Positions 1-42,241 of a stretch of DNA of 42,241 bases are shown here, piece by piece. Within the stretch, counting starts at the first letter, position 1; each line of letters starts with the position of its first letter. The notes under the pieces were generated by a model, which searched no databases, was not told the origin of the DNA, and saw only the letters and a program-made list of their open reading frames with translations. Source of the DNA: an uncultured Spartobacteria bacterium (GTDB lineage Bacteria; Verrucomicrobiota; Verrucomicrobiia; Chthoniobacterales; Chthoniobacteraceae). Both the position numbers and the translations under genes were made by a program. The stretch is from positions 1-42,241 of the forward strand of contig CAIYUV010000139.1 in assembly GCA_903929475.1 (NCBI GenBank), given 5' to 3'.

Positions 1-403
1 CGCCGCCGCCGCCGCCGCCGCCACGATAGCCGCCGCCTCCACCACCGCCGCCGCCGCGATAGCCACCGCCACCGCCGCCGCCGCCGCCACGAAAGCCGCC
101 GCCGCCACCGCCGCCGCCGCCACGGAATCCGCCGCCGCCGCCGGCGGGACGATCTTCACGAGGACGCGCGATGTTGACGCGGACGGGACGCCCATCAATT
201 TCTTTGTTGTCCATTTCACGAGCGGCTGCTTCGGCTTCTTCTGCCGTGCTCATGGTGACGAAGGCAAATCCGCGGGATTTGCCGGTGAATTTATCCATCA
301 TCACGGTTGCTTCCGTGACGGTGCCATAGGCCGAGAAGGCTTCTTGGAGTAGACCGTCGGTGGTTGTCCAGGAGAGGTTGCCGACGAATAGTTTGTTGTT
401 CAT
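1..403 (-). CDS. RRM-type glycine-rich RNA-binding protein (3' end outside window)
   Basis: Small single-RRM RNA-binding protein, expected to bind RNA in the cytoplasm. The protein starts MNNKLFVGNLSW, which contains the RNP2 motif LFVGNL (about residues 5-10). RNP1, KSRGFAFVTM, follows at about residues 42-51, and the RRM ends near residue 85. After a short RPREDRPA linker the rest is almost pure glycine broken by FRGG/YRGG, as in the bacterial Rbp family and plant glycine-rich proteins. The glycine tail is the (GCC)n tract seen on the plus strand. The gene runs off the left edge without a stop, so the tail length is unknown. The start is the only ATG in front of the RRM. Family members are often cold- or stress-induced; here this is only an inference, fitting the long leader upstream. 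Confidence 0.93.
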   Translation of the reverse strand, partial: MNNKLFVGNLSWTTTDGLLQEAFSAYGTVTEATVMMDKFTGKSRGFAFVTMSTAEEAEAAAREMDNKEIDGRPVRVNIARPREDRPAGGGGGFRGGGGGGGGGFRGGGGGGGGGYRGGGGGGGGGYRGGGGGGG

Positions 404-612
404 TTGCTGTGTGTGGTTTTTTTACTGCCGATAGACTGACTGACGCTCTGCGGACTGTTCCCGACTATCGGGTTTCAGACGCACCCTCGGCTGACCGATA
501 GGGCGTCCACCACGTCACTGACTGAACGAGTAAGACTAAGACTGGCGGGCGGAAGATGCCGATCTGGAATGGAATGGCGAGCGTTTTTTTTGCCCGGTGA
601 AAAAAGGCGGCG
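404..612 (-). promoter_or_regulatory. Long leader/promoter region of the RRM gene
   Basis: About 210 bases separate the stop of pgeF from the start of the RRM gene, both on the minus strand, and no gene is visible here. The stretch holds a short palindrome (CCCGACTATCGGG, 460-472) and further copies of CCGATAG near 428 and 495, so the leader could fold. A leader this long is common for cold-regulated RNA-binding protein genes. I see no clear -35/-10 pair and no Rho-independent terminator for pgeF. The regulatory role is inferred. Confidence 0.3.
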
Positions 613-1263
613 TCATGCCAGCGCAAGGAGCGCGAGCATCCGCCCGGTCTCTCCCTTTTCAAGGCGGTAGCTGTAGTAGCGGGCGACGTTCGCCGCGGTG
701 CAGGTGCCGCAGTCGTGGATTTGGCCGATGTCTGCCGCACGGCACTGGCGGAGGATTTCTGCGGCGAAATCGTTTTCGTAGTGGGGCGGGCGGATGCAGG
801 GGCCGATTTGGGCGACCATGCGCGCGGGTTCGCAGCCGAACGCGGCGACCATGCGCGCTATCGTGGCGGTGACGATGCCGAGTTCCGTTCCTTTTTTCCC
901 GCTGTGCACGCAGCCGATGGCGCGGCGAACGGGGTCCACAAGCCAGACGGGGGCGCAGTCCGCGACGTAGATGCCGAGGCAGACGCGCGGGTCGTCGGTG
1001 ATGAGGGCATCCACTCCCGGCACGGGTGTCGGCGTATCGTCGCGCACGATGGCGACGTTTGCGCTGTGGATTTGTTCTGCGGTGATGAAATGCCGGGTGC
1101 CGAGTCCGAGCGATGCGCGCAATTCGGTGTGTGGTTTTTCCAGCCGTGCGAGTGCGGTCTCTCGGTCGGTCTTCACATCAAGCCCTGGCACACGCTGCGT
1201 GAACGCGTGGATGACGGGCAACGCCGACAGCGCGGGGAAGGTTTCGTGAGGGCACGGGCGCAT
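613..1263 (-). CDS. pgeF: PgeF/YfiH family protein (peptidoglycan-editing, laccase-domain)
   Basis: A 216-residue cytosolic protein of the YfiH/PgeF (formerly multicopper polyphenol oxidase) family. Characterised members remove wrongly incorporated serine from UDP-MurNAc precursors or act as purine-nucleoside phosphorylases. Zinc-ligand motifs in order are AEQIHSANV (His), YVADCAPV (Cys) and CVHSGKKG (His), with IGPCI further on. The usual HAGWRG block reads HSGKKG here, so the metal-binding His is kept but the Trp-Arg is lost. I chose the ATG giving MRPCPHETF, 10 bp after the tolC-like stop. A longer in-frame extension would lie inside that gene and has a shadow-like Arg/Ser/Pro composition. 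Probably the third gene of the marR-tolC-pgeF unit. Confidence 0.85.
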   Translation of the reverse strand: MRPCPHETFPALSALPVIHAFTQRVPGLDVKTDRETALARLEKPHTELRASLGLGTRHFITAEQIHSANVAIVRDDTPTPVPGVDALITDDPRVCLGIYVADCAPVWLVDPVRRAIGCVHSGKKGTELGIVTATIARMVAAFGCEPARMVAQIGPCIRPPHYENDFAAEILRQCRAADIGQIHDCGTCTAANVARYYSYRLEKGETGRMLALLALA

Positions 1264-1273
1264 GGCTCGGCGG

Positions 1274-2758
1274 CTACTCTTCGCGCAGGGCGGCTTTGCC
1301 TTTGCGCAGATCTTTCTTCGCGCGCTCGGCGGCGGGGTCTTTGAAAGTGTCGTCGTAAACGGTGTCCGCACCGGTCGCGCGGTCGAACTCGGCGAGTGCG
1401 AAATTGTAGTCGTAAAGCGCCTGCTGCTGAGTGGTGCGGGCCTTGGTGAGCGCGACCTGGGCGTCGAGGACATCGAGCTGCGTGCCAGCGCCGGCTGCGA
1501 GACGTTCGCGAGCGAGGCGCAGGGCTTCGTCGGCCTGCTCGACGACTTTGACCTGACTGGCGATCAGCTCTTTCGCTTCGTTGAGGTGCGCGAATGCCTT
1601 CTGCACTTCCAACTCCACGAGATGCACGGCGTCTTCGTAGGCGATGCGAGAGGATTCGAGGCGCGCGTCTGCCTGGATGACTTTGCCCTTCGTCTCGAAT
1701 CCGTCGAAAATATTCCAGCTACCATTGACGCCGAAATACCAGCCATTGGCTTCCTTTGTGATGTCGTCGGTTCTGCGCGAGTTGTTGAATTGCCAGCCGC
1801 CGCTTGCCTCGAGGCGGGGTTTGCCGCCGGCGTGCGCGATTGTGATCTGCTGTTCGTCGTTGAGGATGGTTTGCTTCTGCGCTTTCAGGGAGGCACGGCG
1901 CTGCTTAGCCATCGCGAGCGCATGCTGCAGGTTCCAGTCGTTGGGCCGGGCGCGCAATTCGCCGGAGACGTCGAACGATGGCTTGCCTGTCGCACTTTTC
2001 ACTGCGTCGAGGCCGAGTGTCTTGGCGAGTTCGAGCTGTGCAATGAGGTAGTTGTTTTTTGCGCGGATGAGGTCGGGCTGTGCATTCGCCACTGCGACTT
2101 CTGCGCGCAGCACATTGAATTTCGGCACCGTGCCCGCATCGAAACGGTTGCGCTGATCTTTCAACTCATCTCCCAGCAAGCGGAGGCTTTCCTCGGCGAC
2201 GGTGATGAGTTTGCGGTTGAGGAGGACGGCGTAAAATTGCTGGCGCGCCTGTGCGATCACTTTGTCCACCGTGTCGCGAAGAAGCAGAAGGCTCTGGTCC
2301 TCGGTGAAACGCGCGATTTTCATTGCAGCCTTCACCTGCCCGCCGGAGTAAAGGAGCTGCCTGGCTTCGATGGTGACAAGCCAGCTTCGGTCATTGCCGC
2401 CCTGCTGCCCGAGCGTGCTTGAAAGTCCGGTGGCTGTGCCTGTCGTTGATATTGCACCGCTGCTGCCCAAGGCTGTGCTGCCGTTGGTAAGTTCAAGGAG
2501 GCTTTTATCCTCCTGTCTGTAATTCGCGTTGATCGCCACACGCGGTATCGCCTGTGCTCGGACTTCGAGCACCTGCCCGCGCGTGCGTTCGATCTCCTGC
2601 TTCGCCCGCAGCACGTCGGGGTTTTGCCGGATGGCGATTGCCACTGCGCGTTCGAGTGAGAGGTCGCCGCTCACCATGGTTGTTTTTTCCGCATGTTCGC
2701 CAGCATGGACGGCGAGCGGGAGAAAAGCGCACGTTGCAGCGAGGAAGAGGCGCCTCAT
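1274..2758 (-). CDS. TolC-family outer-membrane efflux protein
   Basis: A 494-residue outer-membrane factor, expected to form the trimeric outer-membrane/periplasmic duct of a tripartite pump or type I secretion system. It starts MRRLFLAATCAFLPLAVHAG, a typical signal peptide. The mature part has the two OEP repeats: SLERAVAIAIRQNPDVLRAK near the N-terminus, and LELAKTLGL then VVEQADEALRLARERLAAGA later. Long coiled-coil helices alternate with short strand segments such as WLVTIEARQLLYSGG. The start codon overlaps the marR stop as ATGA, so the two are probably translationally coupled. No inner-membrane pump or adaptor gene lies next to it, so the partner must be encoded elsewhere. Confidence 0.93.
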   Translation of the reverse strand: MRRLFLAATCAFLPLAVHAGEHAEKTTMVSGDLSLERAVAIAIRQNPDVLRAKQEIERTRGQVLEVRAQAIPRVAINANYRQEDKSLLELTNGSTALGSSGAISTTGTATGLSSTLGQQGGNDRSWLVTIEARQLLYSGGQVKAAMKIARFTEDQSLLLLRDTVDKVIAQARQQFYAVLLNRKLITVAEESLRLLGDELKDQRNRFDAGTVPKFNVLRAEVAVANAQPDLIRAKNNYLIAQLELAKTLGLDAVKSATGKPSFDVSGELRARPNDWNLQHALAMAKQRRASLKAQKQTILNDEQQITIAHAGGKPRLEASGGWQFNNSRRTDDITKEANGWYFGVNGSWNIFDGFETKGKVIQADARLESSRIAYEDAVHLVELEVQKAFAHLNEAKELIASQVKVVEQADEALRLARERLAAGAGTQLDVLDAQVALTKARTTQQQALYDYNFALAEFDRATGADTVYDDTFKDPAAERAKKDLRKGKAALREE

Positions 2759-3213
2759 TTGTCTTTGCAGAAGGGGATAATCTTCTCGTAGATGCTGACC
2801 CACGAATTTTGCTCCTCGGTGGTGAGTTGCTCCATGAGATGGGTGACGCTGCGGATCATGTCTTCACGCACGAATTTCACGAGTTCGGTGCCCTTATTGG
2901 TGATCTGGACGAGAACTTTGCGGCGGTCTTCCTTTGTGCTCTGCCGCCGCACGTAGCCGAGTTTTTCAAGGCGATCCACAAGTCCTGTCGCAGCGGCTGT
3001 CGTGTGTTTCATGCGCCCGGCCACTTGCGTCATGGTGAGGGGTGCATCGAGTTGTTCGAGGATGCTGAGCAGGAGATATTGTGCAAAGGATACCTGGCCG
3101 CGTGTCAGTTCCTTCGAGAGATAAAGCACGAAGTCGCGCTGCAACTGGGTGAAGATATCGGTTAGTTTTTCGGCGCCTGCGCGCAAAACGATGGCTGTGG
3201 ATTTGTTTGGCAT
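2755..3213 (-). CDS. MarR-family transcriptional regulator
   Basis: A 152-residue winged-helix regulator. The central part reads PLTMTQVAGRMKHTTAAATG (DNA-reading helices) followed by LVDRLEKLGYVRRQSTKEDR, the MarR helix-wing with its hallmark DRR, then KVLVQITNKG. Helices at both ends should form the dimer interface. I chose MPNKSTAIV as the start; a start 16 codons upstream is possible but looks like leader sequence. It heads an operon with the tolC-like gene, so by analogy with MarR-efflux pairs it probably represses its own efflux operon and responds to a small molecule. The ligand cannot be read from the sequence. Confidence 0.92.
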   Translation of the reverse strand: MPNKSTAIVLRAGAEKLTDIFTQLQRDFVLYLSKELTRGQVSFAQYLLLSILEQLDAPLTMTQVAGRMKHTTAAATGLVDRLEKLGYVRRQSTKEDRRKVLVQITNKGTELVKFVREDMIRSVTHLMEQLTTEEQNSWVSIYEKIIPFCKDK

Positions 3214-3325
3214 GATGAAAGTTAAGGGCGTTAGGAACACAAATCCGCCCCTTATCGTCAATTGGTAATTCCTAAATCATCGGGGCACACTGACTGCTAT
3301 ACAATTTTCGTAATTCCCAAAAACC
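3214..3325. promoter_or_regulatory. Divergent promoter region between marR and the receiver gene
   Basis: This 112-bp gap separates two divergent genes and must carry both promoters. It is AT-richer than its surroundings and contains GTAATTCC twice in direct orientation, at 3265-3272 and 3310-3317, 45 bp apart. The second copy lies just before the receiver start. CAATTGG next to the first copy resembles half of a MarR-type operator. A MarR-binding role is inferred. Confidence 0.35.
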
Positions 3326-3778
3326 ATGCAACGCTACACCGAAACTACCTGCGACACGATTGATATCTCCTGCGACGACATCCTGGAACCCGGCGACAAA
3401 AAGGGCAAGGTCCTGCTTCTCGAGGACGACCCTCAGTTCAAAGACATTATGAGCGAATTCCTTTTTGCTCATGGCTTCGAGGTCGTGGCCGTGCAAAACG
3501 GAGTTGAGGGTGTGCATGAAGTTCTAGCCAGCGATTTTGAAGTCATACTTTGCGACATGATGATGCCAACGCTGCCCGGTGATATGTTTTTCCGCGCCGT
3601 CGAGCGGATGCGCCCGCATCTCTGCGAGCGCTTCATTTTCATGACCGGTCATCGCGGTAATCCCAAGGTGAATGACTTTATCCGCAATGTGAACGGCACG
3701 CTGCTATCGAAGCCATTTCAAGTGGACGACTTGCTCGAAATGATCGCTTTTGTGCAGGTGCGCATGGCGGTGAACTAA
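3326..3778 (+). CDS. Single-domain response regulator (receiver only)
   Basis: A 150-residue protein with one CheY-like receiver domain after an unusual 27-residue acidic N-terminal extension containing two cysteines. All catalytic residues are present: the acidic cluster LLEDD (33-35), the phospho-acceptor Asp77 in CDMMMPTLPGD, Thr107 in FMTGH, and Lys129 in LSKPF. There is no output domain, so it should act through protein contact or in a phosphorelay. No kinase is adjacent, although hybrid kinases exist in the genome (one is at 19.3 kb). It is divergent from marR and is followed by a 222-bp gap. Confidence 0.93.
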   Translation: MQRYTETTCDTIDISCDDILEPGDKKGKVLLLEDDPQFKDIMSEFLFAHGFEVVAVQNGVEGVHEVLASDFEVILCDMMMPTLPGDMFFRAVERMRPHLCERFIFMTGHRGNPKVNDFIRNVNGTLLSKPFQVDDLLEMIAFVQVRMAVN

Positions 3779-4000
3779 AGGCCAACCAAGGGAAGTCACC
3801 CCATCCGGGTTTCCTTTTTCTCCCTCCGGCAACATTCGCCATGCATGGCGAAAACGGTGATTTGCTCGTGGCGCAAATCAATCTGCGAAATCGCGAGGCT
3901 TGCGGGGTGGCTGTTATTCAGAAAAAAGAAATGCATGGATGAATTCACAAAACGGCCAATTGGCGGGGACGCTTTTTTCCCGAGGCGTGGTTTGGCTAGA

Positions 4001-6736
4001 ATGGCGGCGTGGGTGATCTTGTTGCTGGCGGGCAGTGTGTGCGGGGCGGAGGGGGTGAAGCCGGATGTGGGGCTTGTGGCGTTGGGGCAGTATAATTGCA
4101 CGGTGTGTCATGCGGCGTCGGAGAAGCAGGCGGCGTGGATTTTGCCGAAGGCGGCTCCTTCGCTAACGGGGCTGGAGAAAAGGGTGAATCCCGACTGGTT
4201 GCGGAAGTGGCTGGCTGCACCGCACGCGACGATGCCGGGCGCGACGATGCCGGATTTACTGCACGGGCTGCCGGATGCGGAGCGGGCGAAGGCGTTGGAT
4301 GAGCTGACGCATTTCCTGCTCTCGAATGGGAAGCCGGAGTTTCGCCGCGTGCCGCCGGATCGGGCGGCGGTGGCGCGGGGGGAGAGTCTGTATCACCGCA
4401 TCGGTTGTGTGGCGTGTCATCAGCCGCAGAAGGGGGGTGCGCCGGATTCGGTGCCGTCGGCTCCGCTGCCGAAAATGGAGGAGAAATGGTCATTCGATGC
4501 GTTGAAGGAATTTCTGCTCAAGCCACACACGATACGGCCATCGGGCCGAATGCCGGGGATGGACCTGACGGATGCGGAGGCTTTCGACCTCACGCATTTT
4601 CTCCTGCGCGAGACGCGCATCTTTTCGCCGATGGAGGCGACGGTCTGGCACGAGCGTGTGCGTTCGCTGGCGGAACTGGACACGACTGCGCCGGTGAGCA
4701 CGACGCCGGTGAAAAACTTTTCGCTCGCAGTGCCGGGTGTGAACCGCCGCGTGAGCATTCGCTTCGCTGGCTGGCTGCGCGTGGACAAGGCTGGCGACTA
4801 CACATTTCACATCGCCGCAGATGGTGCATCGCGCATCGCGCTCGATGGAAAATGGACGGAGGACGAAGACTGCTGGGAGCGCGAAAGCACGAAGCTGGAC
4901 GCAACGCATCACCTCGCCGAAGGCTGGCATGAATTGAAGGTGGACTTCGTGAGGCGCGGTGGAAATACGCCGAAGCTGAATGTGGAATGGGAGGGGCCGG
5001 GCGTGCCGCGCGGGGAGATTGCGACCGAGCGGCTGCGCGCGGAACGGGACTTGGAGCCGACGCTGGAACCTGTGCCGTTTGTCGTGGACAATGCAAAGGC
5101 GGAAAAAGGGCGCGCTCGTTTTGCGGTGCTGAACTGCGCAGCGTGCCACGAGTCGAAGGCTCCCGCGAATCCATTGCCCGCTCTCGCCGCGCTGGTCGCC
5201 ACGCGCGGATGTCTGGCGGAAAAGCCCGCGATGAATGTTCCGAATTTCCATCTTACGCCAGCGCAGCGTGAAGGATTGCGTGCATCTCTCGCGATGATGA
5301 ATCGCGCTAACCTTGCTGCGCCTTCATCCGCGCAACGCGTCGCGCATACGATGGCGTCGTTTAATTGCTACGCGTGCCATTCGCGCGACGGCGTGGGCGG
5401 TGTGCCGCGCGAGCGTGACGGCTACTTTACCTCCAACGTGGACGATCTCGGCGACGAGGGCCGCCTCCCGCCGACGCTCGACGGGGTGGGGGATAAGCTC
5501 CGACCGGAGTGGCTGGCGAAGGTGCTCGCGGAGGGCGCAGGCGTGCGACCGTATCTTAATACACGGATGCCGCAATTTGCGCACTGGCGTTATCTGCCGG
5601 ACCTTGCTTTTGCTAACAGTTCAACGCCGTCGCCGAGCCAGAAGCAGCTAGAGCCCCTGTTTTATTTGTTCATCGAACTCGACCGGCACGCCCAGCCCAT
5701 CAAACCCGCGACCGACGAGCGCGATGTGCTCCTCGACGCCGGGCGCAAGCTGACTGGGACGGACGGGCTCTCGTGCATTGCGTGTCATCGTTTCAACAAA
5801 CAACCCGCGCACGCTTTGCAGGTGCTCGATCTCATCAGCACGCCGGGGCGGTTGAATGAAGACTGGTTCCGCCAGTTTCTCCGCGACCCGAATCGCTTTC
5901 ATCCCGGCACGCGGATGCCTGCGCTCTGGCCCGGCGGGCGCAGTGCGTTTCCTACCTTGCTGGATGGCGATACGGACCGGCAACACGCGGCGCTGTGGGC
6001 GTATTTTTCCGAAGGCGAACGCGCGAAATTTCCAGAAGGGTTGAGTCGGAAAAACATGGAACTCGTGGTTGGTGGCGAGACGGTGGTGTATCGTGGAAAG
6101 CTGTGGGAGGCGGGCTTCCGCGCCATCGCCGCAGGCTATCCCGGCGGGTTGAACTCGGCGTTCGATGCGGAGGAAATGCGGCTATCGCTGCTGTGGCGCG
6201 GGCGCTTCCTCGATGCTTCGCCGCACTGGAGCGTGCAGGGCATGGCATCCATCCGCCCGCTCGGCTCGGAGGTCGTCGTTTTCCCGCACGGACCCGCGCT
6301 CGCGGTGCTCGCCGATGCGAACGCGCCGTGGCCGACGGAATCGAGCAAGGCAACGGGGATGAAGTTTCGCGGCACACAGCTCGATGCGCAGAATCGCCCG
6401 ACGTTTCTTTACTCATTCCGCGATTTGAGCGTGGAGGATGTCATGGTTCCGATTAGCGACAACAGTCGGACAGGGCTTCGGCGCGTGGTGAAATTCAGCG
6501 GCACGCTCCCGGTAGGTTTGCATTTCCGCGTGGCGGTGGGTCGGTTCGCGACGGTGCCGGGAAACACATGGGCTCTCGGCGGCGAGACTTCACTGACCAT
6601 GCAAGTAATGGACGTGCCCGGAGCGTTCCTGCGCGGGAAAGGCGACAAACAAGAACTGCTCCTGCCCGTGCCGCGCGAGCCACTTGCTGGCGAAAAGGAA
6701 CCGAGGCTGGTGATAGATTACTGGTTTCAGAAATAA
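4001..6736 (+). CDS. Secreted multi-haem cytochrome c protein with internal PA14 domain
   Basis: A 911-residue exported protein, start chosen at MAAWVILLLAGSVCG, a clean signal peptide; starts 22 and 52 codons upstream lack one. Five c-type haem sites are visible: CTVCH (33-37), CVACH (136-140), CAACH (379-383), CYACH (456-460) and CIACH (592-596). Met-Pro pairs such as GRMPGM, NTRMPQF and GTRMPAL are likely axial ligands. Between the second and third haems, about residues 245-345, lies a PA14-like beta-sandwich (RFAGWLRVDKAGDYTFHIAA, HHLAEGWHELKVDF), a carbohydrate-binding module family. The region after about 680 has no haem and resembles no domain I can name. The layout is typical of PVC extracytoplasmic oxidation systems. 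The next gene starts 3 bp later and probably supplies the dehydrogenase partner. The 222-bp region upstream holds no other gene. Confidence 0.9.
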   Translation: MAAWVILLLAGSVCGAEGVKPDVGLVALGQYNCTVCHAASEKQAAWILPKAAPSLTGLEKRVNPDWLRKWLAAPHATMPGATMPDLLHGLPDAERAKALDELTHFLLSNGKPEFRRVPPDRAAVARGESLYHRIGCVACHQPQKGGAPDSVPSAPLPKMEEKWSFDALKEFLLKPHTIRPSGRMPGMDLTDAEAFDLTHFLLRETRIFSPMEATVWHERVRSLAELDTTAPVSTTPVKNFSLAVPGVNRRVSIRFAGWLRVDKAGDYTFHIAADGASRIALDGKWTEDEDCWERESTKLDATHHLAEGWHELKVDFVRRGGNTPKLNVEWEGPGVPRGEIATERLRAERDLEPTLEPVPFVVDNAKAEKGRARFAVLNCAACHESKAPANPLPALAALVATRGCLAEKPAMNVPNFHLTPAQREGLRASLAMMNRANLAAPSSAQRVAHTMASFNCYACHSRDGVGGVPRERDGYFTSNVDDLGDEGRLPPTLDGVGDKLRPEWLAKVLAEGAGVRPYLNTRMPQFAHWRYLPDLAFANSSTPSPSQKQLEPLFYLFIELDRHAQPIKPATDERDVLLDAGRKLTGTDGLSCIACHRFNKQPAHALQVLDLISTPGRLNEDWFRQFLRDPNRFHPGTRMPALWPGGRSAFPTLLDGDTDRQHAALWAYFSEGERAKFPEGLSRKNMELVVGGETVVYRGKLWEAGFRAIAAGYPGGLNSAFDAEEMRLSLLWRGRFLDASPHWSVQGMASIRPLGSEVVVFPHGPALAVLADANAPWPTESSKATGMKFRGTQLDAQNRPTFLYSFRDLSVEDVMVPISDNSRTGLRRVVKFSGTLPVGLHFRVAVGRFATVPGNTWALGGETSLTMQVMDVPGAFLRGKGDKQELLLPVPREPLAGEKEPRLVIDYWFQK

Positions 6737-6739
6737 CCG

Positions 6740-8269
6740 ATGCCGATGATTGCAAAACTCACACCGCTTTTCCTCGCCGTCGCGCTCGCGTGTGCGTCTG
6801 CTTTTGCGCAGACGAAGGTGAGGGCGAAGCAGAATCTCAATACGGATCAGCTCGCGGAGTTTCGTGCGAATGAGCGGGAGGTGGAATTTTACCCCATCAC
6901 CGATGTGCCGCTGCCGCTGGGCGCGGTGGCGGAGGCGGGGAGTTTGCGGGCGCTGCCCGATGGACGGCTCGCGATGGGCACGCGGCGTGGCGATGTGTTT
7001 CTTTCCACGGGCGCGGAGGCGACGCCGCCGGCTCCGCAGTGGAAACTTTTTGCGACGGGGCTGACGGAAATTTTCGGTCTCGCGTGGCGCGATGGCGTGC
7101 TTTTCGCGACGCAGCAGAGCGAGGTGACGCGGTTGCTCGATACGAATGGCGACGGACGTGCGGATCGTTTCGAGACGGTGAGCGATGCGTGGGGCTGGGG
7201 CGATGAGCACGAGTTCACGTTCGGCTCGGATTTCGACAAGGATGGCGCGATTTGGACGGTGCATTGTCTGACGGGCAGCTACACGTCGGACCGCCCGTTT
7301 CGAGGATGGGCGCTGCGGCATTTTCCCGATGGCCGATGGGAGGCGATGGGCAGTGGTTTGCGCAGTCCCGGCGGTGTGGCGTTCAATACGGAGGGCGATG
7401 CTTTTTACACGGAGAATCAGGGGCCTTGGAATGGCTCGTGTTCGCTGAAGCATCTGCGGCCCGGCGGATTCAACGGGCATCCCATCGGCAATGCGTGGTA
7501 TCGCCTAGCGCCGAACATGGGGCCACGTCCTGCGGAGCCGACGAACACGGAGGACTCACGCTATTACCTCGACGTCGAACGCATCCCGCAACTCGTGCTG
7601 CCCGCGATCATTTTCCCGTATAAAAAAATGGGGCAGTGCGCGACGGCGATCATGCTCGATAAATCGGGCGGAAAGTTCGGGCCGTTCGCGGGGCAGTTCT
7701 TCGTTGCTGATTACACACTGAGCATCGTGATGCGCGCGGATTTGGAAAAGGTGAACGGTGTGTATCAAGGCGCGTGTTTTCCGTTCCGGCAGGGTTTCGC
7801 GACCGGACTTATCGGAGGCGTGCTCACGGAGCGCGGTCAGCTTTTCACCGGCGGCAGCAAGCGTGGCTGGCCCGTGCGCGGTCTTGCGGAGAGCGCGCTG
7901 CAACGTCTCGACTGGACGGGCAAGGTGCCGTTCGAGGTGCTCACGATGCACGCGCGGCCCGATGGTTTTGATCTGCGCTTCACCGTGCCCGTGGATGCGA
8001 CCACTGCGGCGAATCCCGCGAGTTACACGATGGAGACTTTCACGCATCACTATCACGAGGAATATGGCAGCCCGGAGATCGAGCAGGACGACCGCATCAT
8101 CAAATCCGCGACCGTCAGCGCCGACGGTCTCGGCGTGCGTCTCATCGTGGATAAAATGGTTCGTGGGCACGTCCATGAATTGCATCTCCCCGGCGTCCGC
8201 GACCGCGCAGGCTTAGCGCTGCTGCACCACGTGGCGTATTACACGCTGAATCAAATTCCGAAGCAGTGA
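6740..8269 (+). CDS. Secreted beta-propeller protein, L-sorbosone/glucose dehydrogenase-like
   Basis: A 509-residue protein with a signal peptide (LTPLFLAVALACASAFAQ). The body is a repeated strand pattern of a six-bladed propeller: GSLRALPDGRLAMGTRRGDV, GLAWRDGVLFATQQSEVTRL, DTNGDGRADRFETV, GGVAFNTEGDAFYTENQG. This resembles the PVC membrane-bound dehydrogenase / L-sorbosone dehydrogenase family. The DTNGDGRAD and DFDKDG loops look like calcium sites. Many relatives carry a C-terminal CxxCH; this one has none, so electrons probably pass to the cytochrome encoded 3 bp upstream. A second start lies two codons downstream. Substrate unknown; a sugar or sugar lactone is the family expectation. 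Confidence 0.85.
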   Translation: MPMIAKLTPLFLAVALACASAFAQTKVRAKQNLNTDQLAEFRANEREVEFYPITDVPLPLGAVAEAGSLRALPDGRLAMGTRRGDVFLSTGAEATPPAPQWKLFATGLTEIFGLAWRDGVLFATQQSEVTRLLDTNGDGRADRFETVSDAWGWGDEHEFTFGSDFDKDGAIWTVHCLTGSYTSDRPFRGWALRHFPDGRWEAMGSGLRSPGGVAFNTEGDAFYTENQGPWNGSCSLKHLRPGGFNGHPIGNAWYRLAPNMGPRPAEPTNTEDSRYYLDVERIPQLVLPAIIFPYKKMGQCATAIMLDKSGGKFGPFAGQFFVADYTLSIVMRADLEKVNGVYQGACFPFRQGFATGLIGGVLTERGQLFTGGSKRGWPVRGLAESALQRLDWTGKVPFEVLTMHARPDGFDLRFTVPVDATTAANPASYTMETFTHHYHEEYGSPEIEQDDRIIKSATVSADGLGVRLIVDKMVRGHVHELHLPGVRDRAGLALLHHVAYYTLNQIPKQ

Positions 8270-8279
8270 CGCGGACGCT

Positions 8280-8843
8280 TTAAAGCGCGAGGAAGTTTTT
8301 CAGGATGTGTTTGCCTTCGAGTGTGAGGATGCTTTCGGGGTGAAATTGCACGCCGTAGATGGGGAGTTCGCGATGCTTGAGGCCCATGATTTCGCCCTCC
8401 GGTGTTTCGGCGGTGATTTCGAGGCAGGCGGGAAAGGTTTCTCTTTTCACCAAGAGCGAATGGTAGCGTGTGGCCTCGAAAGGCGAGGGGAGTCCGGCGA
8501 AAATGCCTTTGCCATTGTGGAGGATTGGCGAGGTTTTTCCGTGCATGAGCCGCCCGGCGCGGACGACATCGCCGCCGAAGACGTGGCCGATGCTTTGGTG
8601 GCCGAGGCAGACGCCAAAGAGCGGAATGGTTGCGCCGAAGCGGCGGATGACATCGCACGAGATGCCGGCTTCGTTCGGCGTGCAGGGGCCGGGCGAAATG
8701 CAGATGCGCTCGGGTTTCAGCGCGGCGATTTCGTCGAGCGTGATTTCGTCGTTTCGCTTCACGAGCGGCTCCGCGCCAAGCTCGCCAAAATACTGGACGA
8801 GGTTGTAGGTGAAGCTGTCGTAGTTATCGATCACAAGGAGCAT
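8280..8843 (-). CDS. trpG: Anthranilate/aminodeoxychorismate synthase glutamine amidotransferase subunit
   Basis: A 187-residue class I glutamine amidotransferase. It hydrolyses glutamine and passes ammonia to the TrpE or PabB subunit, feeding tryptophan or folate synthesis. It opens [20 protein letters not shown], the signature of this subfamily. Catalytic residues are visible: Cys79 in [11 protein letters not shown] and the His168/Glu170 pair in GVQFHPES. The oxyanion motif [12 protein letters not shown] and the MHGKTS loop are also intact. Sequence alone does not separate TrpG from PabA, and many bacteria use one protein for both. It stands alone, converging on the propeller gene with a 10-bp gap. 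I chose the ATG at the conserved N-terminus; upstream in-frame sequence is not conserved in character. Confidence 0.93.
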
Positions 8844-8998
8844 GGCGATGTTTTGCGCGAAGGCGCGATGCGCGGCAATACGACATTTCCGCGATATGCG
8901 AAAGCAGGCGGCCGCATCTTCCTGCAAAAGATGGCTTGCTGCTTCCGCCCGTGATGCGTTCAACTCATTACCCGCGCTGCGGAAAAACCAACGTTTCG

Positions 8999-9799
8999 AT
9001 GAAAAAAATCACCTTACTCGCAATCTCGTTTCTATCCGCAACTGTCCTCGCCGAGCCTCCAGCAAAGATTGATGTGAGCAGGCTGCCGAAGGAGAGCAGG
9101 GTTGTGGATGACGTGATCGTTCCGGTGCCGAGCGAGATTTTTGGCGTGCTGGACAAGCTCGGGAAGCCGAATTGGGCGGGAGTTCTGCGCCCGCTCAAGG
9201 GTGTGGCGAAGCCATTTGGCGAGCCGCAGCAGCAGGCGCTTTATTTGGGTAGCGTCATTGCAGAGGGTTTCATCGCGGTCGAGGCTGGCGATGTGGCGGA
9301 GGTGAAAAATATCGGCAACAGCGTGCTGAGTCTCAGTGGTGCGCTCGGCGTTCGCAAAGCGGTGACGAAGCGCGCGAATGCGATCATCAATGCAGCCGAC
9401 GCTGGCAACTGGCCGCTCGTGCGCAAGGAACTCGATGGCGCGCTCAACGAAGTCAAAGACGCGATGACGGAACTCGGCAGCGGCGATCTTGCGTCGATGG
9501 TTTCGCTCGGTGGCTGGCTGCGCGGCACGGAGGCGCTTTGCGATGTGGTGGCGAAAAATTATTCGAAGGATGGTGCTGATTTGCTCCATCAGCCGGCATT
9601 GCTCGATCATTTCGATGCGCGTCTCGGTGCACTCAAGGCCCGCGCGAAGAAGCACGCGCTGGTTCCAAAAATCCAGGCCGGACTCAAAAACATCCGCCCG
9701 CTCATCGGACTCACCGACGGCACTGAAATTTCGGCCAAATCTGTCAAAGAAGTCCGCGACATCGCCGCCGGGCTGGTCAAAGACATCCAGACCAAGTAA
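8999..9799 (+). CDS. Secreted protein of unknown function
   Basis: A 266-residue protein with a signal peptide ([20 protein letters not shown]). The mature part is largely alpha-helical and lysine/alanine-rich ([40 protein letters not shown]). No cysteine pairs, catalytic motif or membrane segment stands out, and I do not recognise the family. It could be a periplasmic helical-bundle protein. A second small secreted protein follows 15 bp later and is probably co-transcribed. The 155 bp between this start and the divergent trpG start should carry its promoter. The ATG was chosen because it begins the signal peptide. Confidence 0.75.
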
Positions 9800-9814
9800 T
9801 TACTCTCCAATCAC

Positions 9815-10240
9815 GTGAAGCGTTTCATTTCACTCTTGCTCGCAGCGGTCATCGCCGCCACGCCCGCGCTGGCCAGCGTGGACGATGCGCTCTCCTACGC
9901 ACTCGAGGCCGCGCAGCCGTATGTAAAAGAGGGGTTCACGGTGCGTGAGGACTATTGGGGCGGCGACATGGCGGTGAAGCAGGCGAAGGCGATCACGCAT
10001 CAGCTTTTCAAAGGGAACGAGTATTGGTTCTGGATCGGCACTGATGAGAAGGCGGCGAAAGTGAGCGTCCACATTTACGACAGCGAGGGGAATCTTTGCG
10101 AAGTCGAGGGCTGGCAAAAAGGGCAGTTCGGCGCAGCGCGGGTGATCCCGAAGCGGACAGGGACTTATTACCTCATCGTCGAAGTCGAGAAATCAAATCG
10201 GGAGCGCACGCATTGGGGAATGGCTTACGGCTTCCGTTGA
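9815..10240 (+). CDS. Small secreted protein of unknown function
   Basis: A 141-residue protein with a signal peptide (MKRFISLLLAAVIAATPALA), translated from a GTG start. The mature ~120 residues have alternating aromatic strands (EYWFWIGTDEKAAKVSVHIY, GTYYLIVEVEKS, HWGMAYGFR), which suggests a small beta-sandwich rather than an enzyme. One cysteine is present (NLCEVEG). No family was recognised. The position 15 bp after another secreted-protein gene suggests a two-gene unit exporting both to the periplasm or surface. Confidence 0.75.
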   Translation: MKRFISLLLAAVIAATPALASVDDALSYALEAAQPYVKEGFTVREDYWGGDMAVKQAKAITHQLFKGNEYWFWIGTDEKAAKVSVHIYDSEGNLCEVEGWQKGQFGAARVIPKRTGTYYLIVEVEKSNRERTHWGMAYGFR

Positions 10241-10336
10241 GTTGTTTTGATGTGTGTCAGGCGGTTTGCGGAGGCTTGTTTTGTATTGCAGGCAAGGGCG
10301 TTCCCAGATACACGGACGCACAAATCAGCCAAAACT

Positions 10337-11692
10337 ATGAACTCAACCAAAGGTCGTATCGTTCCAATCATCAGTCTTCTATCTCTAGCTGCAACGGCTG
10401 GTGCTCAGGAATACTTTCGTGAGTTTGGTTCGTCGCGTTCTTCTGGTGGCATCGGGCGACTTTCGCCGGCTGCGGAAGTTTTTACAGGAAATGACCCTGA
10501 TGGACTTTCACCGATTACTCCCTTTGACGAAGTCGCTCAGGAAGAAGACTACAATATGCGGCTGGGCATTTTCGACTTCGTCATCGCTGCGGGTCTGGGA
10601 GTTGAATTTAACGACAACATCACTCTCGCGCACCGCGACAAGCTTTCAGACATTATCTTCCGTCCTGAACTGGACATTGAGGGTGTGGTTCGTTTCTCAG
10701 ATACCAATCGCATCCGCATCGGCGTTGGCGTGAGCTACGCCAAGTATTTGGATCATTCCGAATACGACACGGACGGTGTGCTAATTGCGCCCACATCGGC
10801 GATTGTTTGGACGGCGAAATCCGGAGCGTTCACCTTCACGTTGAGGGAGAGGCTTTCGTATCAAGAAGATCCTTTTACACAGCCGGTGGTTTCGGGGGTT
10901 GCGCTCTACAAGCGCTGGGAAAATCAGGCCGGCATTCAGGTGGACTGGGAGGCGAATCAATATACCAAAATCACAGTCGGCTATGATCGCTTTGACCTAT
11001 GGGCCAAGGATGACACGTTCAAGTCCCAGTCGAAGGGGATCGACACTATCTACTTGAGACCCTCCTACCAGATTTCGCCGTATTTCACCGTCGGGCTCAA
11101 TGTATCCGAGAGTTTTGTGAAGCATCGCGAGGATATTCAGGCCGACGGACAGTCGTTGCTCGTCGGGCCTTATGTGCAGTGGAAAGTGAACGACCGCACG
11201 GATGTGTTTGTGGAAGTCGGCTATCAAAACACTACGTTCGATGGAAAAACAAAGACCGAGATAGTGGACGCCAATGGGAATGGAACTGGGGCGTTCGTCG
11301 AAGATGGCGAGGATTCGAGCGGGGTGTATGCAAAACTCGAAATCACCAACCGGCCAACGGAAACCTTCAAACACAAGCTCACTGCATCGAAGACCACCGA
11401 GTTCGGCTTTGGCACGAACAGCTACGAGCTCTATCACGTTGAATATTCGGCGGAGTGGGCAATTGCAGAAAACACCTCGCTGGTTCCGACTTTGTTCTAC
11501 GAGCATTATAAAACCTCGGGCACGCTTTCAGAGACGGGTCATCGCTTCGGTGCGGCAATCGGCCTTCACCACATTTTTTCACAACATCTGACACTTGGGC
11601 TCGATTATCGCTTTTTGATGAAGAACTCCGATCTTGCCGATGCTGACTACCGTCAGAACCTCGGGATGCTCAGCCTTTATTATAAATTCTAA
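10337..11692 (+). CDS. Outer-membrane beta-barrel protein of the polysaccharide-export set
   Basis: A 451-residue protein with a signal peptide (IVPIISLLSLAATAGAQ) and a long run of amphipathic strands ending in an outer-membrane C-terminal signature (LGMLSLYYKF). Strand examples are NRIRIGVGVSYAKYL, TKITVGYDRFDLW and HLTLGLDYRFLM. It resembles the putative beta-barrel porin 2 group found beside Wza-type genes in Deltaproteobacteria and PVC bacteria. The next gene starts 3 bp after its stop and encodes an OPX protein, so it probably forms or assists the outer-membrane exit pore for an exopolysaccharide. I chose MNSTKGRIV because the 30 in-frame codons before it do not look like protein. Confidence 0.82.
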   Translation: MNSTKGRIVPIISLLSLAATAGAQEYFREFGSSRSSGGIGRLSPAAEVFTGNDPDGLSPITPFDEVAQEEDYNMRLGIFDFVIAAGLGVEFNDNITLAHRDKLSDIIFRPELDIEGVVRFSDTNRIRIGVGVSYAKYLDHSEYDTDGVLIAPTSAIVWTAKSGAFTFTLRERLSYQEDPFTQPVVSGVALYKRWENQAGIQVDWEANQYTKITVGYDRFDLWAKDDTFKSQSKGIDTIYLRPSYQISPYFTVGLNVSESFVKHREDIQADGQSLLVGPYVQWKVNDRTDVFVEVGYQNTTFDGKTKTEIVDANGNGTGAFVEDGEDSSGVYAKLEITNRPTETFKHKLTASKTTEFGFGTNSYELYHVEYSAEWAIAENTSLVPTLFYEHYKTSGTLSETGHRFGAAIGLHHIFSQHLTLGLDYRFLMKNSDLADADYRQNLGMLSLYYKF

Positions 11693-11695
11693 CCT

Positions 11696-12391
11696 ATGCG
11701 TAGCTGCCTGTTCGCTTTTGGCGCGATTGTCGCCCTGCTTTCCCAGCCAACAGCCAGCGCCCAGAACGTCATCTCGGGTAACGGTGCGCGCGCTTCGTCT
11801 GCAATACCTGCAGCGGTGCCGCCGCTTCTGGGGGCTGGTGATATGGCTGCGACGGGAGTCGTGGTTCCTCATGACAGCAAGCTGATTCCGGGCGACGAAG
11901 TTTCCATCAAGATCGAAGAGGATCGGGATTTGCCTTGGAAAACCATCGTGACCGATACCGGCGAAGTGGAGGTGATGGGGAATCTCGGGAGCGTTTCCGT
12001 ATCCGGAAAAACAGCAGCGGATGCTGAGGCGGTGATCGGTGCTTACTTGCGCCAGCGATATTACAACAAGGCGACGGTCAGTTTCAAAATCCTGCGCAAG
12101 GCGATTGGCGCGGTGCGTCCGTATAAGGTGAATGTGAACGGCAAGGTGCAGCGCAACGGGCCGCAGTATTTCACCGGTGCGAATCCACTGAAGCTCAGCG
12201 AGGCCGTGATGGTCGCGGGCACGAGCATTTACTCCAATTTGAAGCGCGTGCAACTCACCCGCGACGGCAAGAACACCACCCACGATGTTCAGGCGATTAC
12301 CAAAGAGGGGCGCACAGAACTCGACATCACCTTGCAGAACGGCGACCAGATTTACGTGGACGCAAAACCCATCGTCGGTTTCGGAAACTAG
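11696..12391 (+). CDS. Polysaccharide biosynthesis/export protein (Wza/OPX family)
   Basis: A 231-residue OPX protein with a signal peptide (MRSCLFAFGAIVALLSQPTA, cleaved near SAQ). The Poly_export domain follows a spacer: LIPGDEVSIKIEEDRDLPWK, DTGEVEVMGNLGSVSVSGKT, and the helix AEAVIGAYLRQRYYNKATV. A soluble-ligand-binding (SLBB-like) domain follows: VNVNGKVQRNGPQYF, then LKLSEAVMVAGTSIYSNLKR and ITLQNGDQIYVDAKP. There is no lipobox and no C-terminal amphipathic helix like that of E. coli Wza, so it is a short periplasmic OPX. That fits its pairing with the separate beta-barrel upstream. It lies 3 bp from both neighbours in the export operon. Confidence 0.92.
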   Translation: MRSCLFAFGAIVALLSQPTASAQNVISGNGARASSAIPAAVPPLLGAGDMAATGVVVPHDSKLIPGDEVSIKIEEDRDLPWKTIVTDTGEVEVMGNLGSVSVSGKTAADAEAVIGAYLRQRYYNKATVSFKILRKAIGAVRPYKVNVNGKVQRNGPQYFTGANPLKLSEAVMVAGTSIYSNLKRVQLTRDGKNTTHDVQAITKEGRTELDITLQNGDQIYVDAKPIVGFGN

Positions 12392-12394
12392 CCC

Positions 12395-14425
12395 ATGGAC
12401 GCAAAACAGCCCACGCCCGCGACGGGCGGAGAGATTAGTTCCCGCGTAGGGATTCGCTTTTACCGCTACCGCGGAATCATCAAGCGCTACTGGTGGGTGC
12501 TGGCGATTACCGTGGGTCTCGGGCTCGTGTATGAAGCGTGGGTGCTTTTCAACAAGCCCACCCGCTATGTCTCCTACGGGAAACTCAGCGTTCGTGAGAC
12601 AGGCGGCGATCAAAACAGCCACGCCCGCACCAACGACCCGAGCTGGTATGGCACTATCGTAAAGACCATCGAGAGCCCCGCCGTTCACGAGCGCGCGGTA
12701 AAGAGCGTTGCGGTGTTGAGGCCCGACTACGAGCCGCTTGCCAACAGCGCCGAGGTCACCGCCGAAAACGAAGCGAACACCTACTTTTTCAAAGTCACCG
12801 GCAACGGGCCGAATCCCGAGTTCACCCAGTTTTTCACGGACCGTGTCATGGAGGCATTCATGGAAATGCGCCGCGAGGAAAGCCGCGACATGATGCAGGG
12901 GAACATCCAGCAACTCGTCCAGCAAAGCGAAGCCGAGCGTGCGCGCATCGATCAGGCGCAATTGGAGATGAATAAATTCGTGGAGGACAACAACGTCCCC
13001 TTCATCGAGCAGCAAGCCGAACAAATCGCCGCCAACCTCGCCGACGCCCGCAAGACACGCGAGGCGCTCACGCAGGACGTGAATCTCTACACGACACTCG
13101 ACAGCGGCGCTCTTCTCAACAACCCCGCCAGCAGTGGCGGCGGCGGCACGCGCTCCGACAAACTCAGCGACAAGCAGCAGGAACTCGCCATCAAGGAAGA
13201 CGAACTCAAGGAACGCTCCGCCATCTGGAAGCCCGCCCATCCGCGCTACCAGTTGCTCGTCGAGGAAATTGACAAACTCAAAATCTCCATCCGCGTCCTG
13301 AACGATCAGGCCGAAAAAGGCCGCTCCGCCGCACTCGCTCGCTTGAAACTCGAAGTCATCGCCAAGGACAAATCCATCACCGAGCTCGAGGAAAAGGCAC
13401 GCACCTTTAGCAAAATCATGGCGAAATACAGCACGCTCAAACAGGAAGTGCAGCGCCGCGAAGCCCTCTACAACCAGACCCGCGAGACCCACGACAAACT
13501 CCTTCTCACCAACGGCGTCCCCGAGATTCTCGCCTTCCAGCAAAAAGCCACCGTCGCCACCAAGGAAAATCGCGGCGTCGTGAAAGGACTGCTCACCGGC
13601 ATTATCGGCGGCTTGCTCCTCGGCCTCGCGATTCTCTTCGTCATGGATCGCGCCGATGATCGCTTTGCCAGTTCCACCGAGATGATCGAGCAATTCAGCG
13701 AACCCATCCTCGCCCAGCTCCCCGATGTGGCCGACAGCCGCACCAACACCGGCCTCCCGCTCCTTCTCGCCGAAGACGAGCGCTACATGTATGCCGAGGC
13801 CTACCGCAGCCTGCGCAGCTCCCTCATCTTCATGCCCAACCAGCAGGAGCTGAAAACCCTCATCGTCACCAGCGCCATCCCCAACGAAGGCAAAAGCACC
13901 ATCGCCAGCAACCTCGCCATCACCATGTCCAACGCCGGCGCGCGCGTCCTCCTCGTGGACGCCGACCTGCGCCGTGGCAACATCGCCGCGCTCTTCGACA
14001 CCGATGGCCGTCAGGGCCTTTCGAACATCCTCCGCAGCGAAGTCCCGTGGCAGAACTGCGTGAAAACCCCGCGTGGCGACAAACTCCACGTCATCCCGCG
14101 CGGCCCCGTCACCAACCAAAGCAGCGAACTTCTTCTGCTCCCCATCCTCCCCAAGCTCCTCGAAGAATGGAAAGCCACCTTCGACCTCGTCATCTTTAAC
14201 ACCCCCCCCATCCTCGCCACCGACGACACCCCCACCATCGCGCCGAATTTCGACGGCACCCTCATGGTCATCCGTGCCAGTTTCACCAGCGCACGTCTCA
14301 CCCGCAACGCCCTCAACGCCCTCTACCAGCGCCAAGTCAACGTCCTCGGCCTCATCCTCAACTGCGTGGATACCGACCTCCCCGACTACTACTACTACCG
14401 CTACCCCAAATACTACGCCGCTTGA
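12395..14425 (+). CDS. Polysaccharide copolymerase with fused tyrosine autokinase (Wzc-type)
   Basis: A 676-residue inner-membrane protein that should control chain length and export through cycles of autophosphorylation. The Wzz-type half has TM1 (residues about 30-50, YWWVLAITVGLGLVYEAWVL), a large periplasmic coiled coil (EAERARIDQAQLEMNKFVED; REALYNQTRETHDKL) and TM2 (about 393-417, GLLTGIIGGLLLGLAILFVM). The cytosolic BY-kinase has Walker A SAIPNEGKST (about 491-500) and Walker A' VLLVDADLRRG. It ends in a tyrosine cluster (DYYYYRYPKYYAA), the usual autophosphorylation tail. The Walker B stretch reads LVIFNTPP where an Asp normally precedes TPP, an unusual Asn substitution. The codon AAC is unambiguous. 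Last gene of the export trio; no glycosyltransferases follow. Confidence 0.93.
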   Translation: MDAKQPTPATGGEISSRVGIRFYRYRGIIKRYWWVLAITVGLGLVYEAWVLFNKPTRYVSYGKLSVRETGGDQNSHARTNDPSWYGTIVKTIESPAVHERAVKSVAVLRPDYEPLANSAEVTAENEANTYFFKVTGNGPNPEFTQFFTDRVMEAFMEMRREESRDMMQGNIQQLVQQSEAERARIDQAQLEMNKFVEDNNVPFIEQQAEQIAANLADARKTREALTQDVNLYTTLDSGALLNNPASSGGGGTRSDKLSDKQQELAIKEDELKERSAIWKPAHPRYQLLVEEIDKLKISIRVLNDQAEKGRSAALARLKLEVIAKDKSITELEEKARTFSKIMAKYSTLKQEVQRREALYNQTRETHDKLLLTNGVPEILAFQQKATVATKENRGVVKGLLTGIIGGLLLGLAILFVMDRADDRFASSTEMIEQFSEPILAQLPDVADSRTNTGLPLLLAEDERYMYAEAYRSLRSSLIFMPNQQELKTLIVTSAIPNEGKSTIASNLAITMSNAGARVLLVDADLRRGNIAALFDTDGRQGLSNILRSEVPWQNCVKTPRGDKLHVIPRGPVTNQSSELLLLPILPKLLEEWKATFDLVIFNTPPILATDDTPTIAPNFDGTLMVIRASFTSARLTRNALNALYQRQVNVLGLILNCVDTDLPDYYYYRYPKYYAA

Positions 14426-14455
14426 TCGCGCGGCGGCGTCCGCTAGCCTCCCACC

Positions 14456-15823
14456 ATGCTGAACATCACCGGCCCCGGCTCCATCATCACGTGCGACGGC
14501 GTCACGCGGCGCGACTTCCTGCAAGTCGGCACCCTCGGCGCACTCGGATTTTCCTTGGCGAAAATGCTCGGCGTCCCCGCTGCCGCCGCGCCCGTCAAAT
14601 CCGAAAAAGCCTGCATCCTCATCTTCAATCTCGGCGCACCTTCGCAGCTCGATTGCTGGGATCCAAAGCCCGACGCCCCGCGCGAAATACGCGGCCCCTT
14701 CAAGGCCATCTCTACCAAAGGCGACTTCCAAATCAGCGAAGTCTTCCCCAAGCACGCCACCGTCGCCGATAAATTCAGCATCGTCCGCAGCGTCTATCAC
14801 ACCGCCGCCGCCGTCCACGACACCGGACACCAGATGATGCAGAGCGGACGCCTCTTCACCGGCGGCGTGAATACCCCCCACGCCGGCTGCGTCTATGAAT
14901 TCCTCCGTGGCCGCCGCAACGAACTCCCCGCCCACGTCATCCTCCCCGAATCCATGGGCCCCACCGGCGGCAACATGCCCCACGGGCAGGACGCCGGATT
15001 CCTTGGCAAAAGCCGCGACCCCTTCGTCCTCAACGCCGACCCTTCCAAAAAAGACTTCAAAGTCCCCGACCTCCTCCCGCCCGCCGAAATCGGCGAAGCC
15101 CGCCTCGAACGCCGCCGCAAACTCCGCGAAGTTGTCGAGGGCACCATGAAAAACTTCGAGGGCTCCGCCAATGCCGAACTCATGGACGCCAACTTCGAGG
15201 CCGCCTACCGCTTGATGACCTCCCCGCTCGCCCGCGAAGCCTTTGACCTCGCGCAGGAGCCCGCCTCCATCCGCGAACGCTACGGCATGAACCGCTTTGG
15301 CCAGTGCTGCCTCCTCGCCCGCCGCCTCGTCGAACGCGGCGTCCGCTTCGTCACCATCAACACCTTCATCACCGTCTTCAACGAAATCACCTGGGACATA
15401 CACGGCAGCAAACCCTTCACCAGCATCGCCGGCATGAAAGACATCGTCGCCCCCATGTATGACCAGGCCTACAGCGCCCTCATCGAAGACCTCCACCAGC
15501 GCGGCATGCTCGAAAGCACCCTCGTCACCAACCTCGCCGAATTTGGCCGCACCCCAAAAATCAACCCCGCCGGCGGCCGCGACCACTGGCCCCAATGCTG
15601 GAGCGTTTACTTCGCAGGCGGCGGCGTGAAAGGCGGACGCACCGTCGGCAAGAGCGACGAAATCGGCGCCTACCCCACCGAGCGCCCCGTCCAGCCCAAA
15701 GAAATCGTCGCCACCATCTTCAAAGCATTGGATCTGGATCTCGAAGCCCACCTCCCCGGCCCCCAAGGCCGCCCCTTCCCCCTCGTGGACACAGGCACCA
15801 AGCCCATCACTGAATTGTTTTAG
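14456..15823 (+). CDS. DUF1501 (sulfatase-like fold) exported protein
   Basis: A 455-residue protein of the DUF1501 family, abundant in Planctomycetes and Verrucomicrobia and structurally related to alkaline phosphatase/sulfatases. It carries a twin-arginine-type leader, VTRRDFLQVGTLGALGFSLA. Family blocks seen are FNLGAPSQLDCWDPKPDAP, SIVRSVYHTAAAVHDTGHQM, QMMQSGRLFTGG, SMGPTGGNMPHGQDAGFLGK and NLAEFGRTPKINPAGGRDHW. The last resembles the metal-binding His/Asp region of the superfamily. Function is unproven. Family members usually sit beside a DUF1549/DUF1553 cytochrome gene; here such a gene is 15 kb away. It begins 30 bp after the tyrosine kinase gene but is probably separate in function. 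Its 3' end shares a 17-bp repeat with sequence at 16709. Confidence 0.92.
   Translation: MLNITGPGSIITCDGVTRRDFLQVGTLGALGFSLAKMLGVPAAAAPVKSEKACILIFNLGAPSQLDCWDPKPDAPREIRGPFKAISTKGDFQISEVFPKHATVADKFSIVRSVYHTAAAVHDTGHQMMQSGRLFTGGVNTPHAGCVYEFLRGRRNELPAHVILPESMGPTGGNMPHGQDAGFLGKSRDPFVLNADPSKKDFKVPDLLPPAEIGEARLERRRKLREVVEGTMKNFEGSANAELMDANFEAAYRLMTSPLAREAFDLAQEPASIRERYGMNRFGQCCLLARRLVERGVRFVTINTFITVFNEITWDIHGSKPFTSIAGMKDIVAPMYDQAYSALIEDLHQRGMLESTLVTNLAEFGRTPKINPAGGRDHWPQCWSVYFAGGGVKGGRTVGKSDEIGAYPTERPVQPKEIVATIFKALDLDLEAHLPGPQGRPFPLVDTGTKPITELF
15794..15810 (+). repeat. 17-bp direct repeat, left copy (inside the DUF1501 3' end)
   Basis: GGCACCAAGCCCATCAC lies 14 bases before the end of the DUF1501 gene and encodes part of its last residues (TGTKPITELF). 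The identical 17 bases occur again at 16709-16725. The two copies bracket the low-GC lipoprotein pair. Confidence 0.85.
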
Positions 15824-15871
15824 TAGCAGAATATGCGAATAATCTGTCCCCACTTCCACCCACTTCCCACG

Positions 15872-16348
15872 ATGAAGCACACGCATCACATAATTTGGTT
15901 GGTAATCGCGATGATCGTCAGCGGCTGTGCAAATAGACGAGAAGCACAACGTGAAATCGATCTCACTCACGACAAGATCATCCCGAAAGGAACTTGGGCG
16001 GCTGGGCAAATTTACGCTCTCGCCAAACGGGGTTACGTCGTGAACGAACTAAATAGTTGGGATTTATTGGATCCTAGAAGGTATGATGGTTTTGCTGAAT
16101 ATGAGAGTAATCCCGCAGCGTCGAATGGTCGTTTTGTGGGTGTTGCCAAAGTCGGCGAACGAATTCGGATCGAGAGCCTAATGAGTGATGGCTCGGGACA
16201 CATTTCCGTGGTGGCAGTCTTTTTAACCGGGCCTCTGGCAGGAAAGAAGTTATGTGTAGAGCATTTCGGCACTACAAACCCAATGTTTGGAGATTATGGA
16301 AGGATTTACCCTCCCGATCCAAAATATCTTCGCCAAATACATAAATGA
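15872..16348 (+). CDS. Small predicted lipoprotein
   Basis: A 158-residue protein starting MKHTHHIIWLVIAMIVSGC, a lipoprotein signal with lipobox VSGC, so it should be lipid-anchored. The rest is unrecognised: IDLTHDKIIPKGTWAAGQIY, SWDLLDPRRYDGFAEYESNP, then strands (RFVGVAKVGERIRIESLMSD, HISVVAVFLTGPLAGKKLCV) suggesting a small beta-barrel/OB-like fold. The upstream ATG at 15833 would put 13 extra residues before the leader and is less likely. It overlaps the next gene by 4 bp (ATGA). The gene is clearly lower in GC than its neighbours, which suggests recent acquisition. Confidence 0.75.
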   Translation: MKHTHHIIWLVIAMIVSGCANRREAQREIDLTHDKIIPKGTWAAGQIYALAKRGYVVNELNSWDLLDPRRYDGFAEYESNPAASNGRFVGVAKVGERIRIESLMSDGSGHISVVAVFLTGPLAGKKLCVEHFGTTNPMFGDYGRIYPPDPKYLRQIHK

Positions 16349-16668
16349 AACACTTTATGCGCTGCTTTATTTGCAAACTTTTATTGGTATGCCTTGCCTT
16401 GTGGATCACTGGATGCGCTGTTCAAAATCCCAATGCGCCCGGTGCTGAGTGGAGGCAGAATCGCAGTTCGCAACTGGATACGTTTTATCCTGGCGTAAAA
16501 TATGGAATGTCGCCGGATGAAGTTCGTGCGAAGGTGCCTGCCAGTTACCATGTGGTGCTCAATGGTAACGTCATGCGACTGACGCGGCCACGCTCCAATG
16601 GGCGTATCGAGCAAATCGAATTTCACTTTGAGGGTGGGCGACTCACCTATTCTGCCGATAGAGGTTGA
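16345..16668 (+). CDS. Small predicted lipoprotein, BamE/SmpA-like fold possible
   Basis: A 107-residue protein with an N-terminal hydrophobic segment ending in lipobox ITGC (LLLVCLALWITGCAVQ). The mature part, YPGVKYGMSPDEVRAKVPAS followed by VMRLTRPRSNGRIEQIEFHF and EGGRLTYS, has the G-M-S-x-x-E-V helix then two strands seen in SmpA/OmlA/BamE-like small lipoproteins. This is a pattern-level resemblance only. Its start overlaps the stop of the preceding lipoprotein gene as ATGA, so the two are almost certainly co-translated. AT-rich codon use is shared with that gene and differs from the surrounding DNA. Confidence 0.72.
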   Translation: MKHFMRCFICKLLLVCLALWITGCAVQNPNAPGAEWRQNRSSQLDTFYPGVKYGMSPDEVRAKVPASYHVVLNGNVMRLTRPRSNGRIEQIEFHFEGGRLTYSADRG

Positions 16669-16689
16669 AGGCTAAGGCCAAGATTCAAT

Positions 16690-16740
16690 CGCCCCTCTCG
16701 CGGCCACCGGCACCAAGCCCATCACCGGGCTCTTTCAACT
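16690..16740 (+). pseudogene. Relic of a DUF1501 3' end, including the right copy of the 17-bp repeat
   Basis: This piece can be read as PLAATGTKPITGLFQ, closely matching the last residues of the upstream DUF1501 protein (PLVDTGTKPITELF). It contains GGCACCAAGCCCATCAC at 16709-16725, identical to 15794-15810. It has no start and no recognisable body, so it is a short duplicated or displaced 3' end rather than a gene. It could be a target-site relic left when the lipoprotein pair entered the locus, or the remains of a deleted DUF1501 paralogue. Confidence 0.5.
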
Positions 16741-16775
16741 CGAACACCGCATCCGGGAAAAGGCGCGCGGCGGGT

Positions 16776-16857
16776 TGTCCCGGAGGGACAGCGCGAGCTT
16801 AGCCGGTGGTGACAACCACCGGATCACGCCCCAAAACGCCAACGCCCCGGAGGGGCG
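16776..16857. repeat. Cluster of three palindromes (REP-like intergenic element)
   Basis: Three hairpins follow one another: TGTCCCGGAGGGACA (16776-16790), a 20-base palindrome with 8-bp arms CCGGTGGT/ACCACCGG (16803-16822), and CGCCCCGGAGGGGCG (16843-16857). The first and third share the CCGGAGGG core. There is no coding potential across them and no T-run after any stem, so a terminator is unlikely. The arrangement resembles repetitive extragenic palindromes. Confidence 0.65.
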
Positions 16858-16912
16858 GCGGATTGCGGGCCGCGCGAATTCCAACGCCCTGCCATAAACC
16901 GCCCCATTTCCC

Positions 16913-18583
16913 ATGAAGCCCGCGCTTTCACGCGCGCGCCGATCCGATATGCCGCGTGATGAAGATGAAATCTCAAAACTCGAAAACATAGATGTTTCAA
17001 CTTTCCCGCGTTTGATCCTCTATGTTCAGTCACATATGAAAAGTGGCAACGCCGGCAAGGAGCTTTATAAACAGTTGCGCGTTTTGTCGTGGGAGGAACT
17101 CTGGGGCGGGGAAGTGCCGCGATTTGAGCGGGCGGGGGAGCGGGAGCGGTTTGAAAGGGTGAGCGTCATCCGCGCGGTGGGCGTGGTTTTTGCCGAGTCC
17201 GGCCCCGCGGGGAAAAAGGAGGAGGTGCGGCAGTGGATGCGCGGGCTGCTCAAAGACCCGCAGGAAAAAATCCGCCGCTACGCGATGACCGAATTGCCCA
17301 AGCTCGGAGCGAGCACGGAGGATGAGGCGGAAATGCTCGCGCTTTTGCGCAAGGGCGCGAACGAGCGGGAAACAAAATACCTCGGCAGATCGCTCGGCAG
17401 GATTGGCGGGAAGGCCACGCTCGACGCGCTGGAAACACTCGCCGCGAAGGGCGCGCCGGATGCGCAGACGGTGCAAAAGGTGAAGGCCGGCGTCGCGCGC
17501 AGTGAGGCGCCGAGCCGCATCGTGATGGATCGTGCGGTCGCAGATTTCGCGGGGCTGCGCATTCATCTGCGCGGGCGTGAGGGGCTGGAGGGCATCGTGC
17601 GCGGGGAAGTGGAGGAGCAGGGGAGATTTCGCGTCGAGGACGTGCAGCCGGGGCTTGTCGTCGTCACCGCGAAGGCGGCGTTCACGCTGGCGGATGTTTT
17701 TGCGCTGCGCTGCTTCGGCACTGTCGGCTTTGTGCTCGGTTTTGTGAAAAGCGCGGGCGAGGCCGACTCCAACGAGGCGCTGGCGAAAGTGATCGCGTCC
17801 CCGCTTTCGCAGCGCATCCTCGGCGCGCTCACCGTTGGCGCGATTCGCTATCGGCTCGAATTCATCGGCAAGGGCCACCGGCGCGGGGCCGTGCGCGAAA
17901 TCGCGAACCGCGCTTACGAACTTTGCCCGCAAATCCTCAACGACGCCCGCGAAGCGCCGTGGGCGGTTGATATTCACCCCACGCCGAACGGCGACTCCGT
18001 CGAATTGCGCCCGCGCATTGCGCCCGACCCGCGCCATGTCTGGCGGCTCGATGACGTCGCCGCCGCATCGCATCCGCCGCTCGCTGCGTGCATGGCCCGC
18101 CTCGCTGGTCGTGCGGAGAACGAAAACGTTTGGGATCCCTTTTGCGGCTCCGGCCTCGAACTCATCGAGCGCACTTTGCTCGGCGGCGTGAGGCGCGTCT
18201 TCGGCAGCGACCTCAGCGCCGATGCCATCGCGATTGCAGAGCGCAACTTCGCAGCCGCCCATCGCGGCCCGGTGAAAGCGCGTTTCGCCTGCTGCGACTT
18301 CCGCGATTTCCCCGCCGTTGAAAAACTCCCGCCCCGCAGCCTCACCCTCATCATCACGAACCCGCCCCTCGGACGCCGCGTCCCCATTCGCAATTTACGA
18401 GGTTTGTTTGACGACCTCTTCGCCGTCGCCGCCGCCGAACTCGCTCCCGGCGGACGCCTCGTCCTCACGAATCCCTTCCACATGGAAAGCCCGCAGCCTT
18501 CGCTCAAACTCGCCGCGCGCCAGCTCGTGGACATGGGTGGCTTCTCCTGCCGCATGGAGCTTTATCGAAAGGCCATGCGTTAA
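16913..18583 (+). CDS. HEAT-like/THUMP-like/methyltransferase fusion (UPF0020/RlmL-Trm14 type)
   Basis: A 556-residue cytosolic protein in three parts. Residues about 30-190 are helical repeats of HEAT type (RRYAMTELPKLGASTEDEAE, KYLGRSLGRIGGKATLDALE). Residues about 205-330 look like the THUMP-containing N-terminal part of RlmL-type enzymes (LRGREGLEGIVRGEVEEQGR). The C-terminal ~190 residues are a class I SAM methyltransferase: motif I VWDPFCGSGLELIERTLLGG, then FGSDLSADAI, and motif IV ITNPPLGRRV. Motif IV is the NPPY/NPPF of guanosine-N2 methyltransferases with Leu at the third position. It probably methylates a guanosine in rRNA or tRNA. HEAT repeats on such an enzyme are unusual. The start is uncertain: the first 12 codons look like intergenic sequence, and the ATG at 16949 (MPRDEDEIS) may be the real one. 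Confidence 0.85.
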   Translation: MKPALSRARRSDMPRDEDEISKLENIDVSTFPRLILYVQSHMKSGNAGKELYKQLRVLSWEELWGGEVPRFERAGERERFERVSVIRAVGVVFAESGPAGKKEEVRQWMRGLLKDPQEKIRRYAMTELPKLGASTEDEAEMLALLRKGANERETKYLGRSLGRIGGKATLDALETLAAKGAPDAQTVQKVKAGVARSEAPSRIVMDRAVADFAGLRIHLRGREGLEGIVRGEVEEQGRFRVEDVQPGLVVVTAKAAFTLADVFALRCFGTVGFVLGFVKSAGEADSNEALAKVIASPLSQRILGALTVGAIRYRLEFIGKGHRRGAVREIANRAYELCPQILNDAREAPWAVDIHPTPNGDSVELRPRIAPDPRHVWRLDDVAAASHPPLAACMARLAGRAENENVWDPFCGSGLELIERTLLGGVRRVFGSDLSADAIAIAERNFAAAHRGPVKARFACCDFRDFPAVEKLPPRSLTLIITNPPLGRRVPIRNLRGLFDDLFAVAAAELAPGGRLVLTNPFHMESPQPSLKLAARQLVDMGGFSCRMELYRKAMR

Positions 18584-18647
18584 TGGATGCAGAGGCTTTC
18601 AATCTTAACTCAAAGGGGGGCATATTGGGTGCTAGTCACTGCGCACG

Positions 18648-19292
18648 ATGAAAGCCCGACTTCTCACATTCTGTCTCGTTGTCTCGACGATGTCCGCCGT
18701 TTCAGCGCGCGCGCAGGCGGTGATCGAGGGAAAGGTGGAATTGCCGAAGGCGCGCTCCGCGCCGGTGGTGAGCAAGCGCTACGAAATCGTGAGCAAGGGC
18801 GGGGTGCTGGCGACGGACCCGCCGACTGCGGTGGTGTATCTGGAGGGGACTTTCCCGAAAGGCGCTGCCCCGGCGACGGCGAAGATGGCGCAGAAGGATT
18901 TGAATTTTGTGACGCCGCTGCTGCCGGTGCAGGTGGGGACGAAGGTGGAGTTCCCGAACGAGGACGACACGTATCACAACATCTTTTCGTATTCGCCCGC
19001 GAAGCGTTTTGATCTCGGTCGCTACCGGCCGGAGGAGCGCCCGATTCCCTCGCAGGTTTTCGACACGGCGGGGATGGTGACTTTGCACTGCGAAATCCAC
19101 GAGCACATGCGGGGGATTATTCTGGTGTTGGACACGCCGCATTTCGTGCGGAGCGACACGGAGGGAAAATACCGTCTCGCGGGGCTGCCGCCGGGGCACT
19201 ACACGCTGAAGGCGTGGGTGAATAGCAAGACGACGCTGGTGCGCGAGGTGGACTTGAAGGCAGGGGCGACGCTGCACGTGGATTTCCCGTGA
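18648..19292 (+). CDS. Periplasmic cupredoxin-like protein with carboxypeptidase-regulatory-like tail
   Basis: A 214-residue exported protein (signal peptide ending near SARAQA). Residues about 85-162 form a plastocyanin-like domain with a full set of type 1 copper ligands: His110 in DDTYHNIFS, then Cys148, His151 and Met154 in LHCEIHEHM. The last ~50 residues (SDTEGKYRLAGLPPGHYTLK) are a CarboxypepD_reg-like beta-sandwich. Similar proteins are often labelled methylamine-utilisation protein or plastocyanin. The stop overlaps the GTG start of the histidine kinase gene (GTGA), so they are translationally coupled. It may deliver a redox or copper signal to the kinase sensor domain, or serve as an electron carrier; this is inference. 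Confidence 0.85.
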   Translation: MKARLLTFCLVVSTMSAVSARAQAVIEGKVELPKARSAPVVSKRYEIVSKGGVLATDPPTAVVYLEGTFPKGAAPATAKMAQKDLNFVTPLLPVQVGTKVEFPNEDDTYHNIFSYSPAKRFDLGRYRPEERPIPSQVFDTAGMVTLHCEIHEHMRGIILVLDTPHFVRSDTEGKYRLAGLPPGHYTLKAWVNSKTTLVREVDLKAGATLHVDFP

Positions 19293-21553
19293 ACGCGCCT
19301 CTCAAACAGCGGGCGACGAGTGCGCGCAGATTGCGTGTGAGGCTGCTGATGGGGATGATGCTGGTGGTCTCCGCCATCACGGCGGCGGGTTTTTTTCTCT
19401 CGCAGCGCAGTGTGGAAAGTGGTGCGCAGCAGAGCTTGCAGCAGCGGTTCCAGTCGGAGTTTGCGAATCTACTCGGCGTGCAGGAGGCGCACCGGGCGAT
19501 GATTGCAGAACGCTGTCGCGCATTCGCCAGTGCAGTGCGGACAAGGGCGGCGTTTGAGAGCACTGAGGATATCGATCAAAAGCTCATTGAGGACCTCTAC
19601 GTGAGTGCAGGGCTCGACCTCCGCGACCTTTTGAGTGGTAACGATGATGCCGCAAATGCCAGCGCGCTTCATGCAACTTTCGTTCGCTTCATTGACAGGC
19701 ACGACAAGGTGCTCGCGCCGCCTCAGAGTCTGAAAGCAGAACCTAGCCCAGCGCCGACCGAGAAGGAGCTAGCGATGGCTGTAAGTGCTGTGGAAAAAGC
19801 CCCTGCTTTCTTTGCTTTCAGCGCGGATGGCGGGCGGGGGCGTATTGACGAAATCATCTCTACGCCGATTCTGAGCACCGAGGATGGAGATGTCATTGGA
19901 ACGATGCTGCTCGGTTTTATGCCCGCAGGTGTCAGTAAGTTATTCGCCGACACGCAAACAAGGAGCGGCATTTGGATGGATGGACGTCTTCACCTGCTGT
20001 CCGTGGGTGTGGAGACTCGCAGTGAACTCGGTGAGAGCATCGGGCGGGCGGTCGGCGGAGCGGGCAGGGAGGAGGGAAGTCTCACGGTGGCGGTGGGCGG
20101 TGCGCCGCACTTGCTGATCTACAAGCTGCTGAATCCCGGCTCGCGTTTCCCTCGCGCCTATCAAGTGTCGCTTTACCCGCTCACGGAATCGCTGGCCAGA
20201 TTGCGGCGGCTGCGCTGGCAGATTGTCGGCGCTGGCGTGTTGCTGCTGCTTGCGGCGTTGATTGCTAGCCACTTCATTTCATCGCGCCTGTCGCGGCCGG
20301 TGGAGACGCTCGAAGTGGTGTCGGCGGAGAATTTCGCGCAGCGTGAACGTGCGGAGGCGGCGCTGGAAATGACGAGCGACGAACTGCGCGTGCGCAACGC
20401 GGATTTGCTGGCGGCGCTCGCGGAGTTGAAGTCCACGCAACAGCAAATCATCCAGCAGGAGCGCCTGCGTGCGTTGGGGCAGATGGCCAGCGGCATCGCG
20501 CATGATTTTAACAACGCGCTCGTGCCGATCCTTGGTTTTTGCGAACTGCTGCAGCTCAGCCCCGACATACTCGCCGACAAGAAAAAGTCCGCGACTTATT
20601 TGGAGACAATCCGCATCGCCGCTCAGGACGCCGCGAGTGTGGTCGGGCGTCTGCGGGAATTTTACCGGGCCAACGAAGAGCACGAGAAATTTTCGCCGGT
20701 GGATCTTTCAAAGCTCGTGGAGCAGGCAATCAATTTGACAAAGCCCAAGTGGAAAGATCAGGCACAGGCCGCAGGTGCGACGGTGCGGGTGGTGCCGGAG
20801 CTTTCCACCGTGCCGCCCATCGCGGGAGAGGAGCCGGCGCTTCGCGAACTGCTCACGAATTTGATCTTCAATGCCGTGGATGCGATGCCCGACGGCGGCA
20901 TCATCACCATCCGCACGCGGCGCGACGGTGGGCGCGTGGTGCTGGAAGTCGCGGACACCGGAACCGGCATGTCCGAGGAAGTTCGCCGCCGCTGCCTGGA
21001 GCCGTTCTTTTCCACGAAGGGTGAGCGCGGCACCGGGCTCGGCCTTTCGATGGTGTTTGGCATCGTGCAGCGGCACGGCGGGGAAATTGATATTCGCAGC
21101 GCGGTGGGGAAGGGGACGACATTCGTGATCACGTTTCCGCCGCAAGCTGCCGGTGAAGTTGCCTCCAAGGATGCCGCAACGCCGCTTGCCAATCGCGCGC
21201 TGAACGTGCTCGTTGTGGACGACGAAGAACTCGTGCGCGACCTGCTCACTGCCGCGCTCACGAAGGACGGCCATCATGTAGAACTCGCGGAGCAGGGCGT
21301 GGATGGATTGCGGCGTTTCATGGCGGGGAAATTCGACCTCGTCGTGACGGACAAGGCGATGCCCGGCATGAGCGGCGACCAGATGGCTACCGCGATCAAA
21401 CAAGTGTCGCCGAAAACCCCCATCATCCTCCTCACGGGCTTCGGCCAATTTCTCGACAAGGAGAAGATTCCCAATGTAGATGTGCTCGCCAGCAAGCCCA
21501 TCGGCATCGTCGCTCTGCGCGAAGCCATCACCGCTGCACTCAAGGCCGCATGA
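19289..21553 (+). CDS. Hybrid sensor histidine kinase with C-terminal receiver
   Basis: A 754-residue inner-membrane kinase with a GTG start overlapping the cupredoxin stop. TM1 (about 19-37) and TM2 (about 311-331) enclose a periplasmic sensor of ~270 residues, probably double-Cache-like (TPILSTEDGDVIGTMLLGFM). A coiled coil follows TM2. HisKA has the acceptor His405 in GIAHDFNNALVPILGF. HATPase_c has the N box NLIFNAVDAMPDGG, G1 ADTGTGMS, the F box EPFFSTK and G2 GTGLGLSMVFG. The receiver (about 638-754) has VVDDEE, acceptor Asp688 in VTDKAMPGMSGD, the Thr of LLTGFGQ and Lys736 in ASKPIG. With no DNA-binding output in the operon, phosphate probably goes to an unlinked phosphotransfer protein or regulator. 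Confidence 0.95.
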   Translation: MNAPLKQRATSARRLRVRLLMGMMLVVSAITAAGFFLSQRSVESGAQQSLQQRFQSEFANLLGVQEAHRAMIAERCRAFASAVRTRAAFESTEDIDQKLIEDLYVSAGLDLRDLLSGNDDAANASALHATFVRFIDRHDKVLAPPQSLKAEPSPAPTEKELAMAVSAVEKAPAFFAFSADGGRGRIDEIISTPILSTEDGDVIGTMLLGFMPAGVSKLFADTQTRSGIWMDGRLHLLSVGVETRSELGESIGRAVGGAGREEGSLTVAVGGAPHLLIYKLLNPGSRFPRAYQVSLYPLTESLARLRRLRWQIVGAGVLLLLAALIASHFISSRLSRPVETLEVVSAENFAQRERAEAALEMTSDELRVRNADLLAALAELKSTQQQIIQQERLRALGQMASGIAHDFNNALVPILGFCELLQLSPDILADKKKSATYLETIRIAAQDAASVVGRLREFYRANEEHEKFSPVDLSKLVEQAINLTKPKWKDQAQAAGATVRVVPELSTVPPIAGEEPALRELLTNLIFNAVDAMPDGGIITIRTRRDGGRVVLEVADTGTGMSEEVRRRCLEPFFSTKGERGTGLGLSMVFGIVQRHGGEIDIRSAVGKGTTFVITFPPQAAGEVASKDAATPLANRALNVLVVDDEELVRDLLTAALTKDGHHVELAEQGVDGLRRFMAGKFDLVVTDKAMPGMSGDQMATAIKQVSPKTPIILLTGFGQFLDKEKIPNVDVLASKPIGIVALREAITAALKAA

Positions 21554-22804
21554 ATGAATAAGATCATCACCCTCGCCAGCCTCATGTTCACTGCGTTCGC
21601 AGTCACCGCTCCGGCGGAGGACTGGCTCGAACGCCTCAACGAAAACCTCACCGTCACTGCGCTCGACGGTGACATCCGCCTGCGCTTGAGCGGCACACTC
21701 GACTTGGAAGCCTACCACGTGGACAGGCCCGCACCGGGGCTCATCTACACGGACCACGATTTCCTTTTTAATCCGCGCCTCACCCTTTTCGTGGACGCCC
21801 AATTCGGCCCGCACGTCTATGGCTTCGTCCAGTCACGCGTGGATCGCGGATTCGATCCCTCGGAGATGAATGCCCGGATGCGCCTCGACGAATACGCTCT
21901 GCGCATCACCCCGTGGGACGACGGGAGATTCAATCTGCAAATCGGCAAGTTCGCCACCATCGTCGGCAACTGGACCAAGCGGCACGACTCGTGGAGCAAC
22001 CCCTTCATCACCGCACCCGGGCCTTACGAAAATCTCACCGGCATCTGGGACAGCTACGCGCCCGGAGATGCGGATACCCTCTACGACTGGGCCCACGTAT
22101 ACCCCGGCGAGAGCGCTGCCGAAGTGTATGCCGACAAATTCCAGCGCAATCCCATCATCTGGGGCCCCAGCTACTCCACCGGCATCTCCATCTCCGGCAA
22201 GATCGGAATGCTCGAATACGCGGCGGAGATGAAAAACTCAGCCCTCGCCTCGCGTCCCAAGTCTTGGGAAATCGGCGAAGTGGACATGGCCCACCCCACC
22301 TTCAGCGGGCGGCTCGGTTTGCGCCCCAACCCCATGTGGAACGTCGGCGTCTCCCTCAGCGCCGGGCCGTATCTCTTGGACAGCGCGCAGCCAGACCTCC
22401 TTCCCGGCCAGCGCATCGGCGACTACCGCGAATGGGTGCTCGCGCAGGACGTTTCCTTCGAGTGGCACCACCTCCAGCTTTGGGCGGAATTTTTCGAGAC
22501 CCGCTTTGAAGTCCCCAGCCTCGGCCATGTGGACACCTTCGCCTACTACCTCGAGGCCAAATACAAAATCACCCCGCAGCTCTTCGGCGCCCTCCGCTGG
22601 AACCAGCAATTCTTCGGCAACCTCCGCGACGACCTCGGCAACCCCATGCCGTGGGGGCGCGACATCTGGCGCGTGGACATGGCCCTCGGCTACCGCTTCA
22701 CCGCCAACACGCAGATGAAACTGCAATACAGCTTCCAGCATGAAGAACTGGCGCTGCACAACATCACCAACATGCTCGCCGCGCAATTCACCCTGCGGTT
22801 TTAG
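21554..22804 (+). CDS. Outer-membrane porin-like beta-barrel
   Basis: A 416-residue protein with a signal peptide (IITLASLMFTAFAVTAPAE). The rest has long alternating strands typical of a 14-18-strand porin (GDIRLRLSGTLDLEAYHVD, HVYGFVQSRVDRG, TQMKLQYSFQHEELAL) and ends in MLAAQFTLRF with the C-terminal Phe recognised by the Bam machinery. Loop segments rich in Trp, Asp and Tyr (GNWTKRHDSWSNPF, IWDSYAPGDADTLYDW) may line a selective pore. It begins immediately after the kinase stop with no gap, so it is part of the cupredoxin-kinase operon. The substrate is unknown. Confidence 0.85.
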   Translation: MNKIITLASLMFTAFAVTAPAEDWLERLNENLTVTALDGDIRLRLSGTLDLEAYHVDRPAPGLIYTDHDFLFNPRLTLFVDAQFGPHVYGFVQSRVDRGFDPSEMNARMRLDEYALRITPWDDGRFNLQIGKFATIVGNWTKRHDSWSNPFITAPGPYENLTGIWDSYAPGDADTLYDWAHVYPGESAAEVYADKFQRNPIIWGPSYSTGISISGKIGMLEYAAEMKNSALASRPKSWEIGEVDMAHPTFSGRLGLRPNPMWNVGVSLSAGPYLLDSAQPDLLPGQRIGDYREWVLAQDVSFEWHHLQLWAEFFETRFEVPSLGHVDTFAYYLEAKYKITPQLFGALRWNQQFFGNLRDDLGNPMPWGRDIWRVDMALGYRFTANTQMKLQYSFQHEELALHNITNMLAAQFTLRF

Positions 22805-22840
22805 CGCCCAGCCGGTTGTTCGTAAAAAGCCCCAAACCGA

Positions 22841-23212
22841 ATGACAAACACTCCCAAGCAGCCCACCGCCAAAAGCCGCGCGTTTCATCGAAAAGCATTC
22901 CTTCATCGCTACCTCCGCGCCCTCGGTCTTTCCGCCAGCGTCGTCAGCGTCTCGCTCGGCATCGGCATGCTCGGCTACCACTTCATCGCCGGATTAAACT
23001 GGGTGGATTCACTCCTCAACGCCTCCATGATCCTCACCGGCATGGGCCCCGTGAACGTATTGAACACCGACGCCGCCAAAATCTTCGCCTCCGCCTACGC
23101 CATCTTCTCCGGCGTCATCTTCATCAGCGCCACCGGCATCCTGCTCTCCCCAGTCTTCCACCGCGTCCTGCACCGCTTCCACATCGAGGAAAAGATTGAC
23201 GCCAATGACTAA
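22841..23212 (+). CDS. Small two-helix membrane protein, Ion_trans_2 (pore-loop channel)-like
   Basis: A 123-residue protein with TM1 (about 28-50, LGLSASVVSVSLGIGMLGYH), a short pore-like segment (SLLNASMILTGMGPVN) and TM2 (about 84-105, FASAYAIFSGVIFISATGIL). The helix-pore-helix order matches two-TM potassium-channel-like subunits, but the filter reads TGMGP instead of TVGYG, so potassium selectivity is doubtful. It follows the porin by 36 bp and closes the operon. Its last seven codons (KIDAND and stop) fall in the register of the 21-bp tandem array that follows, so the present C-terminus may have been set by the repeat. Reading through the TAA would add 83 codons. Confidence 0.75.
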   Translation: MTNTPKQPTAKSRAFHRKAFLHRYLRALGLSASVVSVSLGIGMLGYHFIAGLNWVDSLLNASMILTGMGPVNVLNTDAAKIFASAYAIFSGVIFISATGILLSPVFHRVLHRFHIEEKIDAND

Positions 23213-23505
23213 ACCTTTGGCGTCAATGGCCCAAGTATTAAAGCCAAAGACGCAACCATTGGAGCCAATGACGCAACCTTTGAACTCAAAGACCGAACCT
23301 TTGAAATCAGAGACGCAATCTTTGAAATCAGGGACGTAACCTTTGAGCTCAAAGACGCAATCTTTGAAATCAGAGACCGAATCTTTGAAGTCAGAGACTC
23401 AACCTTTGAATTCAAAGACCGAATCTTTGACGTCAGAAACGCAATCTTTGACGTCAGAGATTGAATCTTTGAAGTTAGAGAATGAATCTTTGAACATCGA
23501 AAATG
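23191..23505. repeat. 21-bp tandem repeat array, 15 units, encoding heptads
   Basis: Fifteen consecutive 21-bp units, best consensus AATCTTTGAAATCAGAGAC plus two variable bases. Units begin every 21 bases with no insertions or deletions (23191, 23212, 23233, 23254, 23275 and so on to 23485). The first unit overlaps the end of the channel-like gene and contains its stop codon. The early units are the most diverged and the middle ones nearly identical. Because 21 is seven codons, every frame encodes heptads: in the channel frame TFEIRDA/IFEIRDR-type units run to a TGA at 23462-23464; another plus frame gives SLKSETE-type units (ATG at 23343); the minus strand gives SLISKIA-type units (ATG at 23415). 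No ribosome-binding site precedes either ATG. Confidence 0.9.
23196..23226 (+). other. Hairpin straddling the stop codon of the channel-like gene
   Basis: TTGACGCCAA (23196-23205) and TTGGCGTCAA (23217-23226) are exact reverse complements around an 11-base loop that contains the TAA stop. No T-run follows, so it is not a classical terminator. It could stabilise the mRNA end or affect termination at the stop codon. It lies within the first two units of the tandem array. Confidence 0.45.
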
Positions 23506-23560
23506 CCCCGTTTTCTCTGAAGACCGCGTTTTTCACCCCCGCGCCCCCATCGCGCTCTGG

Positions 23561-23704
23561 AAATAGCCCAGCGTTTTAACGCTGGGAACCATGCTCCACC
23601 TAGACCACGAGTCCCGTCAGGGACGAAAGAACGGTTCTGCCGTCCCTGCCGGGACTTTGCTCCTTTGGGGATGCGCCCCCCAGCACTGAAGTGCTGGGCT
23701 ATTT
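23561..23704. repeat. Intergenic palindromic element with 12-bp terminal inverted repeats (copy A)
   Basis: The element is bounded by AAATAGCCCAGC (23561-23572) and its exact complement GCTGGGCTATTT (23693-23704). Inside are hairpins at both ends (CCCAGCGTTTTAACGCTGGG; CAGCACTGAAGTGCTG) and a central stem CAGGGACG/CGTCCCTG (23618-23648). The central part is homologous to 33981-34043 on the opposite strand. There is no open reading frame, so it is a non-autonomous repeat of REP or MITE type. Confidence 0.65.
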
Positions 23705-23794
23705 TCAAGGCGCAAACTCTTTCGCCTCTGGGATTGAATCTGGAAGGTCAGAAATCCCGGCGGCGGCCTGCGCGGAGCACCAAGGGTGCGAACC

Positions 23795-23933
23795 CATACC
23801 AGCCTAGGGCAACGCCCTAGGAACCCGGTCGTAAAAAACCAAAGCCCCAAAGGGGCGCGCCAAATGGGGCCGCCCTTTCAGGGCTTTGTTCATCGTGGAC
23901 GGTGGACCTAGGGCGTTGCCCTAGGCTGGTATG
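23795..23933. repeat. Nested inverted-repeat element with 27-bp perfect arms
   Basis: The outer arms 23795-23821 and 23907-23933 are exact reverse complements over 27 bases; each arm also contains its own palindrome CCTAGGGCAACGCCCTAGG. The 85 bases between them fold again (AAAGCCC with GGGCTTT; GCCCCAAAGGGGC; GCCCTTTCAGGGC). No protein is encoded. It lies downstream of the LRR gene and of the tandem array, and could be a mobile non-autonomous repeat or a bidirectional transcription barrier. Confidence 0.7.
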
Positions 23934-23995
23934 AAACCGGGCCCTTGGCCCTGCAAAACAGAACCGCCATCTTCGTCGCCAGCCATTGTCCTCCC

Positions 23996-24712
23996 TTACT
24001 GCGGCGGGTTCTTGGTGCCGTCGGGGAAGGTGATGTCGGTCTTCGGCAGGGCGGCGCGCAGTTCGCGCAGCGCGGCGGCGGGGATTTTGTCGCAGCCGCT
24101 GAGGTTGAGCCATTGCAGTTTGTTGAGGCCCTTGAGTCCGTCCACGTTTTGCAGCGCGTCGCAGCTCCAGAGGCCGATCTCTTGCAGGGCGGTGAGGCCT
24201 TTGAGGGCGTCCACGTTTTGCAGCGCGGCGCAGCCGGTGAGGTCGAGATATTGAAGTCCGGCGAGGCCCTTGAGGCCGTCCACATTTTGCAGCGCGCGGC
24301 AGAAGTTGAGGTAGAGCGATTGCAATGCGGAGAGGCCCTTGATGGCGTCCACGTTTGCGTCCTCACATCCGGAAGCACCCAATACCGTAGGATTGAGACG
24401 GTGGAGCATTTCACGGTAGCGGCCAAGCTCGGGGACTCCACCCATCTCAAGCGCGCGGGGGTGCGCGCCCCATGTCTCCTTTTTGAGCGCATTGTGCCAG
24501 TCCTGCCGGATGAGGCTGAGGGTGTCATCGCACTTCCAAACGAACCCCGCCTCCTTCGCTTCGTGGACGGCGTTGTTGTAAGCGTTGATTTTCCACATCT
24601 GCCAGCCTATGCCGCCGAGGAAGAGGACGATGAGCACGCACCAAAGCTTCTTCCCAAAGCTGCTCTCCCTTTTCGTGGTGTGCGCGTCTTTCACGCCCGT
24701 ATTCTGCCCCAC
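23996..24712 (-). CDS. Membrane-anchored leucine-rich-repeat protein
   Basis: A 238-residue protein with one N-terminal membrane segment (residues about 23-40, KLWCVLIVLFLGGIGWQMWK) and no cleavable signal. A helical linker is followed by four consecutive 23-residue leucine-rich repeats of the cysteine-containing type, e.g. LQNVDGLKGLAGLQYLDLTG then CAA. The repeats are nearly identical and recent at DNA level (69-bp period). A short C-terminal cap follows (AALRELRAALPKTDITFPDG). LRRs of this sort bind proteins; the partner is unknown. It is the third gene of a minus-strand unit, 21 bp after the DMFase-like gene. The nearest downstream sequence is the nested inverted repeat. Confidence 0.8.
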   Translation of the reverse strand: MGQNTGVKDAHTTKRESSFGKKLWCVLIVLFLGGIGWQMWKINAYNNAVHEAKEAGFVWKCDDTLSLIRQDWHNALKKETWGAHPRALEMGGVPELGRYREMLHRLNPTVLGASGCEDANVDAIKGLSALQSLYLNFCRALQNVDGLKGLAGLQYLDLTGCAALQNVDALKGLTALQEIGLWSCDALQNVDGLKGLNKLQWLNLSGCDKIPAAALRELRAALPKTDITFPDGTKNPPQ

Positions 24713-24733
24713 GCTGCGAACGATGACAAGGCG

Positions 24734-26239
24734 CTACGCGCGCATGCGGTCGAGGATGTTTTGCATGATGCGCTGGGCGCGCGGGTCGGGGCCGCGGGGG
24801 GCGTGGTAGATTTTGGGGCGGATGTAGCCGGGCGGGGCGCTGAGGGCGTCGGCCCACCAGCAGGTGGCGGCGTTGAAGACGAAGTTGTTTTTGGGGCCGG
24901 GGTAGATGGTGGCGGTGTAGGTGCCGCCGTTGGGCTTTTTGCCGTCGTCGTGGGTGGGGCCGGTGGCGACGATTTCGAGGCCGGGGATGTCGGCGGGATC
25001 ACCGTGGTATTCCCAGCCGACGAGGCCGGGGATGCCGTCGCCCGTTTTCATGCCGGTGCCGGCGAAGAGCCAGTGGTCGGGTTTTACGCAAGTCCAGTCC
25101 GCGCCGCCGGTGACTGGGCCGGTGCTGTGCGCGCCGACGAGTTCGTTGGCGTAGGGGCGCTCGTGGGGGAGTGTTTTCATGAATTGAAATTCCTGGGTGC
25201 CGCCGGGCGGGCCGAAGACGCCGACGCGCTCGAAGGCGCGGGTGGGTTCGTCGAAGCGGATGCGCCCGCAGACCGCGTTGCCGGAGAGGAAGGCGACGTT
25301 CACTCCGGCGGCGATGGCGGCTTTGACGTGGTTGAACATTTCGGGCGTCCAGTATTCGTCGTGCCCGACGGAGAGGAGGCCGCGTGCGCGGAGGAGGCCG
25401 GCGGGGTCGAGGTGGGTGTCGAGGTGGGTGTCGAGGTTGGAGATGTAGGTGACGTCGCAGCCGAGGGATTCGAGCCAGAATGCGAGGGGAAATTCCCACA
25501 GGAAGAATTCGCCGGAGCCGGTGGAGAGGGGGGCGTTGAGGATCTGGCAGTATTTTCCGTAGGGGCGGTTGTAGGAGACCTGGACGTTTGGCCCCCAATA
25601 CCAGTCGGTCTGGCCGTTGTCGTAGAGGGCGAAGTGCGAGGGCCAGCGGTTGTAGGCCTGCCACGTGTTGTCGCTGCACTGGTAGATGAAGTCGGCGCGG
25701 CGATCATCGCGCACGATGAAGATGACGTAGCTCTGCAGGCCTTCGAGCGCGGCGGTGAGTTTGCCGACATAGACGCCGCTCACCCAATCGGCGGGGATTT
25801 TGATTTCCGCGCACGCTTCCCACGCGCAGTCGCGCACGCGCTTTGGCCCGACCGGCGGATCGGTCTGCACTTTTCCCTCGAAGGGTCCGAGCCGCTGCAT
25901 GAGGCGTCCGCCATCGCCGCCGTAGTGGCCGAGGCGGAAGACATCGAGGGTGAAGCTCGACGCGGGATTGGTGCTGACGTGAAAAGAAATCGTCTCGCCT
26001 GCGCGGACGCTGGTGCGGGAGCAGTAGCCTTCAATCCACGGGCAGCGGTATTTCGTTTTGGGATCAATGCGCGTGTTCGTGAGCATCCAGTCGCGCGTGC
26101 CGGGTTTGGCGTTTTCGTCGCGGATGAGGCTCGGCTTTCCCTCGGCGAAAAGCGGCGTCTGCCCGGTGAGTGCGGCGGCTCCGGCGGTGACGAGGTTTTT
26201 TAAAATGTCGCGCCGGGAGAGAAGGGGACTGTTGCTCAT
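24734..26239 (-). CDS. N,N-dimethylformamidase beta-subunit-like exported protein
   Basis: A 501-residue protein with a twin-arginine leader (SRRDILKNLVTAGAAALTG). The body matches the N,N-dimethylformamidase large-subunit-like family in pattern: IEGYCSRTSVRAGETISFHV, FTLDVFRLGHYGGDGGRLMQ, IYQCSDNTWQAYNRWPSHFA, GHDEYWTPEMFNHVKAAIAA and GVNVAFLSGNAVCGRIRF. The glutamine-amidotransferase-like core with GHDEYW is characteristic. Relatives are annotated as hydrolases, but many, including exported PVC ones, are untested. A short in-frame duplication gives THLDTHLDP at about residues 266-274. The start lies 6 bp after the stop of the large Ala/Gln-rich gene, so they are probably co-transcribed. The natural substrate is unknown. 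Confidence 0.85.
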   Translation of the reverse strand: MSNSPLLSRRDILKNLVTAGAAALTGQTPLFAEGKPSLIRDENAKPGTRDWMLTNTRIDPKTKYRCPWIEGYCSRTSVRAGETISFHVSTNPASSFTLDVFRLGHYGGDGGRLMQRLGPFEGKVQTDPPVGPKRVRDCAWEACAEIKIPADWVSGVYVGKLTAALEGLQSYVIFIVRDDRRADFIYQCSDNTWQAYNRWPSHFALYDNGQTDWYWGPNVQVSYNRPYGKYCQILNAPLSTGSGEFFLWEFPLAFWLESLGCDVTYISNLDTHLDTHLDPAGLLRARGLLSVGHDEYWTPEMFNHVKAAIAAGVNVAFLSGNAVCGRIRFDEPTRAFERVGVFGPPGGTQEFQFMKTLPHERPYANELVGAHSTGPVTGGADWTCVKPDHWLFAGTGMKTGDGIPGLVGWEYHGDPADIPGLEIVATGPTHDDGKKPNGGTYTATIYPGPKNNFVFNAATCWWADALSAPPGYIRPKIYHAPRGPDPRAQRIMQNILDRMRA

Positions 26240-26245
26240 GTGGGA

Positions 26246-29200
26246 TTATTTCTTCGCCGGTTCGTTGGCGAGGTTGAGGAGGTATTGCTCGACCATCGCG
26301 CCGTATTCCTGCGGGTATTTTTCGCCGAGCGATTGCTGGATTGCTTCGCGCTCGCGAGGAGGAAGCCCGAGGAAACCGGCCTTTTTAATCGCGGCCTGAC
26401 GCGCCTCGCGCTGCACCGCTTCGGGGTCTCCGGGCTTGTAGCTTTCGGCACCTTCCGAAGGACCGTTGCCGGATTTGGAATTCGGCCCGGAGCCTTTGCC
26501 CTGGCCTTTTCCCTGCCCCTTTCCTTTTCCCTCGCCCTGACCTTGTCCTTCACCCTGGCCTTCGCCTTGTCCCTGACCTTGCCCTTGCCCTTGCCCTTGC
26601 CCTTGGCCTTGGCCTTGGCCTTGGCCTTGGCCTTGGCCGGGCTGTTGCGAAATGCCGGCTTGTTGCGCGGCGGCCATGCCTGCTGCTTGCGCGAGCGATT
26701 GCGCGGCTTGCTGGGCGGATTGTTGCGCGGCGGCGGTCTGTCCGCTTTGCGCCTGCGCTGCTGCGTCGGAGAGTTGTTGCGCGGCCTGCTGCGCCGCTTC
26801 CTGCGCGGAAGGTGACTGCGCGCCTTGCTCGGCTGCGGCTTGCGCGGCCTCCTGCGCGGCTTGCGCGAGTTGCTGTGCGGCCTGTTGCATTTCCTGCGCG
26901 GCTTGCGCTGCGTTTTGCTGGGCGGCCTGTGCGGCGGCGTTGGCCATTTGCTGCGCTTGCTGTGCCTGCTGCGCTGCCTGCTGTGCGGCTTGCGCGGCTT
27001 CGCCTGCTTGCTGGGCTGCTTGTTGATTTGCGGCCTGCTCGGCTGGCTGTCCCGCTTGCGCTGCTTGTTGCGCGCCTTGCTCGGCAGCTTGCTGCGCCGC
27101 TTGCGCGGCCTGCGCGGCTTGTTGCGCAGCTTGTGCCGCCTGCCCCGCTTGCTGCGCTGCTTGTTGACCTGCCTGCGCGGGCTGTTCGCCTTGCGCCATT
27201 TGTTGAGCGGCTTGGGCGGCCTGCTGTGCGGCCTGCGCGGCTTGCGCCGCCTGCTGTGCAGCTTGTCCGGCTTGTTGCGCGGCCTGCGGATTGTTTGCCT
27301 GCTGCGCTTGTTGCTGTGCGTTCTGCGCCGCCTGCGCGGCTTGCTGTGCGGCAGCCGCTGCTTGTTGCGCGGCCTGTGCGGCATTTTGCGCGGCTTGCTG
27401 TCCCATTTGCTGAGCGGCCTTTTCGAGATTCGCCTGCGCCTGCTGCACCTGCGCCTGCGCTGCTGCGAGATCGGCGGCGGCTTTTGCGGCGTCCACGGCG
27501 CTGGCTTCCTCGCCGAGCTTCTGCTGGGCGTCGGCGAGTTTGGCGGTCATCGCGCGCTGTGCGTTGAAGAGTTCTTTCAGCGCGCGTTCCTCGGCGGCGC
27601 GGGCCTGCGGGCCGGCCTTCGCTTCGAGTTGTGAACGTGCGGCGCCCATCTCCGTGGCGGCGTCGGTGAGCGGTTGCGCGGCGATGGCGAGATCGGCTGC
27701 GAGCGATTGCTTCAGCGCCTCCGTCTGCTGCTGTGTCGTCGCCTGCTGCGGTGCGAGCGCGTTGAGTTCATCCGGCTTTTTCGTCGCTGTTGCCTTGATA
27801 GTCGCCAATCCAATCGCCTGCTCGCTCGCGATGATCTTCGCCAAATCCGCGAGCGATTTCTCCGCCTGCTGCATCTGCTGCTGCGCGGCCTGCGCCTGCG
27901 CGAGTTCCTCTCCGATTTGCTTCACGGCTTCCTCGAAATTCTTCGCCGCCTCCGCCGCCTCTTGCTTTCCCTGCTGCGCGTTGTTCGCTTGCAGCGCCTG
28001 ATCGCCTTGCTTCGCATCGGTGGCTGCGGCCTGCATTGATTTCTCCGCTTTAGGAGCGAGTTGCGCAGCGCGCTCAGCCATCTGCGCGGCACGTTTGGAA
28101 ATGTCGGCCTGCATCGCCTTGTCGGGCGCGGCTGCTCTTGCGATTTCGTTTTCCTGCTTCGCCATTTCCTTGGCGACTTGTTGCAGGCGGTCGAGGTCTT
28201 TGATCTTGTCGCCGCTGTTGCCCGCGAGCACCTCGGCTTCGTCGGCTCGCTTGTGTAACTCCGCATGAGCTGCGCGCAATTTCTCCGCCGCCGCCAACTG
28301 CTGTGTCTGCGCCTGAGAAGCGTTCGCATCCTGCATCGCGCTGCGCGCCTCCTGCATCTTCGCGTTGGCATCGCGAAGTGCGTCGGATGCCAGTTTCGTA
28401 TCGGCGAGGTCCTGGCCAAGCGCGTTGGTTTTTACTGCGAGTTCGCCCTGCTGGTCTTCGAGCTTCGCGAGCTGCGCGCCTTTGTCGCGGTTCTCATTTT
28501 CAAATCGCGCACGCAGCTCCTTGCTCGCGTGCATCTGCTCCGGCGTGAGTTTGCGGAATTTTCCCTCCAGCGTTTTGTTCGGATCCTTCTCCGCGATTTT
28601 TTCTGCGAGCCACTTGTCGAAATCCTGTGCCGTCTTCTGCTTGCCCGTGTTCGCCACGAGCAAATCCTGATCGCGGATCATCTGCGCGACCTCTCGCTCC
28701 GCCTTACGCAATGCCTCGACTCCGCGCTCGCGCGGCGCGATCTGACGGGCCACGTTGCGCAGTTCGTCACGGCTCGTCTTCTCGTCCGTCACCGCTTTGA
28801 AAACCTGCCCCGCCTTCAGCGCATCCGTAGCACTGCTCGCCACCGGCTCCACGCGCTGGAGTTGCTGCGCGCCTGCTTTGAACTTCTCCGCCACGCCCGC
28901 ATTCTCCGGGTCCGCCGCAAACTTCTCGATTCGCGCACGGGCCATCTTCACCTCGTCCGCAATCGCCGTTTGCTCGCCCCGCTGCGCTTCGAGCTGCGCC
29001 TGCATCATCGCTTCGAAATTCTCCGGCTTTGTCGCACCTGCCATCCGCCCCAGCTCGATCCCGTTTTGCAAATTGCGCGACTGACGATCTCCCAAATCAT
29101 TCAGCGTCCGCGCAATTTCCTGCGCCTGCTGCTCGCGCGCATGGTCGGAAAGAATGCGCTTGATCGAAACGACGATTTGTTTTTGCGCCGAAAAAGCATC

Positions 29201-29527
29201 CGCCACCGTCTTCGCCGCCGCGCCCGGGTCCTTCACTGCCCGCGCCTGCTGGAGCAAATCCACCACCTGCTTCATCTCCGCCACGCTCAATTTATCCAGC
29301 GACCCGCGCAGCCGCTTCACCGTCGCCACTTCCTCGCCGCCGAGATTATTCCGCTCATACTCTGCCGTCATCTCATCCAGCGCCGACACGAGCGCCTTCG
29401 CATCACTTTGAATCTGCTCCTGCTTCACCTCGCTCTCCCGCAAGCGTTCCCCCGTCTGTGCTGCAAAAATAGAAGGCGTTGCCGCGAGGAAAATCTGACA
29501 GGTGAGCAGCAGAGATAGCGTTTTCAT
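26246..29527 (-). CDS. Large secreted Ala/Gln-rich coiled-coil protein with Gly-Gln tract
   Basis: A 1093-residue protein starting MKTLSLLLTCQIFLAATPSI, a signal peptide cleaved near FAAQ. Residues about 25-700 are charged helices, probably coiled coil (EQIQSDAKALVSALDEMTAE). Residues about 700-960 are an extreme AQQAAQAAQ low-complexity tract. About 960-990 are GQ dipeptides with GEGKGKGQGKG continuing to about residue 1020. The last ~60 residues return to normal composition with AGFLGLPPREREAIQQSLGE and KYPQEYGAMVEQYLLNLAN, an end I associate with other PVC secreted proteins. The 73 in-frame codons upstream of this ATG do not look like protein. The function is unknown; a fibrous surface or matrix role is possible. 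It leads the unit containing the DMFase-like and LRR genes. Confidence 0.85.
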   Translation of the reverse strand: MKTLSLLLTCQIFLAATPSIFAAQTGERLRESEVKQEQIQSDAKALVSALDEMTAEYERNNLGGEEVATVKRLRGSLDKLSVAEMKQVVDLLQQARAVKDPGAAAKTVADAFSAQKQIVVSIKRILSDHAREQQAQEIARTLNDLGDRQSRNLQNGIELGRMAGATKPENFEAMMQAQLEAQRGEQTAIADEVKMARARIEKFAADPENAGVAEKFKAGAQQLQRVEPVASSATDALKAGQVFKAVTDEKTSRDELRNVARQIAPRERGVEALRKAEREVAQMIRDQDLLVANTGKQKTAQDFDKWLAEKIAEKDPNKTLEGKFRKLTPEQMHASKELRARFENENRDKGAQLAKLEDQQGELAVKTNALGQDLADTKLASDALRDANAKMQEARSAMQDANASQAQTQQLAAAEKLRAAHAELHKRADEAEVLAGNSGDKIKDLDRLQQVAKEMAKQENEIARAAAPDKAMQADISKRAAQMAERAAQLAPKAEKSMQAAATDAKQGDQALQANNAQQGKQEAAEAAKNFEEAVKQIGEELAQAQAAQQQMQQAEKSLADLAKIIASEQAIGLATIKATATKKPDELNALAPQQATTQQQTEALKQSLAADLAIAAQPLTDAATEMGAARSQLEAKAGPQARAAEERALKELFNAQRAMTAKLADAQQKLGEEASAVDAAKAAADLAAAQAQVQQAQANLEKAAQQMGQQAAQNAAQAAQQAAAAAQQAAQAAQNAQQQAQQANNPQAAQQAGQAAQQAAQAAQAAQQAAQAAQQMAQGEQPAQAGQQAAQQAGQAAQAAQQAAQAAQAAQQAAEQGAQQAAQAGQPAEQAANQQAAQQAGEAAQAAQQAAQQAQQAQQMANAAAQAAQQNAAQAAQEMQQAAQQLAQAAQEAAQAAAEQGAQSPSAQEAAQQAAQQLSDAAAQAQSGQTAAAQQSAQQAAQSLAQAAGMAAAQQAGISQQPGQGQGQGQGQGQGQGQGQGQGQGQGEGQGEGQGQGEGKGKGQGKGQGKGSGPNSKSGNGPSEGAESYKPGDPEAVQREARQAAIKKAGFLGLPPREREAIQQSLGEKYPQEYGAMVEQYLLNLANEPAKK

Positions 29528-29800
29528 TGGGCGGAGTAGTTGTGAATGACCGCCAGAGTAGTCCCTCCGCAGCCAATTGTCTTTGGAGAAAACGCACGAT
29601 TTCAAAGCACACAAAGTCACACCAAAACACCGTCTCAACTCAACTGCAGCTTCGCTCTCACAGCACTGATTGGCGGCGAAGGTGTGTCTCCGGGCTTTGC
29701 TTCCCGTCGGGTGTCGAGGTTGATCGTGCGCGCTTTCAAATGGCATTCACAGTTCGACATGGTCGCGTCATTCCGTCATCCGTCACCCGACATTTTCACC
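29528..29800. promoter_or_regulatory. Divergent intergenic region between the Ala/Gln-rich gene and fur-family gene
   Basis: These 273 bases separate two divergent genes and must hold both promoters. I see no convincing coding region: the in-frame extensions of both genes lack start context and have unlikely composition. There is no clear Fur-box 19-mer, no strong hairpin and no repeat shared with other parts of the window. Confidence 0.4.
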
Positions 29801-30244
29801 ATGCCCCACGCACACGACACACCCGACGCCGCGCTCGCCAACGCGATTGAACAACTCCGCGCCCACGACCTGCGCGTGACCGAGCCGCGCAAGGCGATGC
29901 TCGCGATTCTCGTGCAGGAGCACGGCCCATTCAGCGCGGAGGAACTTCACGGGAAGTTGCGCGCGAAGGAATGCGATGTCGTCACGGTCTATCGCTCGCT
30001 ACAGGCGATGGAGGAAATTGGTGTGCTGCGCCGGTGCGATTTCGGCGACGGCACCTACCGCTACGAATTCAACCACGGGGAGCATCATCACCATCACATC
30101 ATCTGCCGCACCTGCCGCAGCGTGCACACGCTCGACCTCTGCGTAGCCGACAGCCTCGAACGTCTCGCCCGGCAAATGGGCTACCAAAACGTCTCGCACA
30201 CGCTCGAAGTCTTCGGCACCTGCCCCCGCTGCGCTGCGAAATGA
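29801..30244 (+). CDS. Fur-family transcriptional regulator (Fur/Zur type)
   Basis: A 147-residue metal-dependent repressor. The N-terminal winged helix reads LRVTEPRKAMLAIL, GPFSAEELHGKL and the recognition helix CDVVTVYRSLQAMEEIGVLR. The C-terminal dimerisation and metal domain has a His-rich stretch HGEHHHHHIIC (92-102). Structural zinc comes from two CxxC pairs, Cys102/Cys105 and Cys141/Cys144. The motif ICRTCRSVHTLD with an acidic tail suits Fur, Zur or PerR; sequence alone does not separate them, though the five-His run favours Zur-like metal handling. It stands alone and ends 6 bp from the convergent cytochrome gene. No zinc or iron transporter genes lie nearby. Confidence 0.92.
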   Translation: MPHAHDTPDAALANAIEQLRAHDLRVTEPRKAMLAILVQEHGPFSAEELHGKLRAKECDVVTVYRSLQAMEEIGVLRRCDFGDGTYRYEFNHGEHHHHHIICRTCRSVHTLDLCVADSLERLARQMGYQNVSHTLEVFGTCPRCAAK

Positions 30245-30250
30245 CCGCGC

Positions 30251-33220
30251 TCAGTTCACGTAGGCCGCCTCGTTCGAGAGGAGCAGCACTTGCGCGTAGG
30301 TTTCCCACGGAGTGAGGGGACGGCGTGCGACGCGGAGGCCGTCGTTTTTGATCGAAGCCTTTGCGCCTCCGCGGTCGCCACCGTGACGGAGGTTGCCGTT
30401 ATAGACGAAATTATTCGCCTGAGTGTCATCCGTCTCGGCCTTGAGAAAATCGTGCCCCATTTTGTATTCATCTTTCACCGGCATTCGCTGGAAGATGATG
30501 CGGTAGAGCGCGCTGATCCTGCTCGCCTCGGTCGCGGCACTCGTAAATTCGGGACGGTTCACGATGCGGCGCACGACGTCCACGGTCATCGGGCTGTTCA
30601 TCAAAAAGAGCGCCTGCTGCGGGACGACGGTGCTGGTGCGTTTGGAGTTTGCCATGTCGGGCTTGGAAAAATCGAAGTGCGCCATGAGTTCGGGGAGGTT
30701 GCCGCGATCCACGTAGCCATAGACGGAGCGGCGGAAGCTGTAGGGTTCGTCGGTGAGGTTCACGGGTTTGCCGCCGATTTTTTTGTCCAACTGTCCGCTA
30801 AAGGTCAGCATCGAATCGCGCACGCTTTCGAAATCGAGCCGCCGCACATTCGCACGCCAGAGCAGCTTGTTGTAAGGATCCTTGTCCTCGTATTCGGCGA
30901 TGACGTGGGTGCTTTCCTGATAGACGCGCGAGAGCAGAATGAGGCGGTGCAGCTTCTTCATGCTCCATCCGCTCTCCATCAAATACGAAGCGAGCCAGTC
31001 GAGCAATTCGGGGTGTGTCGGCTTTTCGCTCATCGTGCCGAGGTCGTCGGGCGTGGGGATGAAGCCTTCGCCGAAATGATGCATCCACACGCGGTTCACG
31101 AGGACGCGCGCGGTGAGCGGGTTGCTCTTGCTGGCGATGTCCTGCGCGAGTTCGAGGCGTCCGCTGCCTTGCGTAAATGGCGCGGCTTTTCCGCCGGGGC
31201 TGAGAATGTCGAGGAAGTGGCGTGGGACGAGTTCACCCTTGTTGTCGGCCTGCCCGCGGATGAGCACGGGCGAATTGTGCGGCTGACTTTGATCGCTCAC
31301 GACCATCGCGTGCGCGGGCGCGCCGGGGTGGGTGAGGAGCAGTTCGTTGTATTTTACGAGCGTCTGCTGAATCGCGCCCTGCAAGCGGTTCGGGATGCGC
31401 TCCACGGCGGTGCGGTAGTCGTTCATCGTCATCGCGCCACCGGGTTTGATTTCCAGCGGCACCTGCATCACATCCGCGAGCGCGGCGTCCACGCCTGCGA
31501 CCACGCCGGTGCTCGTGAGGGCCATTTCATCGAGCCAGATCGCGGACTTCGGCGCGGCGGCTGCGAACACTTTGTCGTAGAGCTGCCACACGTCCTTGAT
31601 GTTCGCGGGCTTCGCGTCCTTGAAGACACCGACGACGATGGGGTTCACCTTGTTCTTCGAGCGACCGAGCGCGCTCGTCTGAATTTCCGCAAGCAGCGCG
31701 GGAGCTTTCGCTACCCAATTCTCCGGCGTGATTTCCCCGAAGCGTGCGAGCGGGCCGAAGATGGAGTCCTCACGGCGGTTTGCGCGGCGCTCGACGGCGC
31801 GGACGATTTCTTCGTCGAGCTTGTTGTTGCGGATGAACTGCCCGAACGGCGACAGCGCACGCAGGGCATTTGCATTGAGCGGTTTCGCCGGGGTCGTGCT
31901 TGCGGGCTGCGGCGGAACCTGCCGCGATTGCGTGAGCGCTTCGAGATACAGCGGCGATTTCAGCCGGAAGGTTTGGTTGATGCGACCGAGCGCGCCGAAA
32001 TACGTGTCGCGGATGTTCTTCATCGCCTCGACTTCCTTTTTCACGAAATCATCCAGCTCAGCCTTCGGTGGAAGCTCGCCGACCTGCGGTTTCACGCGCG
32101 GCTCCGTGATGCTCGAAAAGACCCCGTGCAGCGCGTAGTAATCCTTCTGCGAGATCGGGTCGAACATGTGGTCGTGGCACCGCGCGCACGCCACCGTCAT
32201 CGCGAGGAAACCCTTGCTCACCGTATCAATGCGCTCGTTGATGAGGTCGTTCACGTTTCCAAACCGCTCGCCGATGGTGATGAAACCAAGCGCTGCGAGA
32301 TTCTCCTGCTTTTTCCCCTGCATCTCCGCCGGTAAAAGATCCGCCGCGAGCTGGTGCATCACAAACTGATCATACGGCATGTCCGTGTTCAGCGCGCCGA
32401 CGACCCAGTCGCGATACGCCCATGCGTGGGGAAAGCGGTAATCCAGCCCGTTCACGTTGCTGCCCGCCGTGTCGGAATAGCGCGCCGTGTCCAGCCAGTG
32501 GCGTCCCCAGCGCTCGCCGTATTGCGGCATCCCGAGCAGGCGATCCACCACCTTTGCCCAAGCCTGCGGAGTCGTGTCCGTGAGAAAAGCATCCACCTCC
32601 GCAGGCGACGGCGGCAGGCCGATGATGTCGTAGTAAGCTCGGCGGATGAGCGCCTCCTTCGGCGCGTCGGGCGATGGGAACATCGTCGCCGCCTCCAGCT
32701 TTTGCAGGATGAAACAATCCACCGGCGTCCGGCACCACTGCTGGTTTTTGTTCACCGGCACCTGCGGCTTTTTCACCGGCTGATAGGCCCAGTGCGAACG
32801 CGCCTTGTCCGTCAGCCCGCTCAGCTTGCTCTTAATCGCCCCGCCCATCGCTGGCACCGGCGCGCCCATCTTCACCCATGCAGAAAGATCCGCCACCTGC
32901 GCGGGCGAAAGCTTCTCGCCCTTCGGCGGCATTTGCAGATCGTGATCCTTGTATCCCACCGCCGTGATGATCAGCGATTTCTCCGCATTGCCCGGCACCA
33001 CCGCCGGCCCCGTGTCGCCGCCTTTCAGCATCGCATCGCGACTATCCAGCGTCAGTCCGCCCTTGTCCTTCCCGCCCTCCGCGCTGTGGCAGCGGTAGCA
33101 ATTCTCCGCAAAAATCGGCAGCACCTTGTCCGTGTAAAAAGCCGCTTGCTCGGCAGTCGGTTCCGCCGCGAGCAAACGGATGGCAGGCAGCGCGGCAATG
33201 ATGAACGGGCGGAAGTCCAT
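30251..33220 (-). CDS. PSCyt1/DUF1549/DUF1553 cytochrome protein of PVC bacteria
   Basis: A 989-residue exported protein, start chosen at MDFRPFIIAALPAIRLLAAE (signal peptide). Residues about 25-125 are the PSCyt1 cytochrome c-like domain with haem motif CYRCH and the possible Met ligand in HDLQMPPKGEKLS. DUF1549 (PSCyt2) follows: PVDCFILQKLEA, RRAYYDIIGLPPSP, ERWGRHWLDTARYSDTAGSN and a second haem-type motif CARCHDHMFDPISQKDYYAL. The C-terminal part is DUF1553 (PSD1): NPLTARVLVNRVWMHHFGEG, RLILLSRVYQEST and DPYNKLLWRANVRRLDFESV. These proteins are confined mostly to Planctomycetes and Verrucomicrobia, occur in many copies, are usually paired with DUF1501 proteins, and are thought to take part in glycan degradation. 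The pairing is not kept here. Confidence 0.94.
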   Translation of the reverse strand: MDFRPFIIAALPAIRLLAAEPTAEQAAFYTDKVLPIFAENCYRCHSAEGGKDKGGLTLDSRDAMLKGGDTGPAVVPGNAEKSLIITAVGYKDHDLQMPPKGEKLSPAQVADLSAWVKMGAPVPAMGGAIKSKLSGLTDKARSHWAYQPVKKPQVPVNKNQQWCRTPVDCFILQKLEAATMFPSPDAPKEALIRRAYYDIIGLPPSPAEVDAFLTDTTPQAWAKVVDRLLGMPQYGERWGRHWLDTARYSDTAGSNVNGLDYRFPHAWAYRDWVVGALNTDMPYDQFVMHQLAADLLPAEMQGKKQENLAALGFITIGERFGNVNDLINERIDTVSKGFLAMTVACARCHDHMFDPISQKDYYALHGVFSSITEPRVKPQVGELPPKAELDDFVKKEVEAMKNIRDTYFGALGRINQTFRLKSPLYLEALTQSRQVPPQPASTTPAKPLNANALRALSPFGQFIRNNKLDEEIVRAVERRANRREDSIFGPLARFGEITPENWVAKAPALLAEIQTSALGRSKNKVNPIVVGVFKDAKPANIKDVWQLYDKVFAAAAPKSAIWLDEMALTSTGVVAGVDAALADVMQVPLEIKPGGAMTMNDYRTAVERIPNRLQGAIQQTLVKYNELLLTHPGAPAHAMVVSDQSQPHNSPVLIRGQADNKGELVPRHFLDILSPGGKAAPFTQGSGRLELAQDIASKSNPLTARVLVNRVWMHHFGEGFIPTPDDLGTMSEKPTHPELLDWLASYLMESGWSMKKLHRLILLSRVYQESTHVIAEYEDKDPYNKLLWRANVRRLDFESVRDSMLTFSGQLDKKIGGKPVNLTDEPYSFRRSVYGYVDRGNLPELMAHFDFSKPDMANSKRTSTVVPQQALFLMNSPMTVDVVRRIVNRPEFTSAATEASRISALYRIIFQRMPVKDEYKMGHDFLKAETDDTQANNFVYNGNLRHGGDRGGAKASIKNDGLRVARRPLTPWETYAQVLLLSNEAAYVN

Positions 33221-33355
33221 GGCAGTGTTTCGGTGAAAGAGTATCAAGAAACCCGCGATGCTCTAGCGGTATTTTCGGTGAGAAAATCACCCGCCAATCT
33301 CCAGACTCATCATCCCTGCGGACAAAGTGTCGAGGGACAGCAGCATGCGATTGAT

Positions 33356-33673
33356 TCATTCGCGCTTGGCGAATTCTTTACTTGCCCTGACGCAAAGTGT
33401 GCAGACGTAAATCCTGCCACGCTCGCGCCCATAATGTCCCATTTTATCACGTTCGTCGCCAGCATTAGGGAAATGGCGGTCTCTAGCATTTGTATAATCA
33501 TCGTTAGCGTAGAGGGCACAATCGATATCAGAGCCGGACACCACAACCGTCTGCATGGGGATGTGATGGACTTTGCAAACACCAGTCCCGTAACGCCAAT
33601 CCTGAACTGATGCACAGCCTACAAGCAGAACTGCAAGCGCGCTGCACAAGCCCATGAATCGAGAAAGGGTCAT
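33356..33673 (-). CDS. Small lipoprotein with paired-cysteine motifs
   Basis: A 105-residue protein with lipobox VGCA after the hydrophobic leader FMGLCSALAVLLVGC, so lipid-anchored. Two short metal-ligand-like pieces are visible: GVCKVHHIPMQTV (Cys, His, His) and RIYVCTLCVRASK (CxxC). Together they could bind one zinc. In between are ALYANDDYTNARDRHFPNAG and charged residues. I do not know the family. The start overlaps the stop of the upstream membrane-protein gene by 4 bp (ATGA), so the pair is coupled. The GC content is lower than in the neighbouring genes. Confidence 0.7.
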   Translation of the reverse strand: MTLSRFMGLCSALAVLLVGCASVQDWRYGTGVCKVHHIPMQTVVVSGSDIDCALYANDDYTNARDRHFPNAGDERDKMGHYGRERGRIYVCTLCVRASKEFAKRE

Positions 33674-33891
33674 AGCGACCGGTCATCTCGTCTCCTCGAA
33701 AAAAGACGGCGAATGACATGGCCCTTCCACATCCAAAGCCCTGAAAGCACCACGACCGGAAAGTAGATGAAACGAAAATAGGGCAGATACTGCACAGTCT
33801 CCGCTGGTGGCCCATAAATATAACCGACCAACGGCAGCGCAAAGAGGATGTGAATCCAGCGAAGAATCGAACGCTTGGTGGTGTCCTTCAT
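33670..33891 (-). CDS. Small two-TM membrane protein
   Basis: A 73-residue protein, start chosen at MKDTTKRSILRWIHILFALP; a longer reading upstream passes through the intergenic repeat and is unlikely. It has two hydrophobic segments: WIHILFALPLVGYIYG (about 12-27) and FIYFPVVVLSGLWMWKG (about 41-57). A strongly basic tail (RRLFSRRRDD) predicts a cytoplasmic C-terminus. No family was recognised. Its end overlaps the lipoprotein start (ATGA). Confidence 0.65.
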   Translation of the reverse strand: MKDTTKRSILRWIHILFALPLVGYIYGPPAETVQYLPYFRFIYFPVVVLSGLWMWKGHVIRRLFSRRRDDRSL

Positions 33892-33980
33892 GGCGGAGGG
33901 AGGGGAGCGGGTCTGGGCTTCTTTGGCAAAGCGAAAGTGGGTTTGGTGTGCGGAGAGTATTCCGCCATTCATGGCTGGGA

Positions 33981-34043
33981 AAAATGCGGCCCCATTGGGC
34001 CAAAGTTCCGGCAGGGACGGCGGAAGGGATCTATCGTCCCTGC
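33981..34043 (-). repeat. Intergenic hairpin repeat, copy B
   Basis: Read on the minus strand, this piece matches 23618-23680: both carry the stem CAGGGACG/CGTCCCTG with a loop ending in CYGCCGTCCCTGCCGG, then RACTTTG and a GGGG-containing tail. Here the stem arms are 34011-34019 and 34035-34043, nine perfect pairs. A second short hairpin (GGCCCCATTGGGCC) lies at its other end. It abuts the gene remnant starting near 34052, which suggests insertion at or next to that gene. Confidence 0.6.
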
Positions 34044-34051
34044 ACCCATCG

Positions 34052-34250
34052 GGGTGGCTGGGATATGACATTGGCTATTTCGATGCCACGGATGCCGGTT
34101 CCAATACCACGGTTGCCAAATCCAATGACGCGGTCTGGCAGGCGGGTGACAGATTTTCCGAAAAAAGGTGACACGATTTACTGGCTCGGCACCGCCGAAA
34201 ATCCGCCGGTCCTCTACGGCACTCCGGCCACCATCGCGCGTTCGGCTTGA
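34052..34250 (+). pseudogene. Frameshifted 3' remnant of an unrecognised gene
   Basis: One frame reads GYDIGYFDATDAGSNTTVAK then NDAVWQAGDRF and meets a stop at 34169-34171. Removing one T from the TTTT before CCGAAAAAAGG restores DRFPKKGDTIYWLGTAENPP then VLYGTPATIARSA to a TGA at 34248-34250. The joined ~65 residues look like a real protein C-terminus, but there is no start: the left end runs directly into the hairpin repeat. I do not recognise the parent family. It is probably a decayed gene cut by the repeat. Confidence 0.6.
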
Positions 34251-34266
34251 GACCTTGGTTTTTTTC

Positions 34267-35004
34267 TCAGCGTCCTGAGCGCGTGATACGCACTTCCGGG
34301 CGATAGGTCACGCGCACGAGCAGATCGCCACGACCGCCGCGCGGCTTGGGCAGGCCTTCGCGCGGGATGCGGAGCGTTTCGCCGCGAGGGATGCCGGGCG
34401 GGATTTCCACGCGGAGGAAATTCCCCGTCACACCACGCAGCGATTCCGTGCCGCCCTGCTGCGCGCGCTGGAAGCTGATCTTGATGTCGCATCGCAAATC
34501 AGCACCGCGCGTCTTGAATCGAAAGTCGGGCCGTGCCTTCACGCGCACGTTCACAAAACCGCCCGCTGCGTTTTGCGAACGTGGAAGCCGGAAGCGCGTG
34601 CCGGGCGCGGTGTCGGGCGGCACGATGAACTGGTAGTTTTCCGCGCCGCCGGGATTGCCGGGATCGTTCACGCGCACATCGAGCGTCGCTCCGCGAAAGA
34701 AGTCCTCGATGCGCAGTTGCGCGTCCTGCGCGATGTTGCGGTCGCTTTTCGCGGCACGCGAAGGAGCGGCGGGCTTTTCTGTGGCGTTGAGTTCGCGATC
34801 ATAGGCGCGGCGGAGATAGGGATTGCTGAGCGTTTCGTGCGCGGCGTTGAGTTCCTGCGCTCGCGCTACGGCGTCCGGCGAACCACCGTTAACATCGGGA
34901 TGATGCTGCTTGGCGAGCAGCCGGTAAGCCGCGCGGATTTGCGCAGTGGTGCACCGGCGGTCGAGACCGAGCGTGGCGTAGTAATCGTGCGTGGCGGGGT
35001 TCAA
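34267..35004 (-). CDS. DnaJ-class co-chaperone without zinc-finger domain (CbpA-like)
   Basis: A 245-residue protein with an N-terminal J domain (residues 1-72) including the DnaK-activating HPD at 35-37 (AKQHHPDVNGG) and the helix RAQELNAAHETLSNPYLRRA. A linker of ~20 residues replaces the G/F region; no CxxCxGxG zinc repeats are present. The C-terminal part has two substrate-binding beta-domains of the DnaJ_C type (VPPDTAPGTRFRLPRSQNAA; EIPPGIPRGETLRIPREGLP then GDLLVRV). This layout is that of CbpA-like type II J proteins. It should stimulate DnaK ATPase and present substrates. It stands alone; the divergent sulfatase gene starts 116 bp away. Confidence 0.93.
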   Translation of the reverse strand: MNPATHDYYATLGLDRRCTTAQIRAAYRLLAKQHHPDVNGGSPDAVARAQELNAAHETLSNPYLRRAYDRELNATEKPAAPSRAAKSDRNIAQDAQLRIEDFFRGATLDVRVNDPGNPGGAENYQFIVPPDTAPGTRFRLPRSQNAAGGFVNVRVKARPDFRFKTRGADLRCDIKISFQRAQQGGTESLRGVTGNFLRVEIPPGIPRGETLRIPREGLPKPRGGRGDLLVRVTYRPEVRITRSGR

Positions 35005-35119
35005 ATTTTCGTGGAGACTAGCGCGCCGAAAGGAGAGCGCCAGTCATGTCTAATCTGTGTTGTAAGTTAGAGAAGGGGAATCCCCTTTACAGGGTTGGGC
35101 GTGTCGGCAGAGTCGCGGG

Positions 35120-36631
35120 ATGAATTTGATGCGGATGCGCGCGGCCCTTTGGGTGTTTGTCTGGGGGATGCTTTGCTCGAACTCCACGGGGGCGGAGGCG
35201 CGGCGGCCTAATTTGGTTTTTGTGATGAGCGACCAGCAGTCGTTCGACATGCTGGGTTGCTACGGGAACAAGCAGATCCTCACGCCGCAGCTCGATGCGT
35301 TTGCGGGTGAGGGGATTCGTTTCAATTACTGCATTTCGAGCCAGCCGGTCTGCACGCCGTTTCGCGGGATGTTGCTGAGCGGGCAGCATCCGCTGCGCAA
35401 TGGGGCTTTCAAAAATGATGTGCAGATGGTGCCGGGGGAGGGGAAGTATTTTGGCGAGGTGTTGCGGGATGCGGGATACAAGCTGGGGTATTTTGGGAAG
35501 TGGCATCTTTTCGGCGGGAACCGCGACCGGGCGATTCCGGCGGGGCCGTTTCGCTATGGGTTTGATCACGATTTTCTCTCGAACAACTGCACGCTGCTTT
35601 TTGATGCGGCGCGTGCTTTTTACTGGGATGCGCAGGGGCGCAAGCAGCTTTACGGGGATTGGGAGCCTTACGGGCAGACGAAGCAGGCGCGGCGGTTTAT
35701 CGCGGAGAATGCGGAGCGTCCGTTTGCGGCGTTCATCGCGTGGCATCCGCCGCACAACTGGCAGACGCAGGCGGGCTATGCTGCGCCGAAGGAACTGGCG
35801 GAGCTTTACGATGCGGGGAAAATCACGCTGCGCCCGAATGTGGCGGACACGCCGAGGCACCGGAAGATGTATCACGGTCACATGGCGATGTGCTCGGGGC
35901 TGGACAAGGCGTTTGGCGAACTGATGCAGGAGCTGAAGGATCGCGGACTGGCGGAAAATACCATCGTGGTTTTCACATCGGACCACGGCGATATGCTGAT
36001 GTCGCACGCGTGGCCCTACAACAAAGGTGTGCCGGAAAACGAGTCGGTGCACGTCCCGCTGCTGATGCGCTGGCCGCAGAAGCTAAAGCCACGGGTGAGC
36101 GATTTGCTTTTCGGGACGCTGGATTTTATGCCGACGTTGCTGGGGATGATGGGCGTGCCCGTGCCGGAGACTTGCGAGGGGAGGAATTTGTCGGAGGCGA
36201 TTTTCAAGGCGGATGACAGCGCGGTGGAGTCGGTGCCGCTGTTTCATTTTGCGGGGAACTGGCGCGGCATTTACACGAAGCGTTACACGTATGCATTCGA
36301 TCTTTCGGAAAAGGACATCGGCGAGGATGCGCTCTCCGCAGGCCGCCCGCGCTACGCCTGCCTCTACGACCACGAGGCCGACCCGCACGAGATGCGCAAT
36401 TTATTCGATGCGCCGGAAAGCGCTGCGCTGCGCGAGAAACTCCACGCGCAGACGAAGACGTGGATGAAGAAATTTGGCGACACGGGCGTGCTGGTGAAGG
36501 AATTGACGAGGCAGGTGATGGTGGAGGAGGACATCGGCGATGATCCGGGGCGCGGCGACAGTCCGTTCGGGCAGGGGAGACTCAAGGGCAGGCCGATTGA
36601 TTTGCTCGGCAAGGCGGACGCGGGAAAATAA
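35120..36631 (+). CDS. Secreted formylglycine-dependent sulfatase
   Basis: A 503-residue sulfatase with a signal peptide (MRMRAALWVFVWGMLCSNST). The formylglycine site is Cys78 in QPVCTPFRGMLLSGQ, matching C-x-P-x-R. Metal-site residues appear in LVFVMSDQQSFDMLGCYGN near the N-terminus and in VVFTSDHGDMLMSH near residue 288. Other catalytic-site blocks are GYFGKWHLFGG and FIAWHPPHNW. The C-terminal subdomain carries the family's YDHEADPHEMRNLFD. The Cys must be oxidised by a formylglycine-generating enzyme, not encoded here. The substrate is not predictable; PVC sulfatases commonly act on algal or host glycans. The exact start among Met1, Met4 and Met6 is uncertain. The esterase gene follows after 52 bp. 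Confidence 0.93.
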   Translation: MNLMRMRAALWVFVWGMLCSNSTGAEARRPNLVFVMSDQQSFDMLGCYGNKQILTPQLDAFAGEGIRFNYCISSQPVCTPFRGMLLSGQHPLRNGAFKNDVQMVPGEGKYFGEVLRDAGYKLGYFGKWHLFGGNRDRAIPAGPFRYGFDHDFLSNNCTLLFDAARAFYWDAQGRKQLYGDWEPYGQTKQARRFIAENAERPFAAFIAWHPPHNWQTQAGYAAPKELAELYDAGKITLRPNVADTPRHRKMYHGHMAMCSGLDKAFGELMQELKDRGLAENTIVVFTSDHGDMLMSHAWPYNKGVPENESVHVPLLMRWPQKLKPRVSDLLFGTLDFMPTLLGMMGVPVPETCEGRNLSEAIFKADDSAVESVPLFHFAGNWRGIYTKRYTYAFDLSEKDIGEDALSAGRPRYACLYDHEADPHEMRNLFDAPESAALREKLHAQTKTWMKKFGDTGVLVKELTRQVMVEEDIGDDPGRGDSPFGQGRLKGRPIDLLGKADAGK

Positions 36632-36683
36632 TCGCCTAAGAGGGGAGGGCTTCGTGAGTGATTGAACGCACCTTCCTTCACCT

Positions 36684-37790
36684 ATGAAAAAATCCTTCAG
36701 CTTGTTTGTTGCTCTTTTGGGCGTGTCATTTCTCACGGCGGCAACGGCATCAGCGGGCCAGCCGGAGAAAGGCCCTGTCAAAGTTTATATCCTCGCAGGA
36801 CAGTCGAACATGGATGGTCAGGCGGACATCGCGACGATTGATTTCCTCGGCGAGGACCCCGATCCGGCGCGCGCGGCTTTGCTGAAAGTTTTCAAGCCAA
36901 ACGGCAAGCCGATGACTCGCAGTGATGTGTGGGTGACGAGCGACGATGTCTCCGACGAACTCCAGCCGGGCTTTGGCGGGCGCAAGGATTACTCCAAGCT
37001 CGGTCACAACATCGGGCCGGAATACGGCTTCGGCTACTACATGGGCGAGGCGTCGAAGCAGCAGATTCTCCTCATTAAATACGCACCGGGCGGGCAGAGC
37101 CTTTATCAAAACTTCCGTCCGCCGAGCGCGGGAATGCCAAACCCGGTGCCGATGAAAAGTCTGCCGGACAAAACCAAAGTCCCGATGACAGCCGAGGATT
37201 TCGGCGGCCAATACCGTGGGATGATCGAGTGCGTCCACAGTGTGCTGAAGGATCTTAAAAAACGCTTTCCTGCCTACGATGAAAAAGCCGGATACGAAAT
37301 CAGTGGCTTCGTGTGGTTTCAGGGCTTCAACGATCTCGTCGGCGGGCAGCAATGCATCGGCGAATACGCCAAAAATCTCACGTGTCTCATCAAGGATGTG
37401 CGTAAGGAATTCAACAAGCCGGACATGAAAGTGGTCGTCGGCGTCATCGGCGTGAACGGAGTGCAAAACGAAGTCGGCAAGATGAAGGATTTGCGCGATG
37501 CGATGCGCTCGATGAACACGGTTCCGGAATTCAAAGGAAACGTGAAAGTCATCGAGAGCGCGTCGCTGCTCGATCCGCGAGTCGTCGCCCTTAAGACGGC
37601 AGGCTGGCTGAACAAGGATCGCGATTTGAAAGCGAACCCGATGACCGATGCGGAAAAGGCGATGCTCTCGCGTGCCACGTCGAATATGGGTTTCCATTAC
37701 TACGGCGAGGGCCGCTTCTTCATCCTGCTCGGCAAGGCCATGGCTGAGGCGATGCAGGAATTGACAGGCCAGACTCCAGCGGCGAAGTAG
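36684..37790 (+). CDS. Secreted carbohydrate acetyl esterase (SASA/DUF303, SGNH type)
   Basis: A 368-residue protein with a signal peptide (FSLFVALLGVSFLTAATASA). The nucleophile block is VYILAGQSNMDG with Ser41, the signature of the sialate-O-acetylesterase-like SASA family. Other conserved pieces are LLIKYAPGGQSL, GFVWFQGFNDL (the GxND-like block III) and GFHYYGEGRFFILLGKAMAE at the C-terminus, which should hold the catalytic His. It probably removes acetyl groups from polysaccharides outside the cytoplasm, which fits the sulfatase just upstream. An ATG with a start-proximal signal peptide makes this start secure. Confidence 0.9.
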   Translation: MKKSFSLFVALLGVSFLTAATASAGQPEKGPVKVYILAGQSNMDGQADIATIDFLGEDPDPARAALLKVFKPNGKPMTRSDVWVTSDDVSDELQPGFGGRKDYSKLGHNIGPEYGFGYYMGEASKQQILLIKYAPGGQSLYQNFRPPSAGMPNPVPMKSLPDKTKVPMTAEDFGGQYRGMIECVHSVLKDLKKRFPAYDEKAGYEISGFVWFQGFNDLVGGQQCIGEYAKNLTCLIKDVRKEFNKPDMKVVVGVIGVNGVQNEVGKMKDLRDAMRSMNTVPEFKGNVKVIESASLLDPRVVALKTAGWLNKDRDLKANPMTDAEKAMLSRATSNMGFHYYGEGRFFILLGKAMAEAMQELTGQTPAAK

Positions 37791-37848
37791 CACGCCCCGT
37801 TTTCTCCGAACCACCTTTACCTCGATAAATCTCACACCACACACACCT

Positions 37849-39516
37849 ATGAAAAACATCCTGCAATCACTCATCGTCTGCGGAGCGCTCATCTCGCTCA
37901 CGCCCGACAGTCAGGCTTGGGCACCGAGCGCCACCGAGCAAACCGCAGCCGTCAACAGCGGCGACTTCGCCTCCTACGGCGGCAAGCTCACCGAATGGCT
38001 GAATGAAAAAACGCCAGCGAGCGCGAATGATTCCGCCCTCAAGGCACTCATCAAAGACCCGGCGTTCCTCAACGCACTCGATCAGCGCCAACTCATCGTC
38101 AAAGTTGGTGCGGACAAAATCGCCGCCTTCGCGAAGGCCGCGCCCGCGAACAAAGAATTCGTCGCATGGCTGCTCGGCAACACCGAGGCGCTGGAGCTTT
38201 TCCTCGAAGGCGCAGTGCCTCCCGGTAACTCGCAGCGCGAAGCAAACAACTACGGCATCAACGTGAACGCCCTAGAAATCTGGAACAAAATCCGTCTCGC
38301 CGATCCCGATGCGAAGCAGGGGTTCTATCAGAAACTCGCCATAGCCACAGGCCTCCGCCCTCCCGGCAGCGGCGCTCCCGGAGCAGGACAGAACGGGCGA
38401 AATCAAGACCCGGTAGTTCGCTACCAATACTTCAAGAACGCTCAAAAAAACAAAGAGCTCTTCCCGAGTTTCGACAACATCAACGTCTGGGAAATGGGTT
38501 GTGTTGTGAACACGGGTGCCTCCGAGGAAGATCTCACCTGGGCGCGCAACATGATCAACACATGGCGTCCCGACCTTCGCATCAACGAACAGGTCATTAA
38601 CTCCACCAGCGAAGTGTGGCGCAGAAATTCACCACATCCTTTCACCGACTACAAAGCCGTCCTCTCCGGCGGTGGAAAATGCGGCCCACGCTCTTCGTGG
38701 TCTGTGATGATTTGTCAGGCATTCGGCATTCCCGCCGTTGGTGTCGGACAGCCTGCACACGCCTGCGCCGCCTATCGCGCAGTGAATGCAATGGTCGAGC
38801 CACAACCCGGCAGCCATTGGAAGGTCGCCTACGGACGCGGCTGGCAGGTCTCCCGCCTCGAAGGCACCGGCGGTGAAGATTTTCACGCCGGAATGCAGGA
38901 GCGCGACCACGCTGCTGAATTCTCCCAAGTCGAGCGCCTCCGCTGGCTCGCTTCGGGACTCAGCGCAAAAGATCGCGCCAGCGCGATCATGGACGTTGCA
39001 CACGCCATTCAGAAGGCATCCGTCACCGTGAAGACCGACGTCACCGCCTCACTCAAACCCGAGGAAGCTGAGGCAGAGGTGAAACCCAAGACTGCACCCG
39101 AAGCAAAATCACTCGCGACCGGCCCCGTCAAAATCGGTGCAGGCGCCACTCGCTTCGACGCAGCCGCCTTCGCCAAGCTCACCCAAGGCCGTGTCCTTGA
39201 CTGCTTCACCGGCGGCAAACAAATCAACTTCGACAAGAGCCTAGACGGCAGCTTCGTTGAATATGCGCTGGATGTCCCCGCAGCCGGCACTTACGTGCTC
39301 GAACTCACCACTGCTGCTGCAAATCTGGATCAGGTTTTGGATGTCAGCATCGGCGCCAATAAAATCGAGACACTGAAAGTGCCTTATTCCACCGGACTCT
39401 GGGCGCAGACGCCAGCGACCGAGGTTGCCTTGGAAAAGGGAGCGCAAACCCTGAAAATCTCCGCACCAAACCAACGCGGCGTCGCAATCCGCTGGGTTGA
39501 GTTGAAGTCCAAATAA
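37849..39516 (+). CDS. Secreted transglutaminase-like protein with C-terminal carbohydrate-binding-like domain
   Basis: A 555-residue protein with a signal peptide (MKNILQSLIVCGALISLTPD). After a helical N-terminal region of ~190 residues comes a transglutaminase-like cysteine-protease core: SGGGKCGPRSSWSVMICQAF carries the likely nucleophile near residue 280, and GVGQPAHACAAYR the likely His about 25 residues later, followed by HWKVAYGRGWQV. A low-complexity linker rich in Glu, Pro and Lys leads to a ~120-residue beta-domain (DGSFVEYALDVPAAGTYVLE, ATEVALEKGAQTLKISAP) resembling a CBM6/malectin-type carbohydrate-binding module. The function may be peptide or amide cleavage at the cell surface; this is inference. 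The gene ends just before a strong terminator. Confidence 0.85.
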   Translation: MKNILQSLIVCGALISLTPDSQAWAPSATEQTAAVNSGDFASYGGKLTEWLNEKTPASANDSALKALIKDPAFLNALDQRQLIVKVGADKIAAFAKAAPANKEFVAWLLGNTEALELFLEGAVPPGNSQREANNYGINVNALEIWNKIRLADPDAKQGFYQKLAIATGLRPPGSGAPGAGQNGRNQDPVVRYQYFKNAQKNKELFPSFDNINVWEMGCVVNTGASEEDLTWARNMINTWRPDLRINEQVINSTSEVWRRNSPHPFTDYKAVLSGGGKCGPRSSWSVMICQAFGIPAVGVGQPAHACAAYRAVNAMVEPQPGSHWKVAYGRGWQVSRLEGTGGEDFHAGMQERDHAAEFSQVERLRWLASGLSAKDRASAIMDVAHAIQKASVTVKTDVTASLKPEEAEAEVKPKTAPEAKSLATGPVKIGAGATRFDAAAFAKLTQGRVLDCFTGGKQINFDKSLDGSFVEYALDVPAAGTYVLELTTAAANLDQVLDVSIGANKIETLKVPYSTGLWAQTPATEVALEKGAQTLKISAPNQRGVAIRWVELKSK

Positions 39517-39538
39517 GCGGCACAGAATTCAGAAATAC

Positions 39539-39572
39539 AAAAGCGCCAGCCGTGAAAACGACTGGCGCTTTT
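39539..39572 (+). terminator. Rho-independent terminator of the sulfatase-esterase-transglutaminase region
   Basis: The stem AAAAGCGCCAG (39539-39549) pairs perfectly with CTGGCGCTTTT (39562-39572) around a 12-base loop, 22 bp after the transglutaminase-like stop. The trailing T-run is built into the right arm. This is the clearest intrinsic terminator in the window. Confidence 0.88.
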
Positions 39573-39920
39573 GATTTACGGAGATTGCCCCGCCTTTGCC
39601 GTCACGACGAAGCTCCCGTTCCCTGTTGGGTAACGGACGGGTAACCTGGGGCGGGCTTCGGCCTTCCAATAAAGGCATGACCTACACACGCCCACCCTGG
39701 CCCCCTTGGTTTCGATTAATATCGGTTCGGGATTTCCGTCTTCTACTCGAACAACGCAGGGCAAATTGATGTCGAAGAACGAAAGTCACACAATGAGGAG
39801 GGCGCAACTTCCGCTTCGCGAAATCTTTTGTGAAAGAACTAAGGAGAGTGTCGGCACGAGTGCGCCGCGCGTCAACGCGAAGCTCGAAAATTCTGTGAGC
39901 CGAATTTCCGCAGCACTCCA
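39573..39920. other. Gene-free interval between convergent genes
   Basis: These 348 bases lie between the terminator and the 3' end of the receiver-like gene. Short open frames on both strands have no ribosome-binding site, no recognisable domain and improbable composition. One palindromic stretch (CCCGTTCC ... GGACGGG near 39615-39645) could fold. I see no tRNA, attachment site or repeat shared with other parts of the window. Confidence 0.5.
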
Positions 39921-40406
39921 CTACATCAAGCCGGCACCTTGCAGAGCCTCGATGTAGGGATCGTAAAATGAACGGGTGCGCTGGGTCGCACGTCGCAGGA
40001 CGTGTTTGAGATTCGGCACATCGGCGAGGCTCACGACGAGGTCCACACTATTCGCCCACGCTTCCATGTCACTGTCCGTGTGGACACTCGATCCCACGAT
40101 CACCATGAGCTGCCGTCTGCGCTGGTTGTTGGGAATGTCATTCAGTGACTGGAGAATCGGATTCGTTGCCAGCGTGGATGCATTAAAATGCTCCGAAATG
40201 ACGACAACGTCGTAAGTGTGCGACTGCAGCTTTAGCAGGATGTCCTCGAAAAATAGACCTGTATGGATTTTGTAATCAAGTTCGCTGAGGTTTTCGACAA
40301 CGATGCGCTGCACCTCTGGCACGTCCACGCACACAAGCGCAGTCTTGTCGCCCGGTTCAAAAAGATCAATCCGGTGGTGAAAATCGTTGTCAATAAGGAG
40401 GCTCAT
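39921..40406 (-). CDS. Degenerate receiver-domain (pseudo-receiver) protein of the pilT cluster
   Basis: A 161-residue protein with a CheY-like alternation: TALVCVDVPEVQRIVVENLS, HTYDVVVISEHFNAS, RRQLMVIVGSS and SVDLVVSLADVPNLKHVL. The phosphorylation machinery is missing: the acidic cluster is reduced to VDVPE, the acceptor position reads VISEH instead of an Asp, and the Lys-Pro pair is replaced by SLADV. It should therefore act by protein contact without phosphorylation. Its start overlaps the stop of the second pilT-type gene (ATGA), so it is probably made in step with the ATPases and may regulate pilus retraction. That role is inferred from context. Confidence 0.75.
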   Translation of the reverse strand: MSLLIDNDFHHRIDLFEPGDKTALVCVDVPEVQRIVVENLSELDYKIHTGLFFEDILLKLQSHTYDVVVISEHFNASTLATNPILQSLNDIPNNQRRRQLMVIVGSSVHTDSDMEAWANSVDLVVSLADVPNLKHVLRRATQRTRSFYDPYIEALQGAGLM

Positions 40407-41566
40407 CGTGCGAGGGATTGTATGTCGAGTTTCATACCGCTGGTGTCCACGGATTCGAGATTCAGGCGTTTTTTTGCGTCATCGAGGAAACGGCTCATTT
40501 TGCCTTTGTTTGTCGAGTAAAGCAGCGCTGTCTCCTCAGTGACTTTTCCCTGTTCAAATGCGCGGATGATTGTCTGATCAAAAGTGCACCAGCCGAATGT
40601 TTCAGAGCTTTCGATAATGCCGTAAAAACTGCGTTCATCATCTTCACCAAGTGCAATGGCTTCGCGTGTCCGCAAATTGTTTCCCATGATCTCCTGCACT
40701 AATACACGTCCGCCGGACACCTTGGGCAACAATCGCTGACTGACGACCCATCGAAGCATGTCTGCAAGCCGAAGCCGGATTTGCGTTTCCTCTTCGCGCA
40801 CAAACATGCCGAGGATGCGGTTGATGCTCTGACCTGCGTTGATGGTGTGAATGGTTGAGAGGACAAGGTGCCCTGTCTCAGCGGCAGTCATCGCAATCTC
40901 CACAGTGGCGCGATCACGCATTTCGCCGACAAGGATAACCTTCGGAGCTTGACGCAGAGCGGCCCTTAATCCGCTTGGATAATCGTCGAAATCCGCGCCC
41001 AGTTCTCGTTGATTGAACGTGGCCCTCTTATGCGCGTGCATGTATTCGATGGGATCCTCAAGCGTGATCACATGGACGGGCTGCGTCCTGTTGATTTCAT
41101 CGAGAATGGAGGCGAGCGTCGTGGTTTTTCCACTGCCGGTCGCGCCGGTGACGAGTATGAGGCCGGTTTTTTCCTTTGAGACTTCCTTCAGGATGGCCGG
41201 TAGGTTGAGGGTTTGGATGGATGGCACATCAGACTGCGCCTTGCGCATGACGACGCTGAGTTGTCCGCGCTGACGGAAAATATTCACACGGAAACGCGCG
41301 CGTTCATTGATCATATATGCGCAGTCACAGGAGCCGTGTCCGGCGAGTTCATTCAGGAGTCGCCGCTCGTTGCTGATAATGTTGAGCGCGATGCGCTCAG
41401 TCTGGTAGGCGGTGAGTTTTTGAATATGAGGGGGAATATCCGCAGTCTTTAGCACTCCGAACGCCTCGACCTGCGGAGGTCGGCCCGTGCTGAAATTGAT
41501 GTCCGAAATTCCCGGCGCAACTTCGAGCATCGCGAGCAGTATGGCATCAAGTTCAGCGCGTTTCAT
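40403..41566 (-). CDS. PilT/PilU-type pilus retraction ATPase
   Basis: A 387-residue hexameric secretion-type ATPase that should power disassembly of type IV pili at the inner-membrane base. It has Walker A GATGSGKTTT (141-150), the Asp box ITLEDPIEY (167-175), Walker B PKVILVGEMRD (208-218) and the His box TGHLVLSTIHT (231-241). The N-terminal PAS-like domain carries SDINFSTGRPP. The C-terminal ~100 residues (SSETFGWCTFDQTIIRAFEQ) resemble the PilU type, so this may be the accessory motor to the PilT encoded upstream. It is 33 bp from that gene and overlaps the pseudo-receiver gene by 4 bp. Confidence 0.93.
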   Translation of the reverse strand: MKRAELDAILLAMLEVAPGISDINFSTGRPPQVEAFGVLKTADIPPHIQKLTAYQTERIALNIISNERRLLNELAGHGSCDCAYMINERARFRVNIFRQRGQLSVVMRKAQSDVPSIQTLNLPAILKEVSKEKTGLILVTGATGSGKTTTLASILDEINRTQPVHVITLEDPIEYMHAHKRATFNQRELGADFDDYPSGLRAALRQAPKVILVGEMRDRATVEIAMTAAETGHLVLSTIHTINAGQSINRILGMFVREEETQIRLRLADMLRWVVSQRLLPKVSGGRVLVQEIMGNNLRTREAIALGEDDERSFYGIIESSETFGWCTFDQTIIRAFEQGKVTEETALLYSTNKGKMSRFLDDAKKRLNLESVDTSGMKLDIQSLAR

Positions 41567-41599
41567 GGTTGGGTGTTTGTGTTATGTAACTGGAGTCCA

Positions 41600-42241
41600 T
41601 TAATCTTCCCACTCGTCGGGGTTTTTCAGGAAGACGCGGAATTTCTTTTTATCCATCGCCTTTTCGTAAGCCTCCTCCGGCGCAATCTTCGAGGCGCGCA
41701 GCAGTTCCATAATGGCGTCGTCGAGCGGCTGATTGCCCTTCTTTTTCCCTACCTGCATCATGCCGGTGATTTGGTGCGTTTTACCTTCGCGAATGAGGTT
41801 CGCGATCGGGCTGTCAACGACTAGAACTTCGAGTGCCGCACACCGGCCCGGCTTGTCTATGCGTTTGAAGAGATTCTGCGCTACGATTCCGCGAAGCGAC
41901 TCGGAAAGTCCGCTGCGGATTTGGTTCTGCTGTCCGGCGGGGAATACATCAATGATACGATCAATTGTTTTTGGTGCGCTGGGTGTGTGTAGGGTGCCAA
42001 ATACAAGGTGACCTGTCTGCGCCGCGGTCAGTGCGAGTTCGACGGTCTCCAAGTCGCGCAACTCGCCGACGAGGATGATGTCCGGGTCTTCGCGAAGTGC
42101 ACCGCGCAATGCGGAACTGAACGACTTCGTATGCACGCCGACTTCGCGATGGTTGATGAGGCTCTGCTGACTTTTGTGAACGAACTCGATCGGGTCCTCG
42201 ACAGTGAGGATGTGATCTTTGCGGTGCAGGTTCGCCCAGTC
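41600..42241 (-). CDS. pilT: PilT-type retraction ATPase (5' end outside window)
   Basis: The C-terminal 213 residues of a twitching-motility ATPase. The first visible part is KDHILTVEDPIEFVHKSQQS, the Asp box, followed by REVGVHTKSFSSALRGALRE, Walker B DPDIILVGELRD and the His box TGHLVFGTLHT. DRIIDVFPAGQQNQIRSGLS is the classic PilT stretch. The AIRNLIREGK-type motif appears as IANLIREGKTHQITGMMQVG, the part that governs retraction in PilT. The Walker A lies beyond the right edge. Gene order pilT - pilU-like - pseudo-receiver on the minus strand suggests one operon. A GTG inside the conserved region is not a start. Confidence 0.93.
   Translation of the reverse strand, partial: DWANLHRKDHILTVEDPIEFVHKSQQSLINHREVGVHTKSFSSALRGALREDPDIILVGELRDLETVELALTAAQTGHLVFGTLHTPSAPKTIDRIIDVFPAGQQNQIRSGLSESLRGIVAQNLFKRIDKPGRCAALEVLVVDSPIANLIREGKTHQITGMMQVGKKKGNQPLDDAIMELLRASKIAPEEAYEKAMDKKKFRVFLKNPDEWED

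Follow-up and report, generated by a model that had tools for sequence, protein, structure and literature searches.

Introduction

Ordinary bacterial minisatellites, or VNTRs, consist of tandem repeats whose number changes by whole units, and minisatellite families in bacteria are normally defined by a common sequence. The closest described system that we found to the array analysed here is BrickBuilt, a minisatellite/MITE of Porphyromonas gingivalis, which is dispersed and intergenic with 19 copies in strain ATCC 33277, and in which 23-nt repeats follow each other head-to-tail without spacers, with a conserved leader and tail (PMC4596501). A GTAG or CGTC tag marks one end of most REP elements, which have a common family sequence (PMC3733652, PMC3116915). 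For 21-bp arrays in Verrucomicrobia, the open-licence literature held nothing relevant.

Here, we analysed a 42,241-nt stretch of DNA from an uncultured Spartobacteria bacterium (contig CAIYUV010000139.1, hereafter the window), in which an array of 21-bp units directly follows a gene for a small membrane protein. The original prediction had seen in this array a heptad-encoding repeat grown out of the end of the gene. We argue that it is probably one copy of a non-coding, dispersed and polar minisatellite family of this Chthoniobacteraceae genus.

Results

Structure of the array and its surroundings

The 15 units at exact 21-bp spacing were confirmed by lag identity and by TRF. Over the array, identity was 0.745 at lag 21 and 0.75 at lags 42 and 63, and reached at most 0.42 at any other lag between 5 and 69, while TRF reported period 21, 12.1 copies and 0% indels at 23241-23494. 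The unit is composed of a 7-bp spacer, ACGCAAY, and a 14-bp dyad such as CTTTGAACTCAAAG; the left-most units are of the CATTGG..CCAATG type, which is also present in other arrays. A pattern spanning two units matched five times in the array and never in 100 dinucleotide shuffles of the window. Degenerate units carry on in register beyond 23505 to about 23545, which corrects the earlier array end. A CRISPR was ruled out, as the units adjoin each other directly and the 7-bp spacer recurs along with the rest of the unit. The features of the locus are collected in Table 1.

Table 1. Coordinates of the array and neighbouring features in the window
Feature	Position	Strand	Basis or remark
Small channel-like membrane protein gene, 123 aa	22841..23212	+	TAA at 23210-23212
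15 units, 21-bp minisatellite	23191..23505	+	Lag-21 identity, TRF, dyad test
83-codon open stretch past TAA	23213..23461	+	Judged non-coding: no start codon, no codon-position bias, no Pfam match
Conserved terminal segment T2 (GAAAATGCCCCGTTTTCTCTGAAGACCGCG...)	23499..23545	+	In 21-bp register with the array; C273 and C41 have it too, 3' of their 21-bp arrays
Element bounded by inverted Acido-Lenti-1-like hairpins	23549..23718	not assigned	Rfam RF01687 matches
Leucine-rich-repeat protein gene, far side of array	23996..24712	-	Pfam LRR_4, LRR_8

The word channel is a putative label for the upstream gene, because its product has no Pfam match; a search of 37 further genomes found relatives of the protein in 8. 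Beside the other end of the array, two sub-gathering matches to Rfam RF01687, at 23549-23586 (-) and 23679-23718 (+), bound a 170-bp element. A 94% identical copy of it adjoins T2 on contig C24 of a same-genus sister species (G007), which served as the nearest relative for comparisons, and the element is probably a separate REP-like repeat. Within the leucine-rich-repeat gene, 69-bp repeats at 24091-24356 code for the leucine-rich repeats, with paralogues in G007 beside the channel gene and at C24. Farther on, an ORF of 1166 aa (26246-29746, minus strand) contains hexanucleotide and 21-bp repeats at 26492-26638 and 26835-27244.

The open frame after the TAA

As had been noted, the frame of the channel-like gene stays open for 83 codons beyond the TAA and spells TFEIRD-type heptads, and one minus-strand frame of the array is likewise open. 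This openness is a weak fact: the unit length is divisible by 3, so that a stop-free unit yields a stop-free array. The open stretch contains no start codon, its entropy is flat across the codon positions (0.53, 0.50 and 0.61) and it has no Pfam match, which, together with orthologues that lack the array, speaks against the suggested de novo coiled coil and C-terminal or readthrough extension. Selection on the reading frame is also not what fixes the unit length, since unrelated intergenic arrays in both orientations have the same 21-bp unit. The presence of such arrays at other, non-genic sites of the genome, which the original prediction had itself named as refuting evidence, contradicts the coding view and supports a further option of the original prediction, a selfish or dispersed minisatellite.

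Origin of the window copy

In other members of the genus and of the order, the coding sequence of the orthologous gene ends in a stop, with no array behind it. The DNA of the window and of G007 is 93% identical over 18617-23194, where homology stops within the last codons of the gene; the two proteins are 92% identical and end in HIEEKIDAND* (window) and HIEEKES* (G007). Thus, the array did not grow from the gene, because the identity with the sister species ends inside the last codons. The first unit does contain the final codons and the stop of the gene, as predicted, in that the array edge supplies IDAND and the TAA. On this comparison the array was probably gained in the lineage of the window genome, and the simplest reading would be that its edge now gives the gene its final codons and stop. 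The T2 end of the array and the leucine-rich-repeat gene match C24 of G007, where T2 joins a different array. The intergenic DNA of G007 does not align with that of the window, and a precise empty site is not definable.

A dispersed family with a 21-bp unit

Is the array confined to this locus? The window genome (G000) is a 4.5-Mb draft of 295 contigs and, like the other genomes compared, appears to be a draft MAG; its contigs C8, C10 and C15 (L170, L172 and L177) are all N in the supplied data. A direct search, as originally proposed, found further arrays of this sequence type, in G000 at C228 and at C273 and in G007 at C35. In a period spectrum of 832 kb of G000, a non-random set of contigs, 20 TRF rows (3.5 or more copies, no more than 3% indels) had period 21, and none of the other periods between 15 and 30 exceeded 4 rows. 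A few of the period-21 rows lie in coding sequence (26835-27244 of the window and probably L242). Extrapolated, the roughly 19 distinct loci in 832 kb amount to roughly 100 arrays per genome. Most arrays have units unrelated in sequence, and the unit length is 21 bp throughout. Two further genomes of the genus, G001 and G003, also have period-21 arrays in the parts sampled.

A scan of all genomes with the two-unit pattern gave mostly single chance matches and few clear arrays outside the genus, among them a Treponema array of similar skeleton and one Verrucomicrobia array. The same scan of viral sequences gave 16 single matches, and the three that came within the best 40 had a lag-21 identity of just 0.51-0.61. 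In a Treponema sp. MAG (L030), an array of about 23 units of 21 bp occupies about 5694-6190 of the reverse strand, its skeleton near that of the window array (ACGCAAGCGTTGGTGCCAGAG). Homologous genes in two species, with starts MNKDYIPS (L005, 546-1214) and MTKDYIPN (L244, 6713-7381), lie just downstream of 21-bp arrays whose units differ between the two species.

Dyad symmetry of the units

Units tend to consist of a 14-bp palindrome and a 7-bp spacer. We assessed this with a column-permutation null, taking the best of 42 centres in both data and null, with array ends set by hand. For the window array, the Watson-Crick fraction of the dyad was 0.79 against 0.56 in the null (p=0.005). When the window array and its three closest arrays were combined, 0.77 of the pairing round one centre was Watson-Crick over 31 units, and one pair changed from T-A to A-T in concert. 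Among 38 arrays, the dyad reached p<0.05 in 20 (Fisher p 2.7e-18), with a 2-nt centre in 18 of the 20, and the other 18 were without a significant single dyad in the same test. Covariation within arrays, counted over pairs varying on both sides, gave 292 Watson-Crick cells against 248.3 (sd 8.1) in shuffles, with 50 double-change cells; the significance of this excess is optimistic because the units are related by duplication. Mismatches in oriented arrays were about equally frequent, with 61 G.T and 72 A.C. Together with the compensatory changes, these similar counts point to a symmetry constrained at the level of DNA and not of RNA.

A shared terminal motif on one side

Many arrays end one-sidedly in a conserved motif, either T1 (ACAGAGAAGAACGCC) or, as in the window array, T2 (TTTTCTCTGAAGACCGC). 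Different arrays share flanking 10-mers from ACAGAGAAGA, which invariably lie to one and the same side of the array, and an inverted terminal partner at the other end was absent among the shared flank 10-mers of 29 arrays. With at most one mismatch, the 15-mer T1 has 13 matches in G000 compared with none for a reversed-pattern control. Among the matches given with loci (9 of the 13 in G000), T1 stood directly 3' of an array with a best upstream period of 21 in 9/9 cases in G000, 3/3 in G007 and 1/1 in G005. Single matches in G001, G004 and G006, of the same genus, and all matches in other genera were not beside arrays; T1 is not exclusive to arrays, and a few non-array matches are expected by chance at one mismatch. 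Aligned by eye over GAAGAMCGCC, T1 and T2 appear to be related.

Turnover between sister species

An orthologous array on C22 of G000 and C48 of G007 (L289/L286) differs between the two species by a single unit and by a block of three units. Copy number thus changed in whole units at this array; relatives have no counterpart of the window copy. Beside rlmN, the arrays of G000 and G007 have unrelated units and opposite polarity, i.e. a slot replacement. The AT-rich array by rlmN in G000 (C235, L313, 190-440) flips its orientation midway, its halves being approximately reverse complements. Some arrays are located at synteny breaks, and errors in the assembly of the draft MAGs could account for part of these joins; arrays of this kind are nevertheless real, since an orthologous array is present in two assemblies.

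Discussion

We propose that each element of the family consists of head-to-tail 21-bp units, many closing on one side with a conserved terminal unit. Growth may be due to slippage or to unequal exchange, each step spanning two helical turns. The dyad could be kept up by hairpin-templated (quasi-palindrome) correction at replication or, alternatively, by dimeric proteins bound on one helix face. New copies may arise through recombination with arrays already present or through copying from them, and the location of some arrays at synteny breaks would then be explained. For arrays with unrelated units, common descent is suggested by the shared terminal motif and the unit length only. It is conceivable, if rather improbable, that a genus-specific process or protein imposes the 21-bp, two-turn palindromic format and leaves the letters free, such that unrelated intergenic sequences were repeatedly made into arrays of the same architecture. 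If true, this would be a satellite system that inherits a format rather than a sequence.

Could the arrays instead serve as binding sites? A dimeric protein would then coat one face of the DNA through palindromes spaced exactly two helical turns apart, and would thereby organise the chromosome or exert local control. Two turns of 10.5 bp make 21 bp, and the 14-bp dyads with compensatory change, as well as the missing bias of G.T over A.C, are what double-stranded DNA sites would show. However, the core letters differ wholly between arrays and would be unreadable by one sequence-specific protein, about half of the arrays are without a clear dyad, and slots turn over between sister species. We regard this explanation as rather unlikely, though the strongest of the alternatives.

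A true MITE of the BrickBuilt kind, with a minisatellite inside and mobilised by a transposase in trans, is somewhat less plausible and in our view unlikely. It would account for dispersed, intergenic elements with a conserved tail, and one array of G007 lies beside a gene start that by eye reads like a putative IS630-type transposase; the terminal motif, however, was found on one array side only, with no inverted partner among the shared flank 10-mers. We give still less credit to a role as RNA, i.e. repeated hairpins in 3' untranslated regions. Although the window array directly follows a gene and its units could pair, the mismatch counts do not show the tolerance of G-U pairs that an RNA would display, no Rfam family covers the array except for miRNA matches far below gathering, and the 2-nt centre leaves too little room for the loop of an RNA stem. 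Finally, a coiled-coil extension of the channel-like protein through TAA readthrough or phase variation is highly improbable, because the open codons with their regular TFEIRDA heptads, and a unit divisible by 3 that changes as a whole, are set against a stretch with no start codon, no codon-position signal and no Pfam match, array-free orthologues, and other arrays that, in both orientations, encode unrelated peptides or contain stops.

A polar, non-coding minisatellite family, our preferred reading, would offer a testable model for the growth and divergence of satellites in bacteria: from one sister species to the other the sequence turns over, but the unit length, the recurring dyad and the terminal unit are retained. 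It also carries a warning, as such arrays give rise to many spurious heptad-repeat genes and are a probable cause of broken assemblies.

How does the family compare with known systems? With bacterial VNTRs it has in common head-to-tail repeats in the range of about 10-60 bp (a 21-bp period without indels) and a copy number that changed by whole units at the L289/L286 array, but ordinary VNTRs differ from an exact, genome-wide length quantum of 21 bp across unrelated sequences with a common terminal motif. Like REPs and REPINs (PMC3733652, PMC3116915), it places many short palindromes per genome outside genes; here, in contrast, the units stand in long 21-bp tandem arrays and are without a constant tag. 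Indeed, by inspection, no constant GTAG or CGTC was present at the palindrome foot in the dyad-aligned consensus units of the 38 arrays. BrickBuilt resembles the family in its dispersed, intergenic, head-to-tail short repeats with a conserved flank, but is built from a single 23-nt sequence and bears inverted repeats at its termini (PMC4596501), whereas here the unit is 21 bp long, its letters vary by array, a dyad recurs and conservation was seen at one end only.
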